From Deltaproteobacteria bacterium GWC2_42_11 (GTDB lineage: Bacteria > Desulfobacterota > GWC2-55-46 > UBA9637 > GWC2-42-11): a stretch of DNA of 49,210 nucleotides. The stretch spans positions 592 through 49,801 of the forward strand of contig MGPS01000053.1 of the NCBI GenBank assembly GCA_001797495.1, in the 5' to 3' direction. Below are positions 1 to 49,210 of the stretch, piece by piece. Under the pieces are notes generated by a model. It was given only the letters and a program-made list of their open reading frames with translations. It made no database searches and had not been told where the DNA came from. The position numbers and the translations under genes were made by a program. The number at the start of each line of letters is the position of its first letter. The first letter of the stretch is position 1.

Positions 1-1701
1 GCCATCAAAAGTAAACGGAGGGATCAGGGCAAACCTTCTTACCTGCTCAAACCTTGATAAATCCCTTGACAATTCTTTTATCCTCTTTTCATAAAACCTG
101 TGGACAGTGCCATCGGATAAAACCTTTTCATCTGAAATTTCTCCCTCGCCCTCTTTTATGGGGACAGATTTGAAATCTGTCCCCAGTGGGTGTCGCAGGC
201 ATATCTTTAGTTTTTCCATATCAGGCACTATAAGGGCAGCAAGATAAGGCTTTTTGTCCCCAAATACAACAGCCTCTCTTATGAATTCATCTGCCCTTAA
301 AATGCCTTCAATCTTCTGCGGTGATATATTTTTGCCGAATTCAGTAATTATAATATCCTTCTTCCTGTCTGTTATCCTGACAAAACCATCTTCGTCAATT
401 AAGCCAATATCACCTGTATAAAACCATCCGTCCCTTATTGCCAGTGCAGTTGCCGCAGGCATATTAAGATAGCCTTTCATAACATTATCACCTTTTACAA
501 TGAGCTCTCCGTCATCTGCAATTTTAACCTCAACTCCAGGTATTGGTCTGCCAACTGTCCCAAGTTTTACCTCCTTCATTGTATTTACAGAAACAACAGG
601 AGATGTCTCTGTCAAGCCGTAACCTTCAAGAATCGGTATGCCGGTTGTCCAGAAGAATTCATTGACATCTACAGGAAGCGGTGCACCGCCTGATATAAAA
701 TATCGTAAGGTTGGGCATATGGCATTTCTAATCTTTTTAAAGACAAGTCTGTCTATCATTGTTCCCATAAACTTTGAACTTTGAACTTTGAACTTTGAAC
801 TTTTCTTATATGCCCACCAGAACACCTTTTTCTTCATAAATGAACCGCTTTCTACTGCATCCATCACCTTGCCCTTTATCCTTGCAAAAAAGAACGGCAC
901 ACCAATCATAATTGTGGGGTTAAATGTTTTCATATCAGCAGCAATAGTTGCAAAGCCCTTTGCATACGCTATCTGCGCTCCCTGATACAATACTGCAAGC
1001 TGTACAAGGTGTTCAAAACTGTGGCTCAAAGGAAGGAACGAGAGATATCTGTCTCTCTCTTTTATATCAATCCTTTCAAGTGATGCCATGATATTTGAGA
1101 CAATGTTTTTGTGTGTCAGACACGCGCCTTTAGGTCTCCCTGTTGTGCCTGATGTGTAGATTATAACAGCAGTATCATCTGCCTTTATGCCTGCTTGCCT
1201 GTTCTCAAGTATTGTTAAATCCTTGAACTCTTTGCCCATATTTATAACCCTTGAAAACTGGATAGCATCTCCTGTGTCTGTATCAGCATCAAGTATGATT
1301 ATATTTTTAAGACTTGGCAGAAGCCCTTTAATGGAGAGAATTTTCTTTAGAAGATGTTCATTTGAAACAATGACTGTGCCGGCTTTGCAGTCGCTTAATA
1401 TAAACTCTGTTTCCTTTGCTGTAAGGGTTGTGTATACCGGGACTAAAGATGCACCTATTGATAATATTGCCAGTTCAGATATTATCCATTCATGCCTGTT
1501 TTCGGAGATAATTGCAACCCTCTCACCGCTTTCTATACCTATTGATATAAGTCCGAGAGAAAGGTCTGTTACTGTACGGTCAAACTCCTCCCATGAGATG
1601 GATTTTACAGCATCTCCCTGATAACCCAATAATGCTGTCCGATTTCCAAATCTTTTAACCCTGCTTAAAATAAGGTGAGGAATGGTTTCAGCGGAGTTCA
1701 A
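1..1701 (-). CDS. Long-chain acyl-CoA synthetase (AMP-forming), 3' end cut by the window
   Basis: This gene activates fatty acids to acyl-CoA through an acyl-adenylate. An uninterrupted minus-strand frame of 567 codons runs to the window edge. It shows the AMP-binding P-loop YTSGTTGRPKG, the motif EGYGLTETSP, then YTGDIG and DRKKDIIIT, in the order of the FadD/FACL family. Family members are about 600 residues, so only a short C-terminal piece is missing. No ATG fits the N-terminus; I chose TTG at 1701 because GAGG lies six bases upstream. Two repeats lie inside the frame: a palindrome at 159-185 and a heptamer repeat at 770-803. Both are translated without breaking the frame. Family assignment is firm; the substrate chain length is not known. 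Confidence 0.9.
   Translation of the reverse strand, partial: MNSAETIPHLILSRVKRFGNRTALLGYQGDAVKSISWEEFDRTVTDLSLGLISIGIESGERVAIISENRHEWIISELAILSIGASLVPVYTTLTAKETEFILSDCKAGTVIVSNEHLLKKILSIKGLLPSLKNIIILDADTDTGDAIQFSRVINMGKEFKDLTILENRQAGIKADDTAVIIYTSGTTGRPKGACLTHKNIVSNIMASLERIDIKERDRYLSFLPLSHSFEHLVQLAVLYQGAQIAYAKGFATIAADMKTFNPTIMIGVPFFFARIKGKVMDAVESGSFMKKKVFWWAYKKSSKFKVQSSKFMGTMIDRLVFKKIRNAICPTLRYFISGGAPLPVDVNEFFWTTGIPILEGYGLTETSPVVSVNTMKEVKLGTVGRPIPGVEVKIADDGELIVKGDNVMKGYLNMPAATALAIRDGWFYTGDIGLIDEDGFVRITDRKKDIIITEFGKNISPQKIEGILRADEFIREAVVFGDKKPYLAALIVPDMEKLKICLRHPLGTDFKSVPIKEGEGEISDEKVLSDGTVHRFYEKRIKELSRDLSRFEQVRRFALIPPFTFDG
159..185. repeat. 27-bp perfect palindrome inside the acyl-CoA synthetase gene
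   Basis: Two 12-base arms (TGGGGACAGATT and its complement) flank a 3-base loop. It encodes the peptide GTDFKSVP on the minus strand, in the C-terminal part of the protein. The shape is that of a mobile REP-type palindrome that has entered a coding region in frame. Confidence 0.75.
770..803. repeat. Heptamer tandem repeat (AACTTTG, 4.9 copies) in coding sequence
   Basis: Four exact copies of AACTTTG plus six bases of a fifth lie inside the acyl-CoA synthetase frame and encode SSKFKVQSSKF. Seven is not a multiple of three, so gain or loss of one unit would shift the frame. Confidence 0.85.
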
Positions 1702-1760
1702 TTTCTGCCTCGCTCTTATTAACTATTAATATCTTTTAAACCCCTTTCTTAACGATTTTC

Positions 1761-1789
1761 TTGACTTAGCTTTTTGTTGAGTATAAATT
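1761..1789 (+). promoter_or_regulatory. Sigma-70-type promoter for tRNA-Leu(CAG)
   Basis: TTGACT is followed 17 bases later by TAAATT (or 15 bases later by TATAAA). The tRNA starts about 40 bases downstream. Confidence 0.5.
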
Positions 1790-1827
1790 AAACTTCAGCG
1801 CTATTCAACTTTAAAATTTTTAAAATT

Positions 1828-1915
1828 GCCGAAGTGGCGGAATTTGGTAGACGCGCTAGATTCAGGTTCTAGTGGGCGAAAGTCCATCGGGGTTCGAGTC
1901 CCCGCTTCGGCACCA
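1828..1915 (+). tRNA. tRNA-Leu (anticodon CAG), CCA encoded
   Basis: The acceptor stem GCCGAAG pairs with CTTCGGC, and the sequence ends in encoded CCA. The anticodon stem CTAGA/TCTAG encloses a loop with anticodon CAG. A long variable arm (class II tRNA) and GGTTCGAGTCC T-arm are present. It reads leucine codon CUG. Confidence 0.95.
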
Positions 1916-2012
1916 TTAAATCTTTAAAATCCATCCGCTGCTTTTTCTCGTATCTTAATAATTGCAGCAAGTTTTTTAATCTTTTTCAGGATTAAGGTTC
2001 TGACCGACTATT

Positions 2013-3350
2013 ATGGATATACAAGTTTTAAAAACCTGTATTGAAAATAAGGATGAAGAAGGGATAAAGGATTTTATCCTGCCTCTGCACCCGTCTGATA
2101 TCGCAAAAGCCCTCACCGAATTGGAAGACACTGAACAGATAATTGTATTTAAATTCCTGCCTGCTGAAATTGCATCAGATGTCCTTCTTGAGGTTGACGA
2201 ACACACCAGAGAAAGATTGATATCGTCCATCTCCGACAAGGAGTTGATAGAGGTTCTCGCTGAGATGGAGACTGACGATGCAGCGGATGTTATCGCAGAA
2301 CTGCCGGAAGATGATGCGGAGACTGTCCTCGACGGCATCAGCCGCGAAGAGGGTGTTGAGGTAAGAAAACTCCTCAAATATCCCGAAGATTCTGCCGGCG
2401 GCATAATGCAGACGGAACTCGTGTCTGTATCGGAAGATGCAACTGTACAGGAAACCATTGAACAGGTGAGGGCAAAAAGTGAAGATGTGCCTAATATACA
2501 CAATGTCTTTGTTACAGATAATGACGGGAGGTTCAAGGGGACTGTGTCCCTTGACAAACTCATACTTGCAAAACCGCATCTCTCTGTGCATGATATAATG
2601 AATCAGGAGACGGTAAGGGTAACTGTTGATACAGACCAGGAGGATGTTGCAAAGATATTCCAGAAATATGATGTGGTTACCTTGCCTGTCATAGACGCAG
2701 ACGGCAAACTACTGGGAAGGATTACAATAGACGATGTGGTAGATGTCGTAGAAGAAGAAATTTTTGAAGACTTTTACAAGATGGCAGGCCTTAATACAGA
2801 CGAGAGGGTGCTTGACCCGCCATCAAGGTCTTTTAAACTCCGGGCGCCGTGGCTCCTCTTGAACCTCGCAACTGCGTTCCTTGCAGCAAGTGTTGTAAAG
2901 GTGTTTGAAGGCACGATCCAGACCGTTGTTACGCTTGCCGTTTTTATGCCTGTTGTAGCAGGTATGGGAGGCAACGCGGCCACACAGACAATAACCGTTG
3001 TTGTAAGAGGGCTTGCCCTTGGCGAACTTGAGTTCAGACACGCAAAAAGGGTTCTTTTAAATCAGGTGATAGTGGGTTTTGCAAACGGTATTCTCACAGG
3101 GACTGCTGCTGTAATTGTCGCACACCTTTTTGGGATAAGTTACACAATAGGGATATTGCTATTCCTTGCAATGATTACAAACATGATTATCGCGGGGTTC
3201 AGCGGGACTGTCATACCGCTTATCCTGAAATGGTTCAAGGCAGACCCTGCGCTTTCTTCTGCTGTATTTGTTACCACATGCACTGATGTGGGCGGATTTT
3301 TCTCGTTTCTGGGACTTGCAACCCTTTTTCTGAAATACGGGTATCTCTGA
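2013..3350 (+). CDS. mgtE: Magnesium transporter MgtE
   Basis: MgtE is an inner-membrane Mg2+ channel gated by its own cytosolic Mg2+ sensor. The 445-residue product has the family's full layout: an N-terminal superhelical domain of acidic repeats (residues about 1-125), two CBS domains (about 130-255, with GRITIDDVVDVVEEE at the end), and five hydrophobic segments from about residue 275. The pore-region sequence PVVAGMGGNAATQT is present. The stop codon overlaps the start of recO by one base, so the two are translationally coupled. The SD is weak. Identification is secure. Confidence 0.95.
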   Translation: MDIQVLKTCIENKDEEGIKDFILPLHPSDIAKALTELEDTEQIIVFKFLPAEIASDVLLEVDEHTRERLISSISDKELIEVLAEMETDDAADVIAELPEDDAETVLDGISREEGVEVRKLLKYPEDSAGGIMQTELVSVSEDATVQETIEQVRAKSEDVPNIHNVFVTDNDGRFKGTVSLDKLILAKPHLSVHDIMNQETVRVTVDTDQEDVAKIFQKYDVVTLPVIDADGKLLGRITIDDVVDVVEEEIFEDFYKMAGLNTDERVLDPPSRSFKLRAPWLLLNLATAFLAASVVKVFEGTIQTVVTLAVFMPVVAGMGGNAATQTITVVVRGLALGELEFRHAKRVLLNQVIVGFANGILTGTAAVIVAHLFGISYTIGILLFLAMITNMIIAGFSGTVIPLILKWFKADPALSSAVFVTTCTDVGGFFSFLGLATLFLKYGYL

Positions 3351-4105
3351 TGTCTGCCCTTTACAAAACATCTGCGCTTGTCCTTAACTCAACAGACTAC
3401 GGCGAATCTGATAGGATTGTAAACTTCTATACCATGGACTATGGAAAGATATGCGGCATTGCAAAAGGGGCAAAGCGGAGCAAAAAGAGATTTGTAAATT
3501 CCCTTGAGTCGTTCTCGTTTGTGAAACTCATCTTTGCAAAAAAACAGGGCGCTGGACTTGCACGGATTGACCAGTGTGAACTGATTGACGGCTTTCATAA
3601 TATTAAAAAAGACCTTGAGACCATTACAGCAGCAAGTTATTTTGTGGAACTCCTCTCCGAGATGGTGCGCGAATGGCAGAGAAACACTAAAGCGTTTGAA
3701 CTCATCCTGAACTTCCTCAGGATGCTGGATGACGGAAGGGAACCTGAAACCTTTTCACGGTTTTTTGAAGTAAAACTCCTTACAATACTGGGATATCAAC
3801 CGCACCTTGATAAATGCACTGTATGCAAATATGCACCTGATGCTGATACTATAATATATTTTTCCTCTGCAAAGGGCGGAATTGTCTGCAAGAGATGTAT
3901 TAAACCCAATGAAAACAAAATCCCCATATCTGCCGGCACTGCAAAATCCCTTGCCCTTGCAGCAAGAACCAATTTAGAACACTTAAATAAACTTGTCTTG
4001 CCGCCTCTGGTGTTAAAAGAGAGCAAAGAACTTCTTGGTAATTTCATAAGATATCAACTGGGCAAGGAATTGAAAAGCATGAAGTTTATGGAAACTATAG
4101 GCTAA
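3350..4105 (+). CDS. recO: DNA repair protein RecO
   Basis: RecO loads RecA with RecR at SSB-coated gaps. The 251-residue product opens with an OB-fold region (YKTSALVLNSTDYGESDRIV) and has a helical C-terminal domain. A zinc-finger-like pair CTVCKY and CKRC lies at about residues 159-187, seen in many but not all RecO proteins. Its start overlaps the mgtE stop and its stop overlaps the plsC start, so it sits mid-operon. Length matches the family. Confidence 0.93.
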   Translation: MSALYKTSALVLNSTDYGESDRIVNFYTMDYGKICGIAKGAKRSKKRFVNSLESFSFVKLIFAKKQGAGLARIDQCELIDGFHNIKKDLETITAASYFVELLSEMVREWQRNTKAFELILNFLRMLDDGREPETFSRFFEVKLLTILGYQPHLDKCTVCKYAPDADTIIYFSSAKGGIVCKRCIKPNENKIPISAGTAKSLALAARTNLEHLNKLVLPPLVLKESKELLGNFIRYQLGKELKSMKFMETIG

Positions 4106-4803
4106 TGATTATACGGACATTTATAACATGGTCTTTGGGCTTGATAATTACCATCTCCCTTTTCCCGTTCGTTCTCATTGCAGCCATATTTGACAGAAGC
4201 GGAAATTCCGCACACTCTATCGGAGGGATATGGGCAAAGGCAATCCTTTTACTTAGCGGCGTGGGGGTCAGGATAAGCGGCACTGAAAATATCCTGAACG
4301 CATCGCAGATATTCATATCAAACCATCAGGGTGCGTTTGATATACTCGCGCTTCAGGCATATCTCCCTGCGCAGTTCCGCTGGCTTGCAAAAAAAAGCCT
4401 CTTCAAAATACCGGTAATCGGCTGGAGCATGAGCATTGCAGGCTATGTGTCTATTGACAGAAAGCATGCAGGCGCTGCGTATCACGGGCTTGAAAAGGCA
4501 GCAGAAAAACTAAAAAGGGGGGCTTCTATCCTCATATTCCCTGAAGGGACAAGGAGCAGGACAGATGAACTCCTGCCGTTTAAGAGGGGCGGATTCCTCC
4601 TCGCTTCAAACACAAGTTTCCCGATAGTCCCCATCTCCATACAGGGCACCAGTAATATAATGAAAAGAGGAAGCATATTTATAAGACCTGCCAGTGTCAG
4701 TGTGAAGATAGGCAAACCAATATATACAGAGGGGATTAATGATAAGGCATTAATGGAAATTACCAGAAAAGCAATTGAAGACGGATTATGCAAAAGTTTG
4801 TAG
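4105..4803 (+). CDS. plsC: 1-acyl-sn-glycerol-3-phosphate acyltransferase (PlsC family)
   Basis: PlsC converts lysophosphatidic acid to phosphatidic acid at the inner membrane. The 232-residue protein has an N-terminal hydrophobic helix (about residues 5-30), the catalytic HX4D motif NHQGAFD and the substrate motif FPEGTRSR, in family order and spacing. It starts inside the recO stop (TAATG) and its last 16 bases overlap the next gene, so four genes are coupled. Other lysophospholipid acyltransferases share these motifs, so acceptor specificity is inferred. Confidence 0.92.
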   Translation: MIIRTFITWSLGLIITISLFPFVLIAAIFDRSGNSAHSIGGIWAKAILLLSGVGVRISGTENILNASQIFISNHQGAFDILALQAYLPAQFRWLAKKSLFKIPVIGWSMSIAGYVSIDRKHAGAAYHGLEKAAEKLKRGASILIFPEGTRSRTDELLPFKRGGFLLASNTSFPIVPISIQGTSNIMKRGSIFIRPASVSVKIGKPIYTEGINDKALMEITRKAIEDGLCKSL

Positions 4804-7800
4804 TCCCCCTTGGTTCAAAAGAAAGTCTCATTGCAGATAATGTGGGCACAAAGGCAGCAAACCTCGCCTTTATGATAAATAAAGGCATCCCTGTGCCGCC
4901 CGGTTTCTGCATAACTGTAGATGCATACTCTGCCTTTTCAGAAGAATACGGGTTCCTCCAGAGGATAACCTCTCTTTTTAAAGATGCCGACATGTCCAAC
5001 CCCCATCTCGTCGGTGCAGTGGCTGAAACAATCCGCAGTATTATGAACGATGCAGAAATACCACGATATGTAATGGACGAAATAAATCCTGCGTTTGATG
5101 CACTTACAGAACTTACAGGGATTGCTGAATTGAAGGTTGCTGTAAGGTCATCTGCTGTTGCAGAAGACCTCGCATCAGCCTCATTTGCAGGACAGTATGA
5201 AACCATTCTAAATGTCAGAAGGGATGGACTCCCCGCAGCAATAAAAGAGTGCTGGCTTTCACTCTGGGCAATTAAGGGCATCCTCTACAGGGGAAAAAAG
5301 GCAATAGACCATAGTTCATCACTGATGGGCATCCTTGTACAGGCAATGATACCTGCAGAAGCAGCAGGTGTTGTATTCACTGCGAGTCCATCCGGAAAGG
5401 ATGATGGGCTTATATGGATAAACGCAGGTTTTGGCGTAGGTGAGGGGATTGTTTCAGGTCGGTTCAACTCTGATATTTATAAGGTAGAAAAGAAATCTCT
5501 TGGGGTTGTGCATAAAGAGGTCAGGAAAAAGGATTCAGCATACTTTGTCTCCAGTAGAGGTATTGAAGAAAAAATCCTTCCGGCAGAAATAGCGGGGAGC
5601 GCTGTTCTCTCAGATGAAGAGATACAGGAACTCGCAAGCCTTGCACATCGCGTAGAATCTATCAGCAATACAGGCACAGGATATTTTGCAGATATTGAAT
5701 GGGCTTTTCTGAATAAAAAGTTCTACATATTGCAGGTAAGACCGATATGTGCTGCTAATACTGCGGTCAGCACTCAGCAGTCAGTAACAGAAGATTCAAG
5801 ACACAAGATGCAGGTTGCAAAAACCCCGATAACCATTTCAGAATTTTTAAACCTCCTGAAACACGGCAATATGTCTGAAACGAAAAAGGTGATGGCAGAG
5901 GGAAATGTCAAGGGGGTCTCCATGGCAAATATACACAGGATTGTTGGTGCCTGCAGAGAATTCCCTCAAACAGCGCATAACATCAAAACCTTTTATGCAA
6001 ACCTTTTTAAGGGCGGTATTGAGGGTGTTAATTTTATGAAACTCTCTGCATATCTTCCAAAACTGTGGGAGGGTCTCCCTGAAGAATTTAAAAAAAATAC
6101 ACTGGAAGGTGTTGAGTATATACTCAAAACAGGCAGCGGGTTCAGCGGCACAAACCTTGCTGATATTATGAGATATGGACTGCCTCTTGCTGAAAAAGAT
6201 ATGCCTTATATAAAAGCCGAATGGGTAAAAACCAGGATTATTGAATCGCTTGACAAGGGTACAGGAATGGAAGATGCATCGGTCAATGAGGTAATAAATA
6301 CAGGACTAAAAATGCTTAAAAGAAATTATGACTGGCTAGATAGTGTCCTTAAAAATGGCATCAGCAGGATTTTACGGCAAAACCTGAAGCCTTTGAGTTT
6401 TAGCGATATAAAAAATTACTGCATTCCTGCCTTGCAGGATGAGAAGTTCATTTTCAGGGAAGATTTAAAAAGGGGTGTTATAAAACTCCTTGCAGAAGGG
6501 AAGACAAAAACAGACCTTGCTGATGCGCATACCGGGCTGAAAATGTTTAAAGAGTCAGGCATTAGAGATATTGGACTTAAGGAGGCTTTGATAGCAGGAC
6601 TCAAGATATGTCTCAATCAGAAAAAAATATACACCATAGCAGATACAAAGGACGAGGGGATTATCTATGCTGTTTTTAAACCAATTACTTATCTGTTAAA
6701 AGATGCAGGCAGTGTTGAACTTGAGACAGCATTTTACAGAAACGCTGGGGCGCTTTTTGACGAGGGATTAGAGGGGGTTGATGCAGACGATTCAATGCTC
6801 GCATTAAAAGATGTCCTCCTCCTTGCATCAGAATACACACCCCATAGAAGACTTGAGGCGGCAAGGAGGGGTTTTATAGAGAGGGTTTATAAAAACCTGC
6901 CCGGTGCTTCTATTATGGGTATTGACTGGCAGTCCCTCCATAATGATTTTGAAGATATAACAGATGTTGTGCCAACTGAATTAAAAAGACTTGCTGTTGA
7001 TTTGAGAGACAGTTTCCACAATACACTTGATTCCGGGAACCTCGTCAAGGCACAAACACTATTAAATGAACTCCTTACAAACTACCCCGGATACACAAAG
7101 GCTATAAAACTTGCAGAGGGCATTGTCCATTGGCTTACGCTCGCCTACAGACCTGTTGTTGAACAAGCAGGCGATGTAAAAAAAATAGAAGGGTTGTGGT
7201 CAGACCATTTCAGGATATGCTTCAAAGAGTTGATCTCCTTGTACAGAGAATTTGAATCAACTTATGAAAACGGAAAACTTATTGATGCGGTTGTAAGCCA
7301 CAGCAAAATCAGGGCTTGCATAGGAAGGCTGCTTTTAAATCCTGACATGGACATATCAAGAGAGGACAGACTCACGTTATACCTGACTGATATAAACCTT
7401 GAGAGGCTCGAGCAGGGTTTTTCCAGTATCGTCAACGAAAGATTCTCCACACTATCCGGGCTTTCAGACCTTTATGAATTAAGCCACTGGATAAAGGCAC
7501 TCCTTTTCAGTGCAAGCAGGTATCTCATTGAAATAGAGGATAACCTCTCTCTGGCAGAAGGTTTTTCAGATGCCTTAAAAGAGGGTTCATTTTTTAAGGC
7601 AAGGGAAATTTGGTGCAGGATAAAAACAGTTGTAAGCAGTTTAACAGAAAGCAGAAGGGTCTTAAGCCTTGTCCTCTTTGACATACCTGCTGAAAAGATA
7701 GACAGTTTCTTTTTTGCTATCTCCCCGATTGCAGCAGGTGAGGCAGAAGGCTATGTCCGCATATTTGAAAGGGTTGGTGATGAAAGACTGGCAAGGGTTT

Positions 7801-8447
7801 TAAACGACCCTGTAAAGGGCATAAAAGAAGACGAGGTTATAGTCATAGAGTATCTGCCTGAAATCTCTGAACTAAAGATATTTCCTAAGGCATTTATTAT
7901 AGAAAAGGGCTCTGTGGGCTCGCACACAGCAAAGGTTGCAGTAGAATTCGGCATACCGGCTGTAAGGATGGAAGGAGCGACAAAAAGGTTCAAAGAAGGA
8001 GAAAGAGTTTTTGTAAAAGTGCCACCTATGCTTGATAAGGCAGAAGCAGGTTCTGTAAGTTATGAAAGGATTACTATGCCGAAAGGGGATGTAACACCGT
8101 TCCACCACGGTAGTGCAGAAGGGATAGTGCGGTTTTACAGGGGCGATGTTGAATTTTTAAAACCGCCTGGCAAAAGGGAGATATTTGTCCTCTCATACCT
8201 TGACATAAAATACCTTGATGTCTTTGCAGAGGGTGACGGACCATCTGCAATAATAGTTGAAAAAGGCGGAGAATTGTCTCACCCCATGATTGTTGCAAGG
8301 GAGATGCTCATAAGACTAAAAAGGACTATGCCCATCCTTCGGCTTGAAAATGCATTTGATATATTAAAAGAAGGCACGGCAGTAAAGATATTCATACCAG
8401 AGGATATGGGAGGGGCGGAGATATATAAGACAGAAAAAATCTTGTGA
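4788..8447 (+). CDS. PEP-synthase/PPDK-like ATP-dependent phosphotransferase with long helical middle and two His domains
   Basis: Residues about 1-325 form a PPDK/PPS ATP-grasp domain (KVAVRSSAVAEDLASASFAG; closing with FYILQVRPI). Residues about 345-1000 look helical, match nothing I recognise and contain no TIM-barrel motifs. The C-terminus has two swivelling phospho-His-like segments: GSVGSHTAKVA (His near 1046) and GGELSHPMIVARE (His near 1165). True PEP synthase and PPDK end in a PEP-binding TIM barrel, which is absent. ATP-grasp, helical middle and terminal His domain is the order known for rifampin phosphotransferase and relatives. At 1219 residues it is much longer than those (about 870). 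It is coupled to plsC by overlap. The phosphate acceptor is unknown; a metabolic PEP synthase role is unlikely. Confidence 0.75.
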   Translation: MQKFVVPLGSKESLIADNVGTKAANLAFMINKGIPVPPGFCITVDAYSAFSEEYGFLQRITSLFKDADMSNPHLVGAVAETIRSIMNDAEIPRYVMDEINPAFDALTELTGIAELKVAVRSSAVAEDLASASFAGQYETILNVRRDGLPAAIKECWLSLWAIKGILYRGKKAIDHSSSLMGILVQAMIPAEAAGVVFTASPSGKDDGLIWINAGFGVGEGIVSGRFNSDIYKVEKKSLGVVHKEVRKKDSAYFVSSRGIEEKILPAEIAGSAVLSDEEIQELASLAHRVESISNTGTGYFADIEWAFLNKKFYILQVRPICAANTAVSTQQSVTEDSRHKMQVAKTPITISEFLNLLKHGNMSETKKVMAEGNVKGVSMANIHRIVGACREFPQTAHNIKTFYANLFKGGIEGVNFMKLSAYLPKLWEGLPEEFKKNTLEGVEYILKTGSGFSGTNLADIMRYGLPLAEKDMPYIKAEWVKTRIIESLDKGTGMEDASVNEVINTGLKMLKRNYDWLDSVLKNGISRILRQNLKPLSFSDIKNYCIPALQDEKFIFREDLKRGVIKLLAEGKTKTDLADAHTGLKMFKESGIRDIGLKEALIAGLKICLNQKKIYTIADTKDEGIIYAVFKPITYLLKDAGSVELETAFYRNAGALFDEGLEGVDADDSMLALKDVLLLASEYTPHRRLEAARRGFIERVYKNLPGASIMGIDWQSLHNDFEDITDVVPTELKRLAVDLRDSFHNTLDSGNLVKAQTLLNELLTNYPGYTKAIKLAEGIVHWLTLAYRPVVEQAGDVKKIEGLWSDHFRICFKELISLYREFESTYENGKLIDAVVSHSKIRACIGRLLLNPDMDISREDRLTLYLTDINLERLEQGFSSIVNERFSTLSGLSDLYELSHWIKALLFSASRYLIEIEDNLSLAEGFSDALKEGSFFKAREIWCRIKTVVSSLTESRRVLSLVLFDIPAEKIDSFFFAISPIAAGEAEGYVRIFERVGDERLARVLNDPVKGIKEDEVIVIEYLPEISELKIFPKAFIIEKGSVGSHTAKVAVEFGIPAVRMEGATKRFKEGERVFVKVPPMLDKAEAGSVSYERITMPKGDVTPFHHGSAEGIVRFYRGDVEFLKPPGKREIFVLSYLDIKYLDVFAEGDGPSAIIVEKGGELSHPMIVAREMLIRLKRTMPILRLENAFDILKEGTAVKIFIPEDMGGAEIYKTEKIL

Positions 8448-8475
8448 GTAAAATTCATCAACAGTTTTTCTTTCA

Positions 8476-10230
8476 TCACACCTCTATTATCAGCGGCAGG
8501 ATCACAGGTCTTCTTTCCAGTATCTTATTAAAATATCTCCGCAAAGACTTTCTTACTTCCTCTTTCACCTCTGCCCAGTCTGTTAATGCCTCTTTATTAA
8601 CACCGGCAAGGGTTTGAAGGACAATCCTTTTTGCCTCTTCAAGCAGTTCGGCGCTCTCTTCCTCAAACACAAGACCTCTCGTAATTATATCGGGCCCGTA
8701 TATAATTTCGCCTGTAGTTTGGTTTAATGCAATGACCGCAATGACAACACCGTCCTGTGAAAGGTGCAGCCTGTCTTTTAACACCATATTGCCGACATCT
8801 CCAACACCCTTGCCGTCAACAAATACCCTGCCTGATTCCACCCTGTCAGCCTTTGCAATCTTATCAGTGGTAACCTCAATAACATCACCGTCTTCTGCAA
8901 TTATAATGTTTTCAGAAGGTATGCCTATCCTCACGGCAAGTTGGGCATGTTTTATCAGGTGCCTGTATTCACCATGCACAGGTATAAAGAACTTCGGCTT
9001 TGTGAGATTGAGCATTATCTTCAATTCCTCCTGACTTGCATGGCCTGACACATGCACCTCTGAAACCTTTTCATATATGACCTCTGCACCGCGTCTGAAC
9101 AGATGGTTCATCATGTTTGATATTGCCTTTTCATTTCCCGGTATGAATTTTGAAGACAGGATTACTGTATCGCCTTTCAATATCTTGATATGCTTGTGGT
9201 CATCCATTGCCATCCTTGTAAGCGCTGACATTGGTTCACCCTGACTCCCTGTTGTGATGAGACAGACTTGTTCCGGCGGCAGGCTGTCCATCTCTTTAAG
9301 GTCAACTATCAGGTCATCAGGCGCCTTCAGGTAGCCAAGTTCCCTTGCAATCCTTACATTGGCAACCATGCTCTTACCATTGAGACACACCTTTCTCCCG
9401 AATTTCTGAGCAACATCCATTGCCTGCTGGACCCTGTGGATATTAGATGAGAATGCAGCAAGTATTATCCGTCCATGCGACTCTCTGAATATCTCTTCAA
9501 ATGTGTTGCCAATCTCCTTTTCGGAGACCGTGTAGCCCTCTTTTTCAACATTTGTTGAATCGGATAAAAGGACAAGCACCCCGTTTTCACCGTATTCGGA
9601 AAACCTTGCATAATCCAAAACCTCTCCATCAACAGGGGTCTGGTCAAGTTTAAAATCGCCTGTGTGTATGACAGCGCCGACAGGGGTTTTTATTGCAAGC
9701 CCAACACCGTCAACAATAGAATGGCTGACCCTTATAAACTCAATATCAAAATGACCTATTGAAACAGTCTGTCTTGGTTTTACCCGGATAAATTCAGTTG
9801 ACTTATCAAGATTAAATTCCTTAAGTTTTTCCTGTATAAACCCGATGGTAAGGGTTGTTGCATAGATTGGCGCCTTGATTTCATTTAACACAAACGGCAA
9901 AGCGCCGATATGGTCTTCATGCCCGTGTGTTATTACAAATGCCTTTACCTTTTCAATGTTTCTTTTAAGATATGAGATGTCAGGGATGACGATGTCTATG
10001 CCAAGCATGTAGTCTTCAGGAAACATGAGCCCGCAGTCTATAACAATGATGGAGTCTTCATACTCCACAACGAGCATATTCATGCCGATCTCGCCAAGAC
10101 CGCCAAGCGGTATGACGCGTAATCCCCCCTTGCTCTCCCCTTTAGAAAAGGGGGGTTGGGGGGGTTTTATGAATTGCGGATTTGGGACTTCGGATTGTGA
10201 ATTTACTGACGCATTTAAAGTGTCTGTCAT
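8476..10230 (-). CDS. rnj: Ribonuclease J
   Basis: RNase J is a metallo-beta-lactamase/beta-CASP nuclease with endo- and 5'-3' exonuclease activity in RNA decay. The 584-residue product has the zinc motif HGHEDHIGALP, further metal ligands in SHSIVDG and HTGDFKLD, the beta-CASP motif LLSDSTNVE, and HVSGHAS. The usual start, LRVIPLGGLGEIGMN, comes only at about residue 37. It is preceded by an extra N-terminus partly made of a repeat (10122-10169). No other start codon lies between, so ATG 10230 is used. That ATG overlaps the stop of the upstream gene (ATGA). It is convergent with the phosphotransferase gene, and I see no terminator in the 28-base gap. Confidence 0.95.
   Translation of the reverse strand: MTDTLNASVNSQSEVPNPQFIKPPQPPFSKGESKGGLRVIPLGGLGEIGMNMLVVEYEDSIIVIDCGLMFPEDYMLGIDIVIPDISYLKRNIEKVKAFVITHGHEDHIGALPFVLNEIKAPIYATTLTIGFIQEKLKEFNLDKSTEFIRVKPRQTVSIGHFDIEFIRVSHSIVDGVGLAIKTPVGAVIHTGDFKLDQTPVDGEVLDYARFSEYGENGVLVLLSDSTNVEKEGYTVSEKEIGNTFEEIFRESHGRIILAAFSSNIHRVQQAMDVAQKFGRKVCLNGKSMVANVRIARELGYLKAPDDLIVDLKEMDSLPPEQVCLITTGSQGEPMSALTRMAMDDHKHIKILKGDTVILSSKFIPGNEKAISNMMNHLFRRGAEVIYEKVSEVHVSGHASQEELKIMLNLTKPKFFIPVHGEYRHLIKHAQLAVRIGIPSENIIIAEDGDVIEVTTDKIAKADRVESGRVFVDGKGVGDVGNMVLKDRLHLSQDGVVIAVIALNQTTGEIIYGPDIITRGLVFEEESAELLEEAKRIVLQTLAGVNKEALTDWAEVKEEVRKSLRRYFNKILERRPVILPLIIEV
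10122..10169. repeat. GC-rich palindromic repeat at the 5' end of the RNase J gene
   Basis: Runs of C and G (CCCCCCTTGCTCTCCCC, then AAAAGGGGGGTTGGGGGGG) can fold back on each other. In the RNase J frame they encode KPPQPPFSKGESKGG. This PPFSKGG-type peptide is known to me as the translation of a common interspersed repeat. Confidence 0.7.
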
Positions 10231-10679
10231 AAAAGTTCTTTAATCTTCTCCATTGCCTCTTCAGGGGTTTTCACCTTTATAACGCCTTCTATATCCCATG
10301 TGTCAATGCCTATTACAACCTTTTCCATTTTGAGCGCTAGGGCAATTTCAGAAAGGGTTCCGTATTCTCCTGTAATTGCAACCACAATATCTGAACTTCT
10401 TACAACAATAACATTTCTTGCATGACTCAAGCCCGTTATTATCGGAATGTCTATGTGTGGATTTGCATCTTGTTTATCAAAACCCGGAAGTATCCCTATT
10501 GTAAGACCTCCTGCTTTTTTAGCACCCTTTGCCGCAGCCTCCATTACGCCGCCAAGCCCGCCGCAAACCAGAACAAAACCTGCCTCTGCAATGAGTTTTC
10601 CCATCCTTTCTGCAATACGGCTTATATTTTCATCACATGAACCTGCGCCGATAATGGCAATAATCCCTTTTTCAGGCAT
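10227..10679 (-). CDS. TIGR00725/LOG-family (SLOG superfamily) protein
   Basis: The 150-residue product has a Rossmann-like fold with the nucleotide-binding signature [20 protein letters not shown] and a later [13 protein letters not shown] loop. These mark the LOG-like (formerly lysine decarboxylase-like) TIGR00725 family. LOG proteins cleave cytokinin-type or AMP-type nucleotide monophosphates, but for this short subfamily the substrate is not known. It overlaps glyQ by 8 bases upstream and rnj by 4 downstream, so it is mid-operon. Confidence 0.85.
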
Positions 10680-11559
10680 TATTCTTCTCCAGCAGCGGAA
10701 ACCCCATCTCTTCCCTTTTCTTCAGATACAAAACAGCACACTGCCTTGCAAGGTTTCTTACCCTTCCTATAAATCTTGTCCTCTCTGCAACGCTTATTGC
10801 ACCTCTGGCATCAAGGAGATTGAATGTATGCGAGCATTTGAGTGTATAGTCATATGCAGGGAGCACAAGTCCCTTTTCAATGAGTTTGAGAGATTCCTTT
10901 TCATACATATCAAAAAGATTAAAGAGCATGCTGCAATCTGCCTCAAGGAAATTATAATTTGAATACTCGACCTCACCCATAAAATGCACATCGCCGTATT
11001 TGACGCCCTTTGTCCATTCAATATCAAAGACACTGTCAACACCCTGCAGATACATTGTGATTCTCTCAAGTCCGTATGTTATCTCGCCTGAAACAGGTTT
11101 TAAATCAATGCCCCCTGCCTGCTGGAAATATGTAAACTGGGTAATCTCCATGCCGTCAAGCCAGACCTCCCAGCCAAGCCCCCATGCGCCGAGTGTTGGC
11201 GATTCCCAGTCATCCTCAACAAATCTTATATCATGCTCAAGAGGATTTATCCCGAGTTCTTTAAGACTCTTAAGATAAATATCCTGAATATCATCAGGGG
11301 ATGGTTTTAATATAACCTGAAACTGATAGTAATGCTGGAGTCTGTTCGGATTTTCTCCGTATCTGCCGTCAGTAGGCCTTCTTGACGGCTCAACATATGC
11401 TGCCTTCCACGGCTCTGGTCCCAAAACCCTCAAAAATGTTGCAGGGTTAAATGTGCCTGCACCTTTCTCCATATCATAAGGCTGCTGTATTATACACCCT
11501 TGCTTTGCCCAGAATTTTTGTAACATTAGAATTACATCCTGAAAATAGATTTTTTTCAC
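10672..11559 (-). CDS. glyQ: Glycyl-tRNA synthetase alpha subunit
   Basis: GlyQ carries the class II catalytic core of the bacterial alpha2beta2 enzyme that charges tRNA-Gly. The product (about 295 residues, normal length) shows [54 protein letters not shown] and [21 protein letters not shown] prefer GTG at 11559 because AAGGAG sits six bases before it; the in-frame TTG at 11565 would lie one base from the SD. glyS normally follows glyQ directly but here a LOG-family gene does, and no beta subunit is in the window. Confidence 0.95.
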
Positions 11560-11645
11560 CTGCAACTCCTTGAATATAGGAATGACTTACTTTATAATCA
11601 AATAATCTCGTATTGTCAAAGTGAATTTATCACAGGCACTAATCC

Positions 11646-11674
11646 TTGACAACAGGCATCGCATGGAATAAACT
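11646..11674 (+). promoter_or_regulatory. Sigma-70-type promoter for the Na/Ca exchanger gene
   Basis: TTGACA and TAAACT are separated by exactly 17 bases. The start codon at 11689 lies only about 15 bases after the -10 box, so the 5' leader would be very short, and no SD is visible before the ATG. Confidence 0.5.
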
Positions 11675-11688
11675 CTTGCATAATATAT

Positions 11689-12705
11689 ATGACTCACGAC
11701 CTTATCACCCTTTTAATCTCCCTTGTTGTCATTGTAATCGCTGCAGAGATATTTACCAATGCTATTGAATCCCTCGGCGCCAAACTAAAGTTTTCTGAGG
11801 GTGTAACCGGCAGTATATTTGCAGCAGTAGGCACTGCCCTCCCTGAAACAATGGTGCCGCTTGTTGCTATTTTTGCAGGCAATTCTTCTAAAATAAGTGA
11901 AGAGGTTGGCGTTGGTGCCATACTCGGCGCCCCTTTCATGCTTTCAACCCTTGCCATGTTTCTGGCGGGTATGGCATCATGGTGGTATAAGGAAAAGAGG
12001 AAAAGGGCAGCAATACACTCCGAACACTCCGGACTCAAGCGAGATCTGGAGTTTTTCCTTTTTGTATTTTCTCTGGCATTTTTTGTGTCATTTACACCAG
12101 CAAACTGGCGGTTACTGCGTATATTTATCGCACTTGTGCTGGTCATCTCATATTTCTATTATGTCCTTGAGACCATAAAGGCAAGCAATGCCCTTGCAAA
12201 AAACGGTCATGCTACTGAAAAAAGCAAGAACCTTTATCTCTCTGCAATATTCAGAGAGCATATGTTTTTTGTGGTTGTCCAGTTGTTTATTGCCCTCATA
12301 CTCATAATATTAGGGGCAAAGGCATTTGTCGGAGGTATTGAACACCTTGCAAAACTCCTCAATATACCTGTAATTGCCCTATCGCTTCTCATCGTTCCAA
12401 TCGCCACGGAACTTCCGGAAAAGGTCAACAGCATCCTATGGATACGGCAGGGTAAGGACACTATGGCAATCGGTAATATCACAGGGGCAATGGTATTTCA
12501 GGGGAGCCTTCTTCCTGCGATAGGCATATTCCTTACACCGTGGACAATCAATTTGACAGTTACTGCAAGTAGTGTTATTACCATTGCTGCAGCCATGTGG
12601 TTATACATCCTTGCAATGAAAAAGATTAAGATGACACCGCTTTACCTTACTGCAAACGGTGTTTTATATGTTTTGTTTGTTGGTGTTGTGATATTCCGCA
12701 TTTAA
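11689..12705 (+). CDS. Sodium/calcium exchanger (CaCA) family membrane protein
   Basis: The 338-residue product has about ten hydrophobic segments in two halves, as expected for the internal repeat of cation/Ca2+ antiporters. The alpha-repeat signatures are GTALPETMVPLVAIF in the first half and ATELPEKVNSILW in the second; the acidic residues are the ion ligands in this family. A charged loop (about residues 95-120) separates the first helices. It is transcribed away from glyQ. Ion specificity cannot be read from the sequence. Confidence 0.85.
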   Translation: MTHDLITLLISLVVIVIAAEIFTNAIESLGAKLKFSEGVTGSIFAAVGTALPETMVPLVAIFAGNSSKISEEVGVGAILGAPFMLSTLAMFLAGMASWWYKEKRKRAAIHSEHSGLKRDLEFFLFVFSLAFFVSFTPANWRLLRIFIALVLVISYFYYVLETIKASNALAKNGHATEKSKNLYLSAIFREHMFFVVVQLFIALILIILGAKAFVGGIEHLAKLLNIPVIALSLLIVPIATELPEKVNSILWIRQGKDTMAIGNITGAMVFQGSLLPAIGIFLTPWTINLTVTASSVITIAAAMWLYILAMKKIKMTPLYLTANGVLYVLFVGVVIFRI

Positions 12706-12738
12706 TCAGGATGGCGTAATGACCGTATGAAACATTCA

Positions 12739-12754
12739 TGCCGACTTATCGGCA
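12739..12754. other. Small hairpin after the exchanger gene
   Basis: TGCCGA, CTTA, TCGGCA forms a perfect 6-bp stem with a 4-base loop. No T-run follows on the plus strand, so it is not a clear intrinsic terminator. It abuts MITE copy A. Confidence 0.45.
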
Positions 12755-12764
12755 CAAAGGGGCA

Positions 12765-12873
12765 TGAAAATATTGTTGCTGCCTGTCCCGCTGGCAAATC
12801 GTTTGGAAGGGAGGTTTTTAGAGGCTACGGGTTTGCAGGCGGGGCAGGCAGCAACAGCAAAAAGATATTTTCA
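12765..12873. repeat. MITE-like palindromic repeat, copy A
   Basis: Outer ends TGAAAATAT and ATATTTTCA are inverted, and inner arms CTGCCTGTCCCGC and GGCGGGGCAGGCAG are inverted. The left flank includes CACAAAGGGG, as in copy C. The centre holds TTTTTAGAGGCTACGGG. Related copies lie at 16776, 31253 and 33963. It supplies the first 37 codons of the longest frame of the next gene. Confidence 0.8.
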
Positions 12874-12874
12874 G

Positions 12875-13366
12875 ATGAAAAAGAGTGAAGGGTTCCTCAA
12901 ATTTATTATCATTGAAAAGTTTATCCTCGGAATAATATCTGTCTTATTATCTCTTGGGATTATAAGCCTCATAAACCATGACATGGAGAAGTTTGCGAAC
13001 AGCCTTGTTACCCTGTTTAATCTTGATATGGATAATTACTATATAGAAACCGCTATCGAAAAAATCGGGATGCTGGGGAACGGGACTATTATCGGGATTT
13101 CAATAGGCGTGATTTCTTACGGGACGCTCAACCTTGTAGAATCCTACGGACTGCACAAGAGGAAACGGTGGGCAGAATGGCTTACTGTAATCACAACAAC
13201 GCTGTTTATACCTTTTGAAATATATGAGATTGTCCAAGCGCTGACCCCTGTCCGCATTGGCGCATTGATACTTAACATTGCCATTGTCTATTACCTTGCA
13301 AAACACAAGGAACTGTTTAAAGGAAACGGTGTTCTGTCTCGCTTATTACAAAAATCAAAGCCTTAA
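12875..13366 (+). CDS. DUF2127 family membrane protein
   Basis: The 163-residue protein has about four hydrophobic segments and the family signature YGLHKRKRWAEWLTVITTT followed by LFIPFEIYEI. DUF2127 proteins are small inner-membrane proteins of unknown function. The frame stays open upstream to an ATG at 12764, but those 37 codons are MITE copy A read through. I therefore take ATG 12875 as the native start. No good SD is visible before either start, so the longer form cannot be excluded. Confidence 0.8.
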   Translation: MKKSEGFLKFIIIEKFILGIISVLLSLGIISLINHDMEKFANSLVTLFNLDMDNYYIETAIEKIGMLGNGTIIGISIGVISYGTLNLVESYGLHKRKRWAEWLTVITTTLFIPFEIYEIVQALTPVRIGALILNIAIVYYLAKHKELFKGNGVLSRLLQKSKP

Positions 13367-13559
13367 TCGTATTTTTTCTCTTCTTGTGTATTCCAAAAAA
13401 TTAGAACCACTGACGGAAGATCCCTTCGTGTAATAATTATAGGGTTCGGGAAAGAAAGATGGATTTGTTAAATAGAACCGTTGTCCATTTCTCCCGTCCC
13501 CATATTTCTATTTCTCACATATGTTTTGCCAATTTTGGGGGTATAGCCAGCCTTACTGC

Positions 13560-13632
13560 ACATAACGGCCGAGCTAACCAGTGCGAATGGAGCGAAGCGT
13601 AATGAGCATCGGTGTTGAGCGATTTGTTAGGG
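13560..13632 (-). other. Integron attC site 1 (hicBA cassette)
   Basis: Read on the minus strand, the site starts GCCCTAAC next to the hicA stop codon and ends GTTATGT, matching the R'' and R' core boxes. Imperfect inner arms (CAACACCGATGC against GCACTGGTTAG) give the folded shape. Position directly after the gene and on the same strand is what a cassette requires. Confidence 0.8.
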
Positions 13633-13633
13633 C

Positions 13634-13822
13634 TTACTTTATTTGTTTTATGCCAAGATCCTTGCATATCTTTCTTGCAAGGTTATCGTTGATTTCTGTA
13701 TGCCGTGGCACAGATGATCGTTTGTTTTGAACTGGATTCCACCACCACGAATGACGACTACCTTCTCTGATAAATTCACATCCTTGCGACCGTAAATACT
13801 TCTGGAGATCATTGCGTTTCAT
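13634..13822 (-). CDS. hicA: HicA-type mRNA interferase toxin (cassette-borne)
   Basis: The 62-residue product is a HicA/YcfA-like toxin with the double-stranded-RNA-binding-like fold. It shows GCEFIREGSRHSWWWNP, with the family's catalytic His after GS-R, and the VPRH motif. It would cleave mRNA unless bound by HicB. Its ATG overlaps the hicB stop (ATGA), an antitoxin-first order. The stop codon abuts attC site 1, so the pair fills one gene cassette. Confidence 0.88.
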   Translation of the reverse strand: MKRNDLQKYLRSQGCEFIREGSRHSWWWNPVQNKRSSVPRHTEINDNLARKICKDLGIKQIK

Positions 13823-14031
13823 ATTGCAATTTTTTCTTCTACATATCCAGTTCCTACCGCAGAGAGCGCGTCTTGACGATTGAACTCAAGTGCCTCTTTT
13901 AGAGTAGCTCGGAGGCTTTCCATTAACTCTTCACGAGTATGTTCTTGACAGTTTACGCCTGGAATTTCTTCTATCCATCCAATCCACCAATCACCCTCTT
14001 GCTTTACTATAGCAGTATATTCTGTATTCAT
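13819..14031 (-). CDS. hicB: HicB-type antitoxin (cassette-borne)
   Basis: The 70-residue product has the partial RNase-H-like HicB fold: YTAIVKQEGDWWIGWIEEIPG, then a conserved CQEHTREELMESL helix. It neutralises the HicA encoded just downstream. It lacks a C-terminal DNA-binding domain, so autoregulation by this protein is not evident. An SD (AAAGGGGGC) lies upstream. The next attC site begins about 70 bases upstream, consistent with the start of a cassette. Confidence 0.88.
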   Translation of the reverse strand: MNTEYTAIVKQEGDWWIGWIEEIPGVNCQEHTREELMESLRATLKEALEFNRQDALSAVGTGYVEEKIAI

Positions 14032-14098
14032 AATTTGCCCCCTTTCAGATATTATAATTATACCTTAAAATTCACTAATTCAGGTAGCTATATTTGTT

Positions 14099-14159
14099 GC
14101 CCTAACGTCCAAGCTCAGCCGCGCCGTTTTTCGGCGTCGGCTGGAGCGCATTGTTGGGC
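14099..14159 (-). other. Integron attC site 2
   Basis: On the minus strand the site runs from GCCCAAC to GTTAGGGC. In between, AGCCGACGCCG and CGGCGCGGCT form a long imperfect stem around a short loop. This is the classical 60-base-element shape. It lies just after the gene ending at 14182 and just before the hicBA cassette. Confidence 0.9.
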
Positions 14160-14181
14160 GGTTTCTGCGCTGCCATGTGGC

Positions 14182-14811
14182 TTACCAGCGCTCCCGGACA
14201 TTGCGGATCAACGAGTCAAGGAGATCATACCCAGCCCGAGCTGCCGCGTTGTCTCGTTCTTGGAGAAAATCGAGTGCACCGTGGATAGCGATGTTTCGAA
14301 GGTTGTAAAGCATCTCAAGTATATCGGCCCCAAATTCCGTTTGTGTGTTGGATTCAATTAAGCTAACAAGGCCACTAAGAGTCGTGACGGTTCGCAGCTC
14401 TTGAAGAGTCAGTTGTGCAAGTGCCCTCGTGGCCGACGAGATACTTATTGGCGGCGCCACTCGATAGAAACAGCAACCCGTTGCTCCGACACCCAAGGCC
14501 GGAAGGACTTGGTGAAGTGTTTCATCAAACACCATTCCGACCGGTGAGTCCAAGGCGCGGTGGTGAGCATCGTAGGCATCGCGAAACTGTTCTCGCGTGA
14601 GTGTAAGCGCATGGGTCTGACGAACACGTCGGTCTGATCCGGTGCGCCAAGGCCTGTTGATTCGCGGTTCGAGTGTAGGTGAACTCTCAGCGGCCCGGAA
14701 GAAGACTGAGATCACGTTGTCCGCAGCGAATCGTGGATAACTGCCTCCGTAACCGTCCGTGACACGATGTGGGTAGTTATACGCCGAGGCATGTATCACA
14801 CATCGACCCAC
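14182..14811 (-). CDS. Cassette-borne hypothetical protein, C-terminal part of a frameshifted gene
   Basis: This 209-residue frame starts at a GTG inside the end of the frame at 14796-14984. I do not recognise the family, and no membrane segment or signal peptide is visible. The end (DILEMLYNLRNIAIHGALDFL) is helical and resembles HEPN-like or other nucleic-acid-linked C-termini only in a general way. Base composition is clearly richer in GC than the flanking host genes, which fits acquisition. Removal of one GT from the GTGTG tract near the junction would join both frames as STWVD-VIHASAYN. I therefore think this is the larger part of one broken gene. Confidence 0.6.
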   Translation of the reverse strand: MGRCVIHASAYNYPHRVTDGYGGSYPRFAADNVISVFFRAAESSPTLEPRINRPWRTGSDRRVRQTHALTLTREQFRDAYDAHHRALDSPVGMVFDETLHQVLPALGVGATGCCFYRVAPPISISSATRALAQLTLQELRTVTTLSGLVSLIESNTQTEFGADILEMLYNLRNIAIHGALDFLQERDNAAARAGYDLLDSLIRNVRERW

Positions 14812-14984
14812 GTTGACAACTCCGGAGCCGCTTTCAAAGAATCAAGACACCCGCGGTCATTTTGCTGCCGGGTGTGCGCGAAGAACCAATGGTTGAAAAT
14901 CGCCCAGAGCCGCTGATATTCGGATACCCAATCAGCTTCCCGGTAGCGTCGTCTCAAGTCGTCAAAGTGTAGTCCATTCGTCAT
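14796..14984 (-). CDS. Cassette-borne hypothetical protein, N-terminal part of the same frameshifted gene
   Basis: The 62-residue frame begins at ATG 14984, close after a GTTAGGC core site. It contains DWVSEYQRLWAIFNHWFFAH and ends WVDV at a TGA. It overlaps the frame at 14182-14811 by 16 bases. The overlap holds GTGTG, a likely slippage spot. The two parts share the same GC-rich composition. A natural two-gene overlap is possible but less likely. Confidence 0.55.
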   Translation of the reverse strand: MTNGLHFDDLRRRYREADWVSEYQRLWAIFNHWFFAHTRQQNDRGCLDSLKAAPELSTWVDV

Positions 14985-14993
14985 TATCTATCC

Positions 14994-15000
14994 GCCTAAC
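14994..15000 (-). other. Cassette entry core site (GTTAGGC)
   Basis: GTTAGGC fits the GTTRRRY core. It precedes the first cassette gene by 10 bases, but the bases beyond it (15001-15180) show no attC fold, so it marks the proximal end of the array. It could be an attI remnant or a secondary insertion point. Confidence 0.55.
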
Positions 15001-15180
15001 ATTTATTTTTATGCTACAGCAACATTTGTAAGGGAATATATCATAAAAGTAAAACGGTTCAAAGGTCTCTTTGTATATATTCTGAAAAGTCTTGTTTAGT
15101 GCAGTATAATATTTAAAATTTAAAGGTTTATGTTGCAGCAGTATAATTTACATGAAAATTATATTGAACGGATCTAATTT

Positions 15181-15202
15181 CAAATCCCGAAAGCGGGATT
15201 TG
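15181..15202. terminator. Hairpin after the NCS2 permease gene
   Basis: CAAATCCCG, AAAG, CGGGATTTG makes a perfect 9-bp stem with a 4-base loop, two bases beyond the permease stop. No strong T-run follows on the minus strand, so it may terminate weakly or protect the mRNA 3' end. Between it and 15000 I see no gene. Confidence 0.45.
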
Positions 15203-15204
15203 AG

Positions 15205-16758
15205 TCAAAAGGTTTCCTTTTCCTGTTTTGATTTCCATGAGCCGAGTATTAAAAATATAACTGCTATACCGAGATACCCCAGAACAAACTGCCATGTATA
15301 TGCCGGACCATAGGCATTGATTATTACACCATCAACTATTTTGTAGCCGTGCATAAGTCCTGTTGCGCTTACGATTGCGGCAGTAATTGCCCAGCCGACA
15401 GCAGCGCGGTAATGTTTTTCAATCAAGGCGACTGTCATGGCAGCCAAAATCATTGATGTAAATATAAAGCCCCTTTCAAGAGAGATAAGTCCTGCAATTG
15501 GCAATTGGCTCGTAAGGGCAGGAAGCCCTGTTGCCCCTATATTTGTCCCTGCTGCCCGAAGCCCGTTTTCTATCATAAGAAGCCCCCATGCTGCCATAGC
15601 AGGGAAGAACCCTACTATTACTGCAGGAGCATGATTTCTTGGTGTTGCCTGAAATGCCTGAGATGCTATTGTTACACCAATCCACAACAAGATTGCAGCG
15701 CCTGCCTCAACAGGTATAAGGGCGCTTACAAAACCAACAAGCCCAAGAAGGCACAGGATTGTAATGACAATACCGTTTGCAACAGAATAGCCTGCACCAG
15801 CACCCATCCCTTTCCACCCGGGGTGCCCTATATAAATCGTTGTGGGGAAAACACTGCCAAAACATGCTGCGGCAATAGTCCCTATCCCGTTTGCTGAAAG
15901 TGAACTTCTGACAGGATATGTATCGCCTGCTGCTTCAGCACTTTCAAGATTCTGCAAAGAGCCGATAAGGTTGAACAGCCCCATTGGTATGATAACAGGC
16001 AGAAACGTTATCATATAAGGTGAAACCACAGTGCTTAACAGGTCTGAAATGTATGAAGAGGGGAGTTGTAAATTTATATTAAAGGCATTTGCAAGGGCAG
16101 TGCTGTCCATCCTGCCAAACATCCATGCAAGAAGTGTCCCTGATATTACTGCTACAAAACCAGCAGGGACCTTTGCAGGCAGGTAAATCCCGCCTATATA
16201 TTGCAGGAAAATAAATGCAAGGGGTGCAAAACCTACCAGCGGGTCATCAAAGATGCGGAAACAGAAATCCATGGAAATAAATGTTATGGCTATACCTGCA
16301 AGTGTGGCAAGCAGCGCAGCGCGAGGCGTTACCCTCTTTACCCATCCTGCCACAAACGCCCCGCCGAATTCTATTATCCCTGAGCCAAGACATGCAGCAA
16401 GTCCTACCCTCCATGCTAGTTCCACATCCTTTGTCTGTTCTACTACAGGCTTCATCACAAAGAGGATATAGGCAAAGAGCGATACGGTATTTACACCGTA
16501 AGGCAGGGCAGTTACATGCTTTTGTCCTGTGCGTAAGAAAAGTGAACGTGCCTGAAATGCGTAAAACATATTTCCAACCAGAAGGCTCACTGCCACACCG
16601 GGCAATATCCTTCCGTAAATCAGTTCCCCGGGCATACCCAGAACCTTATCACAAAGAAGAGAGATGAGGATTAACTGGATAAGGTTGTCAACAAAAAGCC
16701 CGAAGAAGCCGTCTAGGTCCCCCTTCTCCCACCATTTAAATCTGTTTATGGTGTCCAT
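15205..16758 (-). CDS. NCS2-type (xanthine/uracil permease family) transporter
   Basis: The 517-residue product has about 12 to 14 hydrophobic segments. It resembles the NCS2/AzgA-like branch of nucleobase permeases: TALPYGVNTVSLFAYILFV near residue 83 and a conserved glycine-rich stretch (PMGLFNLIGSLQNLESAEAAG) near residue 260. Such proteins import nucleobases with protons across the inner membrane. The branch starting DxxxxxxWWEKGDLDGFFGL is poorly characterised, so the substrate is open. A weak SD precedes ATG 16758. It stands alone between integron cassettes and MITE copy B. Confidence 0.75.
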   Translation of the reverse strand: MDTINRFKWWEKGDLDGFFGLFVDNLIQLILISLLCDKVLGMPGELIYGRILPGVAVSLLVGNMFYAFQARSLFLRTGQKHVTALPYGVNTVSLFAYILFVMKPVVEQTKDVELAWRVGLAACLGSGIIEFGGAFVAGWVKRVTPRAALLATLAGIAITFISMDFCFRIFDDPLVGFAPLAFIFLQYIGGIYLPAKVPAGFVAVISGTLLAWMFGRMDSTALANAFNINLQLPSSYISDLLSTVVSPYMITFLPVIIPMGLFNLIGSLQNLESAEAAGDTYPVRSSLSANGIGTIAAACFGSVFPTTIYIGHPGWKGMGAGAGYSVANGIVITILCLLGLVGFVSALIPVEAGAAILLWIGVTIASQAFQATPRNHAPAVIVGFFPAMAAWGLLMIENGLRAAGTNIGATGLPALTSQLPIAGLISLERGFIFTSMILAAMTVALIEKHYRAAVGWAITAAIVSATGLMHGYKIVDGVIINAYGPAYTWQFVLGYLGIAVIFLILGSWKSKQEKETF

Positions 16759-16775
16759 CTGTTTTATATTTGTCC

Positions 16776-16910
16776 TGAAAATACCTTTTTAGGCTGCATG
16801 CCCTGCTGGCAAACCGTCTGGATGGGAGGCTTTTATGAGGATTTTTCTCTCTTAAGAGAGAAAAATGTTTGCAGGCGGGGCAGGCAGCCGTAAATACTCA
16901 CAGATTTTCA
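16776..16910. repeat. MITE-like palindromic repeat, copy B
   Basis: Outer ends are TGAAAATACCTTTTT and AGATTTTCATCACC; inner arms are CTGCTGGCAAACCG and GTTTGCAGGCGGGGCAGG. The centre carries a perfect 24-base palindrome (TTTTTCTCTCTT and its complement), also in copy D. Flanks are inverted relative to copies A and C, while the core has the orientation of copy A. Confidence 0.8.
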
Positions 16911-16921
16911 TCACCCTATTA

Positions 16922-16966
16922 TGCCTGCGCATGTGCGTTGCGCGCAGACAGGTGAGCCTATGGCTC
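16922..16966. other. Pair of hairpins after rpoZ
   Basis: CCTGCGC...GCGCAGACAGG is an imperfect stem. TGAGCC, TAT, GGCTCA is a perfect 6-bp stem. Both lie just beyond the rpoZ stop on the minus strand, where operon transcription should end. No clear T-run is present. Confidence 0.35.
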
Positions 16967-16975
16967 ATGGGTAAT

Positions 16976-17164
16976 TCAAATTGACAGTTTTACCTTCTCT
17001 GATGCTATCTCACGCAGCGCTGTTACAATTGCCCTGTTATCCTTTGATTCAGTAAGAGGTTTGCTCCCTTTAAGGAGTTGTTTTGCCCTCTTTGCTGCCA
17101 AAAGAGTAAGGACAAACCTGCTTGGAACTTTATTCAGACAGTCCTCAACCGTAACCCTTGCCAT
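16976..17164 (-). CDS. rpoZ: RNA polymerase omega subunit
   Basis: Omega is a small chaperone-like subunit that clamps beta-prime. The 62-residue product starts [19 protein letters not shown] and has the core AAKRAKQLL...[12 protein letters not shown] expected for the family, with no C-terminal extension. AGGAGGTGA lies six bases before ATG. It is the last gene of the DUF4416-yicC-gmk-rpoZ run, a conserved bacterial order. Confidence 0.95.
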
Positions 17165-17188
17165 TTTAAATCACCTCCTGTTAAGTAT

Positions 17189-17845
17189 TTATATACCGAA
17201 GAGTTTTTTTACCTTATCCTTTACCCTTTCTCTCCTGGTTTTCTCTGCTATTATAACCGATTTAAACTTTTCAAATGCAGCACCAATGTTTTCGTTTATT
17301 ATTATATAATCATACCATGCAGACTCTTTTATCTCTTGCTTTGCACCCTCAACCCGTTTTCTGATTGTCTCTCCATCGTCCTTGCCCCTGTCCTTAAGCC
17401 TCTCCTCGCATACCTCAATTGACGGCGGGAGTATGAATATAAAAACCCCCCTTTCTTTACCTATTGCAGACTCTTTTACCTTCTTTGCACCCTGAACATC
17501 AATATCAAGTATAACATCATTCCCGTTGGCAACAAGTGAATTAAGGTCTTTTACTGATGTGCCGTATCTGTACCCGTACACCTCTGCCCATTCAAGAAAC
17601 TCTCCCTTTTTCAACATATTATCAAATTTATCAGGACTGACAAAATTATAATCAGCGCCGTTTGCTTCACCGTCCATCGGCGGTCTTGTCGTGTAAGACA
17701 CAGAGTGCCGCATGCCAGAAAACATATTTTCAGCCATTTTGCATAATGTGGTCTTTCCGGCACCAGAAGGCGCAGAGACTATAAAAAGGAGACTCTCTCC
17801 ACCGAGCGTATGTACTAACCTATTATGCCCCTTTTCATTCAACAT
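17189..17845 (-). CDS. gmk: Guanylate kinase
   Basis: Gmk phosphorylates GMP to GDP with ATP. The 218-residue product has the P-loop SAPSGAGKTT, the GMP-binding region SVSYTTRPPMDGEANGADY, and LDIDVQGAKKVK, in family order. The P-loop starts about 25 residues in; the extra N-terminus is short and unremarkable. Its start overlaps the yicC stop by 11 bases. Confidence 0.95.
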   Translation of the reverse strand: MLNEKGHNRLVHTLGGESLLFIVSAPSGAGKTTLCKMAENMFSGMRHSVSYTTRPPMDGEANGADYNFVSPDKFDNMLKKGEFLEWAEVYGYRYGTSVKDLNSLVANGNDVILDIDVQGAKKVKESAIGKERGVFIFILPPSIEVCEERLKDRGKDDGETIRKRVEGAKQEIKESAWYDYIIINENIGAAFEKFKSVIIAEKTRRERVKDKVKKLFGI

Positions 17846-18716
17846 TTTGCACCTGCTCCCTTATCTTTTCAAGTTGCGACTTGGATTCTATCAGGATATG
17901 CGAGGTTTCTACGCTTTGCGACTTTGATGCAGCGGTATTCAATTCCCTTAATATCTCCTGACATAAAAAATCCATCTTCCTCCCTACAGGCTCATCAGAA
18001 ACCAGAATCGTCTTAAAAATGGATATATGGCTTTTCAGCCTTACAATCTCTTCGTCTATGCAGCATTTCTCGCTGAAGATTGCGACTTCGTTTAAAAGCC
18101 TTGCCTCATCGACCTCTATATCTTTCAAAAATAAGGATATACGCTCCCTGACCTTCTCTCTGTATATATCAGCAGCCTTTGCTGAAAGGATTTCAATATC
18201 TTTAACCATCTTATCAAGTGTATTGAGCCTGTCCGAAAGGTCTTTGAAAATCACTTCGCCTTCATCCCTCCGCATCTTTAAAACCTCTTCTGCTGCCTTT
18301 TGTAAACCGTCCTTTAAGGGTTCCCAATCTTCTTCAGCATCAGAAGAACACTTACTGCCAACGGCAAATATATCCCTGAAATTTATAAGCATGCCGATGT
18401 CAATATCTCCCGGCAGGTCGAGTGCCGTCTTTATCTTTTCTATCGCATGAAGGTATCTTTTTGCAGATTCTATATCTGCATTTATACCTTTTACAGACCC
18501 TTCGGTTGACCACACATAGACCTTAACACTTCCCCTTGAGAAAATAGATTTTACACTATTCCTTATCTTCATCTCAAGGGGGAAAAACCTTTCAGGGAGT
18601 TTTACATCCACTTCAAGAAAACGGTGGTTAAGGCTCTTTATTTCTACTGTAAAACCTTCACCGTTTATTGTCCCGTTAAGCAGGATTGAAAAATCTGCCC
18701 TGCCATAGCCTGTCAT
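17835..18716 (-). CDS. yicC: YicC family endoribonuclease-like protein
   Basis: The 293-residue product begins with the family hallmark MTGYGRA. It has VEIKSLNHRFLEVDVKLPE in the N-terminal domain and ends with the conserved KMDFLCQEILRELNTAASKS segment. YicC proteins have been reported as RNA-cleaving enzymes in enterobacteria; activity here is inferred. It precedes and overlaps gmk, a very common neighbour. Confidence 0.92.
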   Translation of the reverse strand: MTGYGRADFSILLNGTINGEGFTVEIKSLNHRFLEVDVKLPERFFPLEMKIRNSVKSIFSRGSVKVYVWSTEGSVKGINADIESAKRYLHAIEKIKTALDLPGDIDIGMLINFRDIFAVGSKCSSDAEEDWEPLKDGLQKAAEEVLKMRRDEGEVIFKDLSDRLNTLDKMVKDIEILSAKAADIYREKVRERISLFLKDIEVDEARLLNEVAIFSEKCCIDEEIVRLKSHISIFKTILVSDEPVGRKMDFLCQEILRELNTAASKSQSVETSHILIESKSQLEKIREQVQNVE

Positions 18717-18750
18717 GCTCTTTATAATATCCGCTCCCTCTGTATGCCTC

Positions 18751-19269
18751 TCATCTGCAATACATATATCTTTCTCTCAGACTGTTTAAAAGATTCCGCA
18801 TACCTTCTTCAGCATAATCAGGGAATGTCCATTCCAGAGGCTGGAAACTCCTCCCCTTATATATCAATGTCAGGTCAGCATAAACACCTTTTGCAAGGTA
18901 TATGCGGTGCGCAAAATTCTTGCATGATGCAATGACCATCTTTTCCATGGCTATATATCCCGGGTCTATATTTATCTTCCGCCTGCCATTGTCAGCATAA
19001 TCGTCTTCCAAAAAGTTTGTCTGGATTTTTATTTCCGGAAGCATCTCCGGGTCTATAAGTGTGTCAAAAGAAACAATCTTTCTGAAAAGGTTTCCCCCCA
19101 TCTCGCCATAGTAATATTCGGTGTGATGGAATTCCATCCTTTCACTGATGAAGTCTATGTCTCCGAACCTATCCTGCAATACAGGCAATATCTGCCTGAT
19201 TATTCCCTTATCACTGCCAATAAGACTTGCTGTCAATTTCACCTTTTTTGGTGGTTTTGGTTTACTCAC
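18751..19269 (-). CDS. DUF4416 family protein
   Basis: The 172-residue product starts at GTG. It carries the DUF4416 signatures YYGEMGGNLFRKIVSFD, IKIQTNFLE, INIDPGYIAMEKMVIAS and AHRIYLAKGVYADLTL. No function is established for the family. It is seen upstream of yicC in other genomes, 34 bases apart here, and reads divergently from tRNA-Leu(GAG). Confidence 0.88.
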   Translation of the reverse strand: MSKPKPPKKVKLTASLIGSDKGIIRQILPVLQDRFGDIDFISERMEFHHTEYYYGEMGGNLFRKIVSFDTLIDPEMLPEIKIQTNFLEDDYADNGRRKINIDPGYIAMEKMVIASCKNFAHRIYLAKGVYADLTLIYKGRSFQPLEWTFPDYAEEGMRNLLNSLRERYMYCR

Positions 19270-19316
19270 GTCTAAAAAGCATAACAGGAAAATTTATTCG
19301 GTTCAAGTCAAACTTC

Positions 19317-19346
19317 TTGACAATGATGTCTTTTATCAGATATAAA
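19317..19346 (+). promoter_or_regulatory. Sigma-70-type promoter for tRNA-Leu(GAG)
   Basis: TTGACA and TATAAA are separated by 18 bases. The tRNA begins 30 bases after the -10 box. Confidence 0.65.
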
Positions 19347-19375
19347 TTTTATGTTGTTATTACATGTCTGTTCAT

Positions 19376-19460
<85 letters not shown>

Positions 19461-19527
19461 AAAACCACTGAATCGCCTTAAGCATAACCCATCTTAAAAA
19501 AACTCTTTAATCACAAGTTTTAAAAAT

Positions 19528-19559
19528 AAAAAAGCCCGTGTATCCATCGGGCATTTTTT
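19528..19559. terminator. Bidirectional intrinsic terminator
   Basis: AAAAAA, GCCCG, a 9-base loop, CGGGC and TTTTTT lie between the tRNA-Leu gene on the plus strand and the 3' end of tRNA-Gly on the minus strand. It can end transcription of both. Confidence 0.75.
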
Positions 19560-19634
19560 GGAGCGGGCGACGGGATTCGAACCCGCGACCCCAACCTTGG
19601 CAAGGTTGTGCTCTACCAGCTGAGCTACACCCGC
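19559..19634 (-). tRNA. tRNA-Gly (anticodon GCC), CCA encoded
   Basis: The 76-base gene has acceptor stem GCGGGTG/CGCCCGC, D-arm AGCTCAGCTGGTAGAGC, anticodon stem CAACC/GGTTG with loop TTGCCAA, and T-arm GGGTTCGAATCCC. It ends TCCA. It reads GGC/GGU. Confidence 0.96.
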
Positions 19635-19729
19635 AATAAAACTTGTATTGCTTTTTAAGACAGGTTGTAATAAGTTACTTAAGCGATAATATTTACCACA
19701 TTATCATATACAACTGTCAAGGAAATTTT

Positions 19730-20464
19730 ATGGGCATACAGCAGGAAGAGGGGGTTAGAAAACCCAAAAACTGGCTTGAGAGTTTAAACTGTGCAATAGA
19801 AGGGGTTATATTCGCTGTAAAAACACAGCGGCACCTGCGGTATCATTATATTACTGCTTCTTTAGCACTCCTCGTAAGCCTGCTTCTAAACCTCCCAACA
19901 ATAGAATTTGTCCTGTTTGCACTCTCAATTGTAATACTGCTTTTTGCAGAGATGTTCAATACTGCAGTTGAACAGGTGGTTGACCTTTTATGGGAAAAAC
20001 ATCATAGGCTGGCAAAACATGCAAAGGATGTTGCAGCAGGTGCTGTGCTTATATCATCTGTTGGCGTGTTTATAATGGCTTATGTTATATTATCAAAGTA
20101 TCTGTTTCACCCCATGGAAACAGGTTTGAGGACCGCAAAAATGTTATCCGGACATCTGGCAGTAATATCACTCTTATTCGTTTTTATTGCCACAGTTTTT
20201 CTTAAAGCATATTTTCATAAAGGAAGGCCTATCCATGGGGGCATGCCCAGCGGGCATTCAGCAGTTGCATTCTCCTTATGGGTATCCATTACTTTCATTA
20301 CCTTAAACCCCCTTGCATGCATACTTTCATTTGTTACAGCAGCAATGGTAAGCCACTCACGGCTCATCGGTAATATACATTCTTTATTTGAGGTGGTCAT
20401 GGGCGGCTTACTCGGCGCTGGTCTTACATTTCTTGTATTTTATCTCTTTTCCTTTACCGCCTGA
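19730..20464 (+). CDS. Diacylglycerol/undecaprenol kinase (DgkA-type) fused to a PAP2 phosphatase
   Basis: Residues about 15-120 are a DgkA-type membrane kinase with EMFNTAVEQVVDLL and HRLAKHAKDVAAGAVL. Residues about 140-244 are a PAP2 (type 2 phosphatidic acid phosphatase) domain with KAYFHKGRP, PSGHSAVAF and SRLIGNIHSLFEV. In the last motif Glu replaces the usual Asp after the catalytic His. Both halves act on lipid phosphates, so the fusion could phosphorylate and dephosphorylate undecaprenol or diacylglycerol species at the inner membrane. ATG 19730 follows AAGGAA by five bases; the frame is open further upstream but with no RBS. The stop abuts lnt. Confidence 0.85.
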   Translation: MGIQQEEGVRKPKNWLESLNCAIEGVIFAVKTQRHLRYHYITASLALLVSLLLNLPTIEFVLFALSIVILLFAEMFNTAVEQVVDLLWEKHHRLAKHAKDVAAGAVLISSVGVFIMAYVILSKYLFHPMETGLRTAKMLSGHLAVISLLFVFIATVFLKAYFHKGRPIHGGMPSGHSAVAFSLWVSITFITLNPLACILSFVTAAMVSHSRLIGNIHSLFEVVMGGLLGAGLTFLVFYLFSFTA

Positions 20465-22012
20465 ATGATTAAGAAACTTAAATTGGCAGTTCTATCTTCT
20501 TTGCTTATGGTCTTTGCCTTCCCTCCTTTTGACCTGTGGTTAATCGCATGGTTTGGCATGGTGCCGCTCTTTTTTGCTGTTTATGAAGAAACACCTTCTG
20601 TCGTCTTTAAGACAGGTTTTGTATGGGGGTTTGTATTTTTTGCAGGAACTGTGTACTGGGTTGTAAATTCAATGGTCAATTACGGCGGTGTTTCAATATA
20701 TGCAAGTGTTCTTGTCCTTTTACTGCTCGTTACTGTTTTAAGCATTTACCCTGCCGTATTCGTTTATCTTGCATCTAAACTTACAGGTGAAAATCAAAAA
20801 TCCTCTGTCAAAAACCTGATTGTGGTTCCATGTATCTGGGTGTCCATTGAATATATAAGGACACATCTGTTTACAGGCTTTCCCTGGGTTTTACTTGGAT
20901 ATTCGCAAACAAGAAACCTGGCAATATTACAGGTCGCTGACATAACAGGGGTTTATGGTATATCGTTCCTGATAGTTATGTTTAACTTTTTTATCTTCCT
21001 GTCTACAAGCCATTTTTTAAAAAATGGCGGCGTGCGGTTCAAAGAGGGCGCCGCGGTCTTTTTAATAATAGCGGTTGTTTCAGGATACGGATATATAAGG
21101 ATTAACCAGATTGACGAACTGGTCAAAAACTGGAAAAAAATGAACATAGGTATTGTCCAGGGGAATATAGACCAGTCAGTGAAATGGAACCCTGAATATC
21201 AGGAAAAGACTGTTGAAATATATAGCGAACTTAGCATGGGCATGAAAGATAAGGGCATTGAACTCATTGTCTGGCCCGAAACAGCAACACCATTTTATCT
21301 GCAAGATGATGAAAGACTTTCACATAATGTTTTGACCATCGCAAAGACATTATCTGCAAAACTCATTACAGGGAGTCCTGCATACGGTTATGCAAAAGGC
21401 GGGGGTGCAGTTAATTACTACAACAGCGTCTTCCTTATCTCAAAGGGGGGTAATATAATCGGAAGATATGATAAGGTACACCTCGTACCGTTTGGTGAGT
21501 ATGTCCCATTAAAAAGATTTCTGCCGTTTGAAAAACTCGTTGCAGGGGTAGGGGACTTCAGTCCGGGCAGTGATATGAAGCCCCTTTCTTTAAATAACGG
21601 TGCAGCAGGGATACTTATATGTTTTGAGGCGATATTTCCTCACGCGGCGAGGGAGTTTTTAAAAAACGGCGCAGACTTCCTTATAACAGTGACAAACGAC
21701 GCGTGGTTCGGCAAATCATCAGCGCCTTACCAGCATTTGTCGCAGTCTCTGGCAAGGGCAGTGGAAGGGAGGGTATATCTTGTGCGTGCTGCAAATACAG
21801 GGATAAGTGCAGTGGTTGACCCTGTCGGCAGGATAAAAACACAGAGCGGTATTTTTACAAGAGAGTCATTGATAGGTACAATTTCTTTAAAGGAAAAATC
21901 ATTCAAAACATTTTACACAAGATACGGCGATGTGTTTGCGATTGGCTGTATGATTATTTCTATAGTTATGTTTATTAACATAATAAGGTATTTCAAAAAG
22001 GCACGTCTGTAA
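20465..22012 (+). CDS. lnt: Apolipoprotein N-acyltransferase
   Basis: Lnt adds the third acyl chain to lipoproteins at the periplasmic face of the inner membrane. The 515-residue product has about six N-terminal membrane segments, a periplasmic nitrilase-like domain and a final helix. The catalytic triad is visible: Glu in WPETATPF, Lys in DKVHLVPFGEYVP and Cys in LICFEAIFP. Its start directly follows the DgkA-PAP2 stop, so the two genes are co-transcribed. It marks the cell as diderm. Confidence 0.95.
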   Translation: MIKKLKLAVLSSLLMVFAFPPFDLWLIAWFGMVPLFFAVYEETPSVVFKTGFVWGFVFFAGTVYWVVNSMVNYGGVSIYASVLVLLLLVTVLSIYPAVFVYLASKLTGENQKSSVKNLIVVPCIWVSIEYIRTHLFTGFPWVLLGYSQTRNLAILQVADITGVYGISFLIVMFNFFIFLSTSHFLKNGGVRFKEGAAVFLIIAVVSGYGYIRINQIDELVKNWKKMNIGIVQGNIDQSVKWNPEYQEKTVEIYSELSMGMKDKGIELIVWPETATPFYLQDDERLSHNVLTIAKTLSAKLITGSPAYGYAKGGGAVNYYNSVFLISKGGNIIGRYDKVHLVPFGEYVPLKRFLPFEKLVAGVGDFSPGSDMKPLSLNNGAAGILICFEAIFPHAAREFLKNGADFLITVTNDAWFGKSSAPYQHLSQSLARAVEGRVYLVRAANTGISAVVDPVGRIKTQSGIFTRESLIGTISLKEKSFKTFYTRYGDVFAIGCMIISIVMFINIIRYFKKARL

Positions 22013-22023
22013 CGAAGAAGATT

Positions 22024-22080
22024 ATATAACGACAAAATCACCGGTGGCTGTAAGCCATCCGCTGGAGTGTTTTGTTAGAC
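22024..22080 (-). other. Integron attC-like site 3 (solitary)
   Basis: On the minus strand it runs from GTCTAAC to GTTATAT. Inner arms ACAAAA/TTTTGT and AGCGGATGGCT/AGCCACCGGT give a folded 57-base site. The R' box deviates at one base from GTTRRRY. It follows the membrane-protein gene at 22165 by about 85 bases in the sense of that gene. Confidence 0.65.
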
Positions 22081-22164
22081 ACTCCTTTTTATTTAAATGG
22101 TCGCTGTTGTCCCTGTTTACTCTCTGTTTCCTCCTCTTTACTTCTTAAATCGTAAGTAATCGCG

Positions 22165-23910
22165 TTACTGCCTGAAAGTTATATTAATATTTCCCAAATC
22201 CAGATTTTTAGTTGCTGTGTCGAGTTTTATTTTGCCCGGAGAATTTTCAACCCTGAATTTTTCAGGCAAGATATTATAGGGAATGGTTTCCTTATCAGTC
22301 ATGACCGCAATCATAAAATCTCCTTTCCCTAAATATTCGAAAGAGAATTTTCCCGCTGGATCTGATTCGCGTACATCCAGCAACAGCCCTGTCAGCGAAA
22401 CATTTTCAAATTTGTGAACAGAGTCTGTATATGCCAGAAGGGCTATTTTTATGTTTGGTGCTTCTTTCCCATTTATTTTTAATGTCCCGCTTATTTTCCC
22501 GTCCGTAAAAACCGGTTCATCAAGAAAGGTTGCCTTTGAAACATCCGCCCCTTTTTCTTTTGATTCTTTTACCAAAGCCTTTGCCTCTTCTATTAAGTTG
22601 AAATGCATGAATCCCTCTGCCATTCTCAGTCCATGTTTGCCGCCTATATGCCATCTGCTTTTATCCGAGAAGGATTTTAGATAAGATAGATTTTCAGGTG
22701 TGACAGGAAGATTTTTAAGTCGTGCAAGCATCATCATGCGAGGCAATAACATGTCATTTGAACTCTTAAACTGCCATTCAATGCCTTTTTTGATATCCCA
22801 TAATGTATGATATCCGTTTATAAGCGCATCCCTGCCGGCATACATGAACACGGAACCTTCTTTATGTTTATCGAGATAGTCTTCGATTTTTTTTAGGTTT
22901 TCATAGGATAATTCTATTGTGTATGTTCCGACGAAGCTGCTACCCATTGTCTGCATCGGTAATTGCTGAGGAGCTGTTTTGTCTGAGGCGAATAAGACTA
23001 CAGTCCTGCTGCTTGATACCTTTTCGGGAATTCCTACAGCCTCCGCTAGATTCTTTTTGTTAATGTCATATTTTTTTGATGCATTCTGATATACACCTGC
23101 CACGACAGATATGAAAATTATGAACAATATAGAGGGAAAGATAATTCCGGTTATTCTCTGCCTTGTTTCTTTGTATGTTGGAGAAAGAGCTACGATTACA
23201 CCCGCCAGAATGCACAGAGAGATGCCTGACATAAACATTAATCCATATGCCAGAAGTTTGAACCCAAGATATGATGTCTCTCCTGTTTTGTCCAGTACCT
23301 CTGATACGAGGATAAAATATTTATTGAATGCCCAGCCGTTAATAAAAGAAAGCAGATAGGCTATGATGCCTGTCATGCCTCCCATAAGAAAAGTCTTAGC
23401 AGGTTTTGCATTATTGCCTATTCTCCACGATGAGAAATCGCCTGCCCAGCCTGTCTCGCCAGCAAAAAACCATAGTATGCCTGTTATGAAAACAGATAAT
23501 AAAAGGATGATGCTATCAGGAGATGTTGATTGAAGAAAAAAGATTTTGTTTAAAAAAAGTAGAGGCAATATCAGATATCCCAAGCAGCCAAGGAAGACAA
23601 CCAGCGCCTTAAATATGGTATTTTTGTGTCTAAGGGCATTCAGTATATTCTGGTTCATGTTTGAGGCAAACAAAACAGAAGCAGTAGTCGCAAGAATCAG
23701 GAACACTACTGATGTAATCGTCATCTTGCCTGAGCCCGGTGAAAAAATTAATGATTTAGACATCATCTCAAAATCGGTTTTTTCCTGAAGTGAAAGAAGC
23801 ATCTCGGAATAATTAGGCATGCCAACGGAGGCAAGGATTATTATTATCCCAAGACCTAGGGCTACTCCTAAGACAGTCATGACAGATATAAAAATTATCT
23901 CTTTCTTCAT
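22165..23910 (-). CDS. Membrane protein of unknown function with C-terminal beta-sandwich-like region
   Basis: The 581-residue product has about eight hydrophobic segments in residues 1-285, then a soluble part. In the last 110 residues, ISGTLKINGKEAPNIKIAL and DPAGKFSFEYLGKGDFMIAV look like a carboxypeptidase-regulatory (CarboxypepD_reg) or Ig-like sandwich. I recognise no catalytic motif. ATG 23910 follows AAGGAG by six bases, so the 14 codons upstream are excluded. The gene lies between an attC-like site (22024-22080) and a GTTGAAT core-like box (23947-23953), so it may be a large integron cassette. Confidence 0.7.
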   Translation of the reverse strand: MKKEIIFISVMTVLGVALGLGIIIILASVGMPNYSEMLLSLQEKTDFEMMSKSLIFSPGSGKMTITSVVFLILATTASVLFASNMNQNILNALRHKNTIFKALVVFLGCLGYLILPLLFLNKIFFLQSTSPDSIILLLSVFITGILWFFAGETGWAGDFSSWRIGNNAKPAKTFLMGGMTGIIAYLLSFINGWAFNKYFILVSEVLDKTGETSYLGFKLLAYGLMFMSGISLCILAGVIVALSPTYKETRQRITGIIFPSILFIIFISVVAGVYQNASKKYDINKKNLAEAVGIPEKVSSSRTVVLFASDKTAPQQLPMQTMGSSFVGTYTIELSYENLKKIEDYLDKHKEGSVFMYAGRDALINGYHTLWDIKKGIEWQFKSSNDMLLPRMMMLARLKNLPVTPENLSYLKSFSDKSRWHIGGKHGLRMAEGFMHFNLIEEAKALVKESKEKGADVSKATFLDEPVFTDGKISGTLKINGKEAPNIKIALLAYTDSVHKFENVSLTGLLLDVRESDPAGKFSFEYLGKGDFMIAVMTDKETIPYNILPEKFRVENSPGKIKLDTATKNLDLGNINITFRQ

Positions 23911-24290
23911 ATCTACTCCTTTTTGTGGTAGCTCACTTCTTGTGTAATTCAACGGGGCCAGGGGGAAACATGGACAGCTGTCCCTATTTTCTTCCTATTT
24001 TCTTCTATTTTCTTAAATCTCATTATTATCTCGATTGCGGTCTATATGTGCGATTTGTCCTTTTTTAAAATTAGTATCTGAATTGTAAGCAAAACATAAT
24101 GCGCAGCGGCGCCGACTACTATGAAGTACTTTTGCCTGTCTGTCCGTGGGAATGAGTTTTCTTTTATCGTTTCTTTTCATTCTCGATAGATAACATTCTT
24201 TTTTAGCCTACATGCATTTTTTATTGAATTTTAGGTCAACTTACGCGGAGAGTCAAGGTGGAAAATATAAGATTTTTTGAAAGCAGCCTA
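23911..24290. other. Intergenic stretch without a gene, AT-rich with repeat remnants
   Basis: No frame here looks coding. At 23974-24015, GGACAGCTGTCCCTATTTTC followed by repeated CTATTTTCTT resembles one arm of the inverted repeat at 27993-28063. A GTTGAAT box on the minus strand (23947-23953) may be a cassette boundary. Confidence 0.4.
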
Positions 24291-24431
24291 TTAGTTCCTT
24301 TTTATCCCTAATTCCTTCATCTTCCTCCAGAGTGTTATCCTGCTGATTTTGAGTTTGTCTGCGCAGTCCTTTATCTTCCAGTTCGATTCTTCAAATAATT
24401 CCTTACATACCAGATATGATATTGCAAGACC
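24291..24431 (-). pseudogene. Remnant of a sigma-54-dependent regulator (Fis-type HTH)
   Basis: The minus-strand frame ending at a TAA at 24291 encodes CKELFEESNWKIKDCADKL and then KISRITLWRKMKELGIKRN. This is the C-terminal Fis-like helix-turn-helix of NtrC-type activators. The frame loses similarity at about 24431, where GGGGTCAGGTCTTGCAATA, a common REP-type end, begins. No receiver or AAA+ domain is nearby, so only the tail of the gene is left. Confidence 0.65.
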
Positions 24432-24686
24432 TGACCCCCAAAACAGAAAATTGTTGACAATACCACGCGATTTACTTCATGATAAAAGACGACCATATTA
24501 TTATGTGTGGACTCTTTCATTGTGCACGAGATCCCCGCACTATTAGAACGAAATTGAAAAATCGAAATAGCCTGATAGAACCTAACAAACCGCTCTATCG
24601 GGCGCCAAACGACAGCACTCCGCTGATTTCGCTGTTCCAAAGTAAAACATCTCTATCCTTCAGAATATGAAAAAACAGGAGGAATT
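24432..24686. other. Intergenic stretch upstream of the methyltransferase-like gene
   Basis: The left edge carries a REP-like end (CCTGACCCCCAAAACAG). Open frames on both strands are short and match nothing I know. The right edge has AGGAGG for the next gene. Confidence 0.35.
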
Positions 24687-25373
24687 GTGAAAATCGTTCC
24701 CAACACTAAAAAGGCATTGCTCTTAATCTTTGTCTGTGCATTGCTGTCATATCCTTTAACAGGCTGGACAGATGAGCATAAAGAATCTCCCTCTCAGCAG
24801 AGATTTGATGGTATTCAAAAGTGGGTTGACATTTTTGAGGCCTATGAAAGGGCAGAATGGCAGAAACCTAAAGATGTTGTGAAAAAACTGGATATAAAAC
24901 CCGGAGATACTGTTGCTGATATTGGCGCTGGCACAGGATATTTTACCCGTCTCCTTGCTCAGGCTGTGGGGCATGAAGGCAAAGCCATCGGCCTGGATAT
25001 AGAGCCAGCAATGGTTGAATATATGAAAGAAGATGCCAAGAAACGGGGGCTAACAAATTATGAGGCCAGGGTTGTTAAGCCGGATGACCTAGAGCTTTCA
25101 CCAAAGTCTGTTGATGTCATATTCATTTGCAACACATACCACCATATTGAAGACAGGATAAATTACTTAAAGAGGCTATCAAAGGCGCTCAAACCGAACG
25201 GCAGGATTGTAATAGTGGATTTCTATAAGAAACCTTTGCCTGTCGGCCCGCAATCTATTACCCATAAGATTTCTGAGGAGGATGTGAAAAAGGAGTTCGA
25301 GCAGGCTGGCTACCGGCTTACAAAATCGCTGGATTTTCTGCCGTATCAGTATTATCTGGAGTTCTCTTTATAA
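24687..25373 (+). CDS. Class I SAM-dependent methyltransferase-like protein with a signal peptide
   Basis: Residues about 7-28 form a signal peptide (KKALLLIFVCALLSYPLTGW). The rest is a Rossmann-like methyltransferase: SAM motif I ADIGAGTGYFTRLLAQ, acidic LDIEP ending beta-2, then FICNTYHHIEDRINYLKRL and GRIVIVDFYKK. It starts at GTG 24687 with AGGAGG five bases upstream. SAM is not expected outside the cytoplasm. The protein is therefore membrane-tethered on the inside, or exported and doing something else. No operon partner is seen. Confidence 0.8.
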   Translation: MKIVPNTKKALLLIFVCALLSYPLTGWTDEHKESPSQQRFDGIQKWVDIFEAYERAEWQKPKDVVKKLDIKPGDTVADIGAGTGYFTRLLAQAVGHEGKAIGLDIEPAMVEYMKEDAKKRGLTNYEARVVKPDDLELSPKSVDVIFICNTYHHIEDRINYLKRLSKALKPNGRIVIVDFYKKPLPVGPQSITHKISEEDVKKEFEQAGYRLTKSLDFLPYQYYLEFSL

Positions 25374-25436
25374 TAAGAGAGAAAAGGGATTTGTGTAATT
25401 TCCTCTCCTTGAAAAATCTTTTGAATGTGCTATATC

Positions 25437-26033
25437 TTAACCATAAATCTGGGAAACAGGAAATTCGTATAATATAGCACTTTTTGCTAAATTTGCTATT
25501 TTATTGGGCGAAAGTTTTCCTCCAGATGTCTTTATAATCTTGTCAATTTTTGGAGAACCATAACTATGGCTTAATATTGAACATTTTAATTTAGACTTAA
25601 ACATCTCGCGTTCATCATCAGACATATCTATTATATTGTAAAGAGTTATGCCAGACATTACAGCTAGATTATCAAAATATTCTTTGTCAAGATGAACATC
25701 TTTATGACAGGCTTCAAGATATTCCTTAAATCTATCTAATACAAAAAGAATGCATTGTGAAAATACTTTATTATAAAGATTCCAGTATGAAAAATAGCTT
25801 GACGGTTTGATATATTTTAGAAGTCTGAGAATAAATGCTCCCCTTTTCGGAAGTTTCAGCGAAAGCACGATTGATGTGGAAGCAATACATATTTGTTTGG
25901 AAAAAAACATATTAAGTTTTTCGATGTCGGAAGCTTCCGAATATTTACGACTAACATTTGTTTCTTTGGATACAAAATCAATAATTTGCTTTAAATTTAT
26001 TTCCTCTGAAATATTAGTTTGATTATCATTCAT
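25437..26033 (-). CDS. Hypothetical protein at the distal end of the second cassette array
   Basis: I do not recognise this 198-residue, mostly helical product. It has no signal peptide; a stretch near QICIASTSIVLSLKLP is mildly hydrophobic. ATG 26033 lies just inside attC site 4, so the open frame that continues upstream is attC sequence and is excluded. Composition is AT-rich like the rest of the array and unlike the GC-rich cassette at 14.2 kb. No attC follows its stop, so this would be the last cassette or a gene the array was inserted against. Confidence 0.6.
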   Translation of the reverse strand: MNDNQTNISEEINLKQIIDFVSKETNVSRKYSEASDIEKLNMFFSKQICIASTSIVLSLKLPKRGAFILRLLKYIKPSSYFSYWNLYNKVFSQCILFVLDRFKEYLEACHKDVHLDKEYFDNLAVMSGITLYNIIDMSDDEREMFKSKLKCSILSHSYGSPKIDKIIKTSGGKLSPNKIANLAKSAILYEFPVSQIYG

Positions 26034-26041
26034 ATTTTCAG

Positions 26042-26241
26042 GCCTAACGCGGGGCTGAGCCATGACCCGTAGGGTCATTGGTTTCGTGCCCCTGGTTCTC
26101 CCGTAGCGTAGCGTAGCGGAGGGATGGGGCACATGGCTCAGCCCCGCGTTCTCCCTGAGCGAAGCGAAGGGAGAACGCAAAAGCTCACTGGTGCTTTAGC
26201 GCACCAGCGATAAAGCATCCAGTGTAGCGCCATTGTTAGAC
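26042..26241 (-). other. Integron attC site 4 (long, about 200 bp)
   Basis: On the minus strand it starts GTCTAAC and ends GTTAGGC, both matching the core boxes. Between them lie at least three nested stems: one with CGCTGGTGCG/CGCACCAGCG arms, GTTCTCCCT...AGGGAGAAC, and GCGGGGCTGAGCCATG with its complement CATGGCTCAGCCCCGC. Long multi-stem attC sites are known. The stop codon of the DUF2442 gene lies inside it. Confidence 0.8.
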
Positions 26242-26510
26242 TTTTTATTTATATATTTGCTTTTGAGTGGATATTTTTCAGGATGTTCCAGATTATCGAT
26301 TTCTAAATCAACATCTAAATCCGGCCAATAGAGGTGAAAGCCATGAAGTAATTCTACTTTTTGGATTGATTTTAAGGTTTGGTCCCTAAAATAGGGGTAG
26401 TCATCGAAAGTCAAAAAATATTCTTTCCCTTTTACAAATAGCCATATCCCAAACGAGGAAATATTTTCAACTGATACTGAAATATTTTTTCCATTCTTTA
26501 ATGATTTCAT
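26196..26510 (-). CDS. DUF2442 family protein (cassette-borne)
   Basis: The 104-residue product contains VKGKEYFLTFDDYPYFRD and LLHGFHLYWPDLDVDLEIDNLEHPEKYPL, the DUF2442 core. DUF2442 genes are often paired with DUF4160 genes, as here, and the pair has been suggested to act like a toxin-antitoxin module; that is unproven. I take ATG 26510 as the start, which overlaps the DUF4160 stop by 44 bases. The last residues, NNGATLDALSLVR, are encoded by attC site 4. Confidence 0.8.
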   Translation of the reverse strand: MKSLKNGKNISVSVENISSFGIWLFVKGKEYFLTFDDYPYFRDQTLKSIQKVELLHGFHLYWPDLDVDLEIDNLEHPEKYPLKSKYINKKSNNGATLDALSLVR

Positions 26511-26715
26511 TTTTGTGCTCCTCAACAAGTTTTTGTATTTCATTCAACTTTTTCGAACTAAGTTTATGATATGTTGCAAGCGAAATTATTGGTTCAATCC
26601 AGAATTTTGCTTCACCATCTCCGCAAATAATATGAACATGCATGTGGTCTTCTTCATTTGAAAGAAAATAGAACCTGTAACCTTTAATTCTCAAAATTGT
26701 TGGACTCATATTCAA
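26467..26715 (-). CDS. DUF4160 family protein (cassette-borne)
   Basis: The 82-residue product has the DUF4160 pattern: PTILRIKGYRFYFLSNE, HMHVHIICGDGEAKFWIEP, and a helical end EIQKLVEEHKNEIIKEWKKYF. The conserved HxHV and KFW residues are intact. Function is not established. It is translated just ahead of, and overlapping, the DUF2442 gene. A start two codons later (MSPTIL) is equally possible. Confidence 0.82.
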   Translation of the reverse strand: MNMSPTILRIKGYRFYFLSNEEDHMHVHIICGDGEAKFWIEPIISLATYHKLSSKKLNEIQKLVEEHKNEIIKEWKKYFSIS

Positions 26716-26751
26716 CCTTTTTGCTAATTATAACACAAAGGGTTGCCTTTG

Positions 26752-27168
26752 CTATAGGCTTTTTAATTTTTCCGAAGAAATTTTACCACCCCAAAGATCT
26801 TTTCGCATTGCTACTGCTGTTTTCTGAAAATTTTCTTGAGATGGATTTTCAATAAACTCACGCATTCTTGAAAGAACTTCATCAGAGGCAAAAAGAATCA
26901 TATTATTCCATTCTAATTTTAATTCGTCTTGCAAATCTTCAATTCTGTTTATATAAGATCTGCCATGCTGATGTAACATTGGTTTGTTTTTATCAAAATC
27001 GAGATGACTCAAAAGAAGTAAAATTATACATTTATATCTCGTTTCTTTAAATTCTTGCTTTTGAAGTAAGGCTGAATTTTTCCTTTCCCATAAAATGCGA
27101 AAGTATGTCCCAAGCAAACCACCTAAGCCAAGTAATCCTAAAATTGTAAACACATTTTCAAGATTCAT
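26752..27168 (-). CDS. Hypothetical membrane-anchored protein (cassette-borne)
   Basis: The 138-residue product starts MNLENVFTILGLLGLGGLLG, a single N-terminal membrane helix with the rest probably cytosolic and helical. A stretch WNNMILFASDEVLSRMREF is followed by AMRKDLWGGK. I have a loose memory of small accessory proteins with this pattern but cannot name a family. It lies 37 bases before the DUF4160 gene with no attC between, so the two units share one cassette or an attC was lost. Confidence 0.65.
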   Translation of the reverse strand: MNLENVFTILGLLGLGGLLGTYFRILWERKNSALLQKQEFKETRYKCIILLLLSHLDFDKNKPMLHQHGRSYINRIEDLQDELKLEWNNMILFASDEVLSRMREFIENPSQENFQKTAVAMRKDLWGGKISSEKLKSL

Positions 27169-27181
27169 TTTATTATTTTCA

Positions 27182-27240
27182 GTCTAACGGCTGAAATCAG
27201 CGGCGGCGTTTACGCCGTCCATTGAAATGGCTTGTTAGGT
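27182..27240 (-). other. Integron attC site 5
   Basis: On the minus strand it starts ACCTAAC and ends GTTAGAC, both exact core boxes. Inner arms GACGGCGT and ACGCCG enclose a short loop. At 59 bp it has the classical size. It separates the hicBA cassette (downstream end) from the next cassette. Confidence 0.88.
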
Positions 27241-27336
27241 GTTTTTTAATTTATACTACCCAATGGGCTTGCATTTTATTAGTATTGAAAATAAGCTTCT
27301 CTTAATTTTTCACCCCCTTTCGTGCAAAATCTTTAC

Positions 27337-27552
27337 TTAAAGATTCTTCAGGAACTCTCTAATCTCAATCTCTGCATCCTTCAGAGCGCCCTTCAAAGTA
27401 TATCTATCAACTTCATCATGATAAGGGAAGACTATCTTCCTGCCATCGGGATGTTTCATTTTTACATGACTGCCTTTTCTATGAACCTCTTTAAATCCCA
27501 TTCGGTTTAACGCTGCCAAAACCTCTCGTCCTGATAACAATGGAAGTTTCAT
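27337..27552 (-). CDS. hicA: HicA-type mRNA interferase toxin, second copy (cassette-borne)
   Basis: The 71-residue product has the HicA core LSGREVLAALNRMGFKEVH and RKGSHVKMKHPDGRKIVFPYH with the catalytic His after GS. It differs strongly from the HicA at 13.6 kb, so the two are separate acquisitions rather than a recent duplication. Its ATG overlaps the hicB stop. It lies about 97 bases before attC site 5. Confidence 0.9.
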   Translation of the reverse strand: MKLPLLSGREVLAALNRMGFKEVHRKGSHVKMKHPDGRKIVFPYHDEVDRYTLKGALKDAEIEIREFLKNL

Positions 27553-27749
27553 ACTGCCACTTCATAAACTTTATGACTCTCATCTTCCACTAACTCTTCA
27601 TCCGGTTCTAAATATAACTCTATTGCTTCCCGAATATTTTTTAGTGCTTCTTCCTCTGTTTTCCCCTGACTCCAACAACTTTTTAATGATGGACAATGTG
27701 CTACAAAATAACCATCTTCACCTTTCTCTATTGTTACTTTTATTTTCAT
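27549..27749 (-). CDS. hicB: HicB-type antitoxin, second copy (cassette-borne)
   Basis: The 66-residue product shows the HicB fold: VTIEKGEDGYFVAHCPSL, CWSQGKTEEEALKNIREAI, ending with the short acidic tail. No DNA-binding domain is attached. It precedes and overlaps hicA, antitoxin first. An SD (AGGAGG) lies just before ATG 27749. Confidence 0.9.
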   Translation of the reverse strand: MKIKVTIEKGEDGYFVAHCPSLKSCWSQGKTEEEALKNIREAIELYLEPDEELVEDESHKVYEVAV

Positions 27750-27838
27750 TCTCCATGCCTCCTGACAGATTTATTAATAACCTATCATTTTTTGTGGATT
27801 CTTGCAATACTTCAATCTTCCGTGCAATCAATTTTTTC

Positions 27839-27909
27839 ACCTAACGTACAAGTCACCTGCCGGTGTGAAGCGCAGCGTAACACCGATCAGGTGAACTGCC
27901 TGGTTCGGC
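27839..27909 (-). other. Integron attC site 6
   Basis: On the minus strand it runs from GCCGAAC to GTTAGGT. CACCTGATCGGTGT pairs with ACACCGGCAGGTG around an internal loop. It is the proximal site of the array and has no gene of its own upstream (27910-28146 is non-coding), as if a cassette gene had been lost. Confidence 0.85.
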
Positions 27910-27992
27910 GTGGTCAGCTTTGCCACTTGTCATCCCGTCGCAGCTTCTTATGTTGCGAAAAATATTCAAAATCTCTGATGCTTTCTTTAGGG

Positions 27993-28063
27993 AAAATAGG
28001 GACAGCGACCGTTTTATTTTCCCTGCTTAGAGTCAGTATAAAAATGGTCGCTGTCCCTATTTT
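27993..28063. repeat. REP-like inverted repeat with GGGACAGCGACC arms
   Basis: Arms AAAATAGGGACAGCGACC and GGTCGCTGTCCCTATTTT are perfect complements and extend by T/A runs inwards; about 20 bases lie between. Single degraded arms occur near 22098 and 23974. No coding sequence is found from 27910 to 28146. Confidence 0.75.
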
Positions 28064-28146
28064 CTTCGTCCCTATTTTCTCCCCTACCCTAATTTAACCC
28101 TTCATTAAAAAAGAAAAATAATGTATATTCTAATCAATACAGTCTT

Positions 28147-28270
28147 GTTCACGCTCAAAAATTGCCCAGATGCAAGGCGCCGAGGAGCGAGCAGCGGAGC
28201 ATACTTTTTAGGTATGTGAGCAGCACAGCGACGAAGGCAACACAGCAGATGGGTATTTTTCAGTGTGAAC
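28147..28270. repeat. 124-bp palindromic repeat just upstream of prfB
   Basis: The ends GTTCAC and GTGAAC are inverted. Inside, CAAAAATTGCCCAGATG faces CAGATGGGTATTTTT, and CATAC faces GTATG at the centre. Between are GC-rich arms (GGCGCCGAGGAGCGAG...GCACAGCGACGAAGGC). Its right edge lies six bases before the prfB SD region. Confidence 0.7.
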
Positions 28271-28287
28271 ACATCAGGAGGCATTTT

Positions 28288-29383
28288 ATGTTTGATGATA
28301 TTCAGGGAAAAATCAGCAATATAAAAAAAAGGATAGATGACCTCAGAGGTTTTCTTTGACATAGAGAATAAAGAAAGGAGACTGAATGAAATTGATAAGA
28401 TAACGGCTGACCCCAAACTCTGGGAAAGGGCTGAAGAGGCACAGAAACTGTTAAAAGAGCAATCTGCAATAAAACTTGAAATAGAAAAGGTTGAAAAACT
28501 TGACAGGGAGATAGAGGAGTGCAGGATACTCCTTGAACTGGCATCCGAGAGTTCAGATTCGGGTACTGCAAAAGAGGTTGAGACATCTCTGGAGGAACTG
28601 GGGAAAAGCATAAGCCGTCTGGAGATGCAAAGGATGCTCAGCGGAGAAAATGACAGGTTGAGTGCAATAGTTTCAATACACCCTGGTGCTGGCGGTACTG
28701 AGGCACAGGACTGGGCTGAGATGCTTTTAAGAATGTATTCACGCTGGGCAGAGTCAAAGGGCTATAAGACAGAGGTTGTTGATTATCTGGCAGGCGAGGA
28801 GGCTGGGGTAAAGAGTGTTACATTCACTGTTGAAGGGGAATATGCATACGGCTATCTTAAGGCAGAGGCAGGGGTTCACAGGCTTGTCAGAATATCCCCG
28901 TTCGATGCAAATAAGCGCCGCCACACATCGTTCGCGTCAGTGTTCGTATATCCTGAGATAGAAGACGATATTGAAATAGATATAAAAGACTCGGAATTGA
29001 GGATAGATACATTCAGGGCAGGCGGTGCAGGCGGACAGAATGTAAACAAGGTTGAAACAGCGGTGAGGATAACGCATATCCCTACAGGGATTGTTGTGCA
29101 GTGCCAGAACGAAAGGAGTCAGCACAAAAACAAGGCGACGGCAGTGAAACTACTCCGTTCAAGGCTCTATGAACTTAAACTCAGGGAGCAGGAAGAAAAG
29201 ATGCAGGAATATCATAAAGAAAAAAAGGACATTGCATGGGGAAGCCAGATTCGCTCATATGTCCTGCACCCATACCGCCTTGTTAAGGACCATAGGACAG
29301 ATTTAGAAATAGGGAATACCGATGCAGTCCTTGACGGCAGGATAGATGAATTTATAGGGGCATTCCTCTTGAAAAAGAAATAA
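28288..29383 (+). CDS. prfB: Peptide chain release factor 2, with programmed +1 frameshift
   Basis: RF2 ends translation at UGA and UAA. Translation starts at ATG 28288 (SD CAGGAGG) and meets an in-frame TGA at 28357-28359, in the context AGAGGT-TTT-CTT-TGA-C. A +1 shift at CTT continues at GAC (28358) to 29383, giving 364 residues. This is the classical autoregulatory prfB site: scarce RF2 favours the shift. Downstream, the stop-codon-reading SPF ([15 protein letters not shown]) and catalytic GGQ (GAGGQNVNK) motifs are intact. The palindrome at 28147-28270 forms its leader. Confidence 0.95.
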
Positions 29384-29462
29384 GGAGATTTATAGTTTTA
29401 AATTGCAAAAACAGAATCTATGTGGTACAGAAATGAAAAATCTGCACAAAGAGGAGGCATAT

Positions 29463-31238
29463 TTGTCTAAAGAAAAAACAGGCTCTTTTACTTTTGTTCT
29501 TCACTCACACCTGCCTTATGTCCTTTCACACGGCAGATGGCCCCACGGAGCAGACTGGCTGAATGAGGCTGCTGCTGAAACATACATGCCGCTGCTGAAT
29601 GTTTTCAACCGGCTTGTCAACGAGGGGATAAGCCCCAAGGTAACCATCGGTTTAACACCTATCCTTACAGAAATGCTTGCTCATGATTCATTTAAAACAG
29701 AGTTCAAGTCTTATCTTGGGCAGAAACTTGAGGCAGCAGGGAATGATATTGCCGAGTTTGAAAGGCTCGGGCAGCCTCACCATGCAATGCTTGCAAGGAT
29801 GTGGAAGGATTTTTACAGAAACATATACAAGGACTTCCTGGAAAAATATAACCAGAATATTGTAGCGCAGTTTGCAGAACTCCAGAAAAACGGTCATATA
29901 GAGATAATAACCTGCGGGGCAACACACGGCTATTTTCCACTCCTGTCACAGGATATAAGCATTCAGGCACAGGTAAAACAGGCTGTATCATCTTATATAA
30001 GGCATTACGGCAAACAGCCCCGGGGTATATGGCTCCCTGAATGTGCATACAGACCTTCCTATGAATGGGTGCCGCCTGTGCAGCATACAGAGAAAAACCC
30101 GAAGCCTTATCTCAGAAAGGGTGTTGAGGAATTTTTAAGTGAAAACAAGATTGAATACTTTTTTATTGACTCGCATCTTCTGAAAGGCGGAAAGGCTATC
30201 GGTGTTTACCTTGAAAGGTTTGAGGCGCTTCAGACGCTCTGGAGCAGGTTTTCCGAGCAATACAAACCCCTCCCGGAGGATACTGAAAAAACGCCATATA
30301 ATATTTACTGGGTTGGTCCTGCAGCCGATGGGAATATGCCTGTTGCTATCTTTACAAGGGACCCTAAAACTGGACTGCAGGTATGGAGCGGTGAGCACGG
30401 CTATCCCGGCGACCCTAATTATCTTGATTTCCATAAAAAGAGGTTCCCCGGCGGACTCAGATACTGGCGGGTAACCAATGCAAAAGCTGACCTTGCAGAC
30501 AAAACAGAATATGTGCCTGAAAAGGCGATAGCGAGGATACCTGAACAGGCAAAACATTTCAAAGATCTCGTAAAGGCAACACTTATTGAACACCATAAAA
30601 ATGCAGGGGCGGCCGGGATTGTAGTTTCCCCGTATGATGCTGAACTTTTCGGACACTGGTGGTTTGAAGGTCCGGAATGGCTCTATCAGACCATAAGGGC
30701 GATTCATAATGACGGTGAGATAGATATGGTAACTGCGGGTGAATATCTTGATAGGACAAAACCTGTGCAGGTAATATCCCTGCCTGAAGGCTCATGGGGT
30801 GAAGGCGGTTATCACTGGATATGGCTGAACGATATAAACCAGTGGACATGGAAGCATATATACGAAGCAGAGGAAGAGATGATAAAACTTGCAAAAAGGT
30901 TCTGTGATAAAAAAGAAGACGCACTGCTCCAGGATATACTCAAACAGGCAGCAAGGGAACTCCTTATACTTGAGTCTTCTGACTGGCAGTTTTTAATCTC
31001 CACGCTTGCTGCAAAGGACTATGCAGAGATGCGGGTCGTCAGGCATTACGATGATTTCAAAAGACTTGCCCGGATGGCATGGGAAAAGGGCAGGGGTGAG
31101 GAGTTGAGCAAAGAGGATATGAACTTTCTGGACTACTGCCAGAAGCGGGACGATATATTCCCTGATGTAGATGTTAAATGGTATAAGGATCTGGAATTCA
31201 AGCCGCAAAAAACAGGTGACACCCACACGAGCCTTTAG
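29463..31238 (+). CDS. Glycoside hydrolase family 57 (1,4-alpha-glucan branching enzyme type)
   Basis: The product has the GH57 seven-stranded barrel motifs: HSHLPYVLSHGRWPHG at the start, GATHGYFPLL, the nucleophile region WLPECAYRP and the acid region SPYDAELFGHWWFEG. A helical DUF1957-type C-terminus follows (SEGSWGEGGYHWIWLND onward resembles the usual region). Enzymes of this type branch or reshape glycogen-like glucans in the cytoplasm. I prefer TTG 29463, five bases after GAGGAGG; in-frame ATG 29433 and TTG 29403 lack an SD. The last codons run toward MITE copy C. Confidence 0.85.
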   Translation: MSKEKTGSFTFVLHSHLPYVLSHGRWPHGADWLNEAAAETYMPLLNVFNRLVNEGISPKVTIGLTPILTEMLAHDSFKTEFKSYLGQKLEAAGNDIAEFERLGQPHHAMLARMWKDFYRNIYKDFLEKYNQNIVAQFAELQKNGHIEIITCGATHGYFPLLSQDISIQAQVKQAVSSYIRHYGKQPRGIWLPECAYRPSYEWVPPVQHTEKNPKPYLRKGVEEFLSENKIEYFFIDSHLLKGGKAIGVYLERFEALQTLWSRFSEQYKPLPEDTEKTPYNIYWVGPAADGNMPVAIFTRDPKTGLQVWSGEHGYPGDPNYLDFHKKRFPGGLRYWRVTNAKADLADKTEYVPEKAIARIPEQAKHFKDLVKATLIEHHKNAGAAGIVVSPYDAELFGHWWFEGPEWLYQTIRAIHNDGEIDMVTAGEYLDRTKPVQVISLPEGSWGEGGYHWIWLNDINQWTWKHIYEAEEEMIKLAKRFCDKKEDALLQDILKQAARELLILESSDWQFLISTLAAKDYAEMRVVRHYDDFKRLARMAWEKGRGEELSKEDMNFLDYCQKRDDIFPDVDVKWYKDLEFKPQKTGDTHTSL

Positions 31239-31252
31239 CTCACAAAGGGGTA

Positions 31253-31368
31253 TGAAAATCTTGTTGGCATTTGGGGCTGCCTGCCCCGCCTGCAAACCCG
31301 TAGCCTCTAAAAGCCTCCCACTCAGACGGTTTGCCGACAGGGCAGGCAGCCCCAAAAGGGTATTTTCG
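31253..31368. repeat. MITE-like palindromic repeat, copy C
   Basis: The flanks match copy A in orientation (CACAAAGGGG and TGAAAATCTTGTTG at left, TATTTTC at right). The core reads CTGCCTGCCCCGCCTGC to GACAGGGCAGGCAG, the reverse complement of the copy A core. Its right edge carries the SD (GGAG) used by phoH. Confidence 0.8.
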
Positions 31369-31378
31369 GAGCTAAGTT

Positions 31379-32386
31379 TTGGAAAAATGGTTTGAAAAGA
31401 AAGTCAGGCAGATTACCATTGAAGATAACTCTACAGCGGTCGCACTCTTCGGTGAGCATGGTGAAAACCTCAAACGGCTTGAAAAAAAACTCAACGTTAA
31501 ATTGGACACAAGGGGCAACCTCGTAACAATCCAGGGTGAGGAATCAAAGGTAACCCTTGCAGAAAGACTTTTAAAGGAGTTGTGTACCCTCCTTGAAAAG
31601 GGTCATCCCCTGCACCCGACCGATATTGACTACGCTATAAGGATGTGCAGCCTTGAGGCAGATGCACACCTTGCAGACATATTCATGGATACAGTCTATG
31701 TCTCCTTCAAGAAGAAGGTTATTGCCCCCAAGAGTATCGCACAGAAAAAATACATAGACGCAATAAGGAAATACGATATCGTCTTCGGCATAGGTCCTGC
31801 GGGCACGGGCAAGACATACCTTGCAATGGCAATGGCTGTTGCAGCGCTTGGGAGAAAAGAGGTTGAAAGGATTATCCTCACAAGACCTGCTGTTGAGGCA
31901 GGTGAAAAACTGGGTTTTCTGCCCGGCGACCTTGCTGCAAAGGTTGACCCTTATCTCAGACCACTTTACGATGCACTCCACGACATGATGGATTTTGAAA
32001 GGGCACAGAAACTCATAGAGCGCGGTGCCATTGAGATAGCGCCCCTTGCCTTCATGAGAGGGAGGACATTGAATGACTCTTTTGTAATAATGGACGAGGC
32101 GCAGAACACAACAACAGAGCAGATGAAGATGTTTCTGACAAGGCTTGGCTTTAGTTCAAAGGCTGTTATAACAGGTGATATAACCCAGATAGACCTCCCG
32201 TTTACAAAACCTTCCGGACTTATAGAGGTTCAAAGGGTTCTGCAGGGTATTGAAGGGATTGAATTTGTATATTTCTCTGAAAAGGATGTAGTAAGGCACC
32301 CGCTTGTTCAGGATATAATAAGGGCATATGAGAAGACAGGTAAGAAACGTGAACCCCTTTCAGAGGAAGAGGCTGAAAAACAGTAA
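31379..32386 (+). CDS. phoH: PhoH family ATPase
   Basis: The 335-residue product has an N-terminal KH-like region (about residues 10-60) and a PhoH ATPase domain with Walker [19 protein letters not shown] and Walker [12 protein letters not shown]. PhoH proteins of this class sit beside ybeY in many bacteria and are linked to RNA and ribosome metabolism. It starts at TTG 31379; GGAG nine bases upstream lies in MITE copy C. The next gene, ybeY, starts two bases after its stop. Confidence 0.92.
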
Positions 32387-32388
32387 GA

Positions 32389-32886
32389 ATGGATATCCTG
32401 ATAACAGACTGCCAGAAGAGCCAAAAGAGGAAGACTAGCAAAAATAAGATTAAAAAACTTGCAAAAGAGATTTTAAAAAACCTCCGATGTCCTGAAGACA
32501 TTGAAATAAGCATACTTCTCACAGACGACACTCATATCAGGGAATTGAACAGGAAATACCGCAAAAAGGATAAACCCACTGACGTTCTTTCGTTCCCACA
32601 AGGGGCAATTGGCAGTTATGCCAACTGGAAACTGGAAACTGGAAACTATCTTTACCCTGCCAACTGCCCCTTGCCCATTGGCGATGTTGTAATATCTGTA
32701 GAAACAGTAGAAAAACAGGCAGTCTTGGAGGGTATCTCTTTTGATGAGGAAATCATAAGACTTTTAATCCACGGCATACTTCACCTTTTTGGTTTTGAAC
32801 ATGAAAAAGGCGGACAAAAGGCAAAGGCGATGAGGGGAGAGGAAAAAAGGTTGTATGGTTTATGTTGTTTCCATGGAAAAACCTGA
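32389..32886 (+). CDS. ybeY: Endoribonuclease YbeY (rRNA maturation), with repeat-derived insert
   Basis: YbeY takes part in 16S rRNA 3'-end maturation and ribosome quality control. The 165-residue product has the NRKYRKKDKPTDVLSFP motif and the zinc motif HGILHLFGFEH. Between SFP and GDVVIS, about 28 residues occur where roughly 12 are usual. The extra part, AIGSYANWKLETGNYLYPAN, is encoded by a repeat at 32603-32660. It lies in a loop of the fold, so activity may be preserved. Its end overlaps the histidine kinase gene by 32 bases. Confidence 0.9.
   Translation: MDILITDCQKSQKRKTSKNKIKKLAKEILKNLRCPEDIEISILLTDDTHIRELNRKYRKKDKPTDVLSFPQGAIGSYANWKLETGNYLYPANCPLPIGDVVISVETVEKQAVLEGISFDEEIIRLLIHGILHLFGFEHEKGGQKAKAMRGEEKRLYGLCCFHGKT
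32603..32660. repeat. Interspersed repeat inside ybeY
   Basis: GGCAGTTATGCCAACTGG followed by AAACTGG units, ending in GCCAACTGCC. The core recurs at 44611-44646 as GGCAGTTGTGCCAACTGG, so two genes carry the same element in coding sequence. Confidence 0.75.
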
Positions 32887-33958
32887 TATCAGCGAAAACA
32901 TAATAGAGAGTCTGGCTCAGGGTGTAATAGCCGTGGATAATCTTATGAATATTACGGTCTTCAATCAGGCAGCAGAAAAGATTACCGGCATATCGAGTTC
33001 TTATGCCGTAAAAAGGCATTTTACAGATGTGTTTACAAGGGACAGGTGGCTGCACGATATCATGAATGCAACGATTAAAAAATGCAATGTGTTTACAGAA
33101 TATGAAGGGAGCATCGTTCAGAGATACGGCACTCCACGGTCTGTCTCGGTGACAACAGCGCCTGTATTTAATACCAAAGGAGATATGATAGGTGCGGTTG
33201 TGATATTAAAGGACACATCCCATATTAAACCCCTTGAGCAGGAATCTGCGAGGAGAGACCGTCTTGCCTTTATAGGCACATTTGCTGCAAGCCTTGCCCA
33301 TGAGGTAAAAAATCCTCTCGGCGGTATAAGGGGCGCTGCACAGCTCCTTTCAAAGAGGCTGAAGGAAAAAACATTTAGAGAATATACTGACCTGATAATC
33401 CGTGAGTCGGACAGGCTCAATAGTATCATGGAAGATATCCTTGAGTTTGCAAACCCGAAAAAGATAAACCCCCTCCCTGTAAATATACACAAAATCCTTG
33501 ACGATGTCCTCATGCTTCAGCAGTGCACAATAGATGCAAGGGGTATAAATAACATCATAAGGGAATATGACCCGAGCATTCCGCCCATACTTGGCGACAG
33601 TGAACAACTCATGCAGGTGTTCCTGAATATAATAAAAAACAGCATAGAGGCAGTAGGGAAAAATGGTGAGGTGAGGATAATAACCAGGGTTGCAGCAGAC
33701 TTCCACCTTATTGAAGAGAGGTACAGGGGAGGCAAGTTCGCAGAGATAGAGGTCAGGGATAACGGCTGCGGTATACCGGAGGAATATATTGAAAAGATAT
33801 TCACGCCATTTTTTACAACAAAAAAGAAAGGGAGCGGACTCGGTCTTGCAATATCATTAAAAATAATAAAGGAGCACGGCGGTTTTTTCAGAATAGACAG
33901 CACACAGGGTAAGGGCACGGTAGTTTCAGTGCTTCTGCCTATTACCAGAGAAGGATAA
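32855..33958 (+). CDS. ntrB: PAS-domain sensor histidine kinase (NtrB-like)
   Basis: The 367-residue product has a PAS domain (residues about 15-125, SLAQGVIAVDNLMNITVFN), a HisKA domain with phospho-acceptor SLAHEVKNPLGGIRGAAQLL, and a HATPase domain with N box QVFLNIIKNSIEA, DNGCGIPEEYIEKIFTPFFTT and GSGLGLAIS. No membrane segment is seen, so it is cytosolic. Order and length match NtrB/GlnL. With the sigma-54 response regulator downstream it would form a nitrogen- or stress-responsive pair; the signal is inferred. A start at ATG 32873 is an alternative. Confidence 0.85.
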   Translation: MVYVVSMEKPDISENIIESLAQGVIAVDNLMNITVFNQAAEKITGISSSYAVKRHFTDVFTRDRWLHDIMNATIKKCNVFTEYEGSIVQRYGTPRSVSVTTAPVFNTKGDMIGAVVILKDTSHIKPLEQESARRDRLAFIGTFAASLAHEVKNPLGGIRGAAQLLSKRLKEKTFREYTDLIIRESDRLNSIMEDILEFANPKKINPLPVNIHKILDDVLMLQQCTIDARGINNIIREYDPSIPPILGDSEQLMQVFLNIIKNSIEAVGKNGEVRIITRVAADFHLIEERYRGGKFAEIEVRDNGCGIPEEYIEKIFTPFFTTKKKGSGLGLAISLKIIKEHGGFFRIDSTQGKGTVVSVLLPITREG

Positions 33959-33962
33959 TTAT

Positions 33963-34080
33963 TTGCTGCTGCCTGCCCTGCTGGCAAACCGTTTGGGCTG
34001 GAGGCTTTTATGAGGATTTTTCTCTCTTAAGAGAGAAAAATGTTTGCAGGCAGAGCAGGCAGCAGCAGAAAGGTATTTCT
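33963..34080. repeat. MITE-like palindromic repeat, copy D
   Basis: CTGCCTGCCCTGCTGGCAAACC opens and GTTTGCAGGCAGAGCAGGCAG closes the core; GGTATTTC marks the right flank. The centre contains the same 24-base palindrome as copy B. It fills the gap between the kinase and regulator genes. Confidence 0.8.
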
Positions 34081-34083
34081 AGA

Positions 34084-35514
34084 ATGAAAAAAAATATAAA
34101 AATACTTATTGCTGATGATGACGAATCCATCCTGTGGGTTGTTGAAAGGTTCTTCACGGAAAAAGGGATTGCTGTAACTTCAGCAAAAAACGGCGTAAAG
34201 GCATACGAACTTATAAAGACAAACGATTTTGATGCTGCTGTAATAGACATAACAATGCCGGGGAAGAGCGGACTGGATATACTATCAGAGATTGACAAGG
34301 GAAAAAACCTGCCGATTATAATAATGACCGCACAGGGGACAATGAAGAATGCTATAGAGGCAATGCGGAAAGGGGCATTTGACTATATAACAAAGCCATT
34401 TGACCTGGACGAACTTGAGGTGATTGTTGAAAAGGCAGCGGAGAATAAGAGGCTAAACGAGCAAGTCCGTTCCCTTAAAGGGAGACTAAAGCAAAAACTC
34501 ACAGAGGACGCTGTTATAATCGGAAACAGCAGGGTAATGCAGGAGATATTCAAAACCATCGGCAGGGTCAGCCCAACAGATGCAACTGTACTTATTTATG
34601 GAGAGAGCGGTACCGGAAAAGAGTTGATAGCCAGGGCAATACATGCGAACAGTTTGCGGGCAGAATGCCCGCTTGTTGCAATTAATTCTGCTGCCATTCC
34701 AAGGGAATTGCTGGAAAGTGAACTCTTTGGCTTTGAAAAAGGGGCATTCACAGGTGCATCCGAAGAAAGACACGGCAAGTTTGAACTGGCAAATAACGGG
34801 ACATTGTTTCTTGATGAAATTGGTGATATGTCCCTTGATGTACAGAGTAAACTCTTAAGGGTTGTCCAGGAAAAGGAGTTTTACAGGATAGGTGGTAAAA
34901 AGCCGATAAGTGTTGATGTGCGGCTCATAGCAGCAACAAACCAGGATATTGAAAAAGCAGTTGAAGAGAAGAGGTTCAGGGAGGACCTCTTTTACCGTCT
35001 TAATGTAGTGCCGATAAAAGTACCGCCGTTAAGGGAGCGGCAAGGAGACATCCCTCTCCTGGCAGAATATTTTCTGCAGAAATTCAATAATGAAATGGGT
35101 ATGGATTTAAAATCTCTGTCAAAAGATGCTGTTGACGCACTCTTTTCTTACGCATGGCAGGGTAATGTCCGCGAACTTGAGAACATGCTCCACAAGGCTG
35201 TAATACTTTCACCGAACCCGATCCTTTCGCGAAGCGACTTGGCAACACCAAAGCAAAGAGGCGCCCAAAAAGAACCTCTTGAAGAAGTTATATACAACAG
35301 GCTCGAGGATATTATAAGCAGACTTGAAGGGAAAAGCGCCCACGAACTATACGATATGATTTTGCCTTTCATGGAAAGACCTCTCATAACACTTGTACTT
35401 AAGAAAACAAAGGGGAATCAGATAAAGGCAGCAGAGATGCTCGGAATAAACAGGAATACCCTGAGAAAAAAGATAAAGGAACTGAAGATATCGCTTAAAG
35501 AGGCAGGAAAGTGA
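34084..35514 (+). CDS. ntrC: Sigma-54-dependent response regulator (NtrC-like)
   Basis: The 476-residue product has a receiver domain (residues about 5-120, acidic ADDDES, phospho-acceptor VIDITMPG, Lys in YITKPFD). It is followed by a sigma-54-interacting AAA+ domain with Walker A GESGTGKELIARAIH, the GAFTGA loop, and LFLDEIGDMS. The C-terminus is a Fis-type HTH (KAAEMLGINRNTLRKKIKEL). It activates sigma-54 promoters when phosphorylated, most likely by the kinase just upstream. MITE copy D separates the two genes and may weaken their coupling. Confidence 0.9.
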   Translation: MKKNIKILIADDDESILWVVERFFTEKGIAVTSAKNGVKAYELIKTNDFDAAVIDITMPGKSGLDILSEIDKGKNLPIIIMTAQGTMKNAIEAMRKGAFDYITKPFDLDELEVIVEKAAENKRLNEQVRSLKGRLKQKLTEDAVIIGNSRVMQEIFKTIGRVSPTDATVLIYGESGTGKELIARAIHANSLRAECPLVAINSAAIPRELLESELFGFEKGAFTGASEERHGKFELANNGTLFLDEIGDMSLDVQSKLLRVVQEKEFYRIGGKKPISVDVRLIAATNQDIEKAVEEKRFREDLFYRLNVVPIKVPPLRERQGDIPLLAEYFLQKFNNEMGMDLKSLSKDAVDALFSYAWQGNVRELENMLHKAVILSPNPILSRSDLATPKQRGAQKEPLEEVIYNRLEDIISRLEGKSAHELYDMILPFMERPLITLVLKKTKGNQIKAAEMLGINRNTLRKKIKELKISLKEAGK

Positions 35515-35522
35515 ATATCTTA

Positions 35523-36617
35523 TCACACTGCAAACCTGAAGTATATAACATCACCGTCCTGCACAATATAATCCTTACCCTGCAAACGCATCAAGCCTTT
35601 TTCCTTTGCACTTATTTCAGAGCCTGAATTTATGTAGTCCGCGTATGATATAACCTCTGCCCTAATAAAGCCCTTTTCAATATCAGAATGTATCACGGCT
35701 GCTGAGACTACAGCATTTGTGCCTTTTGTAATTGTCCATGCCCTGACCTCTTTTTTGCCAGCAGTAAAAAATGTTATAAGCCCTAATAATTCATATCCTT
35801 CTCTTGCAAGCCTATCAAGCCCTGATTCCTTTAAGCCAAGCCCTTTTAAAAACTCTGCCCTTTCTCCTTCTTCTAATTCTGCTATCTCTGCCTCAACCTT
35901 GCCGCACATAACAACAACCCGTGCCCCTTCTTTTTTTGCTATCTCTCTGACTGTGGCTGCATATGGAGATTCAGTTTGAAGCCAGTTTTCGTCCACATTT
36001 GCAACATACAGGACAGGCTTGGAAGTCATGAGATTCAATTCCTTTAAGAGTTCCTTCATATCATCATTTATCTCAAGAGACCTTATTGGCTTGCCATTTT
36101 CAAGGGTCTCCTTGAATATTTTACATGCATCCAGCGCTGCAATAGCATTTTTATCGCCTGTCTTTGCAAGTCTTGCTGTCTTATCAAAACGTTTTTCAAC
36201 GCCCTCTAAATCGGCAAGTATAAGTTCTGTATTGATTATGTCAATGTCCCTCTTTGGGTCAACACTGCCTGCAACATGGATGACATCGGAATCTTCAAAG
36301 CATCTTACAATATGCGCTATTGCATCAACATTCCTTATATGTCCAAGGAACTGATTTCCGAGCCCCTCACCTTTGCTAGCGCCTTTTACAAGCCCGGCAA
36401 TATCAAGAAATTCTACACTTGTAGGCGCAACCTTATCAGGTTTAACAATTTGAGCAAGTCTGTATAACCTTTCATCCCTTACAGGGACCATCCCCACATT
36501 CGGGTCAATTGTGCAGAATGGGAAGTTGCTTGCCTTTGCACCTGCTGAGGTAAGTGCATTGAATATTGTTGACTTGCCAACATTCGGAAGTCCCACTATG
36601 CCGCATGTAAAGCCCAT
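35523..36617 (-). CDS. ychF: Redox-regulated ATPase YchF (Obg-like)
   Basis: YchF is a ribosome-binding ATPase of the Obg class. The 364-residue product has G1 GLPNVGKSTIFNALT, G3-region FLDIAGLVKGASKGEGLGNQFL, a coiled-coil insert, and a TGS-like C-terminal domain (FIRAEVISYADYI, ending GDVIYFRFAV). Length matches the family. It is eight bases from the convergent regulator gene, without a terminator between. AAGGAG precedes ATG. Confidence 0.95.
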   Translation of the reverse strand: MGFTCGIVGLPNVGKSTIFNALTSAGAKASNFPFCTIDPNVGMVPVRDERLYRLAQIVKPDKVAPTSVEFLDIAGLVKGASKGEGLGNQFLGHIRNVDAIAHIVRCFEDSDVIHVAGSVDPKRDIDIINTELILADLEGVEKRFDKTARLAKTGDKNAIAALDACKIFKETLENGKPIRSLEINDDMKELLKELNLMTSKPVLYVANVDENWLQTESPYAATVREIAKKEGARVVVMCGKVEAEIAELEEGERAEFLKGLGLKESGLDRLAREGYELLGLITFFTAGKKEVRAWTITKGTNAVVSAAVIHSDIEKGFIRAEVISYADYINSGSEISAKEKGLMRLQGKDYIVQDGDVIYFRFAV

Positions 36618-36630
36618 GATTTGTTTCTCC

Positions 36631-38298
36631 TTATATTTTTATTATGAATTCTGTATTCTGGCTTTCTGTATTCCATTTGCTATTCCATAACCTCTCTTCA
36701 ATTACCTTTAACAGCCCTCCCAACGTTTCAGACCTTATCGCAGATGTTGAAATCGCATCATATCTCCTGCAGAGGTTTTTTAAAATCACAGGGTCTATCT
36801 TGTCCTCTTTGTTAAAAACAAGTATGGTCGGGATATTATCCAGTCCTACATCTTTGAGGATTTTATTTACAGCATCAATCCTCTTTTCAAAATTCAGGCT
36901 GCTTGCATCAACAAGGTGTATGAGAATGTCCGCATCCTCCATCTCCTCAAGGGTTGCCTTGAACGCCTTCAAAAGGTCTTCAGGCAGGTTTTTTATAAAC
37001 CCCACTGTATCGGTGATTATGGCATCCCTCTCCCTTGGAAACCTGAGCCTCCTTGACGCTGTATCCAATGTTGCAAACAAAAGGTCTTCTGTGAAAGTCT
37101 CACTCTTTGTAAGTGCATTTAATAATGTTGACTTACCTGCATTTGTGTAACCGACAATAGATATAATTGGTATGCCTGTTTCTGCCCTGCGTCTCCTTCT
37201 TTCATACCTGCCCTTGCTCAATGTCTTCAGTTGTTTTTCAAGATGGCTGATCCTATCCTGAACACGGCGCCTGTCAACCTCCAGTTTTGTTTCACCAGGA
37301 CCCCTTCCGCCTATGCCGCCTGCAAGCCTTGAGAGTGCAGTACCCTTGCCTGTTAGTTTTGGCAAAAGATATTTTAACTGCGCAAGTTCCACCTGCACCT
37401 TGCCGTCCCTTGAGTGCGCCCTGTTTGCAAATATATCAAGGATGAGTTGTGTCCTGTCAATGACCTTTAATTCTGATATCTCTGCAATCTCCCTTAACTG
37501 TGTTGGGGTTAGTTCCTGGTCAAATACAATCAAAGTCGCTTCATTCTGGAGCGATTTTATAATAAGTTCCTTTATCTTGCCCTTGCCCATCAGATACTTT
37601 GGATTTATCTCTTTAGGTCTTTGAATCACTGTATCAAGGACAGTTATATTTGCAGTCCTTGCCAATTCTTTTAATTCCTCAATAGATTCTTCCTGCTCAT
37701 CTTTGCCCTTTGTTGAAACACTTGCAAGGATTGCCCTCTCCCTTTTATCGTTTACATCCCTTACAACCGCCCTCCCCATCTCATCCTCAAGGGCAGTTAT
37801 AAACTCATCAGATCTCATCTCAAACCTGTGGAATGGCAGAGACGAATGTATCTCATATGCCTTTGCTTCAGGGTTTAGAGGCAGGAGATGGGCAAGGTAA
37901 ATATCCCCGGGAAGCCCATTTTCAAGGACACCAATGGCAGACATAATATCCAGCCTTAAGATGGCAAGGTCTGTTAAATCATCCTGCGAGAGTGGCTCAT
38001 TTTTTAGATGCGTGTGAATGCACCTGACACCGCGCAGCCTTTTCCTGCCAAGGGGGTATCTTTCAAGCACAGGGATTAAAATCTCCTTTTCATCACCAAC
38101 AATCACATATTCTGTAAAACCCTGACGGTTTACAATCAAACCTATCTGGCGGTTTATCTCTCGTGATATTTCTGTAATATATCTGGCGAGTTCAGGGGTG
38201 ATTAACTGAGATGCAGGGATTCTGCGGCTGTAAATCCTCTCAATCCTTTTTAACTGGTTTGCCTTAAGACCTGTAGTGTTGCCGTGTATGATTGGAAT
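36631..38298 (-). CDS. hflX: GTPase HflX, apparently starting at ATT
   Basis: HflX splits stalled or stressed ribosomes. The protein shows [21 protein letters not shown]1 [26 protein letters not shown] and NKEDKID. The first usable standard start is TTG 38139, but the frame upstream encodes [18 protein letters not shown] and then [19 protein letters not shown], which match the known N-terminus of long HflX proteins. This extension is bounded by a TAA. The only start placed well after GGAGG (nine bases) is ATT 38298. That gives 555 residues, normal for long HflX. It follows ychF's promoter side and reads divergently from cysS. Confidence 0.9.
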
Positions 38299-38396
38299 AC
38301 CTTAAAACCTCCGGGATAAGATAAAATTTACAAACAGATGATACTATGATAAATGAGTTGTGGCAACCATTTTTTAGACAGATACCGGAGGTTTCA

Positions 38397-39833
38397 ATGA
38401 CATTAAAGGTCTATAACTCACTTACAAACCAAAAAGGGGAGTTTAAACCTCTTAAACACAGCGAAGTTACAATGTATGTCTGCGGTCCAACAGTCTATGA
38501 TTTAAGCCACATCGGACATGCAAGGAGTGCAGTTAGTTTTGATGTAATCTACCGTTATTTAAAATACAAAGGTTTTAATGTCAAATATACAAGAAACTAT
38601 ACTGATATTGATGACAAGATAATAAACAGGGCGTTGAAAGAAGGTGTTTCATCAAAAGAGATTGCAGAGAAATATATAAAGGCGTTTGATGACGACATGG
38701 CTGCGCTCGGTGTAGAACTTCCAACATATAGACCAAAGGCAACAGAGACAATAATAGAGATGATAGATGTTATTCAGACGCTCATTGATAAAGGTTTTGC
38801 ATATGTAATTGACGGCGATGTGTATTATTCTGTCAGAAAATTTAATGGCTACGGCGAACTCTCTGGGAAAAACATAGAAGAACTTGAGGCAGGCGCAAGG
38901 GTAGAGGTTGATGAAAGAAAGAATGACCCATTGGATTTCGCATTGTGGAAGGCAAGCAAACCCAATGAGCCTTCATGGGAAAGCCCGTGGGGAAAAGGCA
39001 GACCCGGCTGGCACATTGAATGCACTGCCATGAGCCAGAAATTTCTGGGTGAGACAATAGACATCCACGGCGGCGGAAAGGATTTGATATTTCCGCATCA
39101 TGAAAACGAGATTGCACAATCAGAGGCAGCAACAGGAAAACCATTCGTCAGATACTGGTTGCACAATGGCTTTGTGAATATTGAAAAGGAGAAAATGAGT
39201 AAGTCCATCGGGAATATCCTGACAATAAGGGATGCATTGAAAAACCATCCAGCAGAGGCAATAAGGCTCTTTTTACTTTCAAGCCATTACAGGTCTCCGA
39301 TTGATTATTCTCCTGAATCCATTAAAAGTGCAGAGGCAGAACTAGGCAGGTTTTATACAACAATGGAGCGAATGGAAAGGGACTGGAGTGATGTTGTAAA
39401 TGCCCAAATCAATGAGGACAGGAAGGGGTTGCGTATCCAGCCTTTTATAAATGCAATGGACGATGATTTTAATACTGCTGCAGTAATAGGTCTTATATTC
39501 AAAGAGGTGAACGAGGCAAACCGTTTGATGGATGATGCCTCAAGGGTTGGTATAACTGATGAATTCAGAAAAGTCCTGCCAGTAATCAGGGCAATATTTA
39601 AAGAGATTGGCAGCATCCTTGCCGTTTTTAATAAAACGCTCAAAGAATATTTTCAGGAAAAACAAAGACACATCCACATTGATTCTAAAGACATAGAAAA
39701 ACTCATTGTTCAAAGAACAGAGGCAAGGAAAAACAAAGACTTTAAAAAGGGTGATGAGATAAGAAAGGAATTAGAAAAAAAAGGAATCATACTTGAAGAC
39801 ACCCCAAAAGGTACTATGTGGCGGGCGAGATAA
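38397..39833 (+). CDS. cysS: Cysteinyl-tRNA synthetase
   Basis: The class I enzyme charges tRNA-Cys. The 478-residue product has the HIGH motif CGPTVYDLSHIGHARS, zinc ligands in GWHIECTAMS and HHENEIAQSEA, and the KMSKS motif KEKMSKSIGN. ATG 38397 follows GGAGG by six bases; the frame is open 17 codons further but has no SD. It abuts the convergent ssb stop with no spacer. Confidence 0.96.
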   Translation: MTLKVYNSLTNQKGEFKPLKHSEVTMYVCGPTVYDLSHIGHARSAVSFDVIYRYLKYKGFNVKYTRNYTDIDDKIINRALKEGVSSKEIAEKYIKAFDDDMAALGVELPTYRPKATETIIEMIDVIQTLIDKGFAYVIDGDVYYSVRKFNGYGELSGKNIEELEAGARVEVDERKNDPLDFALWKASKPNEPSWESPWGKGRPGWHIECTAMSQKFLGETIDIHGGGKDLIFPHHENEIAQSEAATGKPFVRYWLHNGFVNIEKEKMSKSIGNILTIRDALKNHPAEAIRLFLLSSHYRSPIDYSPESIKSAEAELGRFYTTMERMERDWSDVVNAQINEDRKGLRIQPFINAMDDDFNTAAVIGLIFKEVNEANRLMDDASRVGITDEFRKVLPVIRAIFKEIGSILAVFNKTLKEYFQEKQRHIHIDSKDIEKLIVQRTEARKNKDFKKGDEIRKELEKKGIILEDTPKGTMWRAR

Positions 39834-40259
39834 CTAAAACGGCACATCCTCATCAACAGGAGAACTGTTTTCCTGTGAAAAACCTGTCTCTTCAACTGCC
39901 TGCCCCTTTTGCTTGTTATCTTTGTTATCGGGGCTTCCAAGCATCTGCATGGTGTTTGCAACTATCTCGGTCATGTATTTTTTATTTCCGTCTTTGTCAT
40001 CCCAACTGCGGGTCTGTATCCTGCCTTCAACATAAATCTGTTTGCCCTTTGCAAGATATTCGCCGCATATCTCTGCCAATTTCCCAAATGTAACAATCCT
40101 ATGCCATTCTGTCCTTTCCTGAGTCTTGCCTTCTTTATCCTTCCATTTTTCAGAAGTGGCAATCCTAAAATTTGTGACTGCTGTGCCATTTGGCGTATAT
40201 TTTACCTCTGGGTCAGCCCCGAGATTTCCTATCAGCATAACCTTATTAAGACCTGCCAT
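39834..40259 (-). CDS. ssb: Single-stranded DNA-binding protein
   Basis: SSB coats single-stranded DNA in replication and repair. The 141-residue product has the OB-fold [41 protein letters not shown] and [11 protein letters not shown], a short polar linker, and the acidic tip DEDVPF that recruits partner proteins. GGAGG precedes ATG. A possible promoter (TTGTCA, 17 bases, TAAAGT on the minus strand) lies in the 76-base gap upstream. Confidence 0.96.
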
Positions 40260-40335
40260 AAAAACCTCCGTTTACACTAAAATTGTTATAACTTTATTAC
40301 AAGGCAAATAGTTTGTCAAACAAAACTTCTGCGTA

Positions 40336-41763
40336 TTATTTCCCTATGCAAAACTGGCTGAAAATCCTTTCAAGAATATCATCGCTTGTTGTCTCTCCAA
40401 TTATTTCACCGAGACAATCAATCGCCCCTTTAATCTCGCAGGCAAGAAATTCTCTGGAAAGGTCGTTTTTTATTGCATCCTGTGCTGATTTTAAATTATC
40501 TAAAGCCTTATCAAGCGATTTCTTATGCCGTGCATTTGTTATAATCACATCTTGAACATCCCCTGCACTTTGCCCAACAGCAGATAAATAAATTGCATTT
40601 CTTAATTCATCTATGCCATTGCCTTTCCGCGCTGAAATCTTTACAATGCTGCGTCCTGCAAATGACTTGGTAAGTTTATCCATTGAATATTTATCTGCTA
40701 TGTCCATTTTGTTAAATACCATTATAATCTTTTTGCCTGTCTCAACCTTTTCAAAAAGTTTTAAATCCTCTGAAATGTCATCTTGTGCTGCATCAACAAC
40801 AAACAATACCAGTTGAGCCTTTTTTAATCTTTCCATTGTAAATCTGATGCCAATCTCTTCAACCGCATCTTTTGTTTCCCTTAATCCTGCTGTATCCATA
40901 AGCCTTACAGGTATCCCCTTTATATTTATCACCTCTTCTATTATATCCCTTGTTGTCCCGGGCATCGGTGTTACTACCGCCCTTTCTTCTTTTAAAAGGA
41001 TATTTAAAAGGCTTGATTTTCCAACATTTGCCCTGCCAATGATAATTGCCTTCAAACCATTTAAAAGGATTTTACCTTCCTCATATGTTGATAAAAAATT
41101 GTTTATTGCAGCGATAGAGTTTTCTATCCTGCTGTTTATTCCAATGTTGGAAAGGCTGCCAATATCCTCTTCGTCAGGGAAATCAAGTTCTGCCTCAATA
41201 TGACAGAGAAGGTTTACAAGGTCTTCCTTTGCTGCATTGATTTTTTCAGAAAGTCTGCCTGATAAATGTTTTCTGGCAGCCTCAAGCGCTAAATCAGTCT
41301 TTGCACGGATTATGTCTATCACAGCCTCTGCCTGCGCTAAATCCATCTTGTTATTTAAAAAAGCCCTTTTTGTGAATTCACCTGGCTCTGCAATCCTTGC
41401 GCCGCATTTCAGCACAGTCTCAAGAACCCTCTGAAGTATCAAAGAACCACCGTGGCAGTGGATTTCAACAATATCCTCGCCTGTGTATGAATGAGGAGAT
41501 TTCATTATTGTTAAAAGGCCGTCATCAATTGGAGAATTATTTAAGGGGTTGATGATTGTGCCGTAATAAAGGCAGTGGCTTTTGAATTCTTTGACAGGTT
41601 TTTTTGGTTTAAAAAGTTCTGCAGAGATTTTTATGGATTGACTGCCGCTAATCCTGACAATGCCTATTCCACCCTCACCTGAAGGTGTTGCTATAGCAGT
41701 GATGGTATCCGCTGATTTAAAACTACTTTGCCCTTTCCAGGTATTTTCCTTCAGAGGTATCAA
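40336..41763 (-). CDS. mnmE: tRNA modification GTPase MnmE
   Basis: MnmE with MnmG installs the 5-carboxymethylaminomethyl group on U34 of several tRNAs. The 475-residue product has the N-terminal folate-binding domain (DTITAIATPSGEGGIGIVRISG), an inserted GTPase domain (GRANVGKSSLLN, DTAGLRET, NKMD) and the terminal FCIGK with the essential Cys. The start ATG overlaps efp by 41 bases; no later start lies before the conserved N-terminus. So the two genes are strongly coupled. Confidence 0.95.
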   Translation of the reverse strand: MIPLKENTWKGQSSFKSADTITAIATPSGEGGIGIVRISGSQSIKISAELFKPKKPVKEFKSHCLYYGTIINPLNNSPIDDGLLTIMKSPHSYTGEDIVEIHCHGGSLILQRVLETVLKCGARIAEPGEFTKRAFLNNKMDLAQAEAVIDIIRAKTDLALEAARKHLSGRLSEKINAAKEDLVNLLCHIEAELDFPDEEDIGSLSNIGINSRIENSIAAINNFLSTYEEGKILLNGLKAIIIGRANVGKSSLLNILLKEERAVVTPMPGTTRDIIEEVINIKGIPVRLMDTAGLRETKDAVEEIGIRFTMERLKKAQLVLFVVDAAQDDISEDLKLFEKVETGKKIIMVFNKMDIADKYSMDKLTKSFAGRSIVKISARKGNGIDELRNAIYLSAVGQSAGDVQDVIITNARHKKSLDKALDNLKSAQDAIKNDLSREFLACEIKGAIDCLGEIIGETTSDDILERIFSQFCIGK

Positions 41764-42283
41764 CCCTTATCTTATTACCAACTTCAATAAATGCAGGGAC
41801 ATTCACAACTATCCCTGTTTCAAGTTTTGCAGGCTTTAGTGAACTTGTGACTGTTGCACCCCTCATACATGGAGGGGTTTCAACCACTGTAAGATCAACA
41901 ACCTGCGGAGGTTCTATCCCTACAGGTTTTCCATCGTAGAAGTCGACCATGAATTTGATATTCGGGATAAGGTAATAAATATTATCGGCGAGTTCCTCAG
42001 CTGAAAGAGATATCTGTTCATAGGTTTCAGTGTTCATAAAATGGTAGTCTGTCCCGCTGGAATAAAGATATTCCATCTCGTGCTGCTCCATATTAGCCTT
42101 TTCTATCTTATCCTCAGACCTGAACCTGTTTTCCACAGTTGCCCCTGTCTTAAGGCTCTTCATCTTGGTCTGGACCATGCCGCGCCAGTTGCCCGGTGTT
42201 ATATGCTGGACGCTTATAACCCTGTAAGGTTCGCCGTTGTACAATATGGACATCCCTACCCTTAACTGTGTTGCTGAAATCAT
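41723..42283 (-). CDS. efp: Elongation factor P
   Basis: EF-P rescues ribosomes stalled on polyproline. The 186-residue product has the three-domain layout, ending with VNVPAFIEVGNKIRVDTSEGKYLER. The loop that reaches the peptidyl-transferase centre reads TPGNWRGM. The residue after PG, Lys34 in E. coli and the modification site, is Asn here (Asn32). An Arg stands two residues later. This subgroup is known from several phyla but its modification state is not. AAAAGGAG precedes ATG. It lies between rrf2 and mnmE. Confidence 0.94.
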   Translation of the reverse strand: MISATQLRVGMSILYNGEPYRVISVQHITPGNWRGMVQTKMKSLKTGATVENRFRSEDKIEKANMEQHEMEYLYSSGTDYHFMNTETYEQISLSAEELADNIYYLIPNIKFMVDFYDGKPVGIEPPQVVDLTVVETPPCMRGATVTSSLKPAKLETGIVVNVPAFIEVGNKIRVDTSEGKYLERAK

Positions 42284-42304
42284 CTTCTCTCCTTTTCAAA
42301 AATA

Positions 42305-42766
42305 TTATATTGAGTACATTAAACCATGGGGGAGTTCTTTTTCAATCCCAAGTAACTCTCCTTTTTTGCAAAGATCCTGTATGGAGACAGAATCAAGGAA
42401 CTTTGTTATCCTCTGACCTGTCTCTTCCCAGACTGACCTTGTAACACACTTCTCAAGCAGGTCGCACTTCTTAATCTTTTTTGCAGTGGTACAAAATACA
42501 AGTTGCAATGAGCCCTCTGTTGCTCGCAGGATGTCTCCCACTGTAATCTCTTTGGGCATCTTTGCAAGGTAATATCCACCGTGGGGACCCCTCTTGCTCT
42601 TTAACACACCTGTCTTCTTCAGTCTCTGGAATATCTGCTCAAGGTAGCGGGGCGAAATCTTCTGCCTTTTCGATATATCCTTTACCTGAACAGGCTGGCC
42701 GTCGTAATGATATGCTATGTCAAATATCGCCCTAAGACCATAAAGACTCCTTGTTGAAAGCCTCAT
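42305..42766 (-). CDS. Rrf2 family transcriptional regulator
   Basis: The 153-residue product has the Rrf2 winged helix (MRLSTRSLYGLRAIFDIAYH, RYLEQIFQRLKKTGVLKSKRGPHGGY). Three cysteines in FCTTAKKIKKCDLLEKC are spaced as in IscR-like [Fe-S]-binding members, so it may sense iron-sulfur, redox or NO status; this is inferred. GGAG precedes ATG. Twin palindromes in its own promoter (42781-42822) suggest autoregulation. It is 21 bases upstream of efp and may share transcripts with it. Confidence 0.9.
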   Translation of the reverse strand: MRLSTRSLYGLRAIFDIAYHYDGQPVQVKDISKRQKISPRYLEQIFQRLKKTGVLKSKRGPHGGYYLAKMPKEITVGDILRATEGSLQLVFCTTAKKIKKCDLLEKCVTRSVWEETGQRITKFLDSVSIQDLCKKGELLGIEKELPHGLMYSI

Positions 42767-42780
42767 AAACTACTCCAAAA

Positions 42781-42831
42781 ATATGCATATTTATTAAAGA
42801 TAATATTAAAATATATGCATATTCTTGTCAA
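42781..42831 (-). promoter_or_regulatory. Rrf2 promoter with two ATATGCATAT operators
   Basis: On the minus strand, -35 TTGACA and -10 TAATAT are exactly 17 bases apart. One perfect palindrome ATATGCATAT (42813-42822) lies in the spacer and a second (42781-42790) lies just after the start region. Their centres are 32 bases apart, about three helical turns. Confidence 0.75.
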
Positions 42832-42846
42832 GAATTTTGTTGCCTT

Positions 42847-44682
42847 TTAACGCCCCTGTTCAGCCAGTGCAAGGGGGTCGCTCACCTTTATAATCGTCCT
42901 CCCCATAATGATGCCCCCCCTGCTCACGATTATTTCTGTCTTACCCGAACCGCCGTCAAATCTTACAGTCTTTGCAGCCCCTTCGTTTATCCTGCCGTTA
43001 TTAAGGTTTATCTTAATACCGATATTTCCTGAGACGTTTGTTTTTACATCTACAATCTCAAGTATCTCCTTTACCGCAGCAGTAAACGATTCACCGTTTG
43101 AATACCAGCGTTTAATACCATTTCCGTGTCTTATAACAATGTAATCCATCCTGGGTTCTTCAATTGTGACCATTATCTCGCCGATTTTTTTATCCCTGTA
43201 ATTTACAACAATTGGATACTGTAATCCCTTGCCGTCTTTTGAATATTTTATCCACAAATCATTTGCTGTATTTATAGAATATCCCCTGTCCTCACCCCTG
43301 TTGTTTGTCTTATCACCGACAAAACCGAGAAAATTTATCTTAATGTCCTGTGATGCGGCACTATCTGCTATTACATCAATGAGTTTTATTACATCACCTC
43401 TTACGACTTTCAATTCCTCACCGTTTGACAGAACCTGTTTTCTGCCGTTTATCTCAACCACTAGATATCTTACCACGGGGATACCGCTCTTCTTATCAGC
43501 AAATTCTGACGCATTAGTAATAATATCCACTTCTCCGCATTTGAACCCGTCTTTTTTAACAACAATCCTCGTCGGTTCATTAATTTCAAAATCCTTCTGG
43601 AAATCGTTTGCTGTGCCTATACCCGAAAAATCCACGATCAAACCCCTTGCATAGTTTGCCTCAACATGCGAGACCCTAACCCTGTCGCCATTTTTTACAT
43701 TAAGAGATTCACCGTTCTGTACAACAAATTCCTTTTTCCCGTTTATATTTATCAGCAGATACTTGAGCCTTGGTGATTCAAGAGAAATTTTCGGGTATTC
43801 AGGTACTATATTAAATTTCTCCATAAATGCGTTAACAACCATTGTCTGAAACCTTACCTTTGTCCCAATGTCCTTTATCTCTTTTGAGGTTTCTATGCCA
43901 AAGGCAGGTATCTCGCGGGTTGAAACTGCATAATATGTTGCTGACAGCCTCTGTTCCGAGTGCTTTGTGTCCCTTTCAAATGTCTTGTGGTTATTGAATT
44001 TGAAATGGTATTCAGGGTTCTCTATATTTTTGTTTACAGCCTCTGCTATCCTCCTTGCAAGTTCACCAAGCCTTAACTCCATCCCTGATTTTTTTGAAGT
44101 ATAAACATCTGCATCTGCTATAATAGACTGTCCAAACCGCTTCGGGTTTCTTAAATCACTTACCCATCTCTCTGAAAAAAATCCAGACCCCTCATGCAGG
44201 TTAAGGAGGTAATCACTTTCCCCTATAAGGTCTTTCAGTATCTCCACAACCCTGTCCTCATAATACCCCCTTGTATTAGGGGACTGGAACCTGCGGTTCA
44301 TATCGTTATTGATAAGTCTTTTATGCTCTATGATTGAAAGGAAATTTGCCCGCGGCACAACAATGAGGTTCCCTTTCTTAAGCGCCATATCTGCATAGAG
44401 GTCAGCGGCTATATAGCCCCCTGGCTCATCTCCCTGTATCCCGCCGATTATCATCATTGTCTTACCTTTTTCTGCACCGTATATTTTATAAACATTTAAC
44501 TCGTAGTCTGTATTTTTGAAATAAACATCGTGGATTGTCTGGGCAATTGCAAATGCAGGAGAAAGAGGAGTAAGCAACAGGAAGCAGGCAGTAATAAGCA
44601 GTAGGCAGTAGGCAGTTGTGCCAACTGGAAACTGGCAACTGCCAATTATCTTTTCTTGACCCTTGACCCTATAACATCTCAT
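42847..44682 (-). CDS. M99/M14-type carboxypeptidase, Csd4-like (peptidoglycan shape enzyme)
   Basis: The 611-residue product has a signal peptide (hydrophobic about residues 20-46), then a zinc carboxypeptidase fold: GGIQGDEPGG with Gln and Glu as ligands, RRF region, and His in LLNLHEGSGFF. Later residues form repeated beta domains (LLININGKKEFVVQNGESL and two similar copies, ending near 600). Helicobacter Csd4 trims peptidoglycan tripeptides to dipeptides and uses Gln instead of His as a zinc ligand; the same replacement is seen here. It overlaps the L,D-transpeptidase-like gene (ATGA). The signal-peptide segment is encoded by a repeat shared with ybeY. Confidence 0.8.
   Translation of the reverse strand: MRCYRVKGQEKIIGSCQFPVGTTAYCLLLITACFLLLTPLSPAFAIAQTIHDVYFKNTDYELNVYKIYGAEKGKTMMIIGGIQGDEPGGYIAADLYADMALKKGNLIVVPRANFLSIIEHKRLINNDMNRRFQSPNTRGYYEDRVVEILKDLIGESDYLLNLHEGSGFFSERWVSDLRNPKRFGQSIIADADVYTSKKSGMELRLGELARRIAEAVNKNIENPEYHFKFNNHKTFERDTKHSEQRLSATYYAVSTREIPAFGIETSKEIKDIGTKVRFQTMVVNAFMEKFNIVPEYPKISLESPRLKYLLININGKKEFVVQNGESLNVKNGDRVRVSHVEANYARGLIVDFSGIGTANDFQKDFEINEPTRIVVKKDGFKCGEVDIITNASEFADKKSGIPVVRYLVVEINGRKQVLSNGEELKVVRGDVIKLIDVIADSAASQDIKINFLGFVGDKTNNRGEDRGYSINTANDLWIKYSKDGKGLQYPIVVNYRDKKIGEIMVTIEEPRMDYIVIRHGNGIKRWYSNGESFTAAVKEILEIVDVKTNVSGNIGIKINLNNGRINEGAAKTVRFDGGSGKTEIIVSRGGIIMGRTIIKVSDPLALAEQGR
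44583..44650. repeat. Interspersed repeat encoding the signal peptide of the M99 peptidase
   Basis: GCAGTAG-type heptamers (CAGTAGGCAGTAGGCAG) run into GGCAGTTGTGCCAACTGG and a further AACTGGCAACTGCCAAT. The second part matches the ybeY insert at 32611-32630. On the minus strand it encodes the SCQFPVGTTAYCLLLITACF part of the signal peptide. Confidence 0.75.
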
Positions 44683-46220
44683 AAAGAAAACTCCTTTTCC
44701 ATGATAATCTTACCTGTCAATGAATAGACAATGACCTTTATGGATTTAAACCCTTTATTCTGTCCAAAGCTTGCTTCAACAACCTTAAACCTTCTTATAG
44801 AATACCAGTCGCCTTTTTTGAAGTCCTTCGGAACACCCTTTGAAAGTTCCATTGCAGGGAAAGATGCCAATGCCTTTTTATTATCATCGAATGCAATTAC
44901 AGCAAGTCTGCCCTGCAGTTTATGCTCCTCACCTTTTTTATTAACTAGTCTAAATCTTGCCTTAAATCCTTTTTTAGCATATGCCTCGAATTCCTCTATA
45001 GCAATATTTAAAGCCTTTGAATTGTCACCTACTGTCTTCTGCTTCTCAGGTATACTGACTGCTAATTCCTGTCCTGTTTCAGCAGATTCCTGTTTTGGTC
45101 CCTTTCCCTTTTTCTGAACTCTGTCCTCTGGTGTCTGTATCTTTGCTTCAGCCTCTGCTGTTTGTCCTCCATTAACATTCACCGCTACCCTAACAGGCAG
45201 TTTTTCGGAGAGTTTTTCTGCTATCCCTGCAGGGTCTTCGGGGGGTATAGCAGTCCATTCCTCACCGATAACCTTTATTCCGTCATCAGTATACTCAAGA
45301 TAGAGCCTCTTTATACCTGTATTATTTGTGCCCTCGCCTGTATATGTCTGTATAAACGAAACAATAAAGCCGTCATCGCTCTGTCCCAATATCTTGATCT
45401 CTTTTATTGAAACCTTCCGCGGTAACCCTATTTTATTTAAAGATGCCTTGTATCTCTTCCATGCATCCCAATCCATGCCCCTTGACTTAAATGCCTTAGA
45501 ATAACTTTCAATATATTCATCAAGGTTTTTGTTTTCCCAGCTCTCCCGCCATTTATTTAAAAACTCCCTTATTCTCTGGTCCTCCTCTTTTACAAACTCC
45601 AGTGGGACAAACTCGACCTTATCAACTATTATTACAGGTGTTGTCTGGAGTTTTATATATCTGGCAATATCCAGCACATCTTCATTCACTGCAACCAGGC
45701 AGCCCTTTGTATCAAATGGTTTTATTGGTCTCGTGGGCTGGTCAGTGGCATGGAGCCAGATACCGTTGCCTGTCTTTCCATGCTGTCTATCAAAGAAATT
45801 TGGATAATTTATTGGTATTGCCATCAAACCATATTGCGGCAATAGTTCCTTATCTTCTTTAACATGGGTGAAAAAATAAACACCCTCCGGTGTCTTTTTA
45901 TCACCTATATGCGATTTGTTCCCATTATTTTGACCTGTGGTAATCTGGTAGGTCTTTACAAGGTTATACGAACTGTCAATGAGGTAAAGTTTCTGAGACG
46001 ATTTTTCTGCAAGTAGGACAAAGGTATTTTCCCCCCACCTGCCGATATTTATCAACTGTTTTGGAACCTCAAGCCTTGCAAGCGCATATGTAAGAGAAGT
46101 ATCCTTCAATCCATTTCTGTCAGCATCAGGGTCTGTTACACTTGAATCTTTATTTGCGGCCGAAAGGCATGGAAGCAGCAAAAAGTATGTGCTTAAGATT
46201 ATAAGTAAAAAATTCCTCAA
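44679..46220 (-). CDS. L,D-transpeptidase/L,D-carboxypeptidase (YkuD domain), Csd6-like
   Basis: The 513-residue product has a signal peptide (residues 1-21), then a YkuD domain (about 60-205) with the catalytic His and Cys in IWLHATDQPTRPIKPFDTKGC. An NTF2-like domain follows (about 218-325, REFLNKWRESWENKNLDEYI). YkuD plus NTF2-like is the build of Helicobacter Csd6, which trims peptidoglycan stem peptides. A low-complexity, Lys/Gln-rich linker and a beta-rich C-terminal part (400-513) complete it. It starts at TTG 46220, seven bases after AAGGAGG. It lies 28 bases after bactofilin and overlaps the M99 gene. Confidence 0.82.
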   Translation of the reverse strand: MRNFLLIILSTYFLLLPCLSAANKDSSVTDPDADRNGLKDTSLTYALARLEVPKQLINIGRWGENTFVLLAEKSSQKLYLIDSSYNLVKTYQITTGQNNGNKSHIGDKKTPEGVYFFTHVKEDKELLPQYGLMAIPINYPNFFDRQHGKTGNGIWLHATDQPTRPIKPFDTKGCLVAVNEDVLDIARYIKLQTTPVIIVDKVEFVPLEFVKEEDQRIREFLNKWRESWENKNLDEYIESYSKAFKSRGMDWDAWKRYKASLNKIGLPRKVSIKEIKILGQSDDGFIVSFIQTYTGEGTNNTGIKRLYLEYTDDGIKVIGEEWTAIPPEDPAGIAEKLSEKLPVRVAVNVNGGQTAEAEAKIQTPEDRVQKKGKGPKQESAETGQELAVSIPEKQKTVGDNSKALNIAIEEFEAYAKKGFKARFRLVNKKGEEHKLQGRLAVIAFDDNKKALASFPAMELSKGVPKDFKKGDWYSIRRFKVVEASFGQNKGFKSIKVIVYSLTGKIIMEKEFSL

Positions 46221-46247
46221 CAGATAACCTCCTTGTGCTCCTCTTCC

Positions 46248-46646
46248 TTACACATTTTTCCCGTGCAGGGTAACATCTTCACCCTTGGATTTCATTATGC
46301 ATGTTCCCTCAAATATAACACCCTCTTCTATTACAATATTCTGCGTCTTTATATTGCCGTATATATGGGCAGGTGATTTGAGTTCCACCTTTGTCTTTGC
46401 CTCAATATCACCTTTTATCTCCCCGCTTATAATGGCAGAGCCGACTGTTATTACAGCCTCTATTACCGCACCTTCACCGATTATAAGGAATCCCTCTGCA
46501 TCTATTTCCCCTTTGAAATCCCCGTCTATCCTGACAGAGCCGTCAAAACTCATTCTCCCGTCAATACTTACACCCTTGCCAATAAAGCCAGTCATCTCTG
46601 CTGCTATTGCATTTTCCTTTGCCTTACCTTTTCCAAACCCAAACAT
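46248..46646 (-). CDS. Bactofilin (polymer-forming cytoskeletal protein)
   Basis: The 132-residue product is a beta-helix of short repeats (GVSIDGRMSFDGSVRIDGDFKGEIDA, GEIKGDIEAKTKVELKSPAHIYGNI) with flexible ends. This is the bactofilin DUF583 pattern. Bactofilins polymerise without nucleotide and place peptidoglycan enzymes at curved or polar sites. It heads an operon with two peptidoglycan peptidases, which points to cell-shape control. AAGGAGG precedes ATG. Confidence 0.92.
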   Translation of the reverse strand: MFGFGKGKAKENAIAAEMTGFIGKGVSIDGRMSFDGSVRIDGDFKGEIDAEGFLIIGEGAVIEAVITVGSAIISGEIKGDIEAKTKVELKSPAHIYGNIKTQNIVIEEGVIFEGTCIMKSKGEDVTLHGKNV

Positions 46647-46853
46647 ATAGACCTCCTTAATCAGAGTGATAGTTTTACCACTATTTAATTTCCAGAACTT
46701 TTTATACCCCTTATAATTTCAAAAAAATTATAAATTATAATTATATAGGAATTATAGGGACACTTCCCGTATTCTCCATTTCCGAAAAATTGGGAAAATT
46801 GTCCTATTTCCTCTATTTCCATTTCCATTGACCCCCTTTTCCCCATAAAAAAC
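46647..46853. other. Intergenic stretch upstream of bactofilin
   Basis: No gene. AT-rich, with TATAAATTATAATTATA near 46730. Repeat-like pieces (TAGGGACACTTCCCG at 46757 and TTGTCCTATTTCC at 46799) resemble degraded REP arms. The promoter for the bactofilin operon should lie here, but I cannot pick one with confidence. Confidence 0.35.
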
Positions 46854-47777
46854 CTATAACCGTCCGATTAAATACTCCACATTATATTTCAACAACCCAT
46901 ATGCCTCGGATGTTAGGTGTTTATCTTTCTGTGCCTCCACTTCATTTATAAAGGCATTCAGGATGTTTTTGGCTGCATTCTTATTGCCTTGCTCAATCTT
47001 CTTTTTTGCATTTTCAAGTTTTGCATCGAGGCTCTGCTCTATGCCCTGATTAGTTATCCAGCCTAATGAAAATGCTTCGTGCTTCATGGAAATTATGTAG
47101 TCTATAAAGCTCACGGGCTTAAAATCAGCAGGCGGGGCTGTGGGGCCGAGGGTTTTAGTTTGATAGATTAGGCTGTCTTCAAGTTGCTTCGTGAGTTCTA
47201 TGTTTTCCCAGTACTGCTCAGGCAAATTGTCTATGTCAATATCAGGTTCTATCTTAACATCTCTTATTCCTGGCAACCCATACGATGTCAATATAAAGCC
47301 TCCAAATGTTTGATTAGGCAAGATTAGGCTTTGTTCACTACCGCCCCACGAGACTGTTCCCATAACTGTAATGGCTGTAATCCAACCAGGAAATGGCTGA
47401 CCAAAAGGTGGCTGAGCACCAACCGGTATTACAGGTTTTTGTAATACTTCCTTTATCCTTGCTACCTCTTCTTCAAAACTTCTAATTATCATCCCCCCTT
47501 GAGCTTTCACCCCTCTTCGAATCACAAGACCTGCGGAATTTAATTCTTGACTGTTCAATGGTTTCGTAATATCAATCTCAAAATGAAATATTTTTCCATC
47601 GTTAATAGGTGGGTTGAAGATTGAGTAATTATATGTATAGATACCCGTTGTGCTGTCTAACATTACCAGCCCTGTAACCTTGACATCTTTAAGCGGCGAC
47701 GGAATCTGGGCAAAAGCTAACGAGGTTGAAAAGATAATTCCAATTAAAACAATAAAAATAACTCTCTTATTTATCAT
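46854..47777 (-). CDS. Secreted hypothetical protein with C-terminal FIMAH domain
   Basis: The 307-residue product has a signal peptide (VIFIVLIGIIFSTSLAFA) and a beta-rich middle I do not recognise. The C-terminus (about 250-307; LENAKKKIEQGNKNAAKNIL, then HLTSEAYGLLKYNVEYLI) matches the helical FIMAH domain. That domain is found at the end of many secreted or cell-surface proteins, and its role is unclear. ATG 47777 sits eight bases after AAGGAGG; an ATG two codons earlier is too close. It follows the MopE-type gene directly, and both are exported. Confidence 0.75.
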   Translation of the reverse strand: MINKRVIFIVLIGIIFSTSLAFAQIPSPLKDVKVTGLVMLDSTTGIYTYNYSIFNPPINDGKIFHFEIDITKPLNSQELNSAGLVIRRGVKAQGGMIIRSFEEEVARIKEVLQKPVIPVGAQPPFGQPFPGWITAITVMGTVSWGGSEQSLILPNQTFGGFILTSYGLPGIRDVKIEPDIDIDNLPEQYWENIELTKQLEDSLIYQTKTLGPTAPPADFKPVSFIDYIISMKHEAFSLGWITNQGIEQSLDAKLENAKKKIEQGNKNAAKNILNAFINEVEAQKDKHLTSEAYGLLKYNVEYLIGRL

Positions 47778-47789
47778 TGCCATACCTCC

Positions 47790-49210
47790 TTACTGTGGGA
47801 ATTCACAGTGTATTGTGGATTCTCGAACAAGATGCCCACCATAATCCTTGCAAATCTCTCTTATTGCGATCCTATCCACCCTTATCCACCCGTTCTGACT
47901 TTGGGCAGTTCTATCAATATCCACACCAGTTCCTTTTCTGTGGCTGGAATGTCCTCCATTCGGAGCATTTAAACAGGTATCGGTTGGATTATATGTCCCG
48001 CATATGTCAAACATCCCACCATCTGGCAGGCTCATATCATTTATCCCAAGCGTTGCATCAAACTGCTGATAATAATCCGCTGCCATGTTGCCTATATTCC
48101 CGATTGTAGTATATGTCCCGTAATGATTCACAGGATGGTTTGTTGTTTGACCTGTCAGCCTCCAGGCGTCTGATTCTCCCATTGAACCTAATCCCGGCAC
48201 CCTAACCTTAATCTTTGCCTCGCTTTCATCTCCTCCTGTAACTGTTGCTATTATCCTTTCCTCACCACCAACCTCTGAGCTTGTGTATTTTACCACTGCA
48301 GAGTTCTCTGCATTACTCAAGTTAACGCTGCTTATTACATTGCCGCTACTGTCAGTTATCTTCCCTTTTGGCCTTGTGCCGCTGTGGCTGTGGCCGCCTG
48401 AGTTTGCTACAGGCTCAACACTCAGATTTACAGTGCATCCCTCTGGAGGCGCTGGATTGGTTAAAGACACGGTGATTATTGAGGTGGTTTGACTGCTTCC
48501 TGCATTCTTTGGCCAGACTGCATTTGGATTTGCAGTTATAGATATTTCACATTTCAAACACCCCTCATCTGTCTGTCCATTACAATTATTGTCTATCCCA
48601 TCTCCGCAAACCTCTTGTGCAGATGGGTTTACAGCAGGATTATTATCATTGCAGTCCCCTGATGTGGATGTAAGTTCAGAGGCTAACTTGTAACCAGAAG
48701 GTCTTTCGCATTGGGTAAGGGTTGTGCCGTTTGAGTATCCGTCATTGTCTGTGTCTTTATACCAAATTGTAGCAGGATTTATATTTGGGTCGCTGTCATT
48801 GCAGTCATTGCCTTGCGGGCAGTTTGCAGAATTATAGGTATAATATCCATCACCATCTCCATCAACACACTGCTCCTCTCCGGGACATCTCCATTCGTAA
48901 GTTTCAGTTCTACCTCGTACATGGTTTATATAAACTGTGTCAGGGAAGTTACACGGAGGTCCCGCAGATATACACGCACCCGCATCAGTAACATATATAA
49001 AATCAGTACAAGGAGGAAAATAACTACAACCATAACCATACCATGACATCGCATAAATATCTATTCTAATAATTCCATTTATAGTTGAGGAGTATGGATA
49101 TGGTGAACCTTCATAATAATCATGACAATATTGTCCTAGAGTACAGGATTGGGTTTGACAATATAAATCAACAGTACAATAAAAGGGATTTTGTGATGGT
49201 ATATTAGATA
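47790..49210 (-). CDS. Secreted protein with MopE-type metal-binding repeats and a C-terminal M15-like domain, 5' end cut by the window
   Basis: The frame stays open to the window edge, so the start is missing; an ATG at 49049 is internal. In order: a Cys-rich stretch, calcium- or copper-binding repeats of the MopE type (DGDGDGYYT...NDCNDSDPNINP, CGDGIDNNCNGQTDEGC), a beta-sandwich, and a C-terminal domain with GGHSSHRKGTGVDID and a late IHCEFP. The spacing of His, Asp and His resembles zinc ligands of M15/M74-type peptidoglycan peptidases, but I cannot confirm a catalytic site. It is probably surface-bound or secreted. Confidence 0.7.
   Translation of the reverse strand, partial: SNIPSQNPFYCTVDLYCQTQSCTLGQYCHDYYEGSPYPYSSTINGIIRIDIYAMSWYGYGCSYFPPCTDFIYVTDAGACISAGPPCNFPDTVYINHVRGRTETYEWRCPGEEQCVDGDGDGYYTYNSANCPQGNDCNDSDPNINPATIWYKDTDNDGYSNGTTLTQCERPSGYKLASELTSTSGDCNDNNPAVNPSAQEVCGDGIDNNCNGQTDEGCLKCEISITANPNAVWPKNAGSSQTTSIITVSLTNPAPPEGCTVNLSVEPVANSGGHSHSGTRPKGKITDSSGNVISSVNLSNAENSAVVKYTSSEVGGEERIIATVTGGDESEAKIKVRVPGLGSMGESDAWRLTGQTTNHPVNHYGTYTTIGNIGNMAADYYQQFDATLGINDMSLPDGGMFDICGTYNPTDTCLNAPNGGHSSHRKGTGVDIDRTAQSQNGWIRVDRIAIREICKDYGGHLVRESTIHCEFPQ

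Follow-up and report, generated by a model that had tools for sequence, protein, structure and literature searches.

The window, a stretch of 49,210 nucleotides from the genome of Deltaproteobacteria bacterium GWC2_42_11, carries on its minus strand a compact operon of a bactofilin, a YkuD-type enzyme and an M99 carboxypeptidase, which is probably a bactofilin-guided two-step peptide-trimming module for cell curvature. A transmembrane protein found in most relatives' operons, here called X, would be the usual adaptor of this module, while in the window a domain of X is fused to the YkuD enzyme. The trio is apparently one version of a widespread and so far seemingly undescribed gene cluster; a search of the literature for a link between M99 enzymes and bactofilins, or for work on Desulfo-bactofilins, returned nothing relevant, most subscription journals lying outside its coverage.

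Organisation of the operon

The first gene (46248..46646, minus strand) encodes a bactofilin of 132 aa with short termini around a polymer domain at aa 21-116 (PF04519, E=1.9e-28), the single bactofilin found in the genome. It is followed by a gene starting with TTG (44679..46220, minus strand), whose product of 513 aa combines YkuD (PF03734), NTF2-like (PF24125) and X-type C-terminal domains, and by the gene of a zinc carboxypeptidase of the M99 (Csd4/Pgp1) type, 611 aa long and carrying a signal peptide (42847..44682, minus strand; PF17033, E=2.9e-30). The Pfam scores of the bactofilin, YkuD and M99 domains all exceed the curated cut-offs, all three reading frames are intact, and a purine-rich ribosome site stands at every start (AAGGAGG/ATG for the bactofilin, AAGGAGG/TTG for YkuD and AAAGGAG/ATG for M99). 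The domain matches, common strand and ribosome sites bear out the sequence-only reading, which had recognised these three genes in a row; of the junctions it described, the overlap is present (4 bases, ATGA, 44682-44679, between YkuD and M99), but the gap between bactofilin and YkuD, given as 28 bases, measures 27 (46247-46221). Upstream of the operon lies an AT-rich intergenic region (46647..46853, minus strand) with a promoter-like TGGAGA-16-TATAAT at 46778-46751, found in a scan that overall was not above chance.

Predicted peptide-trimming enzymes

The YkuD catalytic domain (aa 68-198; 45627..46019, minus strand; E=7e-16) contains the catalytic His157 and Cys174, and H157, G173 and C174 are invariant in 26 relatives. 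It is followed by the NTF2-like domain, Cds6_C (aa 217-321; 45258..45572, minus strand; E=1.2e-18). The best sequence match is Bd1075, an LD-carboxypeptidase and curvature determinant of Bdellovibrio bacteriovorus (7o21, E=4e-45), which is also the top Foldseek match (E=8e-25, TMt 0.79), and Csd6 (4xzz) is matched at E=1.2e-21. The window enzyme is thus predicted to be an L,D-carboxypeptidase of the Csd6/Pgp2/Bd1075 group. It has in common with Bd1075 the YkuD and NTF2 fold, the catalytic His and Cys, and the positions of two targeting residues, Tyr274, whose counterpart sits inside the NTF2-like domain, and Trp303, whose counterpart is near the end of that domain. This Trp was reported as Bdellovibrio-specific, and its occurrence in the window as well as at the NTF2 ends of many relatives calls that specificity into question. 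In contrast to Bd1075, the window enzyme is encoded together with a bactofilin and an M99 enzyme and is fused to the X-type domain.

The M99 enzyme matches Csd4 (4q6m/4wck, E~1e-24) through its catalytic domain (aa 69-292; 43807..44478, minus strand; PF17033), in which Q83, E86, H163 and E264 are invariant in 13 relatives. By Csd4, we take the first three to be zinc ligands (Gln, Glu, His) and E264 to be the catalytic Glu. In the alignment with Csd4 its unusual zinc-ligand Gln is retained; the deposited variant chain 4wcm has His instead. The C-terminal region (aa ~300-611; 42850..43785, minus strand), delimited by sequence and alignment, is longer than in Csd4 and Pgp1 of Helicobacter and Campylobacter; it had no match in a Pfam search and shows, by eye, about three related beta-type repeats of ~95 aa. 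The tree of M99 enzymes is a quick version.

Csd6 and Csd4 of Helicobacter, and Pgp2 and Pgp1 of Campylobacter, are the same enzyme pair as in the window, for which tetra-to-tri and tri-to-di trimming is expected. Neither in Helicobacter nor in Campylobacter are the two enzymes known to be encoded within one operon. The occurrence of the trio outside Campylobacterota, put forward by the sequence-only reading, holds, the enzyme type being already known there from Bdellovibrio.

Conservation of the gene cluster

The sample searched comprised 247 genomes of the window's phylum, 48 of them M99-bearing, with 40 M99 loci. Cds6_C is also encoded in 47 of the 48 M99-bearing genomes (Fisher p=6e-35, uncorrected for kinship), and a YkuD-NTF2 gene is the same-strand neighbour at 29/40 loci, M99 standing alone at the other 11. 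Across 116 non-duplicate loci (40 from the sample and 76 named), the same-strand neighbours are YkuD-NTF2 (85), X (85) and bactofilin (62), with none on the opposite strand. The juxtaposition of the trio is far beyond chance, and synteny rules out a lone accident or a recent invention.

The usual gene order in Desulfobacterota is YkuD-NTF2, X, M99 and bactofilin, while one or more bactofilins come first in Nitrospirota and in the taxonomic order of the window organism. Coupling of the four genes is particularly close in G252, with one 6-base gap and overlaps of 4 and 1 bases. Genes of LmdC-type M23 enzymes occur inside the cluster at five Nitrospirota loci and in G039. The idea of a minimal module is doubtful, since most relatives add X, some add an LmdC-type M23 gene, the window genome has an LmdC-like M23 gene on another contig, and the window itself keeps the X domain within its YkuD protein.

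Protein X and its fused domain

Protein X is a single-pass membrane protein with a cytoplasmic beta-hairpin, a transmembrane helix, a coiled coil and a periplasmic beta-sandwich (in the structure model, strands 4-11 and 17-23, helix 24-86, a linker and the sandwich; mean pLDDT 89). It had no match above cut-off in Pfam and NCBIfam, which rules out a known family of these collections. The periplasmic domain had only weak beta-sandwich matches in Foldseek (best 2e-4, TMq ~0.3), and we assign it no function on that basis. The segments preceding the transmembrane helix score better on a profile of the LmdC hairpin than those of unrelated transmembrane proteins (43/81 above every decoy; p=2e-27, a value that concerns a short segment and counts related proteins as independent), and one whole X reaches E=1.8e-6 against the profile of LmdC, a protein whose hairpin binds bactofilin (PMC10945521).

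The H. pylori papers compared do not state a link of Csd4 or Csd6 to CcmA; X looks like a candidate for the connection between cytoplasmic bactofilins and trimming enzymes in the periplasm. The chances are about even that X represents a new adaptor family, spanning the membrane and joining bactofilin filaments through its LmdC-type hairpin to enzymes of the Csd6 and Csd4 types. On this reading it would define another class of bactofilin-enzyme module, one that is common in both Desulfobacterota and Nitrospirota, and in the window lineage the adaptor would have been dismantled, with its docking domain now part of the enzyme.

The LmdC-BacA module of Hyphomonas and Rhodospirillum, an M23 endopeptidase with a bactofilin, is likewise an operon of a bactofilin and a periplasmic wall enzyme, and the layout of hairpin, transmembrane helix and coiled coil in LmdC is common to the X of relatives. 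However, X has a beta domain in place of M23, its enzymes being separate secreted proteins, and the window operon has neither an M23 gene next to the bactofilin nor a cytoplasmic beta-hairpin adaptor, which most relatives have in X. The helical-shape complex of H. pylori (CcmA, Csd5, Csd7, Csd1/2) also combines a bactofilin with a single-pass adaptor, as with X: the short cytoplasmic N-terminus of Csd5 binds CcmA (PMC9448923). The periplasmic domain of Csd5 is SH3, in contrast to the beta domain of X, and the likeness drawn here is one of layout.

In the window genome the X profile matches the C-terminal domain of the YkuD protein (E=8e-30). This domain (aa ~403-513; 44682..45014, minus strand), which the sequence-only reading had not recognised and which domain scan and alignment also support, has its modelled strands at aa 406-512 with low confidence. 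Besides it, the profile search of the genome yielded only chance matches to transmembrane and coiled-coil proteins, and a separate X was likewise absent from G247 and G147; some relatives have the YkuD-X fusion together with a separate X. Judged from these sequences, the periplasmic domain of X is fused to YkuD in the window lineage and the separate gene is gone. This loss in three genomes, and the absence of M99 in 4/11 members of the taxonomic order, might be read as a system degenerating in the window species, with the operon on its way out. Such decay is very improbable, as the frames are intact, the catalytic residues and ribosome sites are kept, and the X domain is retained as a fusion, while two of the four genomes lacking M99 are only 62-82% complete.

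Possible role in cell curvature

In the favoured reading, a curvature module, the bactofilin would polymerise beneath the inner membrane, marking one side of the cell. Of the two periplasmic enzymes, YkuD-NTF2 would remove D-Ala4 from uncrosslinked stem peptides of peptidoglycan (tetra to tri), and M99 would then remove mDAP (tri to di). Trimming might alter crosslinking on one face, so that a rod elongated by MreB, which is encoded in the window genome, would bend. In most relatives, the hairpin of X may bind bactofilin in the cytoplasm and its beta domain may position the enzymes in the periplasm. In the window lineage, YkuD would have gained a copy of this domain at its C-terminus and the separate X would have been lost, joining enzyme and docking domain in one polypeptide; contact with the bactofilin might be made by another hairpin protein, for instance the LmdC-like M23 peptidase encoded on another contig, or might be lost.

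A role in curvature, anticipated by the sequence-only reading, is made likely by Bd1075, the nearest solved relative, which makes Bdellovibrio curved (PMC8938487). Close homologues of Csd4 have been reported from curved or helical species only (PMC3310797). Shape is on record for two carriers, Desulfocarbo indianensis SCBM (gene order YkuD, X, M99, bactofilin) and Ca. Magnetocorallium XS-1, both of them vibrioid (PMC4559730, PMC10278575); the comparison of operon and shape covers these two. The helical shape also suggested does not follow, since the twist of H. pylori needs CcmA with the M23 enzymes Csd1 and Csd2, and Csd4 belongs to the curvature network (PMC3310797). Counted against curvature are the loci with M99 alone and the YkuD-M99 pair in two Syntrophus-assigned MAGs. 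Cultured Syntrophus are rods. For the uncultured window organism curvature is a prediction from the trio, and a search of its genome for flagellar rod proteins found none, which takes better swimming away as a benefit of a curved shape.

This non-flagellate genome would suit an operon that edits peptidoglycan for stress-resistance crosslinks, outer-membrane protein anchoring or recycling, with the bactofilin merely localising the enzymes; YkuD enzymes include those attaching and detaching Braun lipoprotein, and the window YkuD gives a weak match to the LdtF/DpaA model (E=7e-9; 35 bits, where the cut-off is 365). We regard this as rather unlikely, because the full-length NTF2-bearing relatives in the PDB (Bd1075, Csd6, Pgp2) and the characterised M99 enzymes are all shape enzymes, and the recorded carriers are vibrioid. 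It is quite improbable that the operon acts on rod diameter, stalks or poles instead of curvature, these being other known roles of bactofilins: in Hyphomonas, bactofilins with LmdC do govern how stalks and buds form (PMC10945521), but the Csd6/Csd4 pair is linked with curvature in H. pylori, as is the YkuD enzyme in Bdellovibrio, in keeping with the same vibrioid carriers. The conserved operon yields organisms in which the curvature module can be tested, such as D. indianensis, and, for magnetotactic Nitrospirota and uncultured sulfate reducers, may serve as a genomic marker of a curved shape.

Organisation of the operon

The three genes lie on the minus strand at the positions proposed in the sequence-only reading and encode a bactofilin (46646-46248), a YkuD-NTF2 protein (46220-44679, TTG start) and an M99 protein (44682-42847), all above the Pfam cut-offs. 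The first two are separated by 27 bases, the last two overlap in an ATGA junction, and a purine-rich ribosome-binding sequence precedes all three starts, including the TTG of YkuD. The operon is genuine and conserved. An Rrf2 regulator gene (42766-42305) follows 80 bases downstream; it has a TTGACA promoter-like site of its own and was not counted as part of the operon. This promoter-like site shares the stretch 42766-42846 with ATGCATAT-type palindromic motifs, possibly an autoregulatory site. Immediately ahead of the operon, two same-strand genes (46854-49049) encode predicted proteins, one with a FIMAH domain and the other with a MopE-type metal-binding motif.

Enzymes

The solved structure closest to the YkuD protein is that of Bd1075 of Bdellovibrio (E=4e-45), followed by Csd6 (1e-21) and Pgp2 (4e-17); the protein's predicted model agrees (match to 7o21, E=8e-25). 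The catalytic His157 and Cys174 are unchanged across 26 relatives. Bd1075 is a stem-peptide-trimming enzyme that makes the cell curve, and its NTF2 domain directs the enzyme to the outer curve, for which W303, reported missing from other LD-carboxypeptidases, is required (PMC8938487). A Trp of the window protein aligns with W303 (GEEW in the window, EEWA in Bd1075) and a Tyr with Y274, the Bd1075 numbering being deduced from the matching E302-W303-A304 string; in most relatives a Trp also stands at the end of the last NTF2 domain. Most Desulfobacterota YkuD proteins of the operon (L041-L149) have two tandem NTF2 domains, whereas Csd6, Pgp2 and Bd1075 have one each.

The M99 protein is similar to Csd4 (E=1e-24), and its Q83, E86, H163 and E264 are kept in 13/13 aligned relatives; at the position of the conserved Gln, 4wcm, a deposited variant chain of Csd4, has His. 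If the two enzymes behave like Csd6 and Csd4, YkuD-NTF2 and then M99 would trim stem peptides sequentially, from tetra- to tri- to dipeptides. Within the M99 gene, the part that encodes the N-terminus (signal peptide) contains two imperfect direct repeats of 24 nt (44566-44613), which seem to make this part longer than in related proteins.

Distribution

M99 was above the cut-off in 48 genomes of a 247-genome phylum sample, 47 of which also carried Cds6_C, the NTF2-like domain of YkuD-NTF2 proteins (Fisher p=6e-35, kinship ignored); Cds6_C occurred without M99 in 17 further genomes. Of 40 M99 loci from these evenly sampled genomes, 29 had YkuD-NTF2 beside M99, 12 had a bactofilin, and 21 had X, an unnamed single-pass membrane protein. 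At 76 loci of named genomes, chosen as close M99 relatives and so not a random sample, the counts were 56, 50 and 64, respectively. No bactofilin or YkuD neighbour was on the opposite strand in either set. Desulfobacterota loci usually run YkuD-NTF2 (in many cases with two NTF2 domains), X, M99, bactofilin; bactofilin leads in Nitrospirota MAGs of the magnetotactic type and in the order to which the window belongs, where 7/11 genomes carry M99.

Transfer of the operon between the window's order and Nitrospirota lineages, in either direction, is likely, since a quick M99 tree places them side by side (SH-aLRT 96) and 7 genomes sampled from the same class but outside this order lack M99, Cds6_C and X.

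Other families have another M99 type, which stands alone rather than in the operon and fits the Pfam model better (E to 1e-90; L035-L040); some of them carry an X-like gene beside a separate Cds6_C gene (G109:C14, G138:C11, G190:C5). No YkuD, X or bactofilin was recognised in the fetched flanks of four operon-type M99 loci of Gemmatimonadales and Glassbacteria MAGs (L118, L129, L130, L137).

Protein X and its fusion

X (210-370 aa), encoded between YkuD and M99 at most loci, has no Pfam or NCBIfam family above cut-off and consists of a short cytoplasmic segment (e.g. TITLIYFKDKSGKALTLKLR), one transmembrane helix, a coiled coil and a C-terminal domain. In the AlphaFold2 model of the L033 copy from the window's order (40 alignment rows; mean pLDDT 89.4, pTM 0.54), a beta-hairpin (4-11, 17-23) runs straight into a single long helix (24-86), followed by a linker and a beta sandwich. 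The front part of LmdC is arranged in the same way; this M23 peptidase binds bactofilin through a conserved hairpin in the cytoplasm, and bactofilin brings it to one cell side (PMC10945521). Against a profile of the pre-transmembrane segments of 14 LmdC-like proteins of the phylum, X segments scored a median of 3.6 bits versus -1.1 for 108 unrelated transmembrane proteins, and 43/81 outscored the best decoy, after one X (L063) and LmdC-type M23 genes that topped the first run had been removed from the decoys; they also outscored shuffled X. The full LmdC profile matches one complete X protein (E=1.8e-6), and the cluster itself includes an LmdC-type M23 gene at five Nitrospirota loci and in G039. 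Given these scores and clusters, the hairpins are likely homologous, and we infer that X may bind bactofilin. Short X-like proteins (~210-230 aa) also occur in family f24 (G019, G057, G093, G122, G150, G175, G199, G222), in genomes without M99 and mostly without Cds6_C.

A separate X is absent from the window genome, but the C-terminal domain of X has a counterpart in residues ~403-513 of the window's YkuD (E=8e-30). Four genomes of the same order (G054, G252, G253, G254) have this fusion followed by a separate X, and three have the fusion alone: the window genome, G247 of the same family, whose contig starts within the YkuD gene, and G147. The fusion is therefore probably ancestral in the order, the separate X having been lost at least twice, or regained. 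That YkuD acquired a domain of X suggests a joint function of the two proteins.

Cell shape

The operon is likely of the curvature type. Its parts are already known; their combination, how widely it occurs, X as an adaptor-like protein and the fusion in the window appear to be undescribed in the papers searched. A curved or helical cell had been predicted, and curvature fits both the reported confinement of close Csd4 homologues to curved or helical species (PMC3310797) and two carriers, compared without a control set and both outside the window's order: vibrio-shaped Desulfocarbo indianensis SCBM (PMC4559730), with the full four-gene operon (L123), and vibrioid Ca. Magnetocorallium paracelense XS-1 (PMC10278575), with an LmdC-type M23 gene, two bactofilins, YkuD, X and M99 in this order (L076). 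A helical form is not supported, since helical twist in H. pylori is a separate network (PMC3310797). No flagellar rod proteins were found in the window genome; MreB is present, as are one bactofilin and one LmdC-like M23 protein with a HFNIFIVPEDHSGIKRFKFP hairpin, encoded on another contig than the trio beside a secA-like gene.
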